Source of the DNA: Halomonas fontilapidosi
Lineage (GTDB): Bacteria; Pseudomonadota; Gammaproteobacteria; Pseudomonadales; Halomonadaceae
Length of the DNA stretch: 64,000 nt
Assembly: GCF_014192285.1 (NCBI RefSeq)
Contig: NZ_JACHXQ010000007.1
Span: 62,001 to 126,000 of the forward strand
Direction: 5' to 3'
Of the stretch, positions 1 to 64,000 are shown piece after piece (position 1 is the stretch's first letter; every line of letters begins with the position of its first letter). A program made the translations under genes and the position numbers. The notes under the pieces were generated by a model, which saw only the letters and a list, made by a program, of their open reading frames with translations, had not been told where the DNA came from and did no database searches.

Positions 1-372
1 GACCAGTACGGTCTGACCGCTCAGTACACCGTCGATACCCTGCGCGTGGCACTGAAGCTCGAGCGCTTCGACTCCGAAATCAGTGACGGCGACGACACCA
101 ACTTCTACGGCCTGGGTGCCCGCTACGGCTACGGCATGGGCGATATCTACGCCTCCTATCAGTACGTCGATGTTGGCGCGGGTACTTTCCTGTCCGAGCT
201 GGATGAGACTCTCCAGGACGATCAGGATCGTGACGAGACCTACAATGAGGTCATTCTCGGCGCCAACTACAACATCTCCGATGCCATGTATGTGTGGACC
301 GAGGCCGCCTGGTACGACCGTGAGAACGACGAAGACAACGGCTACGGTGTCGGCGTGACCTACCTGTTCTAA
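1..372 (+). CDS. Outer-membrane porin, C-terminal fragment
   Basis: The reading frame is open from the window edge, so the 5' part of the gene lies outside. The visible 123 residues have alternating short beta-strand patterns with aromatic residues, acidic loops rich in Asp and Glu, and a terminal Tyr-Leu-Phe. A C-terminal Phe is the recognition signal for Bam-dependent insertion of outer-membrane beta-barrels. The pattern fits the last strands of a trimeric general porin (Porin_4 type). The acidic loops suit a halophile. A strong terminator follows 42 bp after the stop, so this is the end of a transcription unit. The exact porin subfamily cannot be fixed from this fragment. Confidence 0.75.
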   Translation, partial: DQYGLTAQYTVDTLRVALKLERFDSEISDGDDTNFYGLGARYGYGMGDIYASYQYVDVGAGTFLSELDETLQDDQDRDETYNEVILGANYNISDAMYVWTEAAWYDRENDEDNGYGVGVTYLF

Positions 373-413
373 ATTCTCTAGCAGGGCATTCCTGCTGGAT
401 AAGTGGAACACCG

Positions 414-441
414 AAAGCCGATCCCCCGGGATCGGCTTTTT
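414..441 (+). terminator. Rho-independent terminator of the porin gene
   Basis: A 12-bp perfect inverted repeat (AAAGCCGATCCC with its complement) has almost no loop and runs into a T-rich stretch (TTTTT). It lies just after the porin stop codon and before the next start codon. Confidence 0.85.
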
Positions 442-461
442 CATTTCCGATGCGAGGTTCC

Positions 462-1526
462 ATGAAACAGTCGATGATTACCGCCAGCCTGCTGGCGCTG
501 GGCCTGTCCCTCGGCAGTGCGGCGGCGCTGGCCAGCGAAATGCACGAACGCTTCCGTGAGGAGGGCAAGGCGCTCGACCTCACCGGGTTTTTGCAGGCCG
601 AGAGCGATGCCCGCAGCCGCAGCTTTCTCTACGGCCGCCCGCATGAACACGATTTCACGGTCAAGGAGACCGGGCAGTACCTGTTTGAGAGCCGGGTGCC
701 GGGCGGCTTCTCCGAGGACTACCGCGTGGCCGCCGTGCTGCTGGACGACCAGGGTCGCGAGATCGCCCGCGGCGAGGCGCTGGGTCAGAACGGTGGGCTG
801 GCCATGCGCCAGCGTCTGCCGCCGGGGGACTACACGCTGCGCGTGGAGGGCCGCAAGTTCGGCACCCGCGGCAGCTCGGGCAATAGTTTCTATATCACCG
901 TCTCGGGCCTGGACGAGCAGGGCCGTCGCCTGGAAGACGGCGTCAGCGACGGCCAGGGGGTTGCCTTCACCGGCAACGGCCGCGAGAGCAGCCGCAGCGT
1001 CTTCGTGCGTGGCCAGGATGAGGTGGCGACCCTTGGCGCCTCGAGCGGGGAAGCGGCGGCGGGTACCGCAGCGGCAGGTGCCGACCGGACGGCGGCCGCG
1101 ACGGCTCCCGCTGAAGGCGGAGCGAGTGACGCCGCCGACTCTGCTACCCAGCCGGCGCCCGTCCCGGCAGAACAGGCCCCTGAGGCGTCACCGCGCAGCT
1201 TCGAGACCATCGTCACCGACGTCAAGATTCGCGCGCGTGGCGAGGTATTGACGTTTGAAATGGCCGAGCGCGGCACCGTGGCCATTACCACTTCGACCTA
1301 TCCCACCGGCTACGAGGATACCTACCGCATCGAACTCGAGGTACTCGACGAGAACGGTCGCGTGGTGGCCGAGGGCGCCGGTGAAGGCTTCGATGGCGAT
1401 GTCGACATGACCACCAAGCTGGCACCCGGTCGCTACCGCATTCGCGTCCAGGGCCAGAAGTTCGGCTCGGCCATGACGGGCGTCAACAACTACGAACTCA
1501 AGGTGCAGCAGCTGGATCGCCGGTAA
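462..1526 (+). CDS. Secreted protein with two duplicated PPC-like beta-sandwich domains
   Basis: The start at 462 is preferred over 450 because GAGG sits 4-5 bp upstream and the product begins with a clean signal peptide (MKQSMITASLL, hydrophobic core, cleavage near ALA-S). The mature protein has two related halves of about 100 residues joined by an Ala/Pro/Glu-rich linker near residues 180-245. Both halves end in the same pattern: acidic segment, DxxGR, then PG-[DR]-Y-x-[IL]-R-V-x-G-x-KFG. This resembles bacterial pre-peptidase C-terminal (PPC) domains, which are beta-sandwiches found on exported proteins. No catalytic domain is present, so a binding or structural periplasmic role is inferred. 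The gene is flanked by terminators on both sides and is probably monocistronic. Confidence 0.7.
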   Translation: MKQSMITASLLALGLSLGSAAALASEMHERFREEGKALDLTGFLQAESDARSRSFLYGRPHEHDFTVKETGQYLFESRVPGGFSEDYRVAAVLLDDQGREIARGEALGQNGGLAMRQRLPPGDYTLRVEGRKFGTRGSSGNSFYITVSGLDEQGRRLEDGVSDGQGVAFTGNGRESSRSVFVRGQDEVATLGASSGEAAAGTAAAGADRTAAATAPAEGGASDAADSATQPAPVPAEQAPEASPRSFETIVTDVKIRARGEVLTFEMAERGTVAITTSTYPTGYEDTYRIELEVLDENGRVVAEGAGEGFDGDVDMTTKLAPGRYRIRVQGQKFGSAMTGVNNYELKVQQLDRR

Positions 1527-1555
1527 GCGTTCCGATGCAGAGTTCCGTTGTGATG

Positions 1556-1595
1556 ACACAAGGCCCCCGGCGCGCTCGCGCCGGGGGCCTTGTGT
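1556..1595. terminator. Bidirectional terminator between convergent genes
   Basis: A 19-bp perfect inverted repeat (ACACAAGGCCCCCGGCGCG and its complement) with a 2-nt centre lies between the converging genes ending at 1526 and 1623. It has no long T run, but such a stable hairpin can serve both strands. Confidence 0.75.
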
Positions 1596-1622
1596 CGTCT
1601 GGACATGCGGGAGGGAGGGTCG

Positions 1623-1841
1623 TTATGCCTCCTGATCCTCGATGATCATCTGGATCATCTCTTCCAGTGCTTCGACCTTTTCCTCGAGTGCCTCGACCTT
1701 GCCTTCCTCCTCGCTGGTCTGGACGTATTGATCGTTGATCTTGTCCATATGTTTTTCGATGGTTTCAGAATCCATGGCCAGGGCGGAGCCTGCCATCATC
1801 AGGCTGGTGAGCAGGCCGGCGGTCAGTAGCTTCATCTTCAT
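1623..1841 (-). CDS. Small exported coiled-coil protein (Lpp-like in layout)
   Basis: The product has 72 residues. The start at 1841 has GAGGTG 6-8 bp upstream. An N-terminal signal peptide (MKMKLLTAGLL ... GSALA) precedes a mature part of about 50 residues rich in Glu, Met and Leu. A heptad-like stretch (EGKVEALEEKVEALEE) predicts a short parallel coiled coil. The layout recalls small periplasmic or lipoprotein-like envelope spacers, but there is no lipobox Cys, so it is probably soluble in the periplasm. It is not a recognised family. It lies downstream of the minus-strand porin but is separated from it by a terminator. Confidence 0.65.
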   Translation of the reverse strand: MKMKLLTAGLLTSLMMAGSALAMDSETIEKHMDKINDQYVQTSEEEGKVEALEEKVEALEEMIQMIIEDQEA

Positions 1842-2033
1842 GGTGACACCTCTTGAGCATTTGATATGGAACAGACCTGGCGTCAGGTCCTGATGCTTGG
1901 TGTCGCGGCGTTGCTCACACTTACACGGCGATGGAAATTCCTTGTGGAGCTGTGACGAGCCGCGGCCAGCTAGATGGCGGCGACAGCCGAGAGCGTTCAC
2001 GCCGGGCAACCTTTCTGCAGGCCAGGCATAACG

Positions 2034-2062
2034 AAAAAACCCCGGCCGAGGAGAGGCCGGGG
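2034..2062 (-). terminator. Rho-independent terminator of the DcaP-like porin gene
   Basis: Read on the minus strand, an 8-bp GC stem (CCCCGGCC/GGCCGGGG) with a 7-nt loop is followed by six T residues. It lies about 80 bp past the porin stop codon. Confidence 0.85.
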
Positions 2063-2143
2063 CGCAAGGATCGAATATACAGTTGCCTTTGCTGTCGGGT
2101 GCTATCGCCATGAAGGCGGGCCAGGGCCCGCCAACGGGTCAGC

Positions 2144-3271
2144 TTAGAAGCTGTACATCACCATGCCCTGGACGCGGACGGCGTCGCCATCGCGGCCATC
2201 CGCGACTTCACGGCTGTGCCAACTGGTTTCGATGCCGTAGCTGATGCGCTGGGCCGGCGACCAGATATAGTTCAGGTGCACGCTCTCGAAAGTCTCGTTG
2301 GTGTCATCGTCGCCGTAGGTTTCATCATCCAGATCGACGGTAGCGATGCTGTAGGCGGCGTTGATGGCCCCTGGGCCGGCCTTTAGGCTGGCGCCCACAG
2401 TGCCGCCAGTGCCTTCGAGTGTGTCAATATCGCCGTCACCATCAATGTAAGCCGGTGGCTGGATGGGGCTGACATTCAGATAACCGCCGATCCCATCACC
2501 ATGCGTGACGCCTGCGCGCAGGGTCAGGGCCTCGCTGAGGTCCATGGCGCCTTCCAGGGCAATGCCCCAGCCCAAGGTGGAGTCATCAAAGGTATCTGTC
2601 TCGACTTCGAGCTGTCGTCCCATTGCGGAGGCGGAGTACTTGAAGGGGCCGGAGGTGTCAGTATAGCGGGCGATCAAATCGGGCAGCGCACTCTTTGATA
2701 CTGCATCACCGTCGAAAGTTACTCTTTTGCCGAGTGCCTCGGGCTCCTCCAGCGAAATCGAGAAATTGTTTACCGTATAGCGCAGCTGCGCCTGGCGGGA
2801 CTGGTTGCCGGTACCGAAGGTGCTGTTGAAGTCGATGACCGGGGTGCCAGCGACAAAGCCGTAGAAGTTGGTCCAGGTCTGGCCGGCCAGGATGCCGTTC
2901 CAGCTGCCGTAGGCATGACGCAGGCGGAAAGTCTTGTTGCCGCTACCATAGAAATCGCCTTCGATCTTGGTAGTCAGGGTGCTGCCTTCCAGCGGCGTGG
3001 CGGTGCTGAAGCCAATGCGGCTCTGTCGTGCATTCATGGTCGTATGACCATCAGAACCGTCATCACCGTCGAGCCGGATATTGCCGTGAGATACAAACTC
3101 TCCGAGATCTGCATCCACGTCGTAGATAAAATCTAGCTTGGCATAGCCGTAGACGCTGGCCGTGGTGTCACCCACTTCGAAATCAACGGCATGGGAAGCG
3201 CTGGCCACGGCGAGGGCCAGGGCGCTGGCAGTGAAGATGGTGGTCCGCTTGAGGTTTTGTTGAAGGGTCAC
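2144..3271 (-). CDS. DcaP-like outer-membrane porin
   Basis: A GTG start at 3271 is chosen because AAGGAAC lies 8 bp upstream and the product then begins with a good signal peptide (LKRTTIF...ASASHA). The 375-residue protein has the hallmarks of the DcaP family of trimeric outer-membrane channels: an early GYAKLDFIYD strand, MNARQSRIGF, and RLRHAYGSWNGILAGQTWTNF, ending in a C-terminal Phe (MVMYSF). DcaP proteins take up dicarboxylic and other negatively charged solutes across the outer membrane. The substrate here is unknown. The upstream region carries two palindromic sites that could bind a MerR-type repressor, which would link expression to a catabolic signal. Family assignment is firm; substrate is not. 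Confidence 0.8.
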   Translation of the reverse strand: MTLQQNLKRTTIFTASALALAVASASHAVDFEVGDTTASVYGYAKLDFIYDVDADLGEFVSHGNIRLDGDDGSDGHTTMNARQSRIGFSTATPLEGSTLTTKIEGDFYGSGNKTFRLRHAYGSWNGILAGQTWTNFYGFVAGTPVIDFNSTFGTGNQSRQAQLRYTVNNFSISLEEPEALGKRVTFDGDAVSKSALPDLIARYTDTSGPFKYSASAMGRQLEVETDTFDDSTLGWGIALEGAMDLSEALTLRAGVTHGDGIGGYLNVSPIQPPAYIDGDGDIDTLEGTGGTVGASLKAGPGAINAAYSIATVDLDDETYGDDDTNETFESVHLNYIWSPAQRISYGIETSWHSREVADGRDGDAVRVQGMVMYSF

Positions 3272-3331
3272 TGGCTGTTCCTTTCGATGCGTGACTGCTC
3301 CTGCAGGAGTCAGATCGTTTATTGTATTGAC

Positions 3332-3381
3332 TTTGACGTAAGCGTAAGTCATGACGAGCAACGTTTACGTTAACGTCAAAG
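3332..3381. promoter_or_regulatory. Two palindromic operator candidates upstream of the DcaP-like porin
   Basis: TTTACGTTAACGTCAA at 3364-3379 has a perfect 10-bp palindromic core (ACGTTAACGT). A related site, TTGACGTAAGCGTAAG at 3333-3348, matches the reverse complement of the first at 13 of 16 positions. The centres are 31 bp apart, about three helical turns. This type of ACGT-half-site palindrome is bound by MerR-family regulators such as LiuR. The link to a particular regulator is inferred. Confidence 0.5.
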
Positions 3382-3575
3382 CTCAACATAACGATCCCCT
3401 GATTAGCTGACAATCGGACATGACGTTTTTACGACAAAAGGATGAGGAACCTTCTCTGCCATCTTGCTGTTACATGCCGCTGCGCGGCGATCGGGCGTTG
3501 CCGCACGGGAGACTGAGACCCATGAAAGGCAAGGAGGACGGCCGCCTTTTTGTCACGCCGCTTCCTCAACTACGC

Positions 3576-3589
3576 TTGATCAGTGTCAA
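3576..3589. promoter_or_regulatory. FNR/Anr box upstream of the fnr-like gene
   Basis: TTGATCAGTGTCAA matches the FNR consensus TTGAT-N4-ATCAA at 9 of 10 defined positions. It lies 70 bp before the start of the FNR-type regulator, which suggests autoregulation as in E. coli fnr. Confidence 0.65.
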
Positions 3590-3658
3590 GGAGAATTCGG
3601 CGCCGAGGCGTCGGGCCGATCCACGAGCGATCCGCACGTCCGGAACAGGGAGTTCATC

Positions 3659-4405
3659 ATGACCGATCATTCCGCCCATCAGGCGTCGCCGCCGACAGGC
3701 CAACTGCAGTGTCAAGGTTGTAGCCTCTGCACGCACTGCCTGCCCCTGGGGCTTGGCCCGGAAGAACTGAAACGCTTCGCTGCCATCATTGACCGCCCTC
3801 GGCCGCTCAAGCGTGGTGAGCTCCTGGTGCGACAGGGAACGCCCTTCACCAGCCTCTATGTGGTGCGCTCGGGCAGCTTCAAGCAGGTGGTAGTGGATAG
3901 TGGCTATCGCGAGCATGTGACGCATTTCCTGCTGCCCAGCGAGGTGGCAGGGCTGGATGCGGTGGGCGAGGCGATCCATGCGACCAGTGTGGTGGCGCTG
4001 GAGAGCAGCTTCGTCTGCGAGCTGCCGTTCACTTCGCTGGAGGCGCTGAGCGACCGCCTGCCGGCTCTGCGCGGCGCGCTCTATCGCTGCATGAGCCAGG
4101 AGCTTCATCGCGATCAGCGCCTGCATTGCCTGCTCTCCTTCGCGACCGCGGAGCGGCGTATGGCCAGTTTCCTGCTCGACATGTCCGCCCGCCATGCCGA
4201 GCGTGGCTATTCCCCCTTCGGCTTCCAGCTGGCCATGTCGCGGGCCGACATCGGCAGCTTTCTGGGATTGGCGCTGGAAACCGTCAGCCGCCTGATGAGT
4301 CGCTTTCAGCGGCGTCGTCTGATTGCGATCGAGGGACGTGAGGTGAGCCTGCTGGACCTGCCCGCCCTGGAAGCCCTGGCCGAGCAGGGCGATACCCGCC
4401 GCTGA
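3659..4405 (+). CDS. fnr: FNR/Anr-type oxygen-sensing transcription regulator
   Basis: The 248-residue protein matches E. coli FNR in layout. Cysteines C18, C21 and C27 (CQGCSLCTHC) and C120 (SSFVCELPF) line up with the four ligands of the oxygen-labile 4Fe-4S cluster; an extra C24 is present. A cyclic-nucleotide-binding-like beta-roll covers about 40-130. The C-terminal helix-turn-helix ends in ETVSR, the FNR DNA-recognition motif. The start at 3659 has GGGAG about 7 bp upstream. It should switch on genes for microaerobic and anaerobic respiration (nitrate and nitrous oxide reduction). It lies just upstream of a copper receptor related to NosA, which fits an anaerobic-respiration neighbourhood. 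In Pseudomonas-type bacteria it would be called anr. Confidence 0.92.
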   Translation: MTDHSAHQASPPTGQLQCQGCSLCTHCLPLGLGPEELKRFAAIIDRPRPLKRGELLVRQGTPFTSLYVVRSGSFKQVVVDSGYREHVTHFLLPSEVAGLDAVGEAIHATSVVALESSFVCELPFTSLEALSDRLPALRGALYRCMSQELHRDQRLHCLLSFATAERRMASFLLDMSARHAERGYSPFGFQLAMSRADIGSFLGLALETVSRLMSRFQRRRLIAIEGREVSLLDLPALEALAEQGDTRR

Positions 4406-4504
4406 GCGAGAAGGATTTGTCTCTGCGGGTGCCTGCCAACCCTGTTTCCTGAAGCGCACCCCGCAGGGGCGCTTGCCTGTCGGCGTGATGCCCATGCGGC
4501 ATCC

Positions 4505-4521
4505 TGACCCATTCCGGGTCA
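4505..4521. promoter_or_regulatory. Inverted repeat upstream of the copper receptor
   Basis: TGACCC-N5-GGGTCA is a perfect 6-bp inverted repeat 60 bp before the receptor start. It could be an operator or part of a weak terminator for the preceding gene. A possible -10 element (TATAAC, 4551-4556) lies downstream. No binding protein can be named. Confidence 0.3.
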
Positions 4522-4579
4522 TTTCATCTCGATTTAATATTCCCGTGCCTTATAACCTGATGCGAAAGAGTACGGGACC

Positions 4580-6604
4580 ATGACTACGTCAATCCTTCGT
4601 CGCCTGCCAGTGGTGGCCTGCATTGCCGCCGCCTGGGGCGGTGCTGCGCAGGCCGAGACCGAGACCCTCGCCACCATGGTCGTCGAGGGGAGTGCCGGCG
4701 TGCCCGGTGAGCTCTCGCTCAGCCCGCGCCAGTCACCCGCGCCGGCGGCCGACGCCGGCGAATGGCTGCGCCGGATCAACGGCATCGAGGCGGTGCGCAT
4801 GGGCGGGCACGGCCTCGATCCGGTGATCCGCGGCCAGCAGGGCAACGCGCTGAATATCCTGGTGGATGGCGGGTACGTGTTCGGCGCCTGCCCCAATCGC
4901 ATGGACCCGCCCACTGCCTATGCGCCGCTGCACAGCTTCGACCGTGTGACGGTGAGCAAGGGTGTGACCACCGTGCAGCACGGTGCCGGCGGCAGCGGTG
5001 GCACCGTGCGCTTCGAGCGCCTAGCGCCGGCCTTCGTGGGTGGCGATGTGCAGCGGCAAGGCAGTTTGGGTGCAAGCTATGACGACAATGGCGAACGGGC
5101 TGGCCTCTACGCCAACCTGGTGGCCGGCAACCAGAACGGCTACTGGCGGCTGTTCGGCGAGGGCCAGCAGGCCAACGATTACGAGGATGGCGATGGCCGG
5201 CGCATTCACAGCGGCTTCGAGACCACTAGCGGCGGCCTGACCCTGGGCGTCGCGCCCACGGCCGACACCGAGCTGGCATTCGGCTACGAGGGCGTGCGCG
5301 AACGTGATGTCACGTTCGCCGGCGCCGGCATGGACTCCCCGAAAAGCGACAACGACACCCTGCGGGTCCGGCTCGATCACGGCTTTTCTGACACCCTGCG
5401 GGTGGAGAATCGCCTGCAGTTCACCACCATCGACCATGTGATGGATAATTATTCGCTGCGCGAGCCGCCCGTGAAAATGGGAATGGCCATGAAGATGCGC
5501 TCGCCCACCGAGTCAGACACCCTCACCTGGAAGAGCATGGTCGTTACGCAATTGGCCGACAGCGACCTGCGGTTCGGGCTCAACGTGCTGCAGAACGGGC
5601 GCGACGCGCAGATCATCAACGATACCGCCGAGAAGGTGGCTTTTCTTTCCTGGCCCGACGTGACCACACGCCAGTCCGGGGTGTTCGCCGAACTGGACCA
5701 CTTCCTGGGCGAGCGCACCATCCTTAGCGGTGGCCTGCGACTGGACTACTCCGAGGCCAGCGCCGATGCCGCCGACCAGGCCAGCGACACCGGCGTGGTG
5801 GCGGCTGATCTCTACCGGCGCGAGTATGGCGTGGCGGGCGACCTGGCCCATGAGACCTGGCTGGTGGGGGGCTTTGTGCGTGGCGAGCAGCGCCTCAACG
5901 ACACCGACACCCTCTACGCCAGCCTGAGCCGTGCCGAGCGCGACGCCGATGCCACCGAGCGCTACTTTGCCAAGGGCGACTGGGTAGGCAATCCCGGCCT
6001 CGACCCCGAGGTTCACCATCAGCTGGATCTGGGGCTGGAGCGGCGACTGGCCAGTGGTAGCGTCGAAGTGGCGGCCTTCGCCGACCGCGTCGATGACTAT
6101 ATCTTCCGCGACACCGTGGAGGGCGTCAGCGTCTATCGCAATATCGACGCCACCCTCTACGGCGTGGAGCTTTCCGGCGACCTGCGCTGGGCCCACCATT
6201 GGGAGACCCGCGGCCAGCTGAGCTGGGTGCGCGGTGACAACCTCGATGACGGGGGTGCCCTGGCGGATATCGCCCCGTTGCGTGGCCAGCTATCGCAGTT
6301 TCATGTGCGTGAGGCCTGGGAAGCCGGCATCACGGCTCGCTTCTCCGATGCCCAGGACCGTCTGGGACCGGGCGAGGTCGCCACGGCGGGGTATGTGGTG
6401 CTGGATGCCGAGGCGGCCTGGCGCTGGCAGGCCATGACCCTGCGCGCCGGCGTCAGCAACCTGCTTGACAAGACCTACAGCGACTTCCTCAATCGCAACC
6501 GCAGCGCCAGCGACCCCTTCCTCGCCGAGGATCCGGAGAGCCTGGATCTGCCCCTGAACGAGCCGGGCCGCAGCCTCTGGGTGGGCGTCGACTATGTCTT
6601 CTAG
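4580..6604 (+). CDS. nosA: TonB-dependent copper receptor (NosA/OprC family)
   Basis: The 674-residue protein starts with a signal peptide (to about residue 25), then a plug domain with the block NGIEAVRMGGHGLDPVIRG and GACPNRMDPP, which is diagnostic for TonB-dependent copper receptors. C104 and M108 reproduce the CxxxM copper-binding element of OprC. A Met-rich loop (KMGMAMKM) near residue 300 may add ligands. A beta-barrel follows, ending in Val-Phe. It imports copper across the outer membrane with TonB energy. In denitrifiers NosA supplies copper for nitrous oxide reductase. The adjacent FNR-type gene supports that role. Function is by family; the denitrification link is inferred because no nos genes are in view. 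Confidence 0.85.
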   Translation: MTTSILRRLPVVACIAAAWGGAAQAETETLATMVVEGSAGVPGELSLSPRQSPAPAADAGEWLRRINGIEAVRMGGHGLDPVIRGQQGNALNILVDGGYVFGACPNRMDPPTAYAPLHSFDRVTVSKGVTTVQHGAGGSGGTVRFERLAPAFVGGDVQRQGSLGASYDDNGERAGLYANLVAGNQNGYWRLFGEGQQANDYEDGDGRRIHSGFETTSGGLTLGVAPTADTELAFGYEGVRERDVTFAGAGMDSPKSDNDTLRVRLDHGFSDTLRVENRLQFTTIDHVMDNYSLREPPVKMGMAMKMRSPTESDTLTWKSMVVTQLADSDLRFGLNVLQNGRDAQIINDTAEKVAFLSWPDVTTRQSGVFAELDHFLGERTILSGGLRLDYSEASADAADQASDTGVVAADLYRREYGVAGDLAHETWLVGGFVRGEQRLNDTDTLYASLSRAERDADATERYFAKGDWVGNPGLDPEVHHQLDLGLERRLASGSVEVAAFADRVDDYIFRDTVEGVSVYRNIDATLYGVELSGDLRWAHHWETRGQLSWVRGDNLDDGGALADIAPLRGQLSQFHVREAWEAGITARFSDAQDRLGPGEVATAGYVVLDAEAAWRWQAMTLRAGVSNLLDKTYSDFLNRNRSASDPFLAEDPESLDLPLNEPGRSLWVGVDYVF

Positions 6605-6665
6605 GCGCTTGACGGGGTGACATGGCGGGTGGGCATGCCTGGGCAGCAAGGAAGTGCGATGCTCC

Positions 6666-7553
6666 TCAGCTGACAGCCTCCGCCAGCCGCTGCGCCGCGA
6701 TGCGATGGCGCGTGAAGTTCCTCCAGGGATCCTCGATCTGGCCAAGTCGCTGAAAGATGTTCTTCAGGGTATAGCGGTCCGGGAGGAGGTCGTCGCCTTC
6801 CAGCTCGTCCGCCCGGATCGGTGTTGCGACTGGGGCGCCTTTCCTGGCGCGCACCGAATAGGGCAGGACTGCCGTCTGTCCGTACTCGTTGCGCAGCACG
6901 TCGATGAAGACCTTGTTTCCCCGCTTGTCCTTGCGCAGTTCCAGCGTGGTTTCCTGGGGCATCTTGTCGTGCAGCATTCGGGCAAGCGCCTTCGCCCACT
7001 CCTTGACCGTGGCGAAGTCCCGCTCGGGGCGAATCGGCAGGTGGGCGTGCAGCCCCTGCGAGCCCGTCGTCTTCCAGAAGGCGTTGAGTCCCAGCGAATC
7101 CAGCAACTCGCTAAAACCCAGCGCGACCTTGCGCACTTTCTCGAAATCGTCATCGGAAGGATCGAAGTCGACAATGAGCTGGTCCGGCTTCTCGAGATCC
7201 GTCTTCGTCGACAGCGCCGCGTGCATCTCGATCACGTTTTGCCCGGCGAAGTACACCAGGTCGGCCGCTTTATCGGCGCTGGACATGAGCACGGCCTTGC
7301 TGCCGGATTCGCGAGTGGGCACCTCGATACGTGTGATGAAGCCGGGAAAATGCTCGGGCGCATGCTTGTTGAAAAACCCTTCCTCGTTGATGCCTTCCGG
7401 GAAGGCGCGCAGCGTCAGCGGGCGCCCCTCCGCAAACGGCAGCAACCGCTTGGCGATTCGCTGGTAGTAATCGGCCAGGTCGCTCTTGGTGATGCCCGCC
7501 GCGGGGAATAGCACCTTGTCGGGGTGGGATATCTCGATCTCGTTGGCTTTCAT
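6666..7553 (-). CDS. ligD: LigD-type DNA polymerase/primase domain protein
   Basis: The 295-residue product is the archaeo-eukaryotic-primase polymerase domain of LigD as a stand-alone protein. Motifs visible: the metal-binding acids in LIVDFDPSDDDF, the nucleotide-binding TTGSQGLHAHLPI, and GQTAVLPYSVRARKGAPVATP near the C-terminus. In non-homologous end joining this domain fills gaps and adds nucleotides or ribonucleotides before ligation. Its ATG overlaps the TGA of the upstream ligase gene (ATGA, 7550-7553), so translation is coupled and the two proteins are probably made in equal amounts. Most LigD proteins carry both domains, often with a phosphoesterase domain; here the domains are split and the phosphoesterase is missing. 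No ku gene is in the window. Confidence 0.88.
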   Translation of the reverse strand: MKANEIEISHPDKVLFPAAGITKSDLADYYQRIAKRLLPFAEGRPLTLRAFPEGINEEGFFNKHAPEHFPGFITRIEVPTRESGSKAVLMSSADKAADLVYFAGQNVIEMHAALSTKTDLEKPDQLIVDFDPSDDDFEKVRKVALGFSELLDSLGLNAFWKTTGSQGLHAHLPIRPERDFATVKEWAKALARMLHDKMPQETTLELRKDKRGNKVFIDVLRNEYGQTAVLPYSVRARKGAPVATPIRADELEGDDLLPDRYTLKNIFQRLGQIEDPWRNFTRHRIAAQRLAEAVS

Positions 7554-8551
7554 GGGGCGCTCTCCCTCCTGACCTCTTTGGGGGCCTTGTCGTCGCGCAG
7601 GCCGAGGAAACGCGGATGTCGAAGACGGCCATCCTGTGTCCATTCGGTAAACCCCACCTCGCCGACGAAGGTTGGCGTGATCCAGTGGATGGCGTCGTCC
7701 TCCTCCGCATAGTTGGCATAGGGCGACGTCTTGCGCTCCTGGCGCTGCATCTTGCGGTGGAAGGAGGCCAGAAACGCATCGTCGAAGCCGGTGCCCACGC
7801 GGCCCGCGTAGCGCAGCTCGCCATCTTCGTAGTAACCCAGCAGCAGCGCACCGAAGCCGACACGCTCGCCCTCTGGCTCGGTGTAGCCAGCGATGACCAT
7901 TTCCTGACGGTTCTCGCACTTGAACTTTACCCAGCTCCTGGAGCGCTTATGCACATAGCCGGATCGCGCATCCTTGGCGATCAGGCCTTCCCAGCCCTTC
8001 TTCGAGGCTTCCTCCAGGTAGGCCTCTCCCTGCTCGTTGCGGTGCGGCAGGAGGCGCAGGGGCGACGCCCACACGAACGCCCTTCGCAGGACCCTCTTGC
8101 GCTCTCGCAGGGGAAGGTCGGTCAGGTCGTAGCCGTCGAGGTAGAGGATGTCGAAGGCGTAGGCGTAAACCGGGAACTCCCTGAGCAGGGCCTTGCTGGG
8201 TGCTTTCTGGTGGATGCGCTTCTGCAGTCGTTTGAAACTGGTCACTTTCCCGTCGAAGGTCACGATCTCCGAATCGAGGATAACGCTTCCGTCGAGCCTG
8301 CCCATCGCTTCGGCGATCTCGGGGTAGACGTGGTTTTTCCGCTTCTCGTTCCGCGAGTAGAGCGTCACCGTGCGCCCCTTCTTGTGCAGCAGACAGCGCT
8401 CGCCGTCGAGCTTGCGCTCGTAGATCCAGTGGGGGTCGGAAAACGGCTCGTGCACAAGTGTCGCCTTCATCGGCTCGACGAAGCCGGGCTGCGACGCTTT
8501 CTTGAGCTTCGCGCGCGCTTGCTCGGAAAGGGCCTCCAGGGCGTGATGCAT
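7550..8551 (-). CDS. ATP-dependent DNA ligase (LigD ligase domain as separate protein)
   Basis: The product has 333 residues. The adenylation motif YERKLDGERC holds the nucleophilic Lys and lies near residue 45. Downstream nucleotidyltransferase motifs follow (SEIVTFDG; AFDILYLDG; WEGLIAKD; WVKFKC), then an OB-fold C-terminus (EMVIAGYTEPEGERVGFGAL). The size and motifs match the ligase module of LigD and LigC enzymes that seal breaks during end joining. The start at 8551 has GGAGG about 8 bp upstream. It forms a two-gene operon with the polymerase-domain gene. It is not the replicative ligase, which is NAD-dependent in these bacteria. Confidence 0.88.
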   Translation of the reverse strand: MHHALEALSEQARAKLKKASQPGFVEPMKATLVHEPFSDPHWIYERKLDGERCLLHKKGRTVTLYSRNEKRKNHVYPEIAEAMGRLDGSVILDSEIVTFDGKVTSFKRLQKRIHQKAPSKALLREFPVYAYAFDILYLDGYDLTDLPLRERKRVLRRAFVWASPLRLLPHRNEQGEAYLEEASKKGWEGLIAKDARSGYVHKRSRSWVKFKCENRQEMVIAGYTEPEGERVGFGALLLGYYEDGELRYAGRVGTGFDDAFLASFHRKMQRQERKTSPYANYAEEDDAIHWITPTFVGEVGFTEWTQDGRLRHPRFLGLRDDKAPKEVRRESAP

Positions 8552-8638
8552 CCTTCAGCTCCTCCGCATTGCATTCGTCAATAGCGCGCGCCTCGACGCA
8601 GACACCGCCAGGCCCCGCTGACATCGGCTATGCCGATT

Positions 8639-10891
8639 TTACGGCTTGCTAGTGGTCACGCCCGAAAGCATGCCCTCCAGATCCTTGTCGAGGAAGGCGA
8701 GGAGGTTCTCCTCCTCCAGCGGCCGGGAGAGGAAGTAACCCTGGATGGTGTCGCAGTTCATGGCCACGAGAGCGCGAAGGGTTTCCCAGTCCTCCACCCC
8801 CTCGGCCGTCACCGTCAGCCCGAGTTCGTGGGCAAGGGCGATGGTGGAGCGCACGATGAGGAAATGACGGTCTTCCTCCAGCATGTCACCCACGAAGCTC
8901 CTGTCCAGCTTGACCTCATCGACGGGGAACTCGCTCATGTAGGAGAGCGAGGAGTAACCGGTGCCGAAATCGTCCACCGAGACGCCGTAGCCCACCTTGC
9001 GGAGGGCGTGGAGCACTTCGCGGATGCGCGAGGGGTCGCGGATGAAGCCGGTCTCGGTGATCTCCAGCCACAGGCAATGGGCCGGCATCGGCGGCGCCAC
9101 CGCCCGGGCGATGAAGTCGACCAGATCGGGTTCCATGAGGTCCTGTGGCGCCAGGTTGATACTGACCTGGAAGCCCGAAGCAGCGAGACCCGTGCGACTC
9201 AACATGCCACTGACCTCCTCGATCACCCAGCGCGTGATCCGGTGCGTCAGCCCGGCCTGTTCCAGCAGGGGAATGAAGCACCCCGGCGGCACCAGCCCCA
9301 GGGTGGGGTGCTTCCAGCGGATCAACGCCTCGACCGCCTGCACGTCTCCGGTCTCCAGATCCAGCTTGGGCTGATACTCGAGGAACATGTCGCGGGTGCC
9401 GTGTCGATGGAAGTCCTGAAGGAGCCGCAGGTCATCGGGAACCGGCTCGAGCTCGGCACTGTAGCTCACCCAGCGGCGTTGCTCCTCGCGGGCCTTCGAG
9501 ACGGCCAGGAGGGCACGGCGAAGAACTTCGTCGGCGCCGTCATCCTTTTCAAGCCTTGCCTCGTTGACGATGCCGACCACGTAGACGGGGTCGAGGTCGG
9601 CCGAGCCGAGGTTCAGCGGTGCGGTCAAGCGCTGGACGAGTAGATGACCTTCCAGCGGCTTTCTCGACGCAATGGCGAAGAGCCCGGAACCGAAGTGGCC
9701 AACCAGGCGAAAATCCTGAGCCTCGAGCAGAGCGGCGAAGGCTTTCTGCAACTCCAGCGCCACGGAGTGGCTGAAGGCAGTAATCAACTGATCCAGATTC
9801 ACCAGCTGAATCTTGGCGACCGTGGGCGACCAATCGGGCTCGGCCTGGATCAAGGCGTCGAGTTTGCGGATGAAGGCGCTGCGATTGGGCAGCCCGGTGA
9901 GCATGTCGTGCTCGAGTCGATACTGAAGTTCGCCCTGCAGCGAGCGACGCGATTCGAGCTCCCGGGAGAGAAGGTGAGTCTTGCGGGCCACCTGCCGGCG
10001 CAGGGACCAGGACCACAGGTAGCCGGCGGCCGCCAGCAGCAGCAGCGGGAGTACCAACCAGGCCAGCGGTCGCAGGTGGTCCCACCAGGTCGGCGGCTGC
10101 CACTCCAGCTTGGAGAGCCAGTCGGCGTGTATCTCGAAATAGGTGCCGTTGGCCTGCAGTAGACCCACCTGCTCCTCGAGCCAGGCATGCAGTTCGGCGC
10201 GCCCCTGCCTGACGGCGAAGGCATAGGCCTTGGGCCAGAAGGGCGGGCTCACCTGGTGGAGTTCCAGCTCTGCCTCGGCGATGACATGACGCGCCGTGTG
10301 GGCGGCGACGAGGGCAATATCCGCCCGGCCTTGCGAGACGGCCAGCAGGGCGCTGCGGATGTCCTGGTGGGGCATCAGCTCGCCACCGGCCTGGTTATCC
10401 ATCAGGCGATTCTGCGCATAGCCCCCCTCCACGAGGGCCACCCGCATACCGGAGAGGTCATCGGGGTCCTTCTGAACCGAGTCGGCAGAGGGGGCATAGA
10501 TGCCGTGTGCCACATGATAGAGCGGTGAGGTGAAGTCGAATCGCTTATCTCGCGCCTCGGAATGGAACAGCGCCACCACATCCGCCTCGCCCGTCTCGAC
10601 GGCTTCGAGAGCCTTGTCCCATGCCATCAGCCGGTGCTCGGCCTCGAGCCCCGGCTGATGCGCGATGGCATCCTGAAGGTCGATCACGAATCCCTTCGGT
10701 TCGCCGCTGCTGTCGAGCCACTGAAAGGGCGGGTAGTCGTTGGAACCCGCAAATACCAGCGGATCGGGGATCTGTTCCGGCGGCGGTGGAATCTGTGCGG
10801 CAAGCGGCACCGATGAAGGCACAGCCAAGGCCAAGACCAGAAGACCGGTCATGCTCGTCCTTCGTATCACCTCTTCTTGCCTGAACCGCAT
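8639..10891 (-). CDS. Membrane c-di-GMP phosphodiesterase with periplasmic SBP_bac_3 sensor and degenerate GGDEF
   Basis: The start at 10891 (750 residues) gives a positively charged N-terminus before the signal sequence; 10852 is an alternative with a better ribosome site. Residues about 40-265 resemble a periplasmic amino-acid-binding domain (SBP_bac_3). A membrane helix lies at about 276-295, followed by a linker, a GGDEF-like domain (330-475) and an EAL domain (500-740). The GGDEF signature is replaced by GSGLF (401-405), so cyclase activity is not expected. The EAL domain keeps the catalytic set: EALIRW at 521, SINL, EITET, DDFGTG at 640, K-L-D-R and TAEGVED. It should therefore hydrolyse c-di-GMP in response to a periplasmic ligand, affecting motility and attachment. 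Confidence 0.85.
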   Translation of the reverse strand: MRFRQEEVIRRTSMTGLLVLALAVPSSVPLAAQIPPPPEQIPDPLVFAGSNDYPPFQWLDSSGEPKGFVIDLQDAIAHQPGLEAEHRLMAWDKALEAVETGEADVVALFHSEARDKRFDFTSPLYHVAHGIYAPSADSVQKDPDDLSGMRVALVEGGYAQNRLMDNQAGGELMPHQDIRSALLAVSQGRADIALVAAHTARHVIAEAELELHQVSPPFWPKAYAFAVRQGRAELHAWLEEQVGLLQANGTYFEIHADWLSKLEWQPPTWWDHLRPLAWLVLPLLLLAAAGYLWSWSLRRQVARKTHLLSRELESRRSLQGELQYRLEHDMLTGLPNRSAFIRKLDALIQAEPDWSPTVAKIQLVNLDQLITAFSHSVALELQKAFAALLEAQDFRLVGHFGSGLFAIASRKPLEGHLLVQRLTAPLNLGSADLDPVYVVGIVNEARLEKDDGADEVLRRALLAVSKAREEQRRWVSYSAELEPVPDDLRLLQDFHRHGTRDMFLEYQPKLDLETGDVQAVEALIRWKHPTLGLVPPGCFIPLLEQAGLTHRITRWVIEEVSGMLSRTGLAASGFQVSINLAPQDLMEPDLVDFIARAVAPPMPAHCLWLEITETGFIRDPSRIREVLHALRKVGYGVSVDDFGTGYSSLSYMSEFPVDEVKLDRSFVGDMLEEDRHFLIVRSTIALAHELGLTVTAEGVEDWETLRALVAMNCDTIQGYFLSRPLEEENLLAFLDKDLEGMLSGVTTSKP

Positions 10892-11394
10892 GGAAGATTC
10901 GCTTTCCCGTAGGTGTAGGGTCTTTTGTCGTCCGGATTCGTCCCTCCAAGGGTATACCAACCCGGCGCACGTCACAGGTCTCCCGAGGCCCGCCGGGTGG
11001 TAAGAGAGCAGAGCGAGCGCGTGCTCCTTCACCCTGGCGATGGCCTGTAACAGCTCCGCCTCGTGCAGCGAGCGGTCCAGGTACATCACTTCATCGACGG
11101 CGGCGGGGTCGTCCACTGAGCCCGCTAGGTACTTCCAGACCGGCTTACCAGCTGGCCGATGAAGGGCTTATCGGTGGCCGTATCCTTGCCACTTGCCATG
11201 CCGTGGCTGCAAAGCCCGATAAGTGCTTTCGATGGTAGCGAAGCCGGCGTCAGGCCCGAAATTCCCAGTCCTGAGCGACGCATTGTCAGGCAGGCAACGC
11301 AATTAGACGAGTAGCCTGAAAGCAACTGGGCGATAGAAATGACAGCAATTGGACGCTTATCTATCCATCAAATGGACGCTAGTAGAGGCGCGAC
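10892..11394. other. Gene-poor stretch at the edge of a decayed integration region
   Basis: The phosphodiesterase frame stays open upstream to 11116. That extension reads as a plausible helical peptide (DEVMYLDRSLHEAELLQA), which may be a remnant of an unrelated gene. From 11117 to 11394 the sequence is more AT-rich, with no convincing gene. Two short direct repeats (ATTGGACGCT at 11350 and AATGGACGCT at 11371) precede the ATPase remnant. No terminal inverted repeats typical of an insertion sequence were found. Confidence 0.4.
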
Positions 11395-11970
11395 ATGGCA
11401 TTCCCCTATCTTCCGCGGCTGATTCGTGATCGAGTGCTTGCGTCCCTCGCCGATACGCCGGTGGTCTGCCTGCTGGGGCCCCGGCAGGTGGGAAAGACGA
11501 CGCTGGCCCGGCGCATCGACCCCGAGCGTGCCTATTTGAACCTGGATGACTCGATGCTCCTGGAAGCGGCTCGACAGGATCCGCTTGGCTTCATCGAGGG
11601 GCTGCCCGAACGCGTCATGTTGGTCGAGGTGCAGCAGGCGCCGGAACTGCTACTGGCGATCAAGTCGGTGGTGGACCGTGATCGCCAGCCGGGCCGCTTC
11701 CTGCTCACCGGCTCTGCCAACCTGTTGTTGCTTCCCAAGGCACAGGACTCCCTGGCCGGCCGCATGGAAGTCATCTATCTGTGGGGAGAGGAGCCGGGCA
11801 AGGTCATCTCCAGCGAGGAAACATTGCAGACCTTGGCCGGCCAGGCCCCAGGACCTGGATTACTGATGGCCCCCGGGTGTTCGTCTAAGACGGTTGCGTG
11901 CGACCCGTTCTGGAGGCTACACAGCTCTGCCTGTACAGGGGATTACGCCACGGTGAGTTCACCAGCTTGA
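11395..11970 (+). pseudogene. Truncated AAA_14/DUF4143-type ATPase remnant
   Basis: The first 130 residues match the N-terminal part of the AAA_14 ATPase family: Walker A in LLGPRQVGKTTLARR, YLNLDD, GRFLLTGSANLLLL, and SLAGRMEVIYLW. After about 11790 the similarity stops and the frame runs into unrelated sequence. Family members normally have about 380-450 residues with a C-terminal DUF4143 domain, so more than half is missing. The Walker B segment reads VMLVEVQQAP where the family has DE-V-Q-R-A-P, so the catalytic Asp is replaced by Val. Truncation plus loss of the Walker B acid mark it as a pseudogene. It lies directly upstream of an integrase remnant. Confidence 0.75.
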
Positions 11971-12437
11971 TCTGGAAACATGTCGATTTCACGAGCTGTC
12001 TCATCGTGCTCGACGCTTGCATGACGAAGAGCGGCAAGAGGAGGGTAGTACCCCTCCACCCGAAGGCTCTCGAGGCTTTGAAGTGCCGAAGGAACCGGTG
12101 CCAGGAGCACTGTCCTGATGCATCCGCTACCACCCGACGGGAGGCCGGGATAATAGACTTCAGACAGCACGACCAACGCCATACTCTGGCAAGCTGGATG
12201 GTCATGTCGGGCACTGAGTTGATCGAGGTGCGTGACATGCTTGGTCACGGCACTGTCAAGATGACAGAGCGTTATAGCCACCTGCATCCCGATGCCTTGA
12301 GAGAAGCTGTCAACGGGCTGAAACCCGCACAAAATGGTCACGCTGGAAAGCTGATTTCTCTGGATGCTGTCAGAGAAAAGGTGAAAAGCAAGGAAAATCA
12401 GGGGGTAACTGGCGCCCCCATCAGGATTCGAACCTGA
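11898..12437 (+). pseudogene. Tyrosine integrase C-terminal fragment at tRNA-Arg
   Basis: Only the catalytic domain of a phage-type tyrosine recombinase remains (about 179 residues; intact relatives are 330-420). The catalytic residues are still visible: Arg in GLRHGEF, Lys in TKSGKRRVVPL, the HxxR in HDQRHTLASW, His in LGHGTVKMTERYSHL and the nucleophilic Tyr. The arm-binding and core-binding N-terminal domains are absent, and the fragment follows a truncated ATPase without its own ribosome site. The 3' end runs into the tRNA-Arg gene (last residues PIRIRT are encoded by the tRNA), as expected for an element that inserted at the tRNA 3' end. Confidence 0.8.
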
Positions 12438-12486
12438 GACCTTCCCCTTAGGAGGGGGACGCTCTATCCAGCTGAGCTATGGGGGC
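12410..12486 (-). tRNA. tRNA-Arg (anticodon CCT)
   Basis: On the minus strand the 77 nt fold as a full cloverleaf: 7-bp acceptor stem GCCCCCA/TGGGGGC, D-arm with AGCTGGATA, anticodon stem TCCCC/GGGGA with loop CTCCTAA, T-arm with TTCGAAT, and an encoded CCA end. Anticodon CCT reads AGG. The 3' end abuts a decayed integrase, so it has served as an integration target. Confidence 0.96.
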
Positions 12487-12611
12487 GTTGGCGGCGCATT
12501 ATAGGGAAATGCGCCGCCGAGTGGAACCGGGGTACCCAGCGGCGGCGGCATACGCGGTGGCCAGGGCCGTTCCGGTATGCTGAAGCGGAGATCGCCGAGG
12601 GAGATGCGTGC

Positions 12612-14147
12612 ATGGAGGTGCAAGAGTATCGCGCCTGCGACGGGCTGGGTCTGTCAGCGTTGATCCGCCAGGGCAAGGTGAGCCGAGAGGAGGTGCTCGC
12701 CGCCGCCTGTGCCACGGTCGAGGAAAACAACCCTGCCCTCGGCGCGGTGGTGCGCACCCGCTTCGAGCAGGCCGCCCGCGAGGGGCGGAGCACGGATCCG
12801 GCTGCGCCATTTGCCGGGGTGCCTACCTTGACCAAGGACCTGCTGATGACTCTCGCCGGCGAGCCGCTGGCCTTCGGCAGTGCGTCCATGGCCGACTGGC
12901 GAGCTCCGCAAGACGCGACCCTGGTGTGCCGCATGCGCGCGGCAGGCCTGACCATCCTGGGTCAGACCGTCACCCCCGAGCTGGGGCTGATGGGCATCAC
13001 TGAGCCCCGTGCCTTTTCGCACCCGGTCAATCCCTGGCATCCCGAGCATTCGCCCGGCGGCTCCAGCGGCGGGGCTGCGGCCGCGGTGGCCGGTGGTCTG
13101 GTTCCGTTGGCCATGGGCGGTGACGGCGGCGGCTCGCTGCGTATTCCGGCTAGCCATTGCGGGCTGTTCGGATTGAAGCCCTCACGCGGGCGGGTGCCGC
13201 TGGGGCCTCTGTTCGGCGAGGTATGGCAAGGCGCGGTGGTCGAGCACGCCCTGACCCGCAGCGTGCGTGACAGTGCGGCGCTGCTGGATGTCATCAACGG
13301 CATGGATGCCGGCAGCCCCTGGCCGCTGCCGAGGGAGCAGGGGTTTCTGGCCGCGATGGAAAGGCCTCCAGGGACGATGCGGATAGCGGTGTCACTGGGT
13401 GACCCTCTGGGAGCGCCGCTGGGGACCTGGCTCGACCCCGAGGTGCGGCGAGCTGTCGAGCAGGCCGGCCGGCGACTGGAGGCGCTCGGCCACCACCTCG
13501 AGTGGGTCGATCCACCCGTCGAGGGCGGTGCCCTGGCCGACAGTTACTTGACCCTCTACCTGGGACAGCTGGCGGCGGACCTGGTCTGGATCAGCGAGCA
13601 GACCGATGTACCGGTCTGTCGACTGGCACTCGAGCCCGCCACCCGAGCCATCGGCCGACTGGGGCGATGCCTGCCGGCTCGCGACTACGAGATCGCCAAA
13701 CGCTACTGGAATCAGGTGGCATGGGACATGGCTGCCTTTCATCGCCGCTTTGATCTGCTGCTGATGCCGGTAGCGGCCACGCCGGCACCGCGTCGCGGTG
13801 CCCTGTACCCGAGCCGCAGCCGGGAACGGCTGATGTCGCTGCTGGCGATTCCCGGTGCTTCGCATCTGGCCTTGAAGGCCGGTCTTCTCAAGCGCCTGGC
13901 CGCCGACTCGCTGCGCCAGACGCCCTTTACCCAGCTGGCCAACCTTACCGGTCAGCCCGCCATGTCGGTTCCTCTCCATGTGACTCCCGATGGCCTGCCG
14001 GTGGGAGTGCAGGTGCTGGCGCCCATGGGGGAAGAGCGGCGTCTGCTGGCATTGGCCGCCCAGCTCGAGGCCGACAGCGAATGGGGACGCCACCTGCCTC
14101 GACAGGAAGCTCTCCCGCATGACCGGCCGATAGGCGCTATCGCTTAG
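12612..14147 (+). CDS. Amidase-signature family hydrolase
   Basis: The 511-residue enzyme carries the full amidase signature. K75 (PTLTKD), S151 in SPGGSSGGAAAAVAGG and the nucleophile S175 in GGDGGGSLRIPAS form the Ser-cisSer-Lys triad. The length and absence of GatB/C neighbours argue against the tRNA amidotransferase subunit GatA. The sequence is closer to secondary-metabolism or catabolic amidases, such as the 6-aminohexanoate cyclic-dimer hydrolase group, but the substrate cannot be read from sequence. GAGGGAG lies about 10 bp upstream of the start. It stands alone beside tRNA-Arg, transcribed away from it. Confidence 0.82.
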   Translation: MEVQEYRACDGLGLSALIRQGKVSREEVLAAACATVEENNPALGAVVRTRFEQAAREGRSTDPAAPFAGVPTLTKDLLMTLAGEPLAFGSASMADWRAPQDATLVCRMRAAGLTILGQTVTPELGLMGITEPRAFSHPVNPWHPEHSPGGSSGGAAAAVAGGLVPLAMGGDGGGSLRIPASHCGLFGLKPSRGRVPLGPLFGEVWQGAVVEHALTRSVRDSAALLDVINGMDAGSPWPLPREQGFLAAMERPPGTMRIAVSLGDPLGAPLGTWLDPEVRRAVEQAGRRLEALGHHLEWVDPPVEGGALADSYLTLYLGQLAADLVWISEQTDVPVCRLALEPATRAIGRLGRCLPARDYEIAKRYWNQVAWDMAAFHRRFDLLLMPVAATPAPRRGALYPSRSRERLMSLLAIPGASHLALKAGLLKRLAADSLRQTPFTQLANLTGQPAMSVPLHVTPDGLPVGVQVLAPMGEERRLLALAAQLEADSEWGRHLPRQEALPHDRPIGAIA

Positions 14148-14272
14148 GCCTGCCGTGCAACCTCCTGGCTCCCGGCACGTCGGAGGAGGATCTGGCCTGA
14201 GTAGTGGCTTGGCCATGAGCCCGAGGCGATTCCCGGGTAGAATGCGCAGCAACCTCGCGACTGGTAACCGGC

Positions 14273-15082
14273 ATGTCCGACCCCATTTCCACGCTTTCTC
14301 CGGCCGGTGATCGTCATTTTGACGGCCTTGCCGACAAGTTTGCTGCAAGTCTCTATGGCGGTGCCCGCGGCGAGCTGCGTCTGGCACTGCTCAACCGGCT
14401 GCTGCCCGAGATGCTCGATCTGCACGGCCAGCCGCTGCTCGACGTGGGCGGCGGCCTGGGCCAGCAGGCAGGCTGGTTTGCCGTCCGCGGTCACGCGGTG
14501 ACCCTGGCTGAGCCCTCCGGGGAGATGCTGGCGCGGGCGAGGGCGTCGTTGGCGGGACATGAGGTGAACCTGCTGCAGGCCCCGCTCCAGGAACTGACCC
14601 AGCTGGCGCCCGGCCCCTGGCCGCTGATCGCCTGTCATGCCGTGCTGGAGTGGCTGGCGGACCCGCGCAGTGCCCTGGCGACCCTTGCCGGCCTTATGGC
14701 ACCCGGCGGGCAGCTCTCGCTGATGGTGTTCAACCGTGATGCCCTCAGGCTCTCCAACGTGGTCAAGGGCAATCTCGAGAAGGCTCTGGCCGACCGGCTC
14801 GAGGGCAAGGGGCTGCGCAAGCGGTTGACGCCGATCTCACCGCTGACCCATGCCCAGGTCGAGGCCTGGAGTGCCGAGAGTGGCCTGGCGATCCGCGAGG
14901 TGGCGGGCATCCGAGTCTTTGCCGACTACCTGCGTGAACCGCCCCAGAGCGAGGCCGACCGCGAGCAGCTGCTGGCATTGGAGCAGCGCTACTGCCGCGT
15001 CGACCCCCACTGGCGGCTGGGCCGCTACCTGCTTTACACCTTGGAACGTCCCTTACGCTCCTCTGAGGAGGCCACTGCATGA
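14273..15082 (+). CDS. cmoM: tRNA 5-carboxymethoxyuridine methyltransferase CmoM
   Basis: The 269-residue protein aligns with E. coli CmoM (formerly SmtA) along its length: HFDGLADKFAASLYG at the N-terminus, the SAM motif LLDVGGGLGQQ, the characteristic HAVLEWLADPRSALATL, and near the C-terminus RVFADYLRE and RYCRVDPHWRLGRYL. CmoM methylates cmo5U34 to mcmo5U34 in several tRNAs, extending wobble decoding. Its substrate is made by CmoA and CmoB, both encoded about 10 kb downstream. The stop codon overlaps the rsmC start (ATGA), so the two RNA methyltransferases are translationally coupled. Confidence 0.9.
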   Translation: MSDPISTLSPAGDRHFDGLADKFAASLYGGARGELRLALLNRLLPEMLDLHGQPLLDVGGGLGQQAGWFAVRGHAVTLAEPSGEMLARARASLAGHEVNLLQAPLQELTQLAPGPWPLIACHAVLEWLADPRSALATLAGLMAPGGQLSLMVFNRDALRLSNVVKGNLEKALADRLEGKGLRKRLTPISPLTHAQVEAWSAESGLAIREVAGIRVFADYLREPPQSEADREQLLALEQRYCRVDPHWRLGRYLLYTLERPLRSSEEATA

Positions 15083-16104
15083 ATGCCGAGACGCCCGTCT
15101 GCCAGCTGCTGGCGCGACAGGATGCCGACTATCGCGGCTGGCTGTGGGTCGCGCCACCGCGGGACGGCTGGCTGGAAGGGGCAGAGGGACAGCTGCTCTC
15201 CGCCGATCAGGGCGTGCTCGCGGCCTGGCGGGCGCTGGGGAAGCTGGCTCACTCGCCTTTCGAGGGCGCTGGCCCGACCCCACCCGGGGCGGTCCTGTTC
15301 TGGCCCAAGAGTCACGCCCTGGGCGAGTGGTGGCTGCTGTGGCTGTGTGCCCACCTGCCACCGGGGACCCCGCTGCAGCTGGTGGGCGAGAACCAGGGCG
15401 GTATCAAACGGGTCCTCAAGGCGCTGGCGGCCCTGGGGTTGGGCTGTCGCAAGCTCGACAGCGCCCGGCGCTGTGCCCTCTACGCCACTCGCCTGGATCG
15501 CGTGGGCATTGATCCGGACGAGGCCTGGACCCGCTTCGAGGCTGATCTGGGTAACGATACGCTGCGCCTGGTCAGCCATCCGGGCGTGTTCGGCCATGGC
15601 AAGCTGGACGACGGCACTCGGCTGTTGCTGGAGCAGCTCCGCTCTCAACTGGCGGAAGGGCGCGAGGGGGTTGGCGATGTGCTCGGCAATGTGCTCGATT
15701 TGGGCTGCGGCGACGGCATTCTGGCCGCCTGGCTGGCGCGGCGCGGGGCGCGGGTCACTGCGGCGGATGTGAGTCACTTTGCGGTGGAAGCGACCCGACG
15801 CACTCTGGCAGCCAATGGTCTCGAAGGCGAGGTCGTGGCCAGCGACGTCTACTCGGCGCTGGGGGAGAGCACCTTCGATGCCATCGTCAGCAATCCGCCC
15901 TTCCACCAGGAGAGGTCGGTCGACTATGGCCCGGCAGGGCGGCTGATCCTGCAGGCGCCCGAGCATCTGAGTCCCGGTGGCCAGCTGCTGCTGGTGGCCA
16001 ATGCCTTCCTGCCCTATCCGGACCTGCTCGAGCGTGCCTTCGGCGCCTTCGAGGTCCTGGCCGATGACCGGCGCTTCCGGGTCTATCGGGCCATGAAGGG
16101 CTGA
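15079..16104 (+). CDS. rsmC: 16S rRNA m2G1207 methyltransferase RsmC
   Basis: The 341-residue protein has the two-domain RsmC layout: a degenerate N-terminal methyltransferase-like domain (1-160) that aids substrate binding, and a catalytic C-terminal domain with the SAM site VLDLGCGDGILAAWLA and the N2-guanine catalytic motif SNPPFH. It methylates G1207 of helix 34 in the small ribosomal subunit. It overlaps cmoM by 4 nt and ends next to greB, which converges from the other strand with no intergenic space. Confidence 0.92.
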   Translation: MNAETPVCQLLARQDADYRGWLWVAPPRDGWLEGAEGQLLSADQGVLAAWRALGKLAHSPFEGAGPTPPGAVLFWPKSHALGEWWLLWLCAHLPPGTPLQLVGENQGGIKRVLKALAALGLGCRKLDSARRCALYATRLDRVGIDPDEAWTRFEADLGNDTLRLVSHPGVFGHGKLDDGTRLLLEQLRSQLAEGREGVGDVLGNVLDLGCGDGILAAWLARRGARVTAADVSHFAVEATRRTLAANGLEGEVVASDVYSALGESTFDAIVSNPPFHQERSVDYGPAGRLILQAPEHLSPGGQLLLVANAFLPYPDLLERAFGAFEVLADDRRFRVYRAMKG

Positions 16105-16629
16105 TCAAGCCTGCGGGTCGCGATAAACGATCTCGGTGATCACGTAGCTGGTCTCGCCGCCCGGGGCGGCCACCGTCACCTCGTCGTCCAGTGCCCGGCC
16201 GAGCAGGGCCTTCGCCAGCGGGGCGTCGACGCTGATCCAGCGCTTGGTGGTATCGGTCTCGTCGTGGCCGACCAGCCGGATGCGCATCTCTTCGCCTTCC
16301 TCGTCCTCCAGGGTGACGAAGGCGCCGAAGAAGACCTTGCCGGTATCCGCCGGCAGGCGGTCCACCACGGTGAGCTCGTCGAGGCGCTTGGTCAGGTAGC
16401 GGATGCGCGCGATGACCCGGTTGAGCTCCTTCTTGTTGTAGGTGTAGTCGGCGTTCTCGCTGCGGTCGCCCAGCGCCGCGGCCTCGCCCACCTTGGTGGA
16501 GAGGGCAGGGCGCTTGACCCGCGAGAGGTGGTCGAGGATGCCGCGTAGCCGCTCGGCGCCCTCGGCGGTGATCAGGTTGCTCTTGGGTTCCTGGCGCGGG
16601 TCCTTGGCTGGGTCCCGCCAGCGTGTCAT
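16105..16629 (-). CDS. greB: Transcription elongation factor GreB
   Basis: The product has 174 residues. The N-terminal antiparallel coiled coil contains the conserved tip GDRSENADYTYNKKELN, whose acidic residues enter the RNA polymerase secondary channel to trigger cleavage of backtracked RNA. It continues with IARIRYLTKRLDEL, then the FKBP-like C-terminal domain (KVFFGAFVTLEDEEGE; RIRLVGHDETD; ISVDAPLAKALLGR). The spacing and YLTKRL match GreB rather than GreA. The start at 16629 is chosen because the preceding AAAGG is well placed and the N-terminus resembles pseudomonad GreB; 16644 is an alternative with GAGG upstream. Confidence 0.92.
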   Translation of the reverse strand: MTRWRDPAKDPRQEPKSNLITAEGAERLRGILDHLSRVKRPALSTKVGEAAALGDRSENADYTYNKKELNRVIARIRYLTKRLDELTVVDRLPADTGKVFFGAFVTLEDEEGEEMRIRLVGHDETDTTKRWISVDAPLAKALLGRALDDEVTVAAPGGETSYVITEIVYRDPQA

Positions 16630-16793
16630 GTTGCGGCCTTTCATGGTGTGCCTCGCAGTCTGTTGCCTGGCGGCGAACATACGTCACGCGGGCGACCTGG
16701 CCAAGTCATGGATCGGCTGGTGCATCATTCAAACGTTCGTTACATTGTCGATGTCCGTCGATTCCAACACCATCATGACAAGGAGCATGCCCT

Positions 16794-17441
16794 ATGCTGC
16801 GACGCCCATCGCTTGCCGCCGCCCTCTGCCTGGCCCTGGCTGCCGTTCCGCTTTCTCAGAGTCTGGCCCAGGCGCTGGCATGGGAGGATGAGCTCTTCTC
16901 CCTGCGTCACCGTTGGGAGCGCGTTACCACCGAGGTGGCGCCGGCGCGTCGCGAGGCCGCGCTCGCGTCGCTGGCGGAGGAGAGCGCCGAACTCGCCGAA
17001 TCTCATCCGCAGCAGAGCCGGGTGCTGGTCTGGCGGGGCATCATCCTCGCCTCGCATGCCCGCGAAGCCGGCGGCCTCTCGGCGCTCGGCTCGGCCAAGG
17101 AGGCGCGCAAGGTGCTGGAACGTGCCGTTGAACTTGACCCCGAGGGGCACAACGCTTCCGCCTGGGTCACGCTGGGGGCACTGTACCACCGTGCGCCGGG
17201 CTGGCCGGTGGCCTTTGGCGACGCCGAGACCGCGGACCAGATGTTCCAGCGTGCCCAAGCGATTCGCTCTCAGGGCATCGACGTCAACTATTATTATGCT
17301 GCTTTCCTGCTGGATGAGGGGCGCGACGACGAGGCCCGCGAGCATGCCCGGCGCGCCGTGGAAGGTCAGGCCAGGGAGGCCCGTGTGGCCTCCGATGAGG
17401 CACTGCGCGAGGAGGCGCGGGCGCTGCTCGAGCGGCTCTGA
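16794..17441 (+). CDS. Exported TPR-type helical protein
   Basis: The product has 215 residues with a signal peptide (MLRRPSLAAALCLALAAVP ... LAQA). The mature part is all helical, with repeat-like segments ARKVLERAVELDPEGHNASAW, ADQMFQRAQAIR and DDEAREHARRAVEG, typical of tetratricopeptide repeats. Such proteins are periplasmic scaffolds for protein-protein contacts. The ribosome site AGGAG is 8 bp upstream. No partner can be named from context; it lies between greB (opposite strand) and nudF (same strand, 79 bp downstream). The family is uncharacterised as far as can be seen. Confidence 0.7.
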   Translation: MLRRPSLAAALCLALAAVPLSQSLAQALAWEDELFSLRHRWERVTTEVAPARREAALASLAEESAELAESHPQQSRVLVWRGIILASHAREAGGLSALGSAKEARKVLERAVELDPEGHNASAWVTLGALYHRAPGWPVAFGDAETADQMFQRAQAIRSQGIDVNYYYAAFLLDEGRDDEAREHARRAVEGQAREARVASDEALREEARALLERL

Positions 17442-17520
17442 GGCGCCTCGCTGGGCAGGACGGTTGGCATTCCCGTCCCCGGTAACGATAATGAAGCCTT
17501 TGTGCGACTCGGAGATCCGC

Positions 17521-18171
17521 ATGAGCGAGAACCGCCCGCCCGCAGATGATCAGGATCTGACGCTCTCGCCGCGCTTTACCGCCGTCGATGTGGAACTGGC
17601 CGAGCGCCGCTGCCTGCATCAGGGCTTCTTCCGGCTGGAGGAACTGCATCTACGTCATCGCCTCTTCGAGGGCGGCTGGAGCGCCGAGATGGTGCGCGAG
17701 GTGCACCATCGCTACGACGCCGTGGGCGTGCTGCTCTACGACGTGGAGCGGGACACGGTGGCACTCGTCGAGCAGTTTCGCGCCGGTGCCGTCGACGATC
17801 CCGAATCGCCGTGGAAGGTGGAGGTGGTGGCCGGACTCGTCAAGCAGGGCGAGAGTGCCACCGAGGTGGCGCGCCGTGAGGTGATGGAGGAGGCCGGCTG
17901 CGAAGTGGGCGAGCTGATCGAACTGCACACCTACTACCCGAGCCCCGGTGCCTGCAATGAGCGGGTCACGTTGTTCTGTGGGCTGGTCGACAGCCGTGGG
18001 CTTGGCGGCGTACACGGGCTCGACGAGGAACATGAGGACATCCGCGTGCACGTGTTGCCGTTTACGAGAGCCTGGGAACTCCTGCAGGCCGGGCGACTCG
18101 ACAGTGCCATGTGCCTGATCACCTTCTATTGGCTGATCGGCGAACGCGCATCGTTGCGAGCAAGGAGGTAG
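17521..18171 (+). CDS. nudF: ADP-ribose pyrophosphatase NudF
   Basis: The 216-residue Nudix hydrolase has the complete Nudix box, GLVKQGESATEVARREVMEE plus AG, which binds the catalytic divalent metals. Upstream YDAVGVLLYDVERDTVALVEQFR and downstream YYPSPGACNERVTLF are typical of the ADP-ribose pyrophosphatase subgroup (NudF/AspP). It cleaves ADP-ribose to AMP and ribose 5-phosphate. It is followed at 1 bp by yqiB and then cpdA, the same order as in E. coli. Start 17521 has GGAG 7 bp upstream; an in-frame ATG at 17491 is less likely. Confidence 0.92.
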   Translation: MSENRPPADDQDLTLSPRFTAVDVELAERRCLHQGFFRLEELHLRHRLFEGGWSAEMVREVHHRYDAVGVLLYDVERDTVALVEQFRAGAVDDPESPWKVEVVAGLVKQGESATEVARREVMEEAGCEVGELIELHTYYPSPGACNERVTLFCGLVDSRGLGGVHGLDEEHEDIRVHVLPFTRAWELLQAGRLDSAMCLITFYWLIGERASLRARR

Positions 18172-18172
18172 C

Positions 18173-18619
18173 GTGCCGAGAAACGCCTATGTCACTGACC
18201 TGAAGACCCTGCAGGGCGAGTGCACGGCCAACTTCATCCGCCTGACGCGGCTGCTGGGCGACCTCGAAGTCGGCGAGACGCGCGAGGTCGAGCTGTTCAA
18301 CCAGGGGCGTCGCCTGGGGGCCCTGTGCCTAAAGCTCCAGGAGCGAGCGCCCTATACCAGCGTGGTACGCGTTTCCCAACGGGGTATCCTCGATTCGCTG
18401 ATCGATACGCCGCGCATGCGCGTGCACCTCTACCACGACGTGCGCATGGCCGAGGTCACCGACTTCCAGCAGCAGCGCCATTTCGACGGTCGCTATCGCT
18501 ACCCTAATTCGCGCATGCATCAGCCCGACGAGAAGCTGCAGCTCAACCGTTTCCTCGGCGAATGGCTGGATCATGGTCTGGCCCACGGCCATTCTCTCCA
18601 CTTGCCCCAATTGCCTTGA
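18173..18619 (+). CDS. yqiB: YqiB family protein (DUF1249)
   Basis: The product has 148 residues and a GTG start immediately after the nudF stop. Recognisable family features are the N-terminal YVTDLKTLQGECTANFIRL, then the central RAPYTSVVRVSQ and MRVHLYHDVRMAEVTDFQ, and PNSRMHQPDEKLQLNRFLGEWL at the C-terminus. The molecular function is unknown. Its fixed position between nudF and cpdA in gammaproteobacteria suggests a related regulatory or housekeeping role. Confidence 0.88.
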   Translation: MPRNAYVTDLKTLQGECTANFIRLTRLLGDLEVGETREVELFNQGRRLGALCLKLQERAPYTSVVRVSQRGILDSLIDTPRMRVHLYHDVRMAEVTDFQQQRHFDGRYRYPNSRMHQPDEKLQLNRFLGEWLDHGLAHGHSLHLPQLP

Positions 18620-18635
18620 CGAGAAGGCTGCCCTG

Positions 18636-19370
18636 ATGCGCCTGGTCCAGATCTCCGACTGCCACCTCCAGGCCGACCCCAGCGCTCGTGCGCGGACGGG
18701 GTTTCCGCTGCGCCAGCTGGAGGCCGTGATCGACGCAGTGAACCGGGCACGGCCGGCGCGGGTGCTGGTGACCGGCGACATCAGCCAGGACGAGACGGCG
18801 GCGACCTATCGGCTGGCGAAACAGGCACTGTCACGCCTTGATGCGCCCTGGTTCTGGCTCCCCGGCAATCATGATCGGCCGGCGCTGATGGCCGAGTGCC
18901 GCGCGCTGCATGACGAACTGGATCTGGGACGCTGGCGGGCGCTGCTGCTGAATACCCACGTCACTGGCCAGCCTCACGGCGAACTGGGTGAGCAGGCCCT
19001 GGCCGCGCTGACCGAGCGCCTCGCGGCCGACGCCAGGCCGACCCTGCTGGCCATGCATCATCCGCCGTTGCCCGTCGGAACGGCCTGGCTTGATGAGATC
19101 GGCCTGGTCGACGGCGAGGCTTTCTGGCGAGTCGTCGCCCCACACCGCCAGGTTCGCGCGGTGTTCTTCGGTCACGTCCATCAGGCCTTCCAGGGCGTTC
19201 GCTACCTTAAGGAGGGCGAGGTGCCGGTCTACGGCTGTCCCGCCACCATCGACCAGTTCCTGCCCGGGGCGGTGAACTTCGCCCTCGACGAGCTTGCGCC
19301 TCCCGGCTATCGCATCATTGAACTAAGCGACGGCGATCTGGACACCTGGGTGGAGCGCGTCGACCTCTGA
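18636..19370 (+). CDS. cpdA: 3',5'-cyclic-AMP phosphodiesterase CpdA
   Basis: The 244-residue protein has the class III phosphodiesterase metal motifs in order: DCH in ISDCHL, GDIS, GNHDR, HHPP and GHVHQ. The N-terminal MRLVQISDCHL and the overall length match CpdA, which hydrolyses cAMP and so tunes CRP-dependent gene expression. The start at 18636 has GAAGG about 8 bp upstream; the longer frame back into yqiB lacks a ribosome site. It is the last gene of the nudF-yqiB-cpdA operon here. In E. coli yqiA and parE follow directly, but here they lie 8.5 kb further on. Confidence 0.9.
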   Translation: MRLVQISDCHLQADPSARARTGFPLRQLEAVIDAVNRARPARVLVTGDISQDETAATYRLAKQALSRLDAPWFWLPGNHDRPALMAECRALHDELDLGRWRALLLNTHVTGQPHGELGEQALAALTERLAADARPTLLAMHHPPLPVGTAWLDEIGLVDGEAFWRVVAPHRQVRAVFFGHVHQAFQGVRYLKEGEVPVYGCPATIDQFLPGAVNFALDELAPPGYRIIELSDGDLDTWVERVDL

Positions 19371-19492
19371 TGCGCAAATAGCCAAAATGGCTATAAAAAG
19401 ATAGTTATTAATTCTTTTGGGTTATTATCAGCTCGGCGTTACCCTGATCCGCATGATCTCTCCCGCCCAACGTCATGCGAGGTAGCCGGGCC
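19371..19492. promoter_or_regulatory. AT-rich control region upstream of cysDN
   Basis: This stretch is far richer in A and T than its surroundings between 19376 and 19430. It holds a 6-bp hairpin (TAGCCA-AAA-TGGCTA, 19379-19393), a TTATTA-rich segment and TTATTATC near 19424 that could act as a -10. CysB-activated promoters are typically AT-rich like this, so sulfur-responsive control of cysDN is inferred. Confidence 0.4.
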
Positions 19493-20455
19493 ATGAGCAG
19501 TCTTCACGCACCCTCCCGCGATAGCGCCGTCGAGGCCGCGCTGGCCCCGTCGCCCCAGCGTCAGACCCATCTTCAGCAGCTCGAGGCGGAGTCGATCCAC
19601 ATCATCCGCGAGGTGGTGGCGGAGTTCGCCAACCCGGTGATGCTCTACTCCATCGGCAAGGACTCCTCGGTGATGCTGCACCTGGCGCGCAAGGCCTTCT
19701 ATCCCGGGCCGCCGCCCTTCCCGCTGATGCACGTCAACACCACCTGGAAGTTCCGCGAGATGATCGAGTTCCGCGATCACATGGCCGCGAAATCCGGCAT
19801 GGAGTTGATCGAGCACATCAACGAGGAGGGGCGTGCCGCCGGCATCAACCCCTTCGAGCATGGCTCAAGCGGTTATACCGACGTGATGAAGACCCAGTCG
19901 CTCAAGCAGGCGCTGGACAAGTATGGCTTCGATGCCGCTTTCGGTGGGGCGCGCCGCGACGAGGAGGCCAGCCGCGCCAAGGAGCGCGTGTTCTCCTTCC
20001 GCGACCGGCACCACCGCTGGGATCCCAAGAACCAGCGGCCGGAGCTGTGGAATCTCTACAACGCCCGGGTCAACAAGGGCGAGTCGATCCGCGCCTTCCC
20101 GCTCTCCAACTGGACCGAGCTCGACATCTGGCAGTACATCCACCTCGAGGGCATTCCCATCGTGCCGCTCTACTACGCTGCGCCGCGTCCGGTGGTCGAG
20201 CGCGACGGCATGCTGATCATGGTCGACGACGAGCGGATGCCGCTGGCCGAGGACGAAGTGCCCGAGGAGAAGTGGGTGCGCTTCCGCACCCTGGGCTGCT
20301 ACCCGCTGACCGGCGCCGTGGAGTCGCGGGCGGATACCCTGCCCGAGATCATCCAGGAGATGCTGCTGACGCGCACGTCTGAGCGCAGCGGCCGCGCCAT
20401 CGACCACGACCAGGCCGGCTCCATGGAGAAGAAGAAGCGCGAGGGCTATTTCTGA
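19493..20455 (+). CDS. cysD: Sulfate adenylyltransferase subunit 2 CysD
   Basis: The 320-residue protein has the PP-loop ATP-pyrophosphatase motif [18 protein letters not shown], followed by [31 protein letters not shown] and the C-terminal [12 protein letters not shown]. With CysN it makes adenosine 5'-phosphosulfate from sulfate and ATP in assimilatory sulfate reduction. The start at 19493 is chosen from the GAGG 10 bp upstream and the usual N-terminal length; an in-frame ATG at 19475 is possible. It overlaps cysN by one base (TGATG). Confidence 0.95.
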
Positions 20456-21894
20456 TGTCACACCAGTCCAACCTGATCGCCGACAACATCGAGCAGTACC
20501 TGCACGAGCACGAGAACAAGGACCTGCTGCGCTTCATCACCTGCGGCAGCGTCGATGACGGCAAGTCGACCCTGATCGGCCGGCTGCTGCACGATTCCAA
20601 GATGATCTTTGACGACCAGCTGGCGGCGATCACCCAGGCCTCGAAGAAGAGCGGCACCACCGGCGAGGCGGTGGACCTGGCGCTGCTGGTGGATGGCCTG
20701 CAGTCCGAGCGGGAGCAGGGCATCACCATCGACGTCGCCTACCGCTTCTTCTCCACCGACAAGCGCAAGTTCATCATCGCTGACACCCCGGGCCATGAGC
20801 AGTACACCCGCAACATGGCCACCGGCGCCTCCACGGCGAGTCTGGCGATCATCCTGATTGATGCGCGCTACGGCGTTCAAACGCAAACCCGACGGCACAG
20901 CTTCATCGCCGACCTGCTGGGCATCCAGCACCTGGTGATCGCGGTCAACAAGATGGACCTGGTGGGCTTCGACCAGGCGCGCTTCGAGGAGATCGTCGCC
21001 GACTATCGCGACTTCGCCGGGCAACTGGCCGCGCCGGACATCCACTTTGTGCCGCTCTCGGCGCTCGAGGGCGACAACGTGGTCAACCGCAGCGAGCGCA
21101 TGCCCTGGTATTCAGTCGATGGAGAACCAGGACCGCCGCTGCTCGAGCTGCTGGAAGGCATCGAGGTCAGTCGCGATCGCAACCTGACCGACCTCCGCCT
21201 GCCGGTTCAATACGTCAACCGTCCCGACCTGGACTTCCGGGGTTATGCCGGCACTCTCGAGGCGGGGATCCTGCGCCCGGGCCAGGCGATCAAGGTGCTG
21301 CCCTCCGGCAAGGCATCGACCGTGGAGCGTATCGTCACCTTCGACGGCGACCTGGAAGCCGCCTGGCCGGGTCAGGCGATTACCGTGACCCTGGAAGACG
21401 AGATCGATGTCTCGCGGGGTGACTGGATCGTCGCCGCCGATGCCGAGGTGGCCATGGCCGATGCCTTCGAGGCCGATATCGTCTGGATGCACGACGAGGC
21501 GCTCGCCCCCGGACGCCAGGTCGACATCCGCCTGGCCGGGCGCTCCGTGTCGGGGCAGGTCGGCGAGATTCTCCACCAGGTGGACGTCAACAGCCTGGAG
21601 CGCCATCCGGCCGAGCATCTCGAGCTCAACGCCATTGCCCGCTGTCGGGTCGAGCTGACCGCCGAGGTGCCGCTGGATGACTACGGCACGAGCCCGGGCA
21701 CCGGCAGCTTCATCGTCATCGACCGGCTCTCCAACGTCACGGTGGGCGCGGGGATGATCCGCGGGGTCGCGCGCGGGAGTGACCGAGCGGCGGGCGAGGT
21801 GGACTGGGCCGGCTTCGAGCTGGAGCTCAACGCCCTGGTGCGCAAGTACTTCCCCCACTGGGAGGCGAAGGATATCCGCGAGCTGCTCAAGTAG
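20455..21894 (+). CDS. cysN: Sulfate adenylyltransferase GTPase subunit CysN
   Basis: The 479-residue translation-factor-like GTPase has G1 [15 protein letters not shown], the switch region [32 protein letters not shown] and NKMDLV. It then has beta-barrel domains II and III. GTP hydrolysis drives the unfavourable adenylation of sulfate by CysD. The protein ends at the normal CysN boundary and lacks a fused CysC (APS kinase), so the next step must be encoded elsewhere. A terminator follows at 21916. Confidence 0.95.
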
Positions 21895-21915
21895 GCCGGC
21901 TTCAATAAGGCCGTC

Positions 21916-21948
21916 AACGAGCCCGGCGACCTCTTCGCCGGGCTCGTT
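21916..21948 (+). terminator. Terminator of the cysDN operon
   Basis: A 13-bp perfect stem (AACGAGCCCGGCG and its complement) with a 7-nt loop lies 22 bp after the cysN stop and is followed by GTGGTTTT. Confidence 0.8.
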
Positions 21949-22036
21949 GTGGTTTTGGGGCAAGACGTTCACCGATGAGGAAACCGGCTCTGGTAGGCTA
22001 GGTCCAATGACCTAACCCTCCCCGGAGCCTGCCCCG

Positions 22037-22714
22037 ATGATCATTGTCCTGGCAATCGGCCTGCTGCTGGCCCTCTTCCTGCTGCCCAACATCTGGGCCA
22101 AGTGGGTGCTGGCGCGCCACGCCCGTGGGCGCGAGGAGTATCCCGGCACCGGAGGCGAGCTTGCTGACCATCTGATCCGGCGTCTCGGGCTCGAGGGCGT
22201 CCGGGTGGAGATGACCGACCAGGGCGATCACTATGATCCCGAGGCGCGTCGTGTGCGCCTCTCCCCCGACAATTACCAGGGCCGCTCGCTGACCGCCGTG
22301 ACGGTGGCAGCTCACGAGGTGGGGCACGCCATTCAGCACCATCAGGGCTACGCGCCGCTGATCGCTCGGGCACGCATGGTAGGCGTGGCCCAGAAGGCCG
22401 AGAAGGTCGGGGCGCTGCTGATGATGGCCGCGCCCTTCCTGTTCGTGCTGACCCGCCTACCGGGCGGACTGGCTATCGTGGTGGCGGCCGCGGTGATCAG
22501 CTTCGGCACCGCGGCGCTGGTGCATCTGGTGACCCTGCCGGTGGAGTTCGATGCCAGCTTCCAGCGGGCCCTGCCGCTGTTGAAGGAGTACATCCCGGCC
22601 CGCGATATGGCGGGCGCCCGCCATGTGCTCACCGCCTGTGCCTTCACCTATGTGGCGGCCTCCCTGGCCAGCATTCTCAACCTGGGCCGCTGGCTGGTGA
22701 TCCTGCGGCGCTAG
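22037..22714 (+). CDS. YugP-family membrane zinc metallopeptidase
   Basis: The 225-residue protein has an N-terminal membrane segment (IIVLAIGLLLALFLLP), a zinc-binding HEVGH motif (VAAHEVGHAIQHH) at about residue 97, and two or three more hydrophobic segments (LLMMAAPFLFVL; AIVVAAAVISFGTAALVHL; AASLASILNL). VEFDAS after the third segment supplies the likely third zinc ligand. This layout matches the YugP-like neutral zinc metallopeptidases. It is an integral membrane protease of unknown substrate, perhaps in envelope quality control. It is preceded by the cysDN terminator and is probably transcribed on its own. Confidence 0.8.
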   Translation: MIIVLAIGLLLALFLLPNIWAKWVLARHARGREEYPGTGGELADHLIRRLGLEGVRVEMTDQGDHYDPEARRVRLSPDNYQGRSLTAVTVAAHEVGHAIQHHQGYAPLIARARMVGVAQKAEKVGALLMMAAPFLFVLTRLPGGLAIVVAAAVISFGTAALVHLVTLPVEFDASFQRALPLLKEYIPARDMAGARHVLTACAFTYVAASLASILNLGRWLVILRR

Positions 22715-22792
22715 GCCGCATCCGCAGCTGAGGCACTTTGACCTGGAGCATCTGAGCATGAACGGCAAATTTCGATCGGTCTGCCTGACGGG

Positions 22793-23923
22793 GTGGCGCG
22801 GGTGAAGCAGGCATTTCGACAGGCTGTTCTGTTTGTGAAGCGGCTGGTGGGCGTTGTGGCCAGGCCGATGAAGCGCGACCACGGCTTCGGCGGGCTCACC
22901 GTGACGCCCTATCGGGGATACGGCTCGCATCGAGAAGCCTTCCTCATGGGCCGCGTGTTTCATCAGGCGCGACTGGGCAAGCGGATACCTCGCCGCGGCT
23001 TTCTGCGCGACCTGGCCGACGTGGTGAGGCGCATCGCCCGTCGCGGCGTGGCCGGCGCCCATGTCGAGATCTGTCTGGCCGGGAGTTGCATTACCGTGAC
23101 CACCGACCGCGACGGCTACTTCGACGCCCACCTGCCGCTCGATGCCTCGCTGCCCCACGATCGTTGCTGGCATCATGCCAGATTGAAGGTGTCGGCTGGC
23201 CATCAGGCGCCCGTTCGCACCCGCGTGGAGGTCTATATCCCGCCCCCGGAGACTGACCTGCTGGTGATCAGCGATATCGACGATACGGTGATGTACACCG
23301 GTGTGGCCGACAAGTTGCGGATGCTCTACCGGCTCTTCATCGAGAAGCCCCACAAGCGCACGGCCTTTCCCGGCGTGGCCTCGCTGTATCAGGCGCTGCA
23401 CCGCGGCGCTGATGACCGGGGCGAACGTCCCATCCTCTATGTGTCGCGGGGGCCGTGGGCGATCTACGAGATGCTGGAGACCTTCTTCCAGCTCAATCGC
23501 ATTCCGGTTGGACCGATCCTGTTCCTGCGCGAGTGGGGCATCTCGGCGCGCCATCCGTGGCCGCGCCGGGCCGAGGATCACAAGCAGCGAATGATCAGCC
23601 GCATGCTGGCGCTGTTCGAGGGAGTACCCTGTGTCCTGATCGGTGACAGCGGCCAGCACGACCCCGAAATCTACACCCACATCGTCGAGGCCCACCCCGG
23701 CCGCATCGAGGCGATCTATATCCGTCGCGTGGACCAGCGAGAGGATCGACAGCGCGACATTCAGCGGTTATGCGACCAGATCCGCCACACCCGCTGCGAG
23801 CTGGTGCTGGCGCCCGACAGCGTACTGATGGCGGAGCATGCCCAGGCGCGCGGCTTTATCTCCCTGCATGGGCTGGCCGCCGTACGGCGTGATGTGGCCG
23901 CCGTGCGCAACGATCCGTCCTGA
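22793..23923 (+). CDS. App1-like phosphatase-domain protein (DUF2183)
   Basis: The 376-residue protein has the App1 catalytic motif SDIDDTVMYTG (DxDxT, HAD-like phosphatase) around residue 160. It is followed by YVSRGPWAIYEML and IGDSGQHDPEIY, which carry the remaining HAD-type residues. Yeast App1 is a Mg-dependent phosphatidate phosphatase; bacterial relatives are presumed to act on phospholipid-type substrates. The start is uncertain: GTG at 22793 or 22802. A short frame starting at ATG 22758 overlaps the region but ends after 15 codons and is probably not expressed. Confidence 0.75.
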   Translation: MARVKQAFRQAVLFVKRLVGVVARPMKRDHGFGGLTVTPYRGYGSHREAFLMGRVFHQARLGKRIPRRGFLRDLADVVRRIARRGVAGAHVEICLAGSCITVTTDRDGYFDAHLPLDASLPHDRCWHHARLKVSAGHQAPVRTRVEVYIPPPETDLLVISDIDDTVMYTGVADKLRMLYRLFIEKPHKRTAFPGVASLYQALHRGADDRGERPILYVSRGPWAIYEMLETFFQLNRIPVGPILFLREWGISARHPWPRRAEDHKQRMISRMLALFEGVPCVLIGDSGQHDPEIYTHIVEAHPGRIEAIYIRRVDQREDRQRDIQRLCDQIRHTRCELVLAPDSVLMAEHAQARGFISLHGLAAVRRDVAAVRNDPS

Positions 23924-23948
23924 TCGTCGCGGCCTTTGCCCACTCGGC

Positions 23949-24185
23949 TCAGGAAGGGGGCTCGTTATATTTGGTGGGTCGGCGGCGGGCGGAGACATAG
24001 AGCACGATGCTCAGTATGCCGATACCGATCATGATCCAGCCGGCGTTGGAGGCCATCTGAGGATTGCCACGGCTCAGGCCGATGACGATCGCGGTACCGA
24101 ACAGCAGGCTATAGATCGCCATGATCAACAGAATAAACAGGCTCTTGCGCTGCTCTTTCTTGATCACGGTCTTGGGGTCCGGCAT
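23949..24185 (-). CDS. Small inner-membrane protein with two transmembrane helices
   Basis: The product has 78 residues. The start at 24185 is fixed by AGGAGG 5 bp upstream. A charged N-terminus (PDPKTVIKKEQRK) leads into two membrane helices (LFILLIMAIYSLLFGTAIVI and the GWIMIGIGILSIVLYVSA region), joined by a short loop, with a basic tail. It is not a recognised family. It converges with the App1-like gene, so it is a separate unit. Confidence 0.65.
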   Translation of the reverse strand: MPDPKTVIKKEQRKSLFILLIMAIYSLLFGTAIVIGLSRGNPQMASNAGWIMIGIGILSIVLYVSARRRPTKYNEPPS

Positions 24186-24372
24186 GAAGGCCTCCTGACG
24201 CATTGCTGAAAAACGAGTGTCGGCGACGCCCAAAGGCGGCTTTGGCACCCTGCTGTTCCTCAGTATAGAACCCAACGGGCCGGCATCAATCCCAGCCCGC
24301 CATAGCGCTGTAGCGCCTTAGCGGCATTGCCACGGTGGCTGGCGGCCAGGCCGGCCACGTGGACGGCGGGCA

Positions 24373-25365
24373 TCACCTTGGCCGGTTGGCGATGATCACC
24401 GCGCGCCGCGGCGCGGGGTAGCCTTCCCGGGTTCGCGTCGGGTCGTCGGGGTCGAGGAAGTCGGCCAGCGACTGGAAGGTCATCCACTCGGTGGCACGCT
24501 GCTCCTGCGTGGTGGTTATCGCCTCGTCCACCACCCGTACGTTGATCAGCCCGCAGCGCTCGAGCCATTGGCAGAGCGCGGCCGAGGAGGGCAGGAAGTA
24601 GACGTTGGGCATGGCGGCGTAGCGGCTGCCCGGCAGCAGTACCGTGGTGGCGTCGCCCTCCACCACCAGGGTCTCCAGCACCAGCTCGCCGCCGGGGCGC
24701 AGGGCCTCCTTGAGCTGCTGGATATGCTCCAGGGGCGAGGGGCGGTGATAGAGCACGCCCATGGAGAACACCGTGTCGAAGACGCCGAGCGACTCGGGCA
24801 CCGCCTCGATGCCCACCGGCAGGAAGTTGGTGCGTCCGCCGTCGGCATCGCCGACGAAGTGGCGCACCGCCCGGAACTGCCAGAAGAAGCGCGGCGAGGG
24901 GTCAATCACCAGCACAAAGTCCGCCCCTTGGCCGGCCATGCGCCAGGCGTGATAGCCGTTGCCGCCGCCCACGTCGAGCACGCGGCGTTCGTTCAGCGGC
25001 GCCAGGTGCGGTGCCAGGCGCTGCCACTTCCAGTCCGAGCGCCATTCGGTGTCGATAGTGATACCGCCGAGCCGGTAGGGCCCCTTGCGCCAGGGGGCGA
25101 GCTTGCCCAGCAGGGCCTGGCACTGACGACGTCGACTGTCGTTGAGGTCCATATCGACCGAGACGGTATCGGCATTCAGCTCCACGCGCCTGTCGGCCGG
25201 CAGGGCAGGGAGCTTGGCCACGGCCTTTTCCCAGGCCGGCAGGTCACCGTAGCGCTGACGATCCAGGCCACGCGCCAGCTGGTCGGGAAGCCGGGCCAGC
25301 CAGGTGTCGAGGCCCTGGTCGAGGAAGGCCTGGTAAAGGTCGCGATGTTCCGGTGCGATCGGCAC
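24373..25365 (-). CDS. cmoB: tRNA carboxymethyluridine synthase CmoB
   Basis: The 330-residue protein follows CmoB closely: LNADTVSVD, the ligand-binding APWRKGPYRLGGITIDTEWRS region, the SAM/Cx-SAM site RVLDVGGGNGYHAWRM, and VFSMGVLYHRPSPLEHI with GELVLETLVV. CmoB transfers a carboxymethyl group from carboxy-SAM to 5-hydroxyuridine-34, giving cmo5U. It is 12 bp downstream of cmoA, which makes the carboxy-SAM. cmoM, the next enzyme, is also in the window. Confidence 0.93.
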   Translation of the reverse strand: MPIAPEHRDLYQAFLDQGLDTWLARLPDQLARGLDRQRYGDLPAWEKAVAKLPALPADRRVELNADTVSVDMDLNDSRRRQCQALLGKLAPWRKGPYRLGGITIDTEWRSDWKWQRLAPHLAPLNERRVLDVGGGNGYHAWRMAGQGADFVLVIDPSPRFFWQFRAVRHFVGDADGGRTNFLPVGIEAVPESLGVFDTVFSMGVLYHRPSPLEHIQQLKEALRPGGELVLETLVVEGDATTVLLPGSRYAAMPNVYFLPSSAALCQWLERCGLINVRVVDEAITTTQEQRATEWMTFQSLADFLDPDDPTRTREGYPAPRRAVIIANRPR

Positions 25366-25377
25366 GAGGGCTCCTTG

Positions 25378-26124
25378 TTAGCGGCAGTCCTTGAAGGCAA
25401 TCAGCGACGCAAAGTTGAGGAATTGGAACCAGGTATGGATGCGGGCAAAGCCGGCCCGGGCCAGGCGCTCGTGATGGCCTTCCAGGGTGTCGGGAATCAG
25501 CACGTTCTCCAGGGCGGTGCGCTTCTGGCTGATCTCCATCTCGCTGTAGCCGTTGGCGCGCTTGAAGTCGTGGTAGCGCTCCACCAGCCAGGCGTTCTCC
25601 TGTTCGTCGGCGGCCTTGACCTTTTCCGAGAGCACCAGCACGCCGCCGGGTTCCAGCGCCTGGTAAAGCCGCTGGATTACCGCATCACGGTCCTCGGGAG
25701 CGAGGAACTGCAGGGTGAAGTTGAGCACGATCATCCCGGCGGGGGCGTACTCCAGGGTGCGGATGTCGCCCTCGATGACCTCCATGGCATGGTCGGGGCA
25801 CTCCTCCGTCAGGGTCTCCCGGGCGCGGGCCACCATGGCCGGGGAGAGGTCCACGCCGATATAGCGGAAGGCCGCCGGCGACAGCGTCCCCGCCAGCGCC
25901 AGGCCGGTGGCGCCCAGCGAGCAGCCCAGGTCGTAGACGCGCGCCCCGTGGCGCAGGTGGCGGGCGGCAATCAGCCCCAGCATGCCGAGAATCTGGCCGT
26001 AGCCGGGCACCGAGCGGCGTATCATGTCGGGAAAGCAGGCGACGACTCGTTCGTCGAAGGAGAAGCGCGCCACCCGGTCCAGGGGTGTCGAAAAGATCGC
26101 GTCACGGTAAGATGCGTCACTCAT
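25378..26124 (-). CDS. cmoA: Carboxy-SAM synthase CmoA
   Basis: The 248-residue protein has the CmoA signature: [20 protein letters not shown] at the N-terminus, [18 protein letters not shown], the SAM loop [31 protein letters not shown] and a C-terminal [14 protein letters not shown]. It converts SAM and prephenate into carboxy-S-adenosylmethionine, used only by CmoB. The start at 26124 agrees with the usual N-terminus, though no strong ribosome site precedes it. It is transcribed with cmoB and diverges from pgi. Confidence 0.94.
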
Positions 26125-26209
26125 GGAACTGGCCGGATAGGATGAGAAAGGGCCCACATTCTACGCCTCGCTCACGCCGGCTGCACGACAGGACGTCCAG
26201 GAGGAAGCG

Positions 26210-27892
26210 ATGACGCCCCCCACGATCGACCAGCGCGATGCCTGGCAGGCCCTGTCAGCCCATGCCCGCGAGATGCGCAACACCCATCTGGGTGAGCTGT
26301 TCAATGAGGTCTCGGGTCGCCACGCCGCCTTTACTCGTCAGGCGGCGGGCTTGACCCTGGATCTCTCCAAACAGCGCTGGCGTGACGAGACCCTGGTTCG
26401 CCTGCTCGACCTGGCCCGGGAAGCCGAGGTGCCCGAGGCGATTCGTGCCCTGCTCGCTGGGGAGCGGGTCAACCGCAGCGAGGACCGGCCGGCCCTGCAC
26501 ACCGCGTTGAGGCTGCCACCGGAGGAGAGCCTGGTGGTGGAGGGCGAGGATCTGGTGCCTTCGGTGCATGCGACGCTGGATCGCATGGCCCGTATGGTCG
26601 AGCGCTTCCACGCCGGCCAGTGGCGTGGCGCCACCGGCCGGGCGATCCGCGACGTGGTCAACCTGGGGGTCGGCGGCTCGGACCTGGGGCCGCTGATGGT
26701 GACCCATGCGCTCGCCGACTACCGGCCGGAGGGGGTGCACACCATCGACGTGCACTTCGCCTCGACCATGGACGGCTCCCAGCTGGCCGATTACCTGGCA
26801 CGGCTCAATCCCGAGACCACGCTGTTCGTGCTCTCGTCGAAGTCCTTCACCACCATCGATACCCTCTCCAATGCCCGCACCGCGCGGGACTGGCTGATGG
26901 CCCGGCTGATGGGCGAGCACCGCGAGGAGGGGGTCGACGCCGAACTGGTCATGCGCCAGCACTTCATCGGGGTCTCGGCGAGTCCCGAGAAGATGAGCGA
27001 GTGGGGCATTGCCGAGGATCAGCAGCTGGCGTTCTGGGAGTGGGTCGGCGGCCGCTACTCGCTGTGGGGCGCCATCGGCCTGCCCATTGCCCTGATGGTG
27101 GGCATGCCGCATTTTCGCGAGCTGCTTGCCGGTGCCCATGAGATGGATCGCCACTTCAGCGAGGCGCCGCTTTCCGACAACCTGCCGGTACTGCTGGCCC
27201 TGGCGGGCATCTGGAACGTCAATTTTCTCGATATCCGCGCCCACTCGATCCTGCCCTACGACGGCCGCCTGGAGTTCTTTGCCGCCTACCTCGAGCAGCT
27301 CGAGATGGAGTCCAACGGCAAGTCGGTGACCCACGATGGGCGCGAGGTCAGCTACTCGACCTGTCCGGTGCTGTGGGGCCAGCTGGGACCCAACGCCCAG
27401 CACGCTTTCTACCAGCTGCTTCACCAGGGCACGCAGGCCGTGGAGTGTGACTTCATCGCCCCCAAGGTGCGCTATGACGACGTGGAGGATCCCGCCACCC
27501 GTGACCACCTGATGGGCCAGCACCGCTTGACGCTCGCCAACTGCTTTGCCCAATCGCGGGTGCTGATGCTGGGCGACGAGGCCATCGAGGAGGAGGGCCC
27601 ACGCCCGGTGCACAAGCGTTATCGCGGCAACCAGCCCTCCAGCACCCTACTGCTCGATCGGCTGACGCCGAGGACCCTGGGGGCGCTGATCGCGCTCTAC
27701 GAGCACAAGGTCTTCGTTCAGGCGAGGATCTGGGACATCAATCCCTTCGATCAGTGGGGTGTGGAGCTGGGCAAGCAGATTGCCGGCGAGACCCGGCGGA
27801 TCCTCGAGCATCAGGCGGACATCGCGGCGATGGACGATTCGACCCGGGGCCTGATCGAGGCCGTCTGGGCGGCGGAGCGCGACGCCCGATGA
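26210..27892 (+). CDS. pgi: Glucose-6-phosphate isomerase
   Basis: The 560-residue enzyme carries both Pgi signatures: DVHFASTMDGSQLADYLARL with FVLSSKSFTTIDT, and FDQWGVELGKQIAGE near the C-terminus. The catalytic Glu is in NGKSV-adjacent sequence (ESNGKS) and His lies in the QGTQAVECDF region. It interconverts glucose 6-phosphate and fructose 6-phosphate. GAGGAAG is 5 bp upstream of the start. It diverges from cmoAB and is followed 28 bp later by yqiA. Confidence 0.95.
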   Translation: MTPPTIDQRDAWQALSAHAREMRNTHLGELFNEVSGRHAAFTRQAAGLTLDLSKQRWRDETLVRLLDLAREAEVPEAIRALLAGERVNRSEDRPALHTALRLPPEESLVVEGEDLVPSVHATLDRMARMVERFHAGQWRGATGRAIRDVVNLGVGGSDLGPLMVTHALADYRPEGVHTIDVHFASTMDGSQLADYLARLNPETTLFVLSSKSFTTIDTLSNARTARDWLMARLMGEHREEGVDAELVMRQHFIGVSASPEKMSEWGIAEDQQLAFWEWVGGRYSLWGAIGLPIALMVGMPHFRELLAGAHEMDRHFSEAPLSDNLPVLLALAGIWNVNFLDIRAHSILPYDGRLEFFAAYLEQLEMESNGKSVTHDGREVSYSTCPVLWGQLGPNAQHAFYQLLHQGTQAVECDFIAPKVRYDDVEDPATRDHLMGQHRLTLANCFAQSRVLMLGDEAIEEEGPRPVHKRYRGNQPSSTLLLDRLTPRTLGALIALYEHKVFVQARIWDINPFDQWGVELGKQIAGETRRILEHQADIAAMDDSTRGLIEAVWAAERDAR

Positions 27893-27920
27893 TACTGGCT
27901 GCATGTACAGGGGTTGCGAT

Positions 27921-28604
27921 ATGCTAGGTGCGGCTTGGCTCCCGCCGGCTGCCAGCGGGGTCCTCTATCTCCACGGTTTCAACAGCGGCAGCGGCTCGCC
28001 AAAGGCCGTGCTGATGCGTGAGGCCTGTGCCTGGCTGGGGCTGCCCTGCATCACGCCGCAGCTGCCTCATCGGCCGATGGCGGCCTTGGCGTATGCCGAG
28101 GCGCAGCTGGCTCGGCTGGGGCCGCGGCCGCTGGTAGCGGGCAGCTCCATGGGGGGCTTTCTGGCCACGCTGGTGGCCGAGCGCCATGACCTGGCAGGCG
28201 CGCTGATCAACCCGGCGGTGGCCCCGGCAAGGCTGGTGGCCGGCTGGATAGGCGAACATTTCGACAATGTCTACACCGGCGAGCGCTTCACCATCGAGGC
28301 CGCGCACCTCGAGGAACTCGACGCCTTGACGCCCGAGCGGGTCGTGGCCGAGCGCTACCTGCTGCTGCTGGGAACCGCCGACGAGACGCTGGACCCGGCC
28401 GAGGCCTTCGCCCTGTATCGCGGCGCCAGGACGCTCCTGCACCCGCAGGGGGATCACGGTTTCGCGGCGCTGGCCGACCACCTGCCGGCACTCCTCGCCC
28501 ACGGCGGCCTGCGCCTGCCGCCGGGCTGGGCCGGCAGCAAGGCCCCCGGAACAGCGGGCATCGGCCTCCCGGACGACACGAACGATCGCAACCATTTTGG
28601 GTGA
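27921..28604 (+). CDS. yqiA: YqiA-like alpha/beta-hydrolase (esterase)
   Basis: The 227-residue protein has an alpha/beta-hydrolase fold with LYLHGFNSGSGSPKA as oxyanion region, the nucleophile elbow GSSMGGFLA (Ser near residue 76), Asp in LGTADETLD and His in PQGDHGFA. E. coli YqiA is an esterase with acyl-CoA activity and lies just upstream of parE, as here (3 bp gap). The C-terminal tail past about residue 195 is longer than in E. coli and of low complexity. The start at 27921 has AGGGG 7 bp upstream; 27903 is an alternative. Confidence 0.85.
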   Translation: MLGAAWLPPAASGVLYLHGFNSGSGSPKAVLMREACAWLGLPCITPQLPHRPMAALAYAEAQLARLGPRPLVAGSSMGGFLATLVAERHDLAGALINPAVAPARLVAGWIGEHFDNVYTGERFTIEAAHLEELDALTPERVVAERYLLLLGTADETLDPAEAFALYRGARTLLHPQGDHGFAALADHLPALLAHGGLRLPPGWAGSKAPGTAGIGLPDDTNDRNHFG

Positions 28605-30488
<1,884 letters not shown>

Positions 30489-30524
30489 CGCCAAGCCACA
30501 AGCCAAAAGCGCCAAGGGCGAGCG

Positions 30525-30622
30525 GCGCCGGGGGCAGGTCGGAGGGGAGGTCCTATGCCAGGGATGGCATCGGTAGCGCCCAGGGAGGGGTTCACAGCGC
30601 CTCCCCGAAGAGCTGACCCCGG
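30525..30622. repeat. Structured intergenic repeat, copy A (between parE and parC)
   Basis: This 98-nt segment, read on the minus strand, aligns along its whole length with 39846-39944 on the plus strand (roughly 80% identity by eye, with a 24-bp identical core containing GGGCGCTACCGATGCC). Both copies have complementary ends (CCGGGGTCAG pairs with CTGCCCCCGG here, one mismatch) and a central hairpin ATGCCA-N4-TGGCAT. No protein is encoded. It is probably a REP-like or structured RNA element. Confidence 0.75.
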
Positions 30623-30709
30623 AACAGCCGCGATTCGAAGCCACTGGCACCTAGTTGCAGAGGGGTGAGCCCTCGACGATTCCACGATCGCGAATAAGGT
30701 CAACGTGCT

Positions 30710-32962
30710 ATGACCATGGATATCCAGGTGGCGGAGGGCGACGTCGAGCGCCTCTCGCTGCGCGAATACACCGAGAAGGCGTACCTCGACTACTCGATGT
30801 ACGTCATCCTCGACCGGGCGCTGCCGCATATCGGCGACGGCATGAAGCCGGTACAGCGGCGCATCGTCTACGCCATGCGCGAGCTGGCGCTGGGTGCCAG
30901 TGCCAAGTACAAGAAGTCGGCGCGCACCGTCGGCGACGTGCTGGGCAAGTTCCACCCCCACGGCGACAGCGCCTGCTATGAAGCGATGGTGCTGATGGCC
31001 CAGCCGTTCAGCTACCGCTACCCGCTGGTGGACGGCCAGGGCAACTGGGGGAGTCCCGACGATCCCAAGTCCTTCGCTGCCATGCGCTATACCGAGGCGC
31101 GACTGTCGAAGTTCGCCGAGGTACTGCTCGCCGAGCTGGGGCAGGGCACCGTCGACTGGACCCCCAACTTCGACGGCACCATGAACGAGCCGGTGGTGCT
31201 GCCGGCGCGGCTGCCCCACGTGCTGCTCAACGGCGGCACCGGCATCGCCGTGGGCATGGCCACCGACATCCCGCCGCACAACGTGAACGAGGTAGTCGAG
31301 GCCACCTGCCATCTGCTGCGCCACCCCGAGGCCACCACGACCGACCTGCTCGGGCACCTGCCGGCCCCCGACTTTCCCACCGAGGCGGAGATCATCACGC
31401 CGCACAGCGACCTGCGAAAGCTCTACGAGAGCGGTCGTGGCTCCGTGAAATTGCGTGGCCGCTATGTGCGCGAGGAGGGCAACGTGGTGGTCACCGCGCT
31501 GCCCTACCAGGTGAGCGGAGCCAAGGTGCTGGAGCAGATCGCCGCCCAGATGCAGGCCAAGAAGCTGCCCATGGTGGCCGACCTGCGCGACGAGTCGACC
31601 CATGAGGAACCGACGCGGCTGGTGATCGAGCCGCGCTCCAGCCGGGTCGATATTGAGGCGCTGATGGCGCATCTCTTCGCTACCACCGACCTCGAGAAGA
31701 ACATCCGCGTCAACATGAACGTGATCGGCCTGGATGGCCGCCCGCGGGTGATGGCGCTGCCCGACCTGCTCGGCGAGTGGCTGCGCTTCCGTCGCGCCAC
31801 GGTGCGCCGGCGTCTCGAGCACCGTCTGGGCAAGGTCGAGGACCGCCTGCATATCCTCGAGGGGTTGCTCGCCGCTTACCTCAACATCGACGAGGTGATC
31901 CGCATCATCCGCGAGGAGGACGAGCCCAAGCCCGCGCTGATCGAGGCCTTCGCGCTCTCTGACCGCCAGGCCGAGGCGATCCTCGAACTGCGCCTGCGCC
32001 ACCTCGCCAAGCTCGAGGAGATGAAGATCCGCGGCGAGCAGGACGAGCTCGAGGCCGAGCGCAAGCGCCTGCAGGAGCTGCTCGGCAGCGAGGCCAAGCT
32101 TACCGACCTGATCGAGGAGGAGCTGCGCGACGCCGCCGAGGCGCACGGCGATGCCCGCCGCTCGCCGCTGGTTGAGCGCGAGGAGGCCCGGGCGCTCTCC
32201 GAAGTCGAGCTGGTCGGCGCCGACCCGGTCACCGTGGTGCTCTCCGAAAAGGGCTGGATCCGCAGCGCCAAGGGCCACGAGATTGATCCTGCGGGGCTTT
32301 CCTACAAGGCCGGCGACCGCTTTCACCTCGCTGCGCGGGGCAAGACCAATCAGCCGCTGGTGCTGCTTGACGACACCGGGCGGGCTTACACCCTGTCGGC
32401 GCATAACCTGCCCAGTGCACGGGGCCAGGGGGAGCCGGTCACGGGGCGGGTCAACGTGGCGGCCGGGGCCCACATGGCCGGCCTCATGCTGGCGCCGCCG
32501 GAGAGGCGTTTCCTGCTGGCCTCCGACGGCGGCTACGGCTTCGTCGCCCGCCTCGACGAGCTGACCGGCAAGAACAAGTCGGGCAAGGCGATTCTCAGCG
32601 TGCCCAAGGGCTGCAACGTGCTGCCGCCGCTTGACGTGCCGGCCGAGGAGGGTGCCAGCGTGGCGGCGGTCTCCAACGAGGGACGGCTGCTGGTCTTCCC
32701 GATGGATCAGCTGCCCGAGATGGCCAAGGGCAAGGGCAACAAGATGATCGATATTCCCGGCGCCCGCGCCGCCCGCCGCGAGGAGTTCATGCGCGACCTG
32801 GTGGTACTGCCCGCCGGCGCGGCGCTGGTGGTTCACGCCGGCAAGCGCCACCTGACCCTCAAGGCTGGCGACCTGGACTATTATCGTGGCGAGCGCGGCC
32901 GGCGCGGCAGCAAGCTGCCTCGCGGCCTGCAGAAGGTTGATCGGCTGGAGATTGCGGAATGA
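30710..32962 (+). CDS. parC: DNA topoisomerase IV subunit A ParC
   Basis: The 750-residue breakage-reunion subunit has [20 protein letters not shown], the quinolone region [15 protein letters not shown] (S87 and E91 equal to E. coli S80 and E84, both sensitive-type residues) and the active-site Tyr127 in [10 protein letters not shown]. The C-terminal domain has the ParC-type beta-propeller strands ([26 protein letters not shown]). It cleaves and religates DNA to unlink daughter chromosomes. The stop overlaps the serB start by 4 nt (ATGA). Confidence 0.95.
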
Positions 32963-34173
32963 CACGACGCGTATTGATCCGTGCCACCGGTGTAGCACGT
33001 CCCGGCCAGCTGGCCGGCCTGGGCAAGGCCCTGGCGACCAGCGGCGCCCGGCTGCTGGACATCAACCAGAGCGTGACCTTCGGCATTCTCTCCCTGGAGG
33101 CCCTGGTAGGGCTCGCCCAGGAGAGCGACCTGGAGGGAGCCCTGGCGGCAACGGGCGACAGCCTGGGCCTGGACATCCAGGCGATCCAGGTCAGCGCCGA
33201 GGACTACCAGCGCTGGAGCGTGCAGGCGAGCCAGCCGCGGCTGATCCTGACCCTACTGGCGCCCCATCTGCCGGCCGGCATCCTGGCCGAGGTGGGGGCG
33301 TTGACCGCCGAGCATGGCCTGACCGTGGAACTGATCCACCGCCTCTCCGGCCGTGAACCGCTGGACGGCGGCATGCCCGAGCACGGTGCCTGTGTAGAGT
33401 GCTGGCTGCGCGGCGAGGAGGTCGACCTCGAGGCGCTGCGCGAGAAGGCGCTGGCGCTGGGTGCCATGCACGGGGTGGACATCGCCCTCCAGGAGGACTC
33501 CATCTGGCGTCGCCATCGCCGCCTGGTCTGCTTCGACATGGACTCCACCCTGATCCAGACCGAGGTGATCGACGAGCTTGCCCGGCGCCACGGCGTGGGC
33601 GATGAGGTGGCCGAGGTGACCGAGCGGGCCATGCGCGGCGAGCTCGACTTCCAGCAGAGCTTCCGCGAGCGCATGGCGAAGCTCAGGGGGCTTGACGAGT
33701 CGGTGCTCGTCGAGATCGCCGAGGAACTGCCGCTGATGGATGGCCTCGAGCGGCTGATGCGCCACCTCAAGCGGCTGGGCTATCGCACCGCGATTCTCTC
33801 CGGCGGCTTCACCTACTTCGCTCGCCACCTGCAGGAGCGGCTCGGCTTCGACGAGGTCCACGCCAACGAACTGCTGATCGAGGATGGCAAGGTCACCGGC
33901 GAAGTGCGCGAGCCGATCCTCGATGCCGACCGCAAGGCCGAACTGCTCCACGAGATCGCCCATCGCGAGGGGCTGGCCATGGAGCAGACCATCGCCGTGG
34001 GCGACGGCGCCAACGATCTCAAGATGCTGGCCGCCGCCGGGCTGGGCATCGCCTTCCGGGCCAAGCCGCTGGTTCGGGCCCAGGCCCGGCAGTCGATCTC
34101 CACCCTGGGGCTCGACGCCGTGCTCTACCTGATCGGCTATCGCCAGGGGGACCTGGAGGAGCCGGTTCAGTGA
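32959..34173 (+). CDS. serB: Phosphoserine phosphatase SerB
   Basis: The 404-residue protein has two N-terminal ACT-like domains (about 1-180; for example [21 protein letters not shown]) and a HAD phosphatase domain with [18 protein letters not shown] (DxDST nucleophile), [10 protein letters not shown] and the [19 protein letters not shown] metal site. It performs the last step of serine synthesis. The tandem ACT layout occurs in many gammaproteobacterial and mycobacterial SerB proteins. Its last codons overlap a GTG start (GTGA at 34170) that once led straight into the ion-channel gene now displaced to 36891. Confidence 0.94.
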
Positions 34174-34241
34174 GTACAACCTTCGAGATCTGGCGCGACC
34201 GCTTCGAGCGGCTGCGTGCTCAACAGGATTTTGCTGCATAG
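34170..34241 (+). pseudogene. Severed 5' end of the ion-channel gene (left copy)
   Basis: A GTG that overlaps the serB stop opens a 23-codon frame, MSTTFEI followed by WRDRFERLRA, ending at TAG 34239. These residues match the first 17 of the intact channel protein at 36891 except for one change (Trp for Cys). GGAGG lies 9 bp upstream inside serB. This is the original gene start, cut off by insertion of the element that begins about 34223. Confidence 0.85.
34171..34222 (+). repeat. Direct repeat, left copy (att-like)
   Basis: This 52-bp segment matches 36892-36943 at 48 of 52 positions (differences at 34178, 34193, 34217 and 34220). The repeats bound the 2.7-kb element and lie 2721 bp apart. 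Confidence 0.9.
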
Positions 34242-34387
34242 AAAACAATTGCTTACGCTTATTTAATGTACGTAGTGCAGGTGGTTTCAGATTTTTAAAT
34301 CAACCACTTGCACGCGTATTGTGCGTAGGATTTCTAGATCCGTCCGGTTCGCCTCGCTTGATTCAGTTTACCCGCTATCTTAATCTC

Positions 34388-34702
34388 ATGGGCTACACAA
34401 AGTCGGTCGTAGAAGCCGACCCGGCCGGTTGCCTGAGGACAATGCTGGCTACCTATAGGGAGAACAGGCACATGATGCAAACGAGAGATCAACGCAACAG
34501 GAGTGTCACAATTGATATGCTGCCTGGCGTCAAGCGACTGAGCAGCAAGGAGTTTATGGCGATGCCGCGTGAAGAGCGCATGGCATACCATGTCGAGTTT
34601 AAGTTACCCAAACTGGGTTCGCGCCGGTTCGGCTACTTCGAGCTGACACCTCGCCGGGAGACAGATCGCACCTATAGCCGCATCGGACGGATTCTGGGCT
34701 AA
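34388..34702 (+). CDS. Hypothetical protein, first gene of the element's cassette
   Basis: A frame of up to 127 codons (TTG start 34319) ends at 34702. ATG 34388 (104 residues) is a reasonable start, and ATG 34472 (AGGGAG about 9 bp upstream) is an alternative. No known domain is recognised. The visible part is basic, with RENRHMMQTRDQRNRSVTIDML, AMPREERMAYHVEFK and a C-terminal FGYFELTPRRETDRTYSRIGRILG. The base composition is closer to neutral than the chromosome, which suggests transfer. The stop overlaps the next start (TAATG), so the two genes are co-translated. Confidence 0.5.
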   Translation: MGYTKSVVEADPAGCLRTMLATYRENRHMMQTRDQRNRSVTIDMLPGVKRLSSKEFMAMPREERMAYHVEFKLPKLGSRRFGYFELTPRRETDRTYSRIGRILG

Positions 34703-35127
34703 TGGAGCCGACAGAGCCAACAGAGCCAGGTGGTAACAACGATCGCAATCAATTGCTGAATCGGCTCCTCGACATTGAGGAGCGTAAGCTGGAGCAGAAC
34801 AGCCGGGCCTTGCAGGTGGAAGCGCAGCGTGACGCTCAGCACATGGACTTGGCCAAGCAGCAAAATGACCTATTCGCCGAAGACCTCAAAGATCAGCGCA
34901 GGTCGAATCGCAAGATGTTGACCGGCCTGCTTCTTGCAGGCGTCATCATCTTCGTCATCGTGGCGTTGGTGCTGGTGATTCTTGCCCTCAATGATAAGGC
35001 AGAGCTGGCAACAGAAGTGTTGCGTACCTTGGTCACTTTGTTCGGTGGCGGCGGTATCGGCGGCGTCATTGGCTATATTGTCGGCGTGAGACGCACGTCG
35101 GAAACCTCTCCCGAAGAAGATCCCTAG
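34702..35127 (+). CDS. Coiled-coil membrane protein, second gene of the element's cassette
   Basis: The product has 141 residues. A Pro/Glu/Thr-rich start (EPTEPTEPGG) is followed by a polar helical segment (about 14-70; NQLLNRLLDIEERKLEQNS) that should form a coiled coil. Two membrane helices then lie at about 73-95 (TGLLLAGVIIFVIVALVLVI) and about 108-128; the second contains a glycine-zipper-like run (GGGGIGGVIGYIVG). The tail is acidic. No known family is recognised. The glycine-rich membrane hairpin with a cytosolic coiled coil is a layout seen in membrane-acting effector proteins, but that is only an analogy. It is translationally coupled to the upstream unknown gene. Confidence 0.6.
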   Translation: MEPTEPTEPGGNNDRNQLLNRLLDIEERKLEQNSRALQVEAQRDAQHMDLAKQQNDLFAEDLKDQRRSNRKMLTGLLLAGVIIFVIVALVLVILALNDKAELATEVLRTLVTLFGGGGIGGVIGYIVGVRRTSETSPEEDP

Positions 35128-35134
35128 CCCACGC

Positions 35135-36194
35135 CTACCTACTGCTCGGATCGACCTCGGCCAGGCTGAGGTAGTAGACGACGAGCATGTGTTCGTTGCG
35201 GTGGCCGCTGGCTTCTTGCTTGTCATGGCGGTTGCCTTCGGTGTCGGTGATGCCTCGGCGCTTTAGGTCGTGCAGGCCGAACTTCTCTTCCTGGGTGATC
35301 ACGCCTGCGTCGACGGCGGCTTCCATCATGCGATACCAGGCACCGTCGAGGCCGCCACGGGTTAGGGCGCCACCGCCAATGAACAGCGGGCGGCGTGCCG
35401 GGTCCAGCGGTACCTCTCGGCCGTTCTTCTCTCATAGGTCGTTGCGCACGGCGATGGCGGCATGCCCGGCGCTGCGTAGGCGCTCGTTCCAGCGCACCAG
35501 GTTGTCGCGGCTGCCCTTGCGGCGATTGGTGCGTATGCAGGCCTCGGTGGCGTTGACCTCAAGTGAGGGTGAGCACTTCGATCGCGTGCAGCCGGCAGAG
35601 ATAGGCGGTCTCGATCAGGGCCCACAGATAGGGCGCGACGACGCTGGATGCGGTCGTGCTGCCTTGGCCGCGTGCCTGGCAGAACTGGGTGACCAGGGCG
35701 AGCACCAAGCGTTCGGGGAGGCGATGGCGTGCGCGTTCCTTGGCGGGTTCGATTGTCCAGGCGGGGTTGTCGGTGCAATGGCCACGGTTCATGCCCCAGC
35801 GGTAGATGCGGCGCAGGTAGGCAACGACGTGATTCGCCTTGGCGGGTGTGCCTTCCTGGGCTATGCGATCCGCCAGCCGTTGGACGATGTCAGGGGTGAT
35901 GCGGTGGCAGTTGAGGTCGATGATCCGCGACTCGGCCCGCATGGTGGTGCGCTCGAGGACCAGACGGGCATAGCTGTAGCTTTCCTGGGTCTTGCTGGCC
36001 AGGCGCTTGAACAGGTCGCTGTTGTGGAACTGGTCGGCGAGCCAGCGCAGGCTGTGCCGGTCACTGGTGTGCATGTCCTGGGCGATGTGTGCAGATCCGC
36101 CAGAGTGGCCCTGGCGCTGGCGTAGGCTTACCCAGCCACGTCGCTTGAGGCGCTTGCGCGAGATGGTGAGGCGGTAGCGGGTGGCGTCGTCCAT
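35135..36194 (-). pseudogene. Broken tyrosine recombinase of the element
   Basis: The start is near 36194 (or 36203). The N-terminal SAM-like and early catalytic parts are readable to about 35559 (RLADQFHNSDLFK-type core; YLWALIETAYLCRLHAIEVL). There a frameshift and stop (LTLT-stop) occur. The rest continues in another frame, is cut by a TGA at about 35432, and ends with GLHDLKRRGITDTEGNRH, KQEASGHRNE and LVVYYLSLAEVDPSSR, the HxxR, His and Tyr region of the family. In the first motif the position of the catalytic Arg reads His (CRLHAIEV where CRLRAIEV is expected). At least three lesions therefore inactivate it. Confidence 0.8.
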
Positions 36195-36289
36195 GGGTTC
36201 CATCCAGGAGGGCCCGGCGGGTGCTATGCTGGCAGAATGCGCCGGCTGATGCAGGCCGACAAGGAGGTCACTCAACAGCAGGAGGCAAG

Positions 36290-36652
36290 ATGCGGATTAT
36301 CGGCGGCTCGTTCGGCACTCGCGGCAAGATCGACATCGGCAAACACGGCATCACCGTGCGCGGTGCCCGGACGCTCACCTATCTCCCCAGCCAGCTCGCC
36401 ACCCTTCATGCCCGCCGTGAAAGCGAGAGGCGGTTTGCTGTGCTTACCTTTCTGCTCGGGTTGATCATTTTTGGCGGCCTGGGGTTCCTGTTCCTCGGGC
36501 CTCTGGGTCTGATCATCGCCCTGGTGCTGTGCATCGTCGGCTCGTTCTACCGCCGCACCAACTACTATACCGATCTCGTCTTCACCGACGGCAACAGCGT
36601 GACGGTGGAGACCACCCGCCGCCAGGCCGATCAGCTGGCCGAGTTGAAGTAG
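36290..36652 (+). CDS. Small membrane protein carried by the element
   Basis: The product has 120 residues. GGAGG is 4 bp upstream of ATG 36290. The N-terminal 45 residues (IIGGSFGTRGKIDIGKHGITVRG) look like a short beta-rich domain. Two closely spaced membrane helices follow (FAVLTFLLGLIIFGGLGFLF and GLIIALVLCIVGSFY). A C-terminal beta-like segment (TDLVFTDGNSVTVET) completes the protein. The layout resembles small membrane proteins with a cytosolic PH-like fold (DUF6232-like), but this is uncertain. It diverges from the integrase remnant and shares no operon. Confidence 0.6.
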   Translation: MRIIGGSFGTRGKIDIGKHGITVRGARTLTYLPSQLATLHARRESERRFAVLTFLLGLIIFGGLGFLFLGPLGLIIALVLCIVGSFYRRTNYYTDLVFTDGNSVTVETTRRQADQLAELK

Positions 36653-36890
36653 CCCATCGCTGCCCCCCGCTCCTTGAAAACGAGCGGGTTACCCCCGGCA
36701 GACTCTCCAGATTTCGCGTATGGCCACCTGCTCGCGTGATAACATCTCGCGGCCCAAGGACGCTATGGGGGCTATTTGTACGTCGAATTGTACGTAGCGC
36801 CGTGCGCTAGCCGCTGTCAGCCCGTTAGCGCCTTCCATTTGTTTCGGTAAATACCCAGTATTATCAGTTGATTGTGAGATTCCAAGCAAC

Positions 36891-37748
36891 ATGAGTACCA
36901 CCTTCGAGATCTGTCGCGACCGCTTCGAGCGGCTGCGCGCCCACAAGGCCTTCGAGCTGACGGTGATCACCATCATCGTGGTCTCGGCGCTGCTGATCGG
37001 CGCCAAGACCTACGAGGAGACCAACCGCTTCCAGCAGTGGCTGCTGGTCATGGACGTGGCGGTGACGGTGTTCTTCCTGGTGGAGATCCTGATCCGCATG
37101 GCCGCGGAGAAGCGCCTGCGCGACTTCTTCCGCAAGGGCTGGAACATCTTCGACTTCCTGATCGTCACCGCCAGCCTGATCCCGCTGGATGACTCGGAGA
37201 TGGTGCTGCTGGCGCGGCTGCTGCGCATCTTCCGCGTGCTGCGCCTGGTGTCGATGATCCCTGAACTGCGCATGCTGATGGCGGCGCTGGTCAAGTCGAT
37301 CCCGCGCATGGGCTATGTGGCCCTGCTGATGTTCATCATCTTCTACATCTACGCGGCGATCGGCAGCTTCCTGTTCGCCGAGGTGGATGAATTTCTGTGG
37401 GCCAACATCTCCACGGCCATGCTGACCCTGTTCCGGGTGGCGACCTTCGAGGACTGGACCGACGTGATGTACGCCACCCAGGAGCTTTATGCCTGGAGCT
37501 GGATCTACTACCTGACCTTTATCTTTCTCACCGCCTTCATCTTCCTCAACATGATGATCGGCATTGTGCTCGACGTGATGCAGAAGGAGAGCGCGCAGAT
37601 GGAGATCGAGAGCGGTGAGGGCGAGGCCGCCGAACTGCACGGTTTGCGCCATGATGTGCGCCAGCTGAGTGCCCAGCTCGACCGCATGGAAGCCGCCCTC
37701 GGCGACAGACAGCGCGGTGCCAGAGTTGACAGGCGCGTTGAAGACTGA
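36891..37748 (+). CDS. Bacterial voltage-gated cation channel (NaChBac/Nav-like)
   Basis: The 285-residue single-domain channel has six membrane segments: S1 about 21-41, S2 47-69, S3 84-98, S4 103-122 with Arg every third residue (R109, R112, R115, R118), S5 139-163 and S6 202-231. The pore helix and filter read LFRVATFEDWTD (T185 to W189), comparable to TLESW of NaChBac, giving one Glu per subunit. The C-terminus is an acidic neck followed by a short coiled coil (LHGLRHDVRQLSAQLDRME) that assembles the tetramer. It should conduct sodium or other cations on depolarisation. Originally coupled to serB, it now starts at an ATG supplied by the inserted element, with a poorer ribosome site. Confidence 0.85.
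   Translation: MSTTFEICRDRFERLRAHKAFELTVITIIVVSALLIGAKTYEETNRFQQWLLVMDVAVTVFFLVEILIRMAAEKRLRDFFRKGWNIFDFLIVTASLIPLDDSEMVLLARLLRIFRVLRLVSMIPELRMLMAALVKSIPRMGYVALLMFIIFYIYAAIGSFLFAEVDEFLWANISTAMLTLFRVATFEDWTDVMYATQELYAWSWIYYLTFIFLTAFIFLNMMIGIVLDVMQKESAQMEIESGEGEAAELHGLRHDVRQLSAQLDRMEAALGDRQRGARVDRRVED
36892..36943 (+). repeat. Direct repeat, right copy (att-like)
   Basis: This is the second copy of the 52-bp repeat, and it forms codons 1-18 of the intact ion-channel gene. Three of its four differences from the left copy are silent in the channel frame; one changes Trp to Cys. Confidence 0.9.
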
Positions 37749-37832
37749 TTCTCTAGGGGCATGAACATCACATCCTGCCACTTCGTTTTCGACCTACGAC
37801 TACCCCTATCCTGCCGCTGAGCGCGACGGGCG

Positions 37833-37889
37833 ATGTTGCTGCATCGCCGTCGTCTGGCTGATTCGCCAGCAGTTAGAGCCAGCAGTTAG
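37833..37889 (+). CDS. Possible short leader peptide upstream of leuA
   Basis: An 18-codon frame begins MLLHRRRLADS and ends at TAG inside a 13-bp tandem repeat. It holds three Leu codons (TTG, CTG, CTG). Leucine-containing leaders often control leu genes by attenuation, but the ribosome site is weak and the Leu run is short, so this is only a candidate. Confidence 0.3.
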   Translation: MLLHRRRLADSPAVRASS

Positions 37890-37903
37890 AGCCAGCAGTT
37901 AGA
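37865..37903 (+). repeat. 13-bp tandem repeat, three perfect copies
   Basis: GCCAGCAGTTAGA is repeated three times without mismatch, 27 bp before a well-formed ribosome site and ATG at 37931. It lies in the leuA leader. Confidence 0.9.
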
Positions 37904-37930
37904 GAGTCCCGGTCGAAACGAGGTAGCACG

Positions 37931-38083
37931 ATGTCCACCACCCGCATTACCCGCCCCATGATCACTGATGCCGTTGCCATGGTCCGCGCATGCCCCCGGG
38001 TATGTCGCCGGAATATGGTCAGCGGCACCGTATCTCACGACACCCCGCACGCCTTTCGGCCGGCGGGGTGTCGTCGTTTCTGA
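37931..38083 (+). CDS. Leader open reading frame upstream of leuA
   Basis: ATG 37931 has CGAGG 8 bp upstream, the best ribosome site in this gap, and opens a 50-codon frame (MSTTRITRPMITDAVAMV at its start) that ends just before leuA. The last third of the frame overlaps the terminator-like hairpin at 38037. Translation of the frame would therefore compete with folding of the hairpin. The peptide has no Leu run, so simple leucine attenuation is not supported. It is rich in Thr, Arg and Val. Confidence 0.4.
   Translation: MSTTRITRPMITDAVAMVRACPRVCRRNMVSGTVSHDTPHAFRPAGCRRF
38037..38079 (+). terminator. Terminator-like hairpin in the leuA leader (attenuator candidate)
   Basis: A 12-bp perfect stem (ACGACACCCCGC and its complement) with a 14-nt loop is followed by CGTTTC. 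It lies 35 bp before the leuA start and inside the leader frame. Confidence 0.6.
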
Positions 38084-38113
38084 ATGCCGCCGCACACCAG
38101 GGAGAACGCCACC

Positions 38114-39829
38114 ATGATGCTCGATAACCCCGCCACCAAGTACCGTCCCTTCGTGGCCGTCGACCTGCCCGACCGCCAGTGGCCGAACCGTCGCCTCGAG
38201 ACGCCGCCGCAGTGGTGCAGCGTCGATCTGCGTGACGGCAACCAGGCACTGATCGACCCCATGGACCAGGAGCGCAAGCAGCGCCTTTTCGACCTGCTGG
38301 TCAAGGTCGGTTTCAAGCAGATCGAGGTGGGCTTTCCCTCGGCCTCCCAGACCGATTTCGATTTCGTGCGTAACCTGATCGAGCAGGACAAGGTGCCCGA
38401 CGACGTCACCATCCAGGTGCTGACCCAGGCCAGGCCCCATCTGATCGACCGCACCTTCGAGGCGCTGAAGGGGGCGAAGAACGCTATCGTCCACGTCTAC
38501 AACGCCACCGACCCGGTCTTCCGTCGCGTGGTCTTCCACGTCAGCAAGGAGGAGTGCATCCAGATCGCCGTGGATGCCACCACGCAGATTCGCCGCCGCA
38601 TGGAAGAGGCACCCGAGACCCACTGGACCTTCCAGTATTCGCCGGAGCTGTTCTCGACCACCGAGATGGACTTTGCCGTGGAGATCGTCGAGGCGGTGGC
38701 CGGCATCTACCAGCCGTCCGTCGACAAGCGGATGATCGTCAACCTGCCGGCCACGGTGGAGATCGGCACGCCGAACCACTACGCCGACCAGATCGAGTGG
38801 TTCTGCCGCCACGTGGCCGACCGCGAGAGCCTGATCGTCAGCCTGCACCCGCACAATGACCGCGGTACCGGTGTGGCTGCCGCGGAACTGGGCATGATGG
38901 CCGGCGGTGACCGGGTCGAGGGCACGCTGTTCGGCAACGGCGAGCGGACCGGCAACGTCGATATCGTGACGCTGGCCATGAACCTCTACACCCAGGGCGT
39001 TCATCCGGGGCTCGACTTCTCCAACATCACGCCGGTCATGCGCGAGGTGGAGCACTGCAACCAGCTGCCGGTGCATCCCCGTCACCCCTATGTGGGTGAT
39101 CTGGTCTTCACCGCCTTCTCCGGCTCCCACCAGGATGCCATCAAGAAGGGCATGGCCGAGCGTCGTGAACATCCGGATGATGTCTGGGCCGTGCCCTACC
39201 TGCCCATCGACCCGCTGGATGTCGGGCGCAGCTACGAGGCGGTGATTCGCGTCAACAGCCAGTCCGGCAAGGGCGGGGTCTCCTACCTGCTGGAGCAGGA
39301 GCACGGTATCGAGCTGCCGCGCCGGCTCTCCATGGAGTTCAGCCAGGTGGTGCAGGAAGTGGCCGACCGCCTGGGACGCGAGATCACCTCGCAGATGATC
39401 TACCAGGCCTTTGTCGACGAGTACCTGGCCAAGGTCTCGCCCTTTAACCTGGTCAGCCACCGCCTCTCTTCCGAGCCCGACAGCCCCAAGGTCCACCTCG
39501 AGGCGACCATCGAGGAGAAGGGCGAGCACCGCACCATCCAGGGGGAAGGCAATGGCCCGCTGGCGGCCTTCATCAAGGCACTGGCGGCGGCCGGCCATGA
39601 CGTGGAGATCATCGACTACCACGAGCACTCCCGCGGCCAGGGCTCCGACGCGGAGGCGATCGCCTACGTGGAAGTTCGAGCAGGCAACGAGGCGGTGTTC
39701 GGGGTCGGCACGGACGAGAGCATCACCAGCGCCTCCATGAAGGCGGTGATGAGCGCCCTCAACCGTCATCTCTCCACCCGCGCCCCGGCACCCAACGTGA
39801 CCGAGGAGAGTCTTGAGGTGGCCAAGTAA
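38114..39829 (+). CDS. leuA: 2-isopropylmalate synthase LeuA (long form)
   Basis: The 571-residue enzyme belongs to the long LeuA type found in pseudomonads and actinobacteria. The catalytic TIM barrel shows [16 protein letters not shown], the metal site [16 protein letters not shown], and [17 protein letters not shown]. The C-terminal 130 residues form the regulatory domain that binds leucine for feedback inhibition. It condenses acetyl-CoA with 2-oxoisovalerate, the committed step to leucine. The start at 38114 has GGGAG 10 bp upstream. A leader region with a hairpin precedes it, and a structured repeat follows. Confidence 0.94.
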
Positions 39830-39845
39830 GCGATGCGTGACTGAT

Positions 39846-39944
39846 CCGGAGACAGGCACTTCGCGGGGGCGCTGTAAACCCGTCCCTGGGCGCTACCGAT
39901 GCCATCCATGGCATAGGACCCCCGCTTCGGCCTGTCTCCGGCGC
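39846..39944. repeat. Structured intergenic repeat, copy B (after leuA)
   Basis: This is the second copy of the roughly 98-nt element, inverted relative to 30525-30622. The outer 12-bp stem is perfect (CCGGAGACAGGC with GCCTGTCTCCGG), and the central hairpin ATGCCA-TCCA-TGGCAT is kept. It lies between the convergent leuA and epmB and may also terminate both. Confidence 0.75.
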
Positions 39945-39965
39945 CGCTTACCTTGATGCTCGTCG

Positions 39966-41003
39966 CTACAGCGTTGTCTTGCTGGCTTCGCCGGGAATTT
40001 CCCGCACCAGGCGCGGCATCAGGAAGCCCGGGAGCTGTTTCCGTAGGCCCGCGACCAGCTCGCGGGCCTGGTCGTCACTCACGTCAAAATGTGCCGCGCC
40101 GGCCACCGGGTCCAGCACGTGAAGGTAGTAGGGCAGGATGCCGGCCTCGAACAGCCGCTCCGAGAGCGCGGCAAGGGCCTCTACCGAGTCGTTGACCCCG
40201 CGCAGCAGCACGCTCTGGTTGAGCAGGGTCACCCCGGCATCGCTGAGCCGGCGGCAGGCTGCGACCACGGCCTCGTCGATCTCGTTGGCATGGTTGATGT
40301 GTAGCACCATCACCTTCTGCAGTCGGGTGGCGGAGAGCCAGCCCAGCAGGGCGTCGTCGATGCGCTCGGGAATCACCACCGGCAGTCGGGTGTGGAGGCG
40401 CAGGCGCTTGAGGTGAGGGATGGTGCCTAGCCGCTCGACCAGCCAGGCCAGCTGGCGGTCGCTGGCGGCCAGCGGGTCGCCGCCGGAGAGGATCGCTTCG
40501 TGGAGCGAGGAGTCGTCTCGCAGGGTGTCGAGGGTGCGCTCCCACTGCGCTCGCGAGGGGGCGTTCTCCTCGTACGGGAAGTGGCGGCGGAAGCAGTAGC
40601 GGCAGTTCACCGCGCAGGCGGGGCTCGCGATCAGCAGCACCCGGCCGGCATATTTGTGGATCAGCCCGGGCGCGGGCGCATGCTCGGCCTCCTCGAGGGG
40701 GTCGGCCACATAGCCGGGCGTCGGCAGCGCCTCCTCGGCCAGCGGCAGCACCTGGCGTAGCAGGGGATCGGCGGGGTCGCCGGGCCGGATGCGCGCCAGG
40801 TAGGCCTCGGGAACCCTGACCTCGAAGAGGGCGTGGCCACGCTCGGCCCCCGGCCACCAGGTCTCGTCGAGCCCCAGGCGACGGCATAGCTCGCGGGGGT
40901 CACGGATCGCCCTGGCCAGCTGGGTCTGCCAGCGTGCCTGGAGGGGCAGGGGACGAGCCTCCCGGTCGGGACGCTGCAAAAGGGCGCTGCTTCGGGTTAT
41001 CAT
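39966..41003 (-). CDS. epmB: EF-P (R)-beta-lysylation: lysine 2,3-aminomutase EpmB
   Basis: The 345-residue radical-SAM enzyme has the cluster motif CAVNCRYCFRRHFPY (CxxxCxxC), SGGDPLAASDRQL, the RLRLHTRLPVVIPERI strand and LLNQSVLLRGVNDS. The length is close to E. coli YjeK (342), shorter than clostridial lysine aminomutases, and efp is divergent next door. EpmB makes (R)-beta-lysine, which EpmA attaches to EF-P. The start at 41003 (ATG) or 41012 (GTG) cannot be separated. Confidence 0.93.
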   Translation of the reverse strand: MITRSSALLQRPDREARPLPLQARWQTQLARAIRDPRELCRRLGLDETWWPGAERGHALFEVRVPEAYLARIRPGDPADPLLRQVLPLAEEALPTPGYVADPLEEAEHAPAPGLIHKYAGRVLLIASPACAVNCRYCFRRHFPYEENAPSRAQWERTLDTLRDDSSLHEAILSGGDPLAASDRQLAWLVERLGTIPHLKRLRLHTRLPVVIPERIDDALLGWLSATRLQKVMVLHINHANEIDEAVVAACRRLSDAGVTLLNQSVLLRGVNDSVEALAALSERLFEAGILPYYLHVLDPVAGAAHFDVSDDQARELVAGLRKQLPGFLMPRLVREIPGEASKTTL

Positions 41004-41110
41004 GCGGCACACCAGTCAATGCGAACGGGGGAGTGACCCCCGTCGAATTTCATCTGCTTGCGCGCGCCCCGGCCAGTGCCGGTGGCGCGCTCGAATATGG
41101 GTAAGACATC

Positions 41111-41677
41111 ATGGCCAACTATTCTACCAACGAATTCAAGGGCGGTCTGAAGGTGATGCTGGACGGCGATCCCTGCACCATCGTCGAGAACGAGCTGGTC
41201 AAGCCGGGCAAGGGGCAGGCGTTCAACCGCGTCAAGCTGCGCAACCTGATGACTGGCCGCGTCTGGGAGCGCACCTTCAAGTCCGGCGACTCCCTGGAGG
41301 CCGCCGATGTCCTCGAGCTGGAGATGGAGTACCTCTATACCGACGGTGACATGTGGTACTTCATGAAGACCGACGGCTCCTTCGAGCAGTACGCCGTGGA
41401 GAAGAAGGCGCTGGGCGACACCGAGAAGTGGCTCAAGGAGCAGGTGCCCTACACCGTGACCCTGTGGAATGACAACGTGATCAACGTCACCCCGCCGAAC
41501 TTTATCGAGCTGGAGGTGACCGAGACCGACCCCGGCCTCAAGGGCGACACTGCCCAGGGGGGCTCCAAGCCGGCGACCCTCTCCTCCGGCGCCGTGGTCC
41601 GCGTACCGCTGTTCATTAACGAGGGCGAGGTTCTTAAAGTGGATACGCGCACGGGTGAGTACGTCTCCCGCGCCTGA
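41111..41677 (+). CDS. efp: Translation elongation factor P
   Basis: The 188-residue protein begins [20 protein letters not shown]34 at the tip of the PGKGQAF loop is the residue that EpmA lysylates in E. coli. The three beta-barrel domains are intact, and the C-terminal domain has the family pattern [33 protein letters not shown] rescues ribosomes stalled at polyproline. The 5' region has two hairpins (41026-41042 and 41062-41090). The presence of both epmA and epmB within 3 kb shows that the beta-lysyl modification pathway is used here. Confidence 0.97.
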
Positions 41678-41749
41678 ACCGGGCTTCGCCCGGAGCTTGA
41701 AGCGATAAGCTGTAAGCTTTACGAAGAACCGGGCTGGTTGCAGCCTCTT

Positions 41750-41818
<69 letters not shown>

Positions 41819-41821
41819 GTT

Positions 41822-41845
41822 GGCCACGCTGATTAAGGCGTGGCC
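41822..41845 (+). terminator. Hairpin just upstream of epmA
   Basis: An 8-bp stem (GGCCACGC/GCGTGGCC) with an 8-nt loop is followed by TTCGTCGTTTCT, 26 bp before epmA. It could be a weak terminator after efp or a leader structure. Confidence 0.4.
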
Positions 41846-41870
41846 TTCGTCGTTTCTGGAGAAGAACGCG

Positions 41871-42857
41871 ATGTCGATTGACTGGCGCCCCACGGCGACG
41901 ATCGAGACCCTGCGCGAGCGGGCGCGCCTGCTCGCCGAGGTGCGCGCCTTCTTCGCCGAGCGCGGCGTGCTGGAGGTGGAGACGCCGGTGCTGGGCCACG
42001 GCGGCAGTACCGAGGTGCATCTGGCCTCGCTCTGCGCCGAGGCCACCACGCCGGCCGGGCGCGAGCGGCTATGGCTGCAGACCTCGCCGGAGTTTCACAT
42101 GAAGCGGCTGCTGGCCGCGGGCTCAGGGCCGATCTTCCAGCTGGCTCGAAGCGTGCGCGACGGCGAGGTGGGGCGGCGCCACAACCTCGAGTTCACCATG
42201 CTGGAGTGGTATCGCCCCGGCCTTGACCTCGATGCGCTGATCGAAGAGACCGCTGACATGGTGCGTACCCTGCTGGGCCGAGAATGGGGGGATACGCCGT
42301 GCCCGCTGCGCCGCCGCCGCTACCGCGAGCTGTTCCGCCAACACCTGGCCATCGACCCCTTCACCGTCCCCCTCGACGAGCTTCGCCGCCTGGCCGGCGA
42401 GCGGGGCGGTCTGGAGATGGCGGATAGCGACCGCGACGGCTGCCTCGACCTGCTGATGGGCCTTGCAATCGAGCCCCACCTCGGGCGCGAGGGCCTTGAC
42501 GTGGTTGTGGATTATCCGGCCAGTCAGGCGGCGCTGGCCCGTCACCATCGCGACCCCGAGGACGGCGCCAGCGTAGCCTCGCGCTTCGAGCTCTATCTGG
42601 AAGGGCTGGAGCTCGCCAACGGCTATGACGAGCTGACCGATGCCGAGGAGCAGGCGGCGCGCTTCGCGCAGGACAACGCTGACCGCCGGGCCGCGGGCCT
42701 GCCCGAGGTGGATGTGGATACCCGCCTGCTGGCGGCCCTGGCGCACGGCATGCCCGAGGGCAGCGGCGTCGCGCTGGGCTTCGACCGGCTGGTCCAGCTG
42801 GCGCTGGGCAAGGCGAGCGTGGCGGAGGTCATGGCGTTTGCCACGCCGCGCTGCTAG
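41871..42857 (+). CDS. epmA: EF-P lysyltransferase EpmA (GenX/PoxA)
   Basis: The 328-residue class II lysyl-tRNA-synthetase-like enzyme lacks an anticodon-binding domain. Motifs are [36 protein letters not shown] (motif 2), [17 protein letters not shown], and [18 protein letters not shown] (motif 3). It adenylates beta-lysine and transfers it to Lys34 of EF-P. The start at 41871 follows GGAG; the longer frame upstream is only heptamer repeat. The stop overlaps the psd stop from the other strand (CTAG). Confidence 0.94.
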
Positions 42858-43693
42858 AGGCTACCCAGCGACTGCCCCATCAGCACCATGTCGCCGGGCA
42901 CCCGTTCGTCATCGTGAAAGCTGACCGACTCGGCGAGCGCCATCACCACCGTGGAGCCGAGCTTGAAGCGGCCCATCTCCTCGCCCTTTTCCAGCCGGAT
43001 CGGTTTATCGAAGCGGATACGCTGCACGTCACCGCGGGGCAGGGGGGTGATCTGCCCGGCCCACACCGTCTCGATGGCGGCGACAATCATCGCCCCAACT
43101 AGCACCACCGCCATGGGGCCCTGTTCGGTATCGAAATGGCACACCAGCCGTTCGTTGCGAGCGAACAGGTTGGGCACATGCCGGGTGGTGGCGGCGTTCA
43201 CCGAGAACAGCCGGCCCGGCACATAGACCATCTCCCTCAGGGTGCCCGAGAGCGGCATGTGGACCCGGTGGTAGTTGCTCGGCGACAGATAGACGGTGGC
43301 AAAGCTGCCGCCCAGGTAGCGGCGGGCGGCCTCCCCGTCACCGCCGAGCAGCTCCATCATCGAGAAGCGATGGCCCTTGGCCTGCAGCAGCTGGCCGGCT
43401 TCGATGGCGCCGAACTGCGAGAGGGTGCCGTCGGCGGGCGCGATCAGGCCCTCGCCGATAGGGCGGGCATCCTCCTCCAGGGCGCGGGTGAAGAAGTCGT
43501 TGAAGCTGGCATAGGCCGTGGGGTCGGGCTCGGCGGCCTCGTCCATGTCGACCTTGAACTGCCGTATGAAGGCCTTGATCAGGGCATTCTTCAGCCAGGG
43601 CAACCGGCAGTCAGCGAGTCCACCCACCAGCCGCGAGAGCAGGTGGTGGGGCAGGGGGTACTGAATCAGGGAAAACAGCTTGGCTAGGGTCAC
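42854..43693 (-). CDS. psd: Phosphatidylserine decarboxylase proenzyme
   Basis: The 279-residue proenzyme has the self-cleavage motif LGST (FKLGSTVVM), whose Ser becomes the pyruvoyl cofactor. Also visible are [31 protein letters not shown] and the N-terminal amphipathic segment. It makes phosphatidylethanolamine at the inner membrane. The GTG start at 43693 matches the normal N-terminus ([14 protein letters not shown]). It is preceded by a long heptamer array. Confidence 0.94.
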
Positions 43694-43815
43694 GAAGGAA
43701 TGGTTCCTCAGGGGGAGCGGGGAATTAGAAAGCGAGCTATCAGCTCAGTATTTGTAAGCCATAAGCTTGAAGCTGTAAGCAACCCCCTTATTGCATGGCT
43801 TGGGGACTACATTCT

Positions 43816-43920
43816 GGCTAACGGCTAACGGCTAACGGCTAACGGCTAACGGCTAACGGCTAACGGCTAACGGCTAACGGCTAACGGCTAACGGCTAACG
43901 GCTAACGGCTTACGGCTTAC
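43816..43920 (+). repeat. Heptamer tandem array 2 (GGCTAAC x13, GGCTTAC x2)
   Basis: Fifteen contiguous 7-bp units lie between psd and the sulfurtransferase gene. The last unit contains the TAA stop (minus strand, 43917-43919) of the sulfurtransferase. About 40 bp to the left is the block GTAAGCCATAAGC/GAAGCTGTAAGC of the same type. Confidence 0.97.
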
Positions 43921-44759
43921 CTTTCGATGGGCGTGTCGTCGCGGTTGCCCCACTCCTTCCAGGAGCCGGCATAGCCGCGCATCTTTTCGAAGCCTAGCGC
44001 CTTGCCCACCAGCCAGGTGAAGCCGCTGCGGTGATGACTCTGGCAGTGGGTCACCACTTCCATGTCCGGGGTCAGGCCCAGGGCCTCGAGTTCGGTCACG
44101 AGTTCGGCATAGTCGCGAATCCGTAGGGCGTTCTCGCGGTCCATGGCGTCGGTCCACTCCATGTTCACCGCCCCGGGAATGTGGCCCAGGCGCGCATTGT
44201 CGCCCTTCTCGCCATCATATTCGGCGCGGGAGCGGGCATCCCAGATCGCGAAGCCCTTCTCGCCGAGGCGCTCCTTTAGCTCCAGTCGATCGATGGCGAC
44301 CTCGGGGTGCAGGATCTCCGCCTCGTAGTTGCTGGGCGTGGGCGGGTGTGGCTCGCTGGAAACGGGCTGGCCGGCCTCACGCCAGGCGTGGATGCCGCCG
44401 TTAAGGTAGGAGTAGCGAGTGTGGCCGATCAGCTCGAGGGTCCACAGCAGGCGTCCGGCCCAGCCGCCACCTTCATCGTCGTAGGCGACCACATGGGTGT
44501 CGCGGGTCAGGCCGAGTGACGAGAACAGTCGGGAGAGCGTCTCTTCCGTGGGCACGTCGTTGGCCACGCTGCCGCCGTCCGCTTCTTCGCCGCGCATCAG
44601 CCGGCGATGATCCAGGAAGACGGCACCGGGAACATGCCCCTGGTCGTAGCTCTCGGCCCTGAGCGGCACATCGATGATCAGCAGCGACGGCTCATCGAGG
44701 TGGTCGGCGAGCTGGTCGGGCTCGATGACCAGCGGGAGCAGGTTGTTTTCGGAACTCAT
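43917..44759 (-). CDS. sseA: Two-domain sulfurtransferase (SseA-like rhodanese)
   Basis: The 280-residue protein has tandem rhodanese domains. In the C-terminal domain the active-site Cys lies in VTHCQSHHRSG (CxxxxR loop); in the N-terminal domain the same position reads YDDEGG, the normal inactive form. CET-type flanks DARSRAEYDGE and GHIPGAVNMEW are present. It moves sulfane sulfur from thiosulfate or 3-mercaptopyruvate to an acceptor such as cyanide or thiols. The active-site loop is not the CG[S/T]GV[T/S] of E. coli SseA, so the donor is uncertain. Its stop codon is supplied by heptamer array 2. Confidence 0.82.
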   Translation of the reverse strand: MSSENNLLPLVIEPDQLADHLDEPSLLIIDVPLRAESYDQGHVPGAVFLDHRRLMRGEEADGGSVANDVPTEETLSRLFSSLGLTRDTHVVAYDDEGGGWAGRLLWTLELIGHTRYSYLNGGIHAWREAGQPVSSEPHPPTPSNYEAEILHPEVAIDRLELKERLGEKGFAIWDARSRAEYDGEKGDNARLGHIPGAVNMEWTDAMDRENALRIRDYAELVTELEALGLTPDMEVVTHCQSHHRSGFTWLVGKALGFEKMRGYAGSWKEWGNRDDTPIER

Positions 44760-44830
44760 GGTGCACTCTCCTTAAATTCAGCTCCTTAACGTCGACCCCG
44801 GATTCAGGCATCCGGAGCAGGCGCCTGGCA

Positions 44831-45877
44831 TCAGGTCTCCTCGAGACTCTCGAGGATGCGTCGATAGCTGGCAAAGCGGTCGGGGTGGATGTCGCCGCGT
44901 TCCACGGCGGCGAGCAGGGCGCAACCTGGCTCATGGCGGTGGCGGCAGTCGCGAAAGCGGCAGTGGCCGAGATGGTCGCGGAATTCGATGAAGCCCTCGG
45001 TGACCTGCTGCGCGTCCAGATGGCCCAGGCCGAACTCGCGGATCCCGGGCGAGTCGATCAACTCGCCGCCAGTGACCGTGGATGGCTCCCCCGTGGCGGG
45101 GCTTGGCAGATCATAGAGGCGCGCGGTGGTGGTGGTATGGGTGCCCTTGCGCGTGTCCTTCGACAGCGCCCCGATGCGCAGTTCCTCGTCCGGCAGCAGG
45201 CGGTCGATCAGCGAGGACTTGCCCACGCCGCTCTGGCCCACGAAGACCGAGGTGCGTCCGGCCAGCCGAGCGTGCAAGGCCGATAGACCGTCTTCGCGCT
45301 CGGTGGTGGTAGTGACCACCGGGTAGCCCAGGGCCTCGTAGCGTCCCAGCAGGTCGCGCAACTCGCCACCGTGCGCCGGCAGCAGGTCGATCTTGTTGAG
45401 TACCAGTACCGGGGCGATGCCGGTGGCCTCGGCGGCCACCAGGTAGCGGTCGATCAGGTTGGCGTGGGGCGCCGGCTCCACCGCGAAGACGATCAGGATC
45501 TGATCGATGTTGGCGGCCACCGGCTTGAGCTGGCCGCGCACGTCGGGACGCTCCAGCACGCTGTCACGCTCGCCGCGGGCCACCACCACGCCGTCGTTGG
45601 CGTCGTGGGCGGCGCGCCAGATGACCCGGTCGCCGGTCACCAGACCCTCGAGGTTGGCGCGCAGGTGACAGCGCACGGCGGCGCCGCCCTGCTCGGGCCG
45701 TACGTCCAGGGTGCGTCCGAAGTGGGCGACTACCCGGCCGCTCTGCTCTGGCCCGTACTCGCCTGCGGCCAGCTTCTCGCCGTCCTGAGAGTCGCGCCGG
45801 TCGGCACGCTTGGCGCGCTCGGCCTGGACCTTCTCGATGCGCCAGCGCTGCTGGCGGCTCAACTTGCGTTTGCTCAT
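44831..45877 (-). CDS. rsgA: Small-ribosomal-subunit biogenesis GTPase RsgA
   Basis: The 348-residue protein is a circularly permuted GTPase: N-terminal OB domain, then G4 (LNKIDLLP) before G1 (GQSGVGKSSLIDRLLP) and G3 (LIDSPGIREFGL). The C-terminal zinc knuckle is HCRFRDCRHRHEPGC. It acts late in 30S maturation. It diverges from orn across 85 bp, the same arrangement as in E. coli, and the sulfurtransferase gene lies downstream on the same strand. Confidence 0.95.
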   Translation of the reverse strand: MSKRKLSRQQRWRIEKVQAERAKRADRRDSQDGEKLAAGEYGPEQSGRVVAHFGRTLDVRPEQGGAAVRCHLRANLEGLVTGDRVIWRAAHDANDGVVVARGERDSVLERPDVRGQLKPVAANIDQILIVFAVEPAPHANLIDRYLVAAEATGIAPVLVLNKIDLLPAHGGELRDLLGRYEALGYPVVTTTTEREDGLSALHARLAGRTSVFVGQSGVGKSSLIDRLLPDEELRIGALSKDTRKGTHTTTTARLYDLPSPATGEPSTVTGGELIDSPGIREFGLGHLDAQQVTEGFIEFRDHLGHCRFRDCRHRHEPGCALLAAVERGDIHPDRFASYRRILESLEET

Positions 45878-45962
45878 GGGGGCCTAAGGCTCGCTACAAT
45901 GGGGGCATTGTACTCACCCAAGGTGTTCGCTGTCGTCAGCGAGCGCCAGGCAAGGAACCTTT

Positions 45963-46571
45963 ATGGCAGAGCACTCCTCCTCCGCGACCTCCGATAGCCA
46001 GGACACCCGCCGCCAGCGTCTGGTGTGGATCGACCTGGAGATGACCGGGCTGGACCCGAACCGCGAGCGGATCATCGAGGTGGCGACCCTGGTCACCGAC
46101 AGCGAGCTCAACATCATCGCCGAGGGGCCGGTCATCGCGGTGCATCAGTCCGATACCCTTCTCGGCGCGATGGATGACTGGAACACCCGGACCCACGGTG
46201 ACTCCGGCCTGGTGAAGCGGGTCAAGCAGAGCACCGTCGACACCGCCGAGGCCGAGCGGCAGACGCTGGCCTTCCTCAAGGCGCATGTCGAGCCCGGTAC
46301 GTCGCCCATGTGCGGTAACAGCATCCATCAGGATCGCCGCTTCCTGGAGCGGGAGATGCCCGAGCTGCTGGCCTTCTTCCACTACCGGAATCTGGACGTC
46401 TCGACCCTGAAAGAGTTGGCCAAGCGCTGGAACCCGGGGGCGCTGGTCGGCTTTCAGAAGCGTAACGTGCACCTCGCCATGGAGGACATCAAGGAGTCCA
46501 TCGCCGAGCTGGCGCACTATCGCCGCACCTTCCTGCGTCTGACCGACGACGAGACCGACGAGGAAGAATAA
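45963..46571 (+). CDS. orn: Oligoribonuclease
   Basis: The 202-residue DEDDh exonuclease has [11 protein letters not shown] (D and E of motif I), [18 protein letters not shown] (motif II) and the [11 protein letters not shown] motif III with catalytic His and Asp. It degrades the 2-5 nt RNAs left by other nucleases and also clears pGpG from c-di-GMP breakdown, which fits with the EAL phosphodiesterase earlier in the window. AAGGAAC lies 5 bp upstream of the start. Confidence 0.96.
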
Positions 46572-46580
46572 AGCTCCCAA

Positions 46581-46608
46581 CTTACGGCTTACGGCTTACG
46601 GCTTACGG
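46581..46608 (+). repeat. Heptamer tandem array 3 (CTTACGG, 4 units)
   Basis: Four perfect units lie at the 3' end of queG. On the minus strand they encode the last residues of QueG (AVSRKP) and its TAA stop (46589-46591). Confidence 0.95.
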
Positions 46609-47701
46609 CTATCAGCTCTTGGCGCTTCTCCCGCTGGCGGGCCAGTGCCCAGCGCACGTGCTCGCGCACCAGGTCGGAGGGGTAGGCCAGGCGCGCCCAC
46701 AGGGCGGCTTCCACGGCCTCGCTCCAGGGCGCGTTGCCGAGTCCTACGGCAAGATTGCGCAGCCAGCGCGCGTAGCCGATGCGTCGGATCGGGCTGCCGG
46801 CGGTCTTCTCCAGGAACTCCTCCTCGCTCCAGGCGAACAACGCGACCAGGCTCGCTCGGTCCAGGTCGTGACGAGGGGCGAAGTCGGCCTCGCGGGAAGC
46901 GCGAGTGAAGCGGGTGAATGGACAGACCAGCTGGCAGTCGTCGCAGCCGAACACCCGGTTGCCCATGGCCTCCCGGTAGCGCTCGGGAATGGCCCCGTGA
47001 AGCTCGATGGTCAGGTAGGAGATGCAGGCCCGCGCATCGACCACCCGGTCCTCGACGATGGCGCCGGTGGGGCAGGCACTGCGGCAGGCGCTGCAGCTGC
47101 CGCAGTGGTCGCTTTCGAAGGGCGCATCCACCGGCAGGGGCAGGTCGGTGTAGAGCTCCCCCAGGAAGAACAGCGAGCCGGCCCGGGGATTGAGCAGCAT
47201 GGCATTCTTGCCGAACCAGCCGAGCCCCGCCTTGCGGGCCAGGGCGCGTTCCATCACCGGCGCCGAGTCGACGAAGGCGCGATAGCCGAAGGCGCCCACT
47301 TCGGCTTCCATCCACTTGGCGAGGGTCGCCAGCCGCTTGCGCATCAGCTTGTGGTAGTCCCGGCCGGTGGCATAGCGCGAGACGTAGGCGGTCTGCGGCT
47401 GGCCGAGCACCTTCGTCGTCTCCACCTCGGCGGGCAGGTAGTCCAGGCGCACGCTGATCACCCGCAGCGTGCCGGGAACCAGTTCCGCCGGTCGGGTACG
47501 CTTGGTGCCATGCTTGGCCATGAAGCCCATCTCGCCGTGGTAGCCCGCCGCGAGCCAGCGCTCGAGGTAGCGCTCGTGGTCGGCCAGGTCGACATCGCTG
47601 ATACCCAGCTGCTGAAAGCCGAGCTCGCGGCCCCAGGCCTTGATCTGCTCGGCGAGGGCGTTCATGTCGGGTGTGTCACCCGGCGCGGACACTGCGGTCA
47701 T
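46589..47701 (-). CDS. queG: Epoxyqueuosine reductase QueG
   Basis: The product has 370 residues. The N-terminal cobalamin-binding part contains VISVRLDYLP and YHKLMRKRLATLAKWM. Two 4Fe-4S clusters are ligated by CGSCSACRSACPTGA and by GCDDCQLVCPF. The C-terminus has HEAT-like helices. QueG performs the last step of queuosine synthesis in tRNA, reducing epoxyqueuosine. The start at 47701 is chosen by length; 47665 is possible. The last residues and stop derive from heptamer array 3. It diverges from nnr. Confidence 0.93.
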   Translation of the reverse strand: MTAVSAPGDTPDMNALAEQIKAWGRELGFQQLGISDVDLADHERYLERWLAAGYHGEMGFMAKHGTKRTRPAELVPGTLRVISVRLDYLPAEVETTKVLGQPQTAYVSRYATGRDYHKLMRKRLATLAKWMEAEVGAFGYRAFVDSAPVMERALARKAGLGWFGKNAMLLNPRAGSLFFLGELYTDLPLPVDAPFESDHCGSCSACRSACPTGAIVEDRVVDARACISYLTIELHGAIPERYREAMGNRVFGCDDCQLVCPFTRFTRASREADFAPRHDLDRASLVALFAWSEEEFLEKTAGSPIRRIGYARWLRNLAVGLGNAPWSEAVEAALWARLAYPSDLVREHVRWALARQREKRQELIAVSRKP

Positions 47702-47799
47702 TATCGAGAAAACACCATGCAGATCGGCCCCACGACTTGGCGTGGGGCGCAGAGACTTTACACTCGTATGGTAAAGCATCCCGAACGAGGAGGCATCGA

Positions 47800-49335
47800 A
47801 TGAGCCGGGAAGCCCCACACGCCGCGACCCCATCGCGGCCGCTGTATCGCGCCGAGCAAGTGCGCGAGCTCGACAAGCGCACCATCGCCGCCGGCATCGA
47901 AGGTTTTGCCCTCATGCAGCGTGCCGCCGCGGCCGCCTGGCAGAGCCTCAAGGCCCGCTGGCCCGAGGTGCGCTCGCTCAGCGTGCTGTGCGGTGGCGGC
48001 AACAATGGCGGCGACGGCCATGTGCTGGCGGCGCTGGCCGCCGCCGAAGGCGTCGCCGTGCAGCGTATCCTGCTCAAGCCGATCGAGGAGCTCTCCGGCG
48101 ACGCCAGGCGCGCCGCCGACATGGCCACGGCGGCCGGGGTCGAAGCCGTGGCCTGGCACGCGGAGCTGGCCTTCGACGGCGAACTGCTGGTCGATGCCAT
48201 GCTGGGCACCGGCCTGGGCGGCGAAGTGCGTGGCGAGGCCCGCGAGGCGATCGAGGCCGTCAATGCCAGCGGCCTGCCCGTGATGGCCATCGATATCCCC
48301 TCCGGGCTGCATGCCGATACGGGCGCCATTCTCGGCACGGCGGTCCGGGCGTGTCGCACCGCGACCTTTATTGGCGACAAGCTGGGGCTGCACACTGGCG
48401 CAGCACCGGAGTGGGCGGGAGAGGTGGATTTCCGCGCACTGGGCGTAGAGGCCGAGGATAATGCGGACCTTGAGCCCGCCGCCCATCTGCTCGAGGCCGG
48501 CATGATCAGCGCCTGGCTGCCGCCACGAGCCCGCAGCGCTCACAAGGGCGATTTTGGCCATGCGCTGGTGCTGGGTGGCGCCCCGGGCTTCGGCGGGGCG
48601 GCGCTGCTCGCCGCCGAGGCCTGCGCACGTCTGGGCGTCGGCAAGATAAGCCTGGCCACGGCGCCTGAGCATGTGACCGCCAGCCTGGTGCGGCGTCCCG
48701 AGGTGATGGTTCACGGCGTGCGTGGCGCCGGTGATCTCGGCGAGCTGCCCCAGCAAGCCGATGTAGTGGTGGTGGGGCCCGGGCTCGGCCAGGGCAGCTG
48801 GGGCCAGGGCATGTTGCAATCTGCGCTGGCCGGCGACGGGCCGCTGGTGGTGGATGCCGATGCCCTCAACCTGCTGGCGACTCGCTTCAGTGGCCAGTAT
48901 CGCGATGACTGGATTCTGACGCCGCATCCCGGTGAGGCGGCGCGTCTGCTGGACCTCTCCGCCAGCGACGTCCAGGCCGACCGACCCGCCGCAGCGCTGG
49001 CCCTGCAGCGGCGCTATGGTGGGGTGGTGGTGCTCAAGGGCGCCGGCAGCCTGGTGGCTGGCCCCGAGGGGCTCGCCGTCTGCCCCTTCGGCAATCCGGG
49101 CATGGCCAGCGGCGGCATGGGCGATACGCTCTCCGGTATCCTTGGGGCCCTGGTGGCCCAGGGCCTGCCGCTCGAGACGGCGGCCCGGCTCGGTGTGCTG
49201 GTGCATGCCCTGGCGGCCGATATGGCGGCACGACAGGCAGGGGAGCGTGGTCTGCTGGCCGGCGATCTGGCATCCTGTGCGCAAATTCTGGTCAACCCGA
49301 CGACGGGCCAAGACGATGTTGCTGCGACTCGATGA
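47800..49335 (+). CDS. nnr: Bifunctional NAD(P)H-hydrate epimerase/dehydratase
   Basis: The 511-residue protein fuses the YjeF_N epimerase domain (1-220; VLCGGGNNGGDGHVLAALAA, DAMLGTGLGGEVRG, DIPSGLHADTG) to the ribokinase-like dehydratase domain (230-505; KGDFGHALVLGGAPGFGGAA, VVGPGLGQGSWG, LTPHPGEAARLL, GNPGMASGGMGDTLSGIL). It repairs damaged hydrated NADH and NADPH. GAGGAGG lies 6 bp upstream of the start. It overlaps tsaE by 20 nt and begins the long nnr-to-hflC gene block. Confidence 0.95.
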   Translation: MSREAPHAATPSRPLYRAEQVRELDKRTIAAGIEGFALMQRAAAAAWQSLKARWPEVRSLSVLCGGGNNGGDGHVLAALAAAEGVAVQRILLKPIEELSGDARRAADMATAAGVEAVAWHAELAFDGELLVDAMLGTGLGGEVRGEAREAIEAVNASGLPVMAIDIPSGLHADTGAILGTAVRACRTATFIGDKLGLHTGAAPEWAGEVDFRALGVEAEDNADLEPAAHLLEAGMISAWLPPRARSAHKGDFGHALVLGGAPGFGGAALLAAEACARLGVGKISLATAPEHVTASLVRRPEVMVHGVRGAGDLGELPQQADVVVVGPGLGQGSWGQGMLQSALAGDGPLVVDADALNLLATRFSGQYRDDWILTPHPGEAARLLDLSASDVQADRPAAALALQRRYGGVVVLKGAGSLVAGPEGLAVCPFGNPGMASGGMGDTLSGILGALVAQGLPLETAARLGVLVHALAADMAARQAGERGLLAGDLASCAQILVNPTTGQDDVAATR

Positions 49336-49831
49336 CGAAGAATGCCAGGTTGCCCTCGGCGAATGCCTGGGCCGTGCCCTGGGGGGGCAGGGTCGCGTGC
49401 ATCTCAGCGGCGAGCTGGGAGCCGGCAAGACCACCCTGGCACGCGGCATCCTGCGCGCCTGTGGCCATCGGGGCGCGGTGAAGAGCCCTACCTATACCCT
49501 TGTGGAGCCCTATGAGCTGGACGGAGTGCTGGTGCATCATTTCGACCTCTATCGCCTGGGCGATCCCGAGGAACTGGAGTTCATCGGCGGCCGTGACCTG
49601 CTCGCCGAGGAGGCGCTCTGTCTGATCGAGTGGCCGGAGCGGGGCGAGGGCTGGCTGCCGCCCCCCGACCTGGACGTGGTCCTGCGGCTGGCCCAAAGCG
49701 GGCGCGAGGCGTCGCTCGAGGCGCGCAGCGACCATGGCCGGGCGGTGCTCGAGCGGCTGGCGGCGGTGCCGGCGCTGGCCGATTGGGTGGTGGACGAACA
49801 AGCAGTTGACGCATCGCGAGGAAATGCATGA
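49316..49831 (+). CDS. tsaE: tRNA threonylcarbamoyladenosine synthesis ATPase TsaE
   Basis: The 171-residue P-loop ATPase has Walker A GELGAGKTTLARGIL, KSPTYTLVEPYE, HHFDLYRLGDPEEL and LIEWPERGEGWLP. With TsaB and TsaD it forms the complex that makes t6A37 in ANN-decoding tRNAs. It overlaps nnr at its start and amiB at its end (ATGA), so the three are translationally coupled. Confidence 0.94.
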   Translation: MLLRLDDEECQVALGECLGRALGGQGRVHLSGELGAGKTTLARGILRACGHRGAVKSPTYTLVEPYELDGVLVHHFDLYRLGDPEELEFIGGRDLLAEEALCLIEWPERGEGWLPPPDLDVVLRLAQSGREASLEARSDHGRAVLERLAAVPALADWVVDEQAVDASRGNA

Positions 49832-51279
49832 GACCAGGAGCACGCCTGCTGGCGGGGCTGGGAGTGGCGCTATTGGGGTTGGCGAGCGGCCTGGCCAGTG
49901 CCGCCAGCGTCGACAACCTGCGCCTCTGGGCGGCACCCGACCACGCCCGTCTGGTCTTCGACCTTTCCTCTCCCGCACAGGCCAATGTGTTCAGCCTCGA
50001 CAATCCGCGCCGCCTGGTCATTGACCTGCAAGACAGCCAGCTCAATGCCAGCGCCGACCGCCTGGACCTCGAGGGCAGCGCCATCAGTACCCTGCGAACC
50101 GGGGTGCGCAACGGTAATGGCCTGCGGGTGGTGCTGGAGCTCGAGCGGGAGGTCGAGCCCCGCCACTTCACCCTGGCCCCCAACGACCAGTACGGTCACC
50201 GGCTGGTGGTGGATCTGGAATATCCCGGCGAGAGCGCCGTCGAGGACCCTATCGACCCTATCGAGGCGATGATACGCGAACAGGAGATCGCCGCCGACCG
50301 CGCCCGTAGCGAAGCCGTGGCGCAGGGCCGCAACCCGGCCGATGTCGCCGCCGCCCCGGTGCTGGAGAAGGCCAAGCCGCATCCCAGGCGCGACATCATC
50401 ATTGCCATCGATGCCGGCCATGGCGGCGAGGACCCCGGGGCGATCGGTCCCTCGGGCACCCGTGAGAAGGATGTCGTGTTGGAGATGGCGCGGCGCATGG
50501 CGCGGCTGGTCAACGCGGCAGAGGGGTTCCGGGCGGTGATGATCCGCGATGGCGACTACTACGTCGGGCTGCGCCAGCGGACCCGCATCGCCCGCGAGCA
50601 GAAGGCCGACTTCTTCGTGTCGATTCATGCCGATGCCTTCAATAGCCCGCGGCCCAACGGCAGCTCGGTGTATGCGCTGTCTCAGCGGGGTGCCACCTCC
50701 GAGACCGCCCAGTGGCTGGCTGCCAGCGAGAACCAGGCCGACCTGATCGGCGGCGTCGATGGCAGCCTGTCGCTGGACGATAAGGACGAGGTGCTGCGCG
50801 GGGTGCTGCTCGACCTGACCATGACGGCGACCCTCAATGACTCCCTGACCATCGGCGGGCAGGTGCTCGACCAGCTCGGACGAGTCAACCGGCTGCACAA
50901 GTCGCGGGTCGAGCAGGCCGGCTTCATGGTGCTCAAGTCGCCGGACATTCCCTCGCTGCTGGTCGAGACCGGTTTCATCTCCAATCCCGACGAGGAGCGC
51001 CGGCTGCGCGATGGGGCCTATCAGCAGCGGATGGTCGAAGCCGTGTTCGGCGGGATCCGCAGCCACTTCCAGCGCAACCCGCCGCCGGCCAGCCTGCTGG
51101 CCTGGCGGCGCGACCGCAATCGCAGCCCCGAAGGCAACGAGTATCGTATTCAGCCCGGCGACACCCTCTCCGAGATCGCGGCCCGTCACGGTGTCCCGGT
51201 GGCCCAGCTCAAGCAGGCCAACGAGATCAACGGCGACGTGATCCGGGTCGGCCAGGTGCTGCGCATCCCCCGCTCATGA
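49828..51279 (+). CDS. amiB: N-acetylmuramoyl-L-alanine amidase AmiB
   Basis: The product has 483 residues: a signal peptide (RPGARLLAGLGVALLGLASG), an AMIN domain (30-130) for septal peptidoglycan targeting, a linker, an Amidase_3 domain (about 185-410) with zinc ligands in AIDAGHGGEDPGAIG, the Glu in LVETGFISNPDEE, and His in FFVSIHADAFN. A C-terminal LysM (YRIQPGDTLSEIAARHG, 435-480) follows. It splits septal murein during daughter-cell separation, activated by EnvC-type proteins. LysM is present in AmiB of many gammaproteobacteria. A heptamer array lies between amiB and mutL. Confidence 0.94.
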   Translation: MRPGARLLAGLGVALLGLASGLASAASVDNLRLWAAPDHARLVFDLSSPAQANVFSLDNPRRLVIDLQDSQLNASADRLDLEGSAISTLRTGVRNGNGLRVVLELEREVEPRHFTLAPNDQYGHRLVVDLEYPGESAVEDPIDPIEAMIREQEIAADRARSEAVAQGRNPADVAAAPVLEKAKPHPRRDIIIAIDAGHGGEDPGAIGPSGTREKDVVLEMARRMARLVNAAEGFRAVMIRDGDYYVGLRQRTRIAREQKADFFVSIHADAFNSPRPNGSSVYALSQRGATSETAQWLAASENQADLIGGVDGSLSLDDKDEVLRGVLLDLTMTATLNDSLTIGGQVLDQLGRVNRLHKSRVEQAGFMVLKSPDIPSLLVETGFISNPDEERRLRDGAYQQRMVEAVFGGIRSHFQRNPPPASLLAWRRDRNRSPEGNEYRIQPGDTLSEIAARHGVPVAQLKQANEINGDVIRVGQVLRIPRS

Positions 51280-51350
51280 CCCCTTCGGGGAGCTGTAATC
51301 TTTAAGCTGTAAGAAAAACCTTGTTGCGAGTTTGGGTGGCAACAGACTCA

Positions 51351-51389
<39 letters not shown>

Positions 51390-51402
51390 ATTTTGGAGTC
51401 CC

Positions 51403-53367
<1,965 letters not shown>

Positions 53368-53371
53368 CCCC

Positions 53372-54310
53372 ATGATCGATTCGCGACCCCCCGCCATCCT
53401 GCTGATGGGGCCTACCGCCGCCGGCAAGACCGACCTGGCCATCGAGCTCCACGAACGGTTGGGCTGCGAGCTGGTCAGCGTCGATTCGGCGATGGTCTAC
53501 CGCGGCATGGACATCGGCAGCGCCAAGCCCTCGCCCGAGGAGCTGGGCCGGGCGCCGCACCGGCTGATCGACATCCGTGACCCGGTCGATCCCTACTCTG
53601 CCGCCGACTTTCGCGAGGATGCCCTGCGCGAGATGCGGCGGATCAGCGCGGCCGGCCGGGTGCCGCTGCTGGTGGGGGGCACGATGCTGTACTTCAAGCA
53701 CCTGCTCGAGGGGGTGGCCAACCTGCCCGCGTCGGACCCCATCGTGCGCGCTGAGCTGGAGCGCACGATGGCAGAGCAGGGGCTGGCGGCGCTGCACGAG
53801 GCGCTGGCCCGGGTCGATCCGGCCTCGGCAGCGCGCATCCATCCCAACGACCCCCAACGCCTGGTGCGGGCGCTGGAAGTCTATCGGCTGACCGGGCGGC
53901 CGCTCAGTGAGCTGTGGGGCGAGCAGCGCCGCGAAACCTTTTCCTGGCGCACGCTGTCGATAGGCCTCGCACCGGCGGATCGCGGGGTGCTGCATGCGCG
54001 GATTGCTCAGCGCTTTACGGCGATGCTCGATGCCGGGTTCATCGACGAGGTGGCAGCCCTCAAGGCGCGTGACGATCTCGCCGCGTCCCTGCCCGCCATG
54101 AAGAGTGTGGGCTATCGTCAGGTCTGGGCCTACCTTGAGGGGGCGTTCGAGCGTGGCGAACTCGAACAGCGCGGTATCATCGCCACGCGCCAGCTGGCCA
54201 AGCGCCAGCTGACTTGGATGCGCCGCTGGCCGGGACTGCAGTGGGTCGACAGTCTGGGCGCTGCTCCCCTCGGGGAGGTGCTGAAACTGGTGCGTGAATT
54301 CGGCACTTAG
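53372..54310 (+). CDS. miaA: tRNA dimethylallyltransferase MiaA
   Basis: The 312-residue protein has the P-loop [54 protein letters not shown] and [13 protein letters not shown]. It adds a dimethylallyl group to A37 of UNN-decoding tRNAs. The start is 4 bp after the mutL stop, so it is in the same operon as in E. coli. Confidence 0.95.
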
Positions 54311-54433
54311 CGTAAGATGGGCCTTTCGGTGGCCGGGTGAAAAGGCCCCTCCGGGTATCCAGCGTTGCCCCCTGGCGGGCGCGACCAAGACCGACATAAC
54401 ATCAACCCCAAGAGACACTTCAGGGAGAGCAAC

Positions 54434-54685
54434 ATGTCCAAAGGGCAGTCCCTTCAAGACCCGTACCTGAACATCCTGCGCAAGGAGCGCATTCCGGTAT
54501 CGATTTTCCTGGTCAACGGCATCAAGCTGCAGGGCCAGATCGAATCCTTCGACCAGTTTGTCATCCTGCTGCGCAACACCGTCAGCCAGATGGTCTACAA
54601 GCACGCCATCTCCACCGTGGTGCCGTCGCGCAATGTGCGTCTTCCGGCCCCGGATGCGGCGGCGCAGCCGGAACATGACGCGTGA
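54434..54685 (+). CDS. hfq: RNA chaperone Hfq
   Basis: The 83-residue Sm-like protein has [20 protein letters not shown], Sm1 ([20 protein letters not shown]) and Sm2 ([11 protein letters not shown]). It forms a hexamer that pairs small RNAs with mRNAs. The C-terminal tail after residue 68 is short. A hairpin (GGGCCTTT/AAAGGCCC, 54319-54348) sits in the 123-bp gap after miaA. GGGAG is about 8 bp upstream of the start. Confidence 0.97.
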
Positions 54686-54693
54686 GGTATTGA

Positions 54694-56010
54694 TTGTTTT
54701 TTGAACGACCCGACGCCGGCGAAACGGCGGTCCTCGTCCATGTCGACTTCCAGGACGAGCAGGAGCGCGAGGATGCGGGAGAGTTCCTCGAACTCGTGCG
54801 CTCGGCTGGCGCTGAGCCGGCGACGCTGATCACCGGCAGTCGCAAGCGCCCCGATTCTCGCACCTTCGTGGGCTCGGGCAAGCTCGAGGAGCTGCGCGAG
54901 GCGAAGGCGGTGCACCAGGCCGAGCTGGTGATCTTCAATCATGGCTTGAGCCCCTCTCAGGAGCGTAACCTGGAGCGCGAGCTCAAGTGCCGTGTGATCG
55001 ACCGCACCGGCCTGATCCTCGACATCTTCGCCCAGCGTGCCCGAACCCATGAGGGCAAGCTGCAAGTCGAGCTCGCCCAGCTCGAGTACATGTCGACCCG
55101 ACTGGTGCGCGGCTGGACCCACCTGGAGCGCCAGAAGGGCGGCATCGGGTTGCGCGGACCGGGCGAGACCCAGCTCGAGACCGACCGCCGCCTGCTGCGG
55201 GCACGCATCAAGGCGATTCACAAGCGGCTCGACAAGGTGCGCAGCCAGCGCAGCCAGAACCGTCGAGCCCGCTCCCGGGCAGAGATTCCCAGCGTCTCGC
55301 TGGTGGGCTATACCAACGCCGGCAAGTCCACGCTCTTCAACGCCCTGACGTCCGCCAAGGTCTATGCGGCCGACCAGCTGTTCGCTACCCTCGACCCCAC
55401 GCTGCGTCGCCTCGAGATCGAGGACGTGGGGCCGGTGGTAGTGGCCGATACCGTGGGCTTCATCCGTCACCTGCCCCACAAGCTCGTCGAGGCCTTTCGC
55501 GCCACGCTGCAGGAGGCCGCCGAGGCGTCGTTGCTGGTGCACGTGATCGATGCCGCCGACCCTGACCGCGAGCTCAACGTCGCTCAGGTCGAGGCGGTGC
55601 TCGACGAGATCGGCGCTCTCGAGGTGCCCAGCCTCAAGGTCATGAACAAGATCGACCTGCTCGACAGCGCACCGCGCATCGAACGCGACGGTGAGGGTCG
55701 GCCCGAGGTTGTCTGGCTGTCGGCCCGCGACGGCAAGGGCCTCGACCTGCTGGAGCAGGCGCTATCGGAGCGCTTGGCCGATGACATCATCGACTTCGAG
55801 CTCAGTCTGGCGCCGGAGCAGGGTAAGCTGCGTGCTGCCCTGCATGAGCTGGGCGCCGTGCGCGAAGAACGTTTCGATGACGAGGGACATACGCTGCTGG
55901 AAGTGCGCCTGCCACGGCGCGACTTCCTGCAACTGATGGCGCGACTGGGCGAGCACGCCGACGACTATCTGCCCGCGACGCTACAGGCGCCGCCGGTGTG
56001 GGAGGCGTGA
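54694..56010 (+). CDS. hflX: Ribosome-associated GTPase HflX
   Basis: The 438-residue product begins at TTG 54694 (MFFERPDAGE), which matches the start of E. coli HflX and has GAGGT 7 bp upstream. The N-terminal HflX domain contains LITGSRKRPDSRTFVGSGK, GGIGLRGPGETQLETDRR is the linker, and the GTPase G1 is GYTNAGKSTLFNAL with DTVGFIRHLP and NKIDLLD. It splits stalled ribosomes under stress. It is 8 bp from hfq. Confidence 0.93.
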   Translation: MFFERPDAGETAVLVHVDFQDEQEREDAGEFLELVRSAGAEPATLITGSRKRPDSRTFVGSGKLEELREAKAVHQAELVIFNHGLSPSQERNLERELKCRVIDRTGLILDIFAQRARTHEGKLQVELAQLEYMSTRLVRGWTHLERQKGGIGLRGPGETQLETDRRLLRARIKAIHKRLDKVRSQRSQNRRARSRAEIPSVSLVGYTNAGKSTLFNALTSAKVYAADQLFATLDPTLRRLEIEDVGPVVVADTVGFIRHLPHKLVEAFRATLQEAAEASLLVHVIDAADPDRELNVAQVEAVLDEIGALEVPSLKVMNKIDLLDSAPRIERDGEGRPEVVWLSARDGKGLDLLEQALSERLADDIIDFELSLAPEQGKLRAALHELGAVREERFDDEGHTLLEVRLPRRDFLQLMARLGEHADDYLPATLQAPPVWEA

Positions 56011-56134
56011 GGCCAGTAGCCACAACACGATGACAGGGGCGCCGGGCCACGCCGGGCGATACCCGCAGGTTCGCAACCGATGTCCGTCGCCGGCACGTCC
56101 GGTAGAGGGATGCAACGCATAGTGGAGACGACGT

Positions 56135-57355
56135 ATGGCCTGGAATGAGCCTGGTGGTGGCAACCAGCACGACCCCTGGAGTGGGGGCGGCCGCGGTGGC
56201 AGTGGCGGCGGAGGCAAGGGCGGTGGCAATCAGGGGCCGCCCGACCTCGATGAGGCCCTGAAGAAGTTTCAGGACAAACTCAACAACATGCTGGGCGGTC
56301 GCGGCGGCAAACGCGGTGGCTCCGGCGGTGGCAAGGGGGGCGGCAGCAAGCCGCGTAATCCCTTCACGCTGCCGGGCCTGCTGGTGGTGGTCGCCCTGGC
56401 CATCTGGGCGGCTTCGGGCTTCTATCTGGTCGATCAGTCTGAGCGCGGGGTGGTGTTGCGCTTCGGCGAATTCCAGGAAGTCGTCACGCCCGGTCTGCAG
56501 TGGAATCCGCCGCTGGTCGATGACGTGCGCATGGTCAACGTGACCCGCGTTCGCTCGGTCACCCAGACACAGTCGATGCTGACCCAGGACGAGAACATCG
56601 TTTCTGTCGAGATCTCGGCGCAGTTCCAGGTGGCCGATCCGCGCAACTACGTGCTCAACGTTCGCAATCCCGAACTCAGCCTCGAGAACGCCCTCGACAG
56701 CGCGCTGCGCCACGTGGTCGGCGGGACCGACATGATCGACATCCTGACCTCCGGGCGCGAGATTCTCGGCAGCTCGGTGGCCAGCCGCCTGCAGTCCTAC
56801 CTGGATAATTACGGTACCGGTATTCTGCTGCAGACGCTCAACGTCGAGTCCACCGCGCCACCCGATGCGGTTCAGGACGCCTTCGATGACGTCATCCGGG
56901 CCCGTGAGGACCGCCAGCGTACCATCAACCAGGGCATCGCCTACGCCAACGCCATCATTCCCGAGGCTCAGGGTCAGGCCCAGCGTCTCGTCGAGCAGGG
57001 GCAGGGCTATCGCGAATCGGTGGTCGCCGAGGCCGAAGGTCAGGCCAGCCGCTTCAACGCGCTACTCGGGCAGTATGAACAGTCTCCGTCGATCATGCGC
57101 GAGCGCCTCTACCTCGATGCTCTCAGCGAGGTGTTCGGCAATACCGCCAAGGTGATGGTCGATGTTTCCGAGAACAGTCCGCTGATGGTCCTGCCGCTGG
57201 ATCGCCTCAATGGCGCCGGCACGGCCGGTGGTGCTGCCCAGTCGGGTAGCAACGAGGGGCTGGATCCCCGCGTGCTCGAACGCATGCGCTCAAGCCAGTC
57301 GAACAGCAGTAACAGCAGTAACAGCAACAGTGGTATCAGCAGGGAGGGCCGCTAA
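56135..57355 (+). CDS. hflK: FtsH modulator HflK
   Basis: The 406-residue SPFH/prohibitin-type membrane protein has an N-terminal Gly-rich cytoplasmic region with GGGGKGGG-like runs (residues about 5-70), one membrane helix (LLVVVALAIWAASGFYLV) and the SPFH domain (QSERGVVLRFGEFQEVVTPGL). Long helices (QGQAQRLVEQGQGYRES) and a Ser/Asn-rich tail follow. With HflC it forms the large cage around FtsH and restricts its access to substrates. It abuts hflC. Confidence 0.94.
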   Translation: MAWNEPGGGNQHDPWSGGGRGGSGGGGKGGGNQGPPDLDEALKKFQDKLNNMLGGRGGKRGGSGGGKGGGSKPRNPFTLPGLLVVVALAIWAASGFYLVDQSERGVVLRFGEFQEVVTPGLQWNPPLVDDVRMVNVTRVRSVTQTQSMLTQDENIVSVEISAQFQVADPRNYVLNVRNPELSLENALDSALRHVVGGTDMIDILTSGREILGSSVASRLQSYLDNYGTGILLQTLNVESTAPPDAVQDAFDDVIRAREDRQRTINQGIAYANAIIPEAQGQAQRLVEQGQGYRESVVAEAEGQASRFNALLGQYEQSPSIMRERLYLDALSEVFGNTAKVMVDVSENSPLMVLPLDRLNGAGTAGGAAQSGSNEGLDPRVLERMRSSQSNSSNSSNSNSGISREGR

Positions 57356-58237
57356 ATGATCAATAATCGTTCCCTGCTCATCGTCGGTGGCCTGGCCGCC
57401 GTGGCGTGGCTGGCCAGCAATAGCCTCTACGTGGTGGACGAGACCGAGCGCGCCGTCAAGCTGCGCTTTGGCGAGATCGTCCAGGAGAACATCCAGCCCG
57501 GTCTGCACGTCAAGGTGCCGATCACGCAGACGGTACGCACCTTCGATACGCGCCTGTTGACGCTGGATACCGACCCCAGCCGCTACCTGACGCTGGAGCA
57601 GAAGGCGGTGATCGTCGACTCCTACGTCCAGTGGCAGGTGGTCAACCCGACCCAGTACTATGAGGCCACGGCCGGTGATGAGCTGATGGCCAGCCGACTC
57701 ATCCAGCCGCGGGTCGACGAAAGCCTGCGTAACGAGTTCGGCCGTCTGAACCTGCAGCAGATCATCGCCGAGCGTCGCGATGACCTGATGACGGGCCCCA
57801 CCGAAGACCTCGACCAGCTGATGCGGGAGGAACTGGGTGTGGCGGTGCGCGACATCCGCGTCAAGCGCATCGACCTGCCGGACAATGTCTCGTCGGCGGT
57901 GTACGAGCGCATGCGCTCCGAACGTGAGCGCCAGGCGCGCGAATGGCGTGCCCAGGGTCAGGAAGAGGCCGAACGCATTCGCGCCAACGCTGAACGCCGT
58001 CGCCAGGTGCTTCTGGCCCAGGCCCGCGCTCGCTCGGAGACCCTGCGCGGTGAAGGTGACGCCGAAGCCGCCGCAATCTTCGCCGATGCCTACGGCAAGG
58101 ACGAGGAGTTCTTCAGCTTCTGGCGCAGCCTCAATGCCTATCGCGAGAGCTTCGAGGCTGATGACAACATGCTGGTGCTGGATCCCTCCAGCGAGTTCTT
58201 CCAGTATCTCAAGAGCCCGCAGGGCGCCGACGAGTGA
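57356..58237 (+). CDS. hflC: FtsH modulator HflC
   Basis: The 293-residue partner of HflK begins directly after its stop codon (TAAATG). It has an N-terminal signal-anchor (SLLIVGGLAAVAWLASNSL), the SPFH domain (DETERAVKLRFGEIVQENI), helices including RMRSERERQAREWRAQGQ and the terminal FSFWRSLNAYRESF. In E. coli yjeT (DUF2065) follows hflC; here a terminator follows and then hisZ. Confidence 0.95.
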   Translation: MINNRSLLIVGGLAAVAWLASNSLYVVDETERAVKLRFGEIVQENIQPGLHVKVPITQTVRTFDTRLLTLDTDPSRYLTLEQKAVIVDSYVQWQVVNPTQYYEATAGDELMASRLIQPRVDESLRNEFGRLNLQQIIAERRDDLMTGPTEDLDQLMREELGVAVRDIRVKRIDLPDNVSSAVYERMRSERERQAREWRAQGQEEAERIRANAERRRQVLLAQARARSETLRGEGDAEAAAIFADAYGKDEEFFSFWRSLNAYRESFEADDNMLVLDPSSEFFQYLKSPQGADE

Positions 58238-58307
58238 CCCACTCGGCGGGCGGTGCGCCGCCCGCCGGTCGGGGTTCAACCCGCCAGTAAACGTGGTAGA
58301 ATCCTTC

Positions 58308-58331
58308 AACCGGGCGTGGCCCGGTTTTTTT
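58308..58331 (+). terminator. Rho-independent terminator after hflC
   Basis: An 8-bp stem (AACCGGGC/GCCCGGTT) with a 3-nt loop runs into a tract of seven T. It ends the nnr-to-hflC block and separates it from hisZ-purA. Confidence 0.92.
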
Positions 58332-58426
58332 GTGGCCTCTCCATCCCCGGCGCTCCCGTTCGCCAGCACGCCTCGCGCGACTCGGGCATCGTCGCAGGCC
58401 AACCATCGTCTTGCAGGATGAACGAC

Positions 58427-59623
58427 ATGACCATCGCTGACCGCTGGCTGCTTCCCGACGGCATGGACGAGGTACTGCCGCCTCAGGCCAGCCGCATGGA
58501 GGAGCTGCGCCGTGCGCTGCTCGACCTCTATCACCGCTGGGGCTATGACCAGGTGATGCCACCGCCGGTGGAGTTCCTGGACTCCCTGCTCACCGGCACC
58601 GGCACCGACCTCGATCTGCAGACCTTCAAGCTGACCGACCAGATGACCGGCCGCATGATGGGCGTCAGCGCCGACGTCACGCCCCAGGTGGCGCGCATGG
58701 ATGCCCACTCCCTGCGTCGCCAGGGTCCGGTGCGGCTCTGCTACTGCACCAACGTGCTGCGCGCCAAGGCCGATCAGCATCAGGGCGGGCGCAGTCCGGT
58801 TCAGGTTGGCGTGGAGCTGTTTGGCCATGCCGGACTGGAGGCCGACCTCGAGATCCTGCGCCTGGCACTGGCCAGCCTCGAGACCGCCGGGGCGACGGAG
58901 ATCCACCTGGCGCTGGGCCATATCGGCATCTACCGCAGCCTGGTGCAGGTCGCGGGACTCGACGCCGACCAGGAGCGCGCGCTGTTCGACGCCCTGGCCC
59001 TCAAGTCGCCGGGCGAGCTTGCCGCACGCGTGGAGGAGAGCGTGCGCGACCCGGGGCTCGCGGCGATGTTCCGCGCCCTGGGAGACCTGCACGGCGGGCT
59101 TGAGGTGCTGGAGGCGGCCCGTGAAGTCTTCGAGGAGGCCCCACAGCCCGTGGGGGCCGCGCTGGACCAGCTTCGCGCCCTGGTCGATGGGGTGCTCGCC
59201 GAGTACCCCGGGATCGCGCCCTACTTCGACCTGGCCGAGCTGCGCGGCTACCAGTATCACACCGGCATGATGTTCGCCGCCTATGTGCCGCGCTACGGCC
59301 AGGCGCTGGCCAAGGGCGGGCGCTACGACGATACCGGCCGCGCCTTCGGCCGCGCCCGGCCCGCCACCGGCTTCTCCATGGACCTCAAGCTGTTGGCCAC
59401 CCTGGCCCCTGCGGAGCCCGCAGCGGATGGTATCTGGGCCCCGGCCGACGGCGAGGGGCTGACGGAGGCCCTGCAGGCGCTGCGCCAGCAGGGCGAGCGG
59501 GTCGTGCAGGCGCTGCCCGGGCAGCGTACCGGGCCGGCGGAACACCGCTGCGATCGCCAGATGGAACGTATCGACGGTCGCTGGGAGCCGCGCCTCCTGG
59601 GGACGCTACACAACCGGGCCTGA
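58427..59623 (+). CDS. hisZ: ATP phosphoribosyltransferase regulatory subunit HisZ
   Basis: The 398-residue protein is a histidyl-tRNA-synthetase paralogue without the anticodon domain: ADRWLLPDGMDEVLPPQA, LQTFKLTDQMTGRMMGVSADVTPQVARMDA, and the histidine-binding loop ELRGYQYHTGMMFAAYVP. HisZ pairs with the short form of HisG for the first step of histidine synthesis. It sits between hflC and purA in place of the E. coli yjeT. The start at 58427 has GCAGGA 8 bp upstream; ATG 58418 is an alternative. The last part may still include short low-similarity sequence. Confidence 0.9.
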   Translation: MTIADRWLLPDGMDEVLPPQASRMEELRRALLDLYHRWGYDQVMPPPVEFLDSLLTGTGTDLDLQTFKLTDQMTGRMMGVSADVTPQVARMDAHSLRRQGPVRLCYCTNVLRAKADQHQGGRSPVQVGVELFGHAGLEADLEILRLALASLETAGATEIHLALGHIGIYRSLVQVAGLDADQERALFDALALKSPGELAARVEESVRDPGLAAMFRALGDLHGGLEVLEAAREVFEEAPQPVGAALDQLRALVDGVLAEYPGIAPYFDLAELRGYQYHTGMMFAAYVPRYGQALAKGGRYDDTGRAFGRARPATGFSMDLKLLATLAPAEPAADGIWAPADGEGLTEALQALRQQGERVVQALPGQRTGPAEHRCDRQMERIDGRWEPRLLGTLHNRA

Positions 59624-60994
<1,371 letters not shown>

Positions 60995-61027
60995 CCGACG
61001 GCGCGGCGGCTCGCGAAGTCGCAGATA

Positions 61028-61060
61028 CAGGAAGGCCCCACCTCAGGTGGGGCCTTCCTG
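61028..61060. terminator. Bidirectional hairpin between purA and cobO
   Basis: A 16-bp perfect inverted repeat (CAGGAAGGCCCCACCT and its complement around one base) lies between the convergent purA and cobO. Confidence 0.8.
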
Positions 61061-61078
61061 CGTTCGGGTGGCGGTTGC

Positions 61079-61678
61079 TCAGAAATCGATGCCGCGGCGG
61101 GCCTGGAGGCCGTTGTTGAAGGCGTGGCGCACTTCCTGCATCTCGGTGACGGTATCGGCCATGCCGGTAAGCTCCCGGTGGGCATTGCGCCCGGTAATGA
61201 TCACCGTCTGCTCGGCGGGACGCTCGGCCAGCGCCTGCTTCACGGTGGCGATGTCCAGATAGCCGAACTTGAGCATGTAGGTGATCTCGTCGAGTACCAC
61301 CAGATAGACGCCCGGGTCAGCGAGCATCCGCTCGGCCTCGGCCCACACCTCGCGGCAGGCTTGGGTATCCGCTTCGCGGTTCTGGGTGTCCCAGGTGAAG
61401 CCGGTGGCCATGATGGCGACTTCGAGGTTGGGATCCTCGACCAGCCGCTCGCGCTCGCCGCACTCCCACAGGCCCTTGATGAACTGCACCACGCCGACCT
61501 TGTAGCCGTAGCCCAGGGCGCGGGTCACGGTGCCCCAGGCGGCAGTGGTCTTGCCCTTGCCGTTGCCGGTGAAGACCAGCATCAGCCCGCGCTGCTCGGT
61601 GGCCTCGGCGACTTTCTCATCGACGCGAGACTTGAGCTTCTGCATGGCCTGCTGGTGGCGGGTATCGCGATCGCTCAT
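61079..61678 (-). CDS. cobO: Cob(I)yrinic acid a,c-diamide adenosyltransferase CobO/BtuR
   Basis: The 199-residue protein has the P-loop VFTGNGKGKTTAAWGTVTRALG and the family motifs VGVVQFIKG, YLVVLDEITYML and TGRNAH. It adenosylates corrinoids to make coenzyme B12 or salvages cobalamin. No other corrin genes are in the window, so salvage is as likely as synthesis. GGGAG is 6 bp upstream of the ATG at 61678. Confidence 0.93.
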   Translation of the reverse strand: MSDRDTRHQQAMQKLKSRVDEKVAEATEQRGLMLVFTGNGKGKTTAAWGTVTRALGYGYKVGVVQFIKGLWECGERERLVEDPNLEVAIMATGFTWDTQNREADTQACREVWAEAERMLADPGVYLVVLDEITYMLKFGYLDIATVKQALAERPAEQTVIITGRNAHRELTGMADTVTEMQEVRHAFNNGLQARRGIDF

Positions 61679-61759
61679 CGGAGCTCCCTTCTTTGTACAA
61701 GGCTTGTCGAGGAAAGCGATAGCATACGTCACAATCGCACGGGCGTCAGCCTCCGCGGC

Positions 61760-63256
61760 TTACGTCCGTTCGCCTACGCGGGCCTCCATGCGCGCCAGGA
61801 AGACCCGCATGATGCGCTCGTAGAGGGCACGGCCGAGCACGGCATCCTCGATGCCGGCATCCACGTTGGGGTTGTCGTTGACCTCGATTACCACCACCCG
61901 CTCCCCGGCCTGCTTGAGGTCCACGCCGTAGAAGCCGTCGCCGATCAGCCGAGTGGCCTTGAGCGCCGCCTTGATCACGGCCGCGGGGACCTCGTCGGGG
62001 GCATGGGTGGTGAAGCCGCCGCTCTTCACCCGGGCGCCGGAATGATCGTAGATCTGCCAGTGGCCGCGGGCCATGTAATAGCGGCTGGCGAAGAGCACCT
62101 GGCCGTCGAGTACGCCGATTCGCCAGTCGTACTCGGTCGGCAGCCACTCCTGGAGCAGCAGCAGGGCCGAGGTGGCGAACAGACGCTCGGCCTCGTGTTC
62201 GAGCTGCTGTATGGATTCGACCTTGACGATGCCTCGTGAGAAGGCGCCGTCGGGAATCTTGAGGACCAGCGGAAAGCCCAGGTTGGCGATCTGTTCGTCG
62301 AGCGGGCGGCGGTCGCCGCGCTTGAGCAGGATGCCTCTCGGCGCCGGCACGCCGCGCGCGCGCAGCAGGGCGTGCAGGTAGACCTTGTTGGTGCAGCGTA
62401 GGATGTCGCGGGGCGCATCGATTACCACCAGCCCCTCGTGCTCCGCCCGCCGCGCCATGCGATAGGTGTGGTGGTCGAGGGCCGTGGTCTCACGGAGGAA
62501 CAGGCCGTCGAATTCGGCGAGCCGACCGGCATCCTTGCGGGTGATCAGCGAGACATCGATGCCGAGCTTGCGTCCGGCGCGGATGAAGGCCTTCAGCGCC
62601 CCGCGGTTGCTGGGCGGCAGGGCCTCCTGCGGGTCGATCAGGACCGCCAAGTCGAAGCGGTAGCGGCGCCGCGCCTTGGGGGTGCGCCAGACCTTGCGCG
62701 AGTGGCGGTTGAGGGCCGTGGCGAACAGGTCCTGCTCCTCGCGCGCCAGGTCGCGCAGTCGCAGTGGCTTGAGACGCGCCAGGCGCCATACCTGGTGGCG
62801 ACGCACCAGGCGTGCCTCGAGCAAGGGGCAGGGCAGACGCTCGAAGAGCCGTCGCGCCAGCGGTGCCAGGGCCGGCTCTCGGCACTCGCCGAACAGGACC
62901 CGCAGCGTCAGCTGGTCGCCAGGCAACGAGCCTCGGCGGGCCAGGTCACCCAGCAGCGGGACCAGGCCATCCAGCTGCAGGTCGACCAGCGCCTTGCGCC
63001 CCAGGGCGTTGAGGGTCTCGACCGCGGGCAGGACTCGCTGTCCCCGCGCTTGCGCCAGTAGCGAGACATAGTAGCCCGTGCCAAGGTAGTCGAGTTCGCC
63101 GCACAGGTTGATCACGTGGGTGGTGCGATCCTGCTCCTCGCCGCTGCGGTGTTGTCGGTCCTGGGCGAGGAAGTCGTCGGCGGTGACCAGGTCTTCGGAG
63201 GGGTAGTAGGGTCGCCAATCTTCTGGTCGGTCGACGACGATGCGCAGCGGGCACAT
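61760..63256 (-). CDS. RimK-like ATP-grasp ligase with N-terminal RLAN domain
   Basis: The 498-residue protein (start taken at 63256; longer frames to 63364 are possible and the ribosome site is weak) has an N-terminal RLAN-type domain (RIVVDRPEDWRPYYPSEDLV; THVINLCGELDYLGTGYYVS). The C-terminal ATP-grasp domain has FPLVLKIPDGAFSRGIVKV, LLLLQEWLPTEYDWRIGVLDG and VVVIEVNDNPNVDAGIED. RimK-type ligases add glutamate or related amino acids to peptide or protein ends. The substrate here is unknown. It diverges from a GNAT acetyltransferase gene across 168 bp, so an acetylation-plus-ligation pair is possible. Confidence 0.82.
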   Translation of the reverse strand: MCPLRIVVDRPEDWRPYYPSEDLVTADDFLAQDRQHRSGEEQDRTTHVINLCGELDYLGTGYYVSLLAQARGQRVLPAVETLNALGRKALVDLQLDGLVPLLGDLARRGSLPGDQLTLRVLFGECREPALAPLARRLFERLPCPLLEARLVRRHQVWRLARLKPLRLRDLAREEQDLFATALNRHSRKVWRTPKARRRYRFDLAVLIDPQEALPPSNRGALKAFIRAGRKLGIDVSLITRKDAGRLAEFDGLFLRETTALDHHTYRMARRAEHEGLVVIDAPRDILRCTNKVYLHALLRARGVPAPRGILLKRGDRRPLDEQIANLGFPLVLKIPDGAFSRGIVKVESIQQLEHEAERLFATSALLLLQEWLPTEYDWRIGVLDGQVLFASRYYMARGHWQIYDHSGARVKSGGFTTHAPDEVPAAVIKAALKATRLIGDGFYGVDLKQAGERVVVIEVNDNPNVDAGIEDAVLGRALYERIMRVFLARMEARVGERT

Positions 63257-63424
63257 GGTTGGGGGTCCGATTGGGGCGGCGACGTGCCGCCGGAATGCGG
63301 CCAGCATGCGCCTGAGCCCGCGCCCGGACAAGCCGGAATTCGAGTGAAAAGATTTCATCTTCAACGCCGGTGACAGCGATATTGGCCATGATCACAATCG
63401 TCTCGAACTTGCTGGAGAGTCGCG

Positions 63425-63925
63425 ATGACCGCCACCCTGCGCCGTGCCCTCGGCCATGATCTGGATGCCCTCTACCGCCTGGAGCAGGTGGCCTTCAGCG
63501 GCGATCGCTTCAGTCGCCGCCAGCTATGGCATCTGCTCAACCGCGCGCATGCCCTGACGCTGGTAGTCGAGCAGCGGCCACCCGATGGCGGGCTTCCGAG
63601 GCTGCTGGGTTACGCTACCCTGCTGTTCCGTCGCGGCACCCGCCGTGCCCGGCTCTACTCCTTCTGCGTGCACCCCGATGCGCGCGGCAGCGGCCTGGGC
63701 CGGCGGCTGCTTGAGGCGTTGGAGGCCGAGGCGTTGACGCGTGATGTCGAGGTGCTGGGCCTCGAGGTACGCGTCGACAACCGCGTGGCGCTGGGACTCT
63801 ACCGGCGGATGGGGTTTCGCCCCGAGCGCTGGTTGAGCGACTACTACGAGGACGGCTGTGCGGGCTGGCAGATGGCCAAGCCGCTGGGCGTCGTTCAGGA
63901 GGCCGCGCGGGCACTTGAGGGCTGA
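63425..63925 (+). CDS. GNAT-family N-acetyltransferase (RimI-like)
   Basis: The 166-residue protein has the GNAT fold: an N-terminal beta-strand with LRRALGHDLDALYRLEQVAFSGDRFSR, motif A around VHPDARGSGLGRRLLEALEAEA (acetyl-CoA pyrophosphate loop), and motif B NRVALGLYRRMGFRPERWLSDYYEDG. The pattern is close to ribosomal-protein acetyltransferases, but the substrate is not certain. It lies divergently from a RimK-like ATP-grasp gene, and relatives of the two often sit together. GGAGAG lies 6 bp upstream of the start. Confidence 0.82.
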   Translation: MTATLRRALGHDLDALYRLEQVAFSGDRFSRRQLWHLLNRAHALTLVVEQRPPDGGLPRLLGYATLLFRRGTRRARLYSFCVHPDARGSGLGRRLLEALEAEALTRDVEVLGLEVRVDNRVALGLYRRMGFRPERWLSDYYEDGCAGWQMAKPLGVVQEAARALEG

Positions 63926-63979
63926 TAGAATCATGCCTGAGCGTCTTCCTTTACCCGTCACCTTCTACCAGGATATTCC

Positions 63980-64000
63980 ATGCCCTCGTTCGACATCGTT
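63980..64000 (+). CDS. yajQ: YajQ-family nucleotide-binding protein, 5' end only
   Basis: The first seven codons read MPSFDIV, the conserved start of YajQ (DUF520). AGGA lies 7 bp upstream. YajQ proteins bind RNA and, in some bacteria, c-di-GMP. The rest lies beyond the window, so the call rests on the N-terminus only. Confidence 0.6.

Follow-up and report, generated by a model that had tools for sequence, protein, structure and literature searches.

A short insert lying between serB and an ion-channel gene in Halomonas fontilapidosi is, with high confidence, the remnant of a temperate tailed phage that integrated at the 5′ end of the channel gene and then decayed by interior deletion. The analysis covered a 64-kb stretch of this genome (the window) and compared it with related genomes. 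Sequence comparison provided direct repeats, empty sites in relatives, a site shared with other genomes, prophage genes in two of these genomes, a broken integrase and a gene fusion, all of which point to such an origin. Against it, no excised form, free attP or empty strain of the same species was seen.

Direct repeats bracket an insert at the start of the channel gene

The locus is made up of the following features (positions in the window):

32959-34173, + strand: serB, with Pfam HAD and ACT matches; its stop codon overlaps the GTG at which the channel gene formerly began
34171-34222, + strand: attL copy of a 52-bp repeat, corresponding to codons 1-17 of the original channel gene
36892-36943, + strand: attR copy of the 52-bp repeat, 48/52 identical to the attL copy
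36891-37748, + strand: ion-channel gene (Ion_trans, PF00520, E = 3.5e-47), whose ATG start is now element-borne

The 52-bp direct repeats are spaced 2,721 bp apart and agree at 48 of 52 positions. When the left repeat was compared with the 64-kb window using BLAST, the right copy was recovered at E = 1.5e-17 and the next best match had an E-value of at least 0.3. An initial sequence-only reading had proposed an insertion at the channel 5′ end with duplication of the gene start, and these repeats bear that out. The same reading held that serB ends in GTGA and overlaps the old channel start. This overlap is present at 34170-34173, where GTG (34170-34172) opens the former channel N-terminus, and it recurs in 13 of 80 relatives (best 80 of 532). 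The attL copy now begins a dead-end ORF that stops after 23 codons. As also predicted, the serB-channel overlap has been lost in the window, with the channel start moved to the ATG at 36891; the left part of attR would be phage-derived and the right part host-derived. The insert has a lower GC content than the window (60.0% versus 65.9%), and a 2,778-bp stretch that includes it occurs once in its own genome (3.6 Mb). Among solved structures, the channel is closest to voltage-gated calcium and sodium channels; the top five include the short entry 4dxw ("Ion transport protein").

Relatives carry empty sites

Channel loci from named genomes were sampled (best 80 of 532), each with a fetched stretch of up to 6 kb upstream. 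A same-strand serB match was found in 43 of the 80 loci and was absent from the fetched stretch in 37, so that the 43 alone bear on the serB side. The end of serB lay within 19 bp of the channel start in 23/80 loci. In 13/80, the serB stop overlaps the channel GTG as it does at the left repeat of the window, with no insert. None of the 80 stretches yielded a second copy of the channel start, and the window element ORFs had no match in them at E ≤0.001. An empty serB-channel junction with a single copy of the repeat had been set beforehand as a test, and the 13 overlapping junctions without a second copy provide it. One of the 80 loci (L038) is occupied by a 37-kb prophage whose attL lies beyond the fetched stretch, and this was the only locus of the 80 with the right-end signature described below.

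In another 20 of these best 80 of 532 loci, serB and the channel gene are separated by 492-4,891 bp of other DNA. These gaps were considered as further insertions and rejected, as no copy of the channel start was found inside them; they appear to reflect older gene-content differences.

The same site is occupied in four genomes

The channel start was occupied in 4 of 275 family genomes: the window genome (G000), G104, G001 and G165 (Onishia taeanensis BH539, whose DNA is identical to L038). A right-end double site followed by ATGAG was found in exactly these four genomes among the 275, and in none when the pattern was searched backward as a control. The expectation that the same att site would be used at the same gene elsewhere therefore held for G104, G001 and G165, with related integrases at the site in G001 and G165.

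G104 carries, in order, serB, the repeat, a second repeat 1,746 bp further on (with a 42-bp identical block) and the channel gene. Its 1.7-kb insert contains a 56-aa ORF followed by a Fic-family gene, and no integrase match was found in it. G001 and G165 were picked out, from 22 genomes placed, by having approximately 40 kb between serB and the channel gene. Their repeats are 50/53 (G001) and 53/53 (G165) identical and enclose 39.1 and 37.4 kb, respectively. In both, serB and attL are 1.9-2.4 kb apart; hence, the constant target is the channel start and not the serB junction. Both have open integrase frames, of 385 aa in G001 (112 bp from attL) and 386 aa in G165 (with one gene between), and the integrases of G001, G165 and the window are all located near attL and read towards it.

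Ten chosen proteins from the G001 element were assigned by PHROGs to tail, minor tail, tape measure, major tail, head protease, both terminase subunits, endolysin and integrase. Six from G165 gave terminase, portal, major head, tape measure and integrase, with one (509 aa) lacking a match. Judged by these genes, both elements are intact tailed prophages, and both integrases were found at 100% in IMG/VR virus records.

Relatives of the window integrase (E ≤1e-40) were present in 21 genomes, and were at the channel site in G000, G001 and G165. In the other 18 (44%-52% identity), they were on a contig other than that of serB and the channel gene or far away, although draft assemblies limit the value of contig separation as proof. 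An order-wide search with the G001 integrase gave matches at E ≤1e-40 in 4 of 390 genomes, the window genome included. Across the genus, a core pattern matched 60 of 90 genomes, with two copies within 3 kb only in G000 and G104; this pattern is insensitive, as 30/90 genomes fail to match. Two one-mismatch copies of the core occur 63 kb apart in G054.

In a tree of channel DNA with the first 20 codons removed, G104 grouped beside H. alimentaria (support 0.54) and G001 beside Aidingimonas lacisalsi (support 1.0). G165 clustered with two further Onishia loci, likewise at 1.0, and the window fell near H. urmiana and H. denitrificans at 0.23. By identity, the closest relative of the window channel is that of H. 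urmiana (92.5%). The right-end signature was absent from all loci of the tree neighbors. Separate integrations in the occupied genomes would be the simplest reading of this pattern, weakly so for the window.

Element ends share arm-type sites

Inside the repeats, the ends of the window insert carry short sites of the following kind:

34267-34273, + strand: TGTACGT, a left arm-type site lying 97 bp from the original start codon
34320, + strand: degenerate second left site TGTGCGT, read by eye
36776-36794, + strand: right arm-type double site TTGTACGTCGAATTGTACG, common to the four elements, with G001 as a variant

At the left ends of all four elements, single TGTACGT-like sites lie 97-98 and 150-152 bp inside, and at all four right ends, two TGTACG sites precede the channel ATG by 112-115 and 100-103 bp. 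Such near-fixed spacing would fit the arm-site geometry of an integrase. Allowing one mismatch at most, the right-end 19-mer was found in 7 of 275 genomes, three times at the channel and four times beside another gene; the right end of G001 is a two-mismatch variant and falls outside this search. At the non-channel sites, the neighboring gene is an ABC permease (PF00528) in L136 and a relative of that permease by translation in L137, with L138 and L139 similar by DNA.

The arm motif alone was unspecific in viral contigs, where it occurred in 50 stretches. For example, one such stretch (L192, from an IMG/VR record shared with a G001-type integrase) contains the channel, and another (L172) contains an integrase relative. 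The core pattern was found in one of five IMG/VR records. The record of the G165 prophage itself was among the four misses, so these trimmed records are uninformative on the core pattern.

The shared ends also bear on whether a mobile element was involved at all. A segmental duplication or recombination event in the serB-channel interval, with the integrase as a bystander, would account for the repeat itself and for nothing else. Four genomes share arm-type sites at near-fixed distances from the same kind of repeat, and two of them have open integrase frames near attL. These shared ends speak strongly against duplication, which we consider extremely improbable.

A broken integrase is fused to a gene from the opposite phage end

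The insert itself contains three open reading frames and a disrupted integrase:

34319-34702, + strand: orfA (127 aa), between attL and the integrase
34702-35127, + strand: orfB (141 aa), with DUF3792 and Phage_holin_3_6 matches, both under Pfam cut-offs
35138-36121, − strand: integrase pseudogene in two frames with one internal stop
36117-36194, − strand: first 26 codons of a QHH_28-like small phage gene, fused into the integrase remnant
36290-36652, + strand: orfC (120 aa), with relatives (58%-59%) in G079 and G083

No relatives of orfA were detected at E ≤0.001 in the 274 other family genomes (275 searched including its own), and orfB probably encodes a membrane protein. The orfC relatives in G079 and G083 lie close to a QHH_28-like small gene and prophage genes. 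None of four window insert proteins matched structural phage families (PHROGs), and PADLOC gave no match for six proteins. At the DNA level, the insert matched 1 of 72,556 plasmid records, in the integrase part only, and 9 of 50,697 phage records, solely in the integrase or small-gene parts.

The integrase was described in the sequence-only reading as a broken tyrosine recombinase, and it does lack its N-terminus, change frame and contain one stop. The remnant pieces (36086-35562 and 35551-35138) are 76%-77% identical to the intact 385-aa G001 integrase from residue 68 on; residues 56-66 matched only weakly (E = 0.08) and residues 1-55 did not match. What had appeared to be the N-terminus of the integrase ORF (36194-36117) proved instead to be the start of another phage gene: positions 36119-36198 share 90% DNA identity over 80 bp with phage QHHSV-1. 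The window insert hence contains a phage gene other than the integrase, namely this QHH_28-like 5′ end. A complete relative of the small gene (51% identical to QHH_28) is present in the intact G165 prophage, close to its right end and approximately 450 bp from attR, and further relatives in G079 and G083 are in the vicinity of relatives of G165 late genes.

The integrase and the small gene lie at opposite ends of a prophage opened at attP and read in the same direction, so that one interior deletion explains their fusion. On this evidence, the insert is a prophage stub, and the earlier designation of it as a compact element is not supported: it resembles a prophage from which a large internal segment has been deleted, with the integrase start replaced by a truncated gene from the phage right end.

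A related possibility, close to the sequence-only reading, is that the insert derives from an integrative element or phage satellite that was always small, carried its own integrase and a few cargo genes, and is now decayed. The present sizes of the window and G104 inserts (2.7 and 1.7 kb) would suit such an origin, as would their accessory genes (orfA and orfB in the window and the Fic-family gene in G104). A satellite without structural genes could, moreover, leave a similar stub, and the search of the window insert for structural phage genes was negative. Yet the exchange of the integrase start for a truncated right-end gene is what an interior deletion would leave, and both elements with open integrases at the channel site are full prophages. 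We therefore regard a small ancestral element as improbable, and the remnant of a tailed phage as the better explanation.

Proposed course of integration and decay

Under the phage-remnant explanation, a phage tyrosine integrase would have recombined an attP that carried a copy of the channel 5′ end with an attB made up of the first ~17 channel codons, which overlap the serB stop in the window lineage. The crossover may have taken place within the 23 bp CGCGACCGCTTCGAGCGGCTGCG. Integration would have left the native GTG and initial codons beside serB, as the dead-end ORF of attL, and placed a phage-borne ATG and first codons before the remainder of the channel gene (attR) with the frame kept. 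A later deletion presumably fused the 5′ end of the right-end phage gene to the integrase interior. If the phage resembled its 37.4- and 39.1-kb relatives, approximately 35 kb would have been lost; the deletion and its size are both deduced from two relatives with integrases 55%-76% identical. Further mutations would have broken the integrase after the deletion, and the stub should not self-excise. It would now provide the channel with its start codon, leader and about the first eight codons.

The new channel start and possible effects on expression

All four right ends supply an ATG and an in-frame MS...RFERLRA sequence. The GTG start was replaced by ATG in the window and G104; the attL copies of G001 and G165 also begin with ATG. 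The sequence-only reading had assigned the new ATG a weaker ribosome site, in agreement with the computed anti-Shine-Dalgarno pairing (−2.7 versus −9.3 kcal/mol for the new and native starts). The same shift was seen in G104 (−2.9 versus −9.3 kcal/mol), and pairing was almost unchanged in G001 (−2.2 and −2.5) and G165 (−2.9 and −3.5). The change in channel expression expected by the sequence-only reading is plausible. Residue 8 of the window channel is Cys, which was found in none of 80 relatives (best 80 of 532: Trp in 66, Leu in 11, Met in 2 and Val in 1).

Alignment of the four right ends additionally gave one conserved block:

36737-36746, + strand: TGATAACATC, conserved block TGRTANNATC

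This block is located 144-154 bp upstream of the channel ATG in 4/4 right ends, and its stricter form occurs once in the 64-kb window. It resembles an extended −10 element, which suggests that the element may drive channel transcription from it. A consensus promoter scan identified no promoter. The block was absent from four permease-site loci, as expected of a rare pattern derived from the four channel sites.

One addition to the phage-remnant explanation is that the right end was retained because it now controls channel expression. In a test without a preset pattern that allowed shifts of up to 10 bp, a width chosen after the sequences had been viewed, 7 of 10 columns agreed and none of 400 shuffles reached 6; the same column test on four permease-site right ends gave three columns. 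The channel frame has also stayed open. Shifts of up to 6 bp, on the other hand, gave four columns, which were reached by 170 of 300 shuffles and thus represent no excess. Shared phage ancestry could account for the block, and the negative promoter scan and the Cys at residue 8 likewise speak against retention. On balance, retention for this role seems unlikely.

Relation to known systems

Islands and prophages in dusA are established examples of integration into the 5′ end of a gene with provision of a new N-terminus (PMC4482086, PMC8409611), and the ICE SXT integrates at the 5′ end of prfC with the frame restored (PMC8409611). The sequence-only reading had called 5′-end targeting with a restored frame a rarer mode. 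It occurs here, in frame in 4/4 cases, and is already documented for dusA and prfC (PMC4482086, PMC8409611). The dusA elements share with the channel-site elements an integrase acting at the 5′ end of a coding gene, imperfect direct repeats and an element-supplied 5′ coding end. The present case differs in that an ion channel of the voltage-gated type is targeted, the element contributes a short segment with almost unchanged protein sequence, and the window copy is a dead remnant. SXT is a conjugative element; the intact relatives at the channel site are prophages.

Among 37 matching phage records, the best matches to the G001 integrase were Pseudomonas phages LPPA56 (51.4%) and Dobby (50.3%). 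One TGTACG was found in 4,290 bp of Dobby, in which coverage beyond the integrase gene is 138 bp only. In Halomonas phage QHHSV-1 (KX879752.1), the relative of the window small gene (QHH_28) lies between the integrase and late genes. The integrases of QHHSV-1 and G001 share only 25% identity, and a search of the QHHSV-1 record for the channel-start core gave no match. QHHSV-1 is described as virulent (PMC10580944).

Among the papers listed by literature searches (titles and the beginnings of abstracts, which leave absence unproven), there was no mention of a phage in an ion-channel gene or of such a gene as an integration target, and the words ion channel, ion transporter and serB were absent from the available part of PMC11131426. 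The new part is the ion-channel target; 5′-end integration with frame restoration was already known.

These results add an ion-channel gene to the coding genes that serve as 5′-end attachment sites. To our knowledge, the cellular role of bacterial voltage-gated-type channels is poorly understood. The four natural cases (two intact prophages and two small remnants), together with many empty relatives, constitute a natural experiment on the effects of prophages on channel expression or properties. We tentatively propose, as a possibility short of an even chance, that a Halomonadaceae phage lineage attaches at the ion channel and that a conserved outward promoter takes over channel expression, in Halomonas from serB-coupled translation. 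If true, lysogeny, and decay to a locked remnant, would rewire a host ion channel.

Attachment sites and cargo of related elements

The 37.4-kb prophage of Onishia taeanensis BH539, which occupies the same channel start, is bounded by attL (L113:6937-6989) and attR (L135:6788-6840) repeats that agree at all 53 bp, even at silent positions, which gives the impression of an attP matched to this host. The slot equivalent to orfA and orfB of the window, between attL and the integrase, holds a 509-aa gene that had no match in PHROGs or PADLOC and whose Pfam matches, to P-loop families, all fell below the cut-off.

L113:7121-8650, 509-aa gene
L135:6078-6341, QHH_28-like gene, ~100 aa
L211:13003-13308, QHH_28-like gene, ~100 aa
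L117:5459-6073, Fic-family gene (PF02661)

The gene resembling QHH_28 of Halomonas phage QHHSV-1 is conserved, lying in several Halomonadaceae near the integrase/attachment region or near the right end of the prophage; its L118 member had no Pfam match. At the same channel site in G104, the insert carries the Fic-family gene preceded by a 56-aa ORF, possibly a toxin-antitoxin pair.

Putative attachment motifs elsewhere

Genome G054 has two same-strand copies of the core pattern, each with one mismatch, 63 kb apart; the right-end signature (double arm site, then ATGAG) was absent from this genome.

G054:C1:750996-751018 and 814058-814080, core pattern

In four other Halomonadaceae genomes, the same 19-mer arm motif lies next to an ABC permease gene, at its 3' end. 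This gene is probably PhnE-like; the match to PF00528 comes from the L136 copy alone.

L136:9447-9465, arm motif
L137:9746-9764, arm motif
L138 near 9413, arm motif
L139:9803-9821, arm motif

The permease 3' end may perhaps serve as a second attachment site for integrases of similar arm-site specificity.
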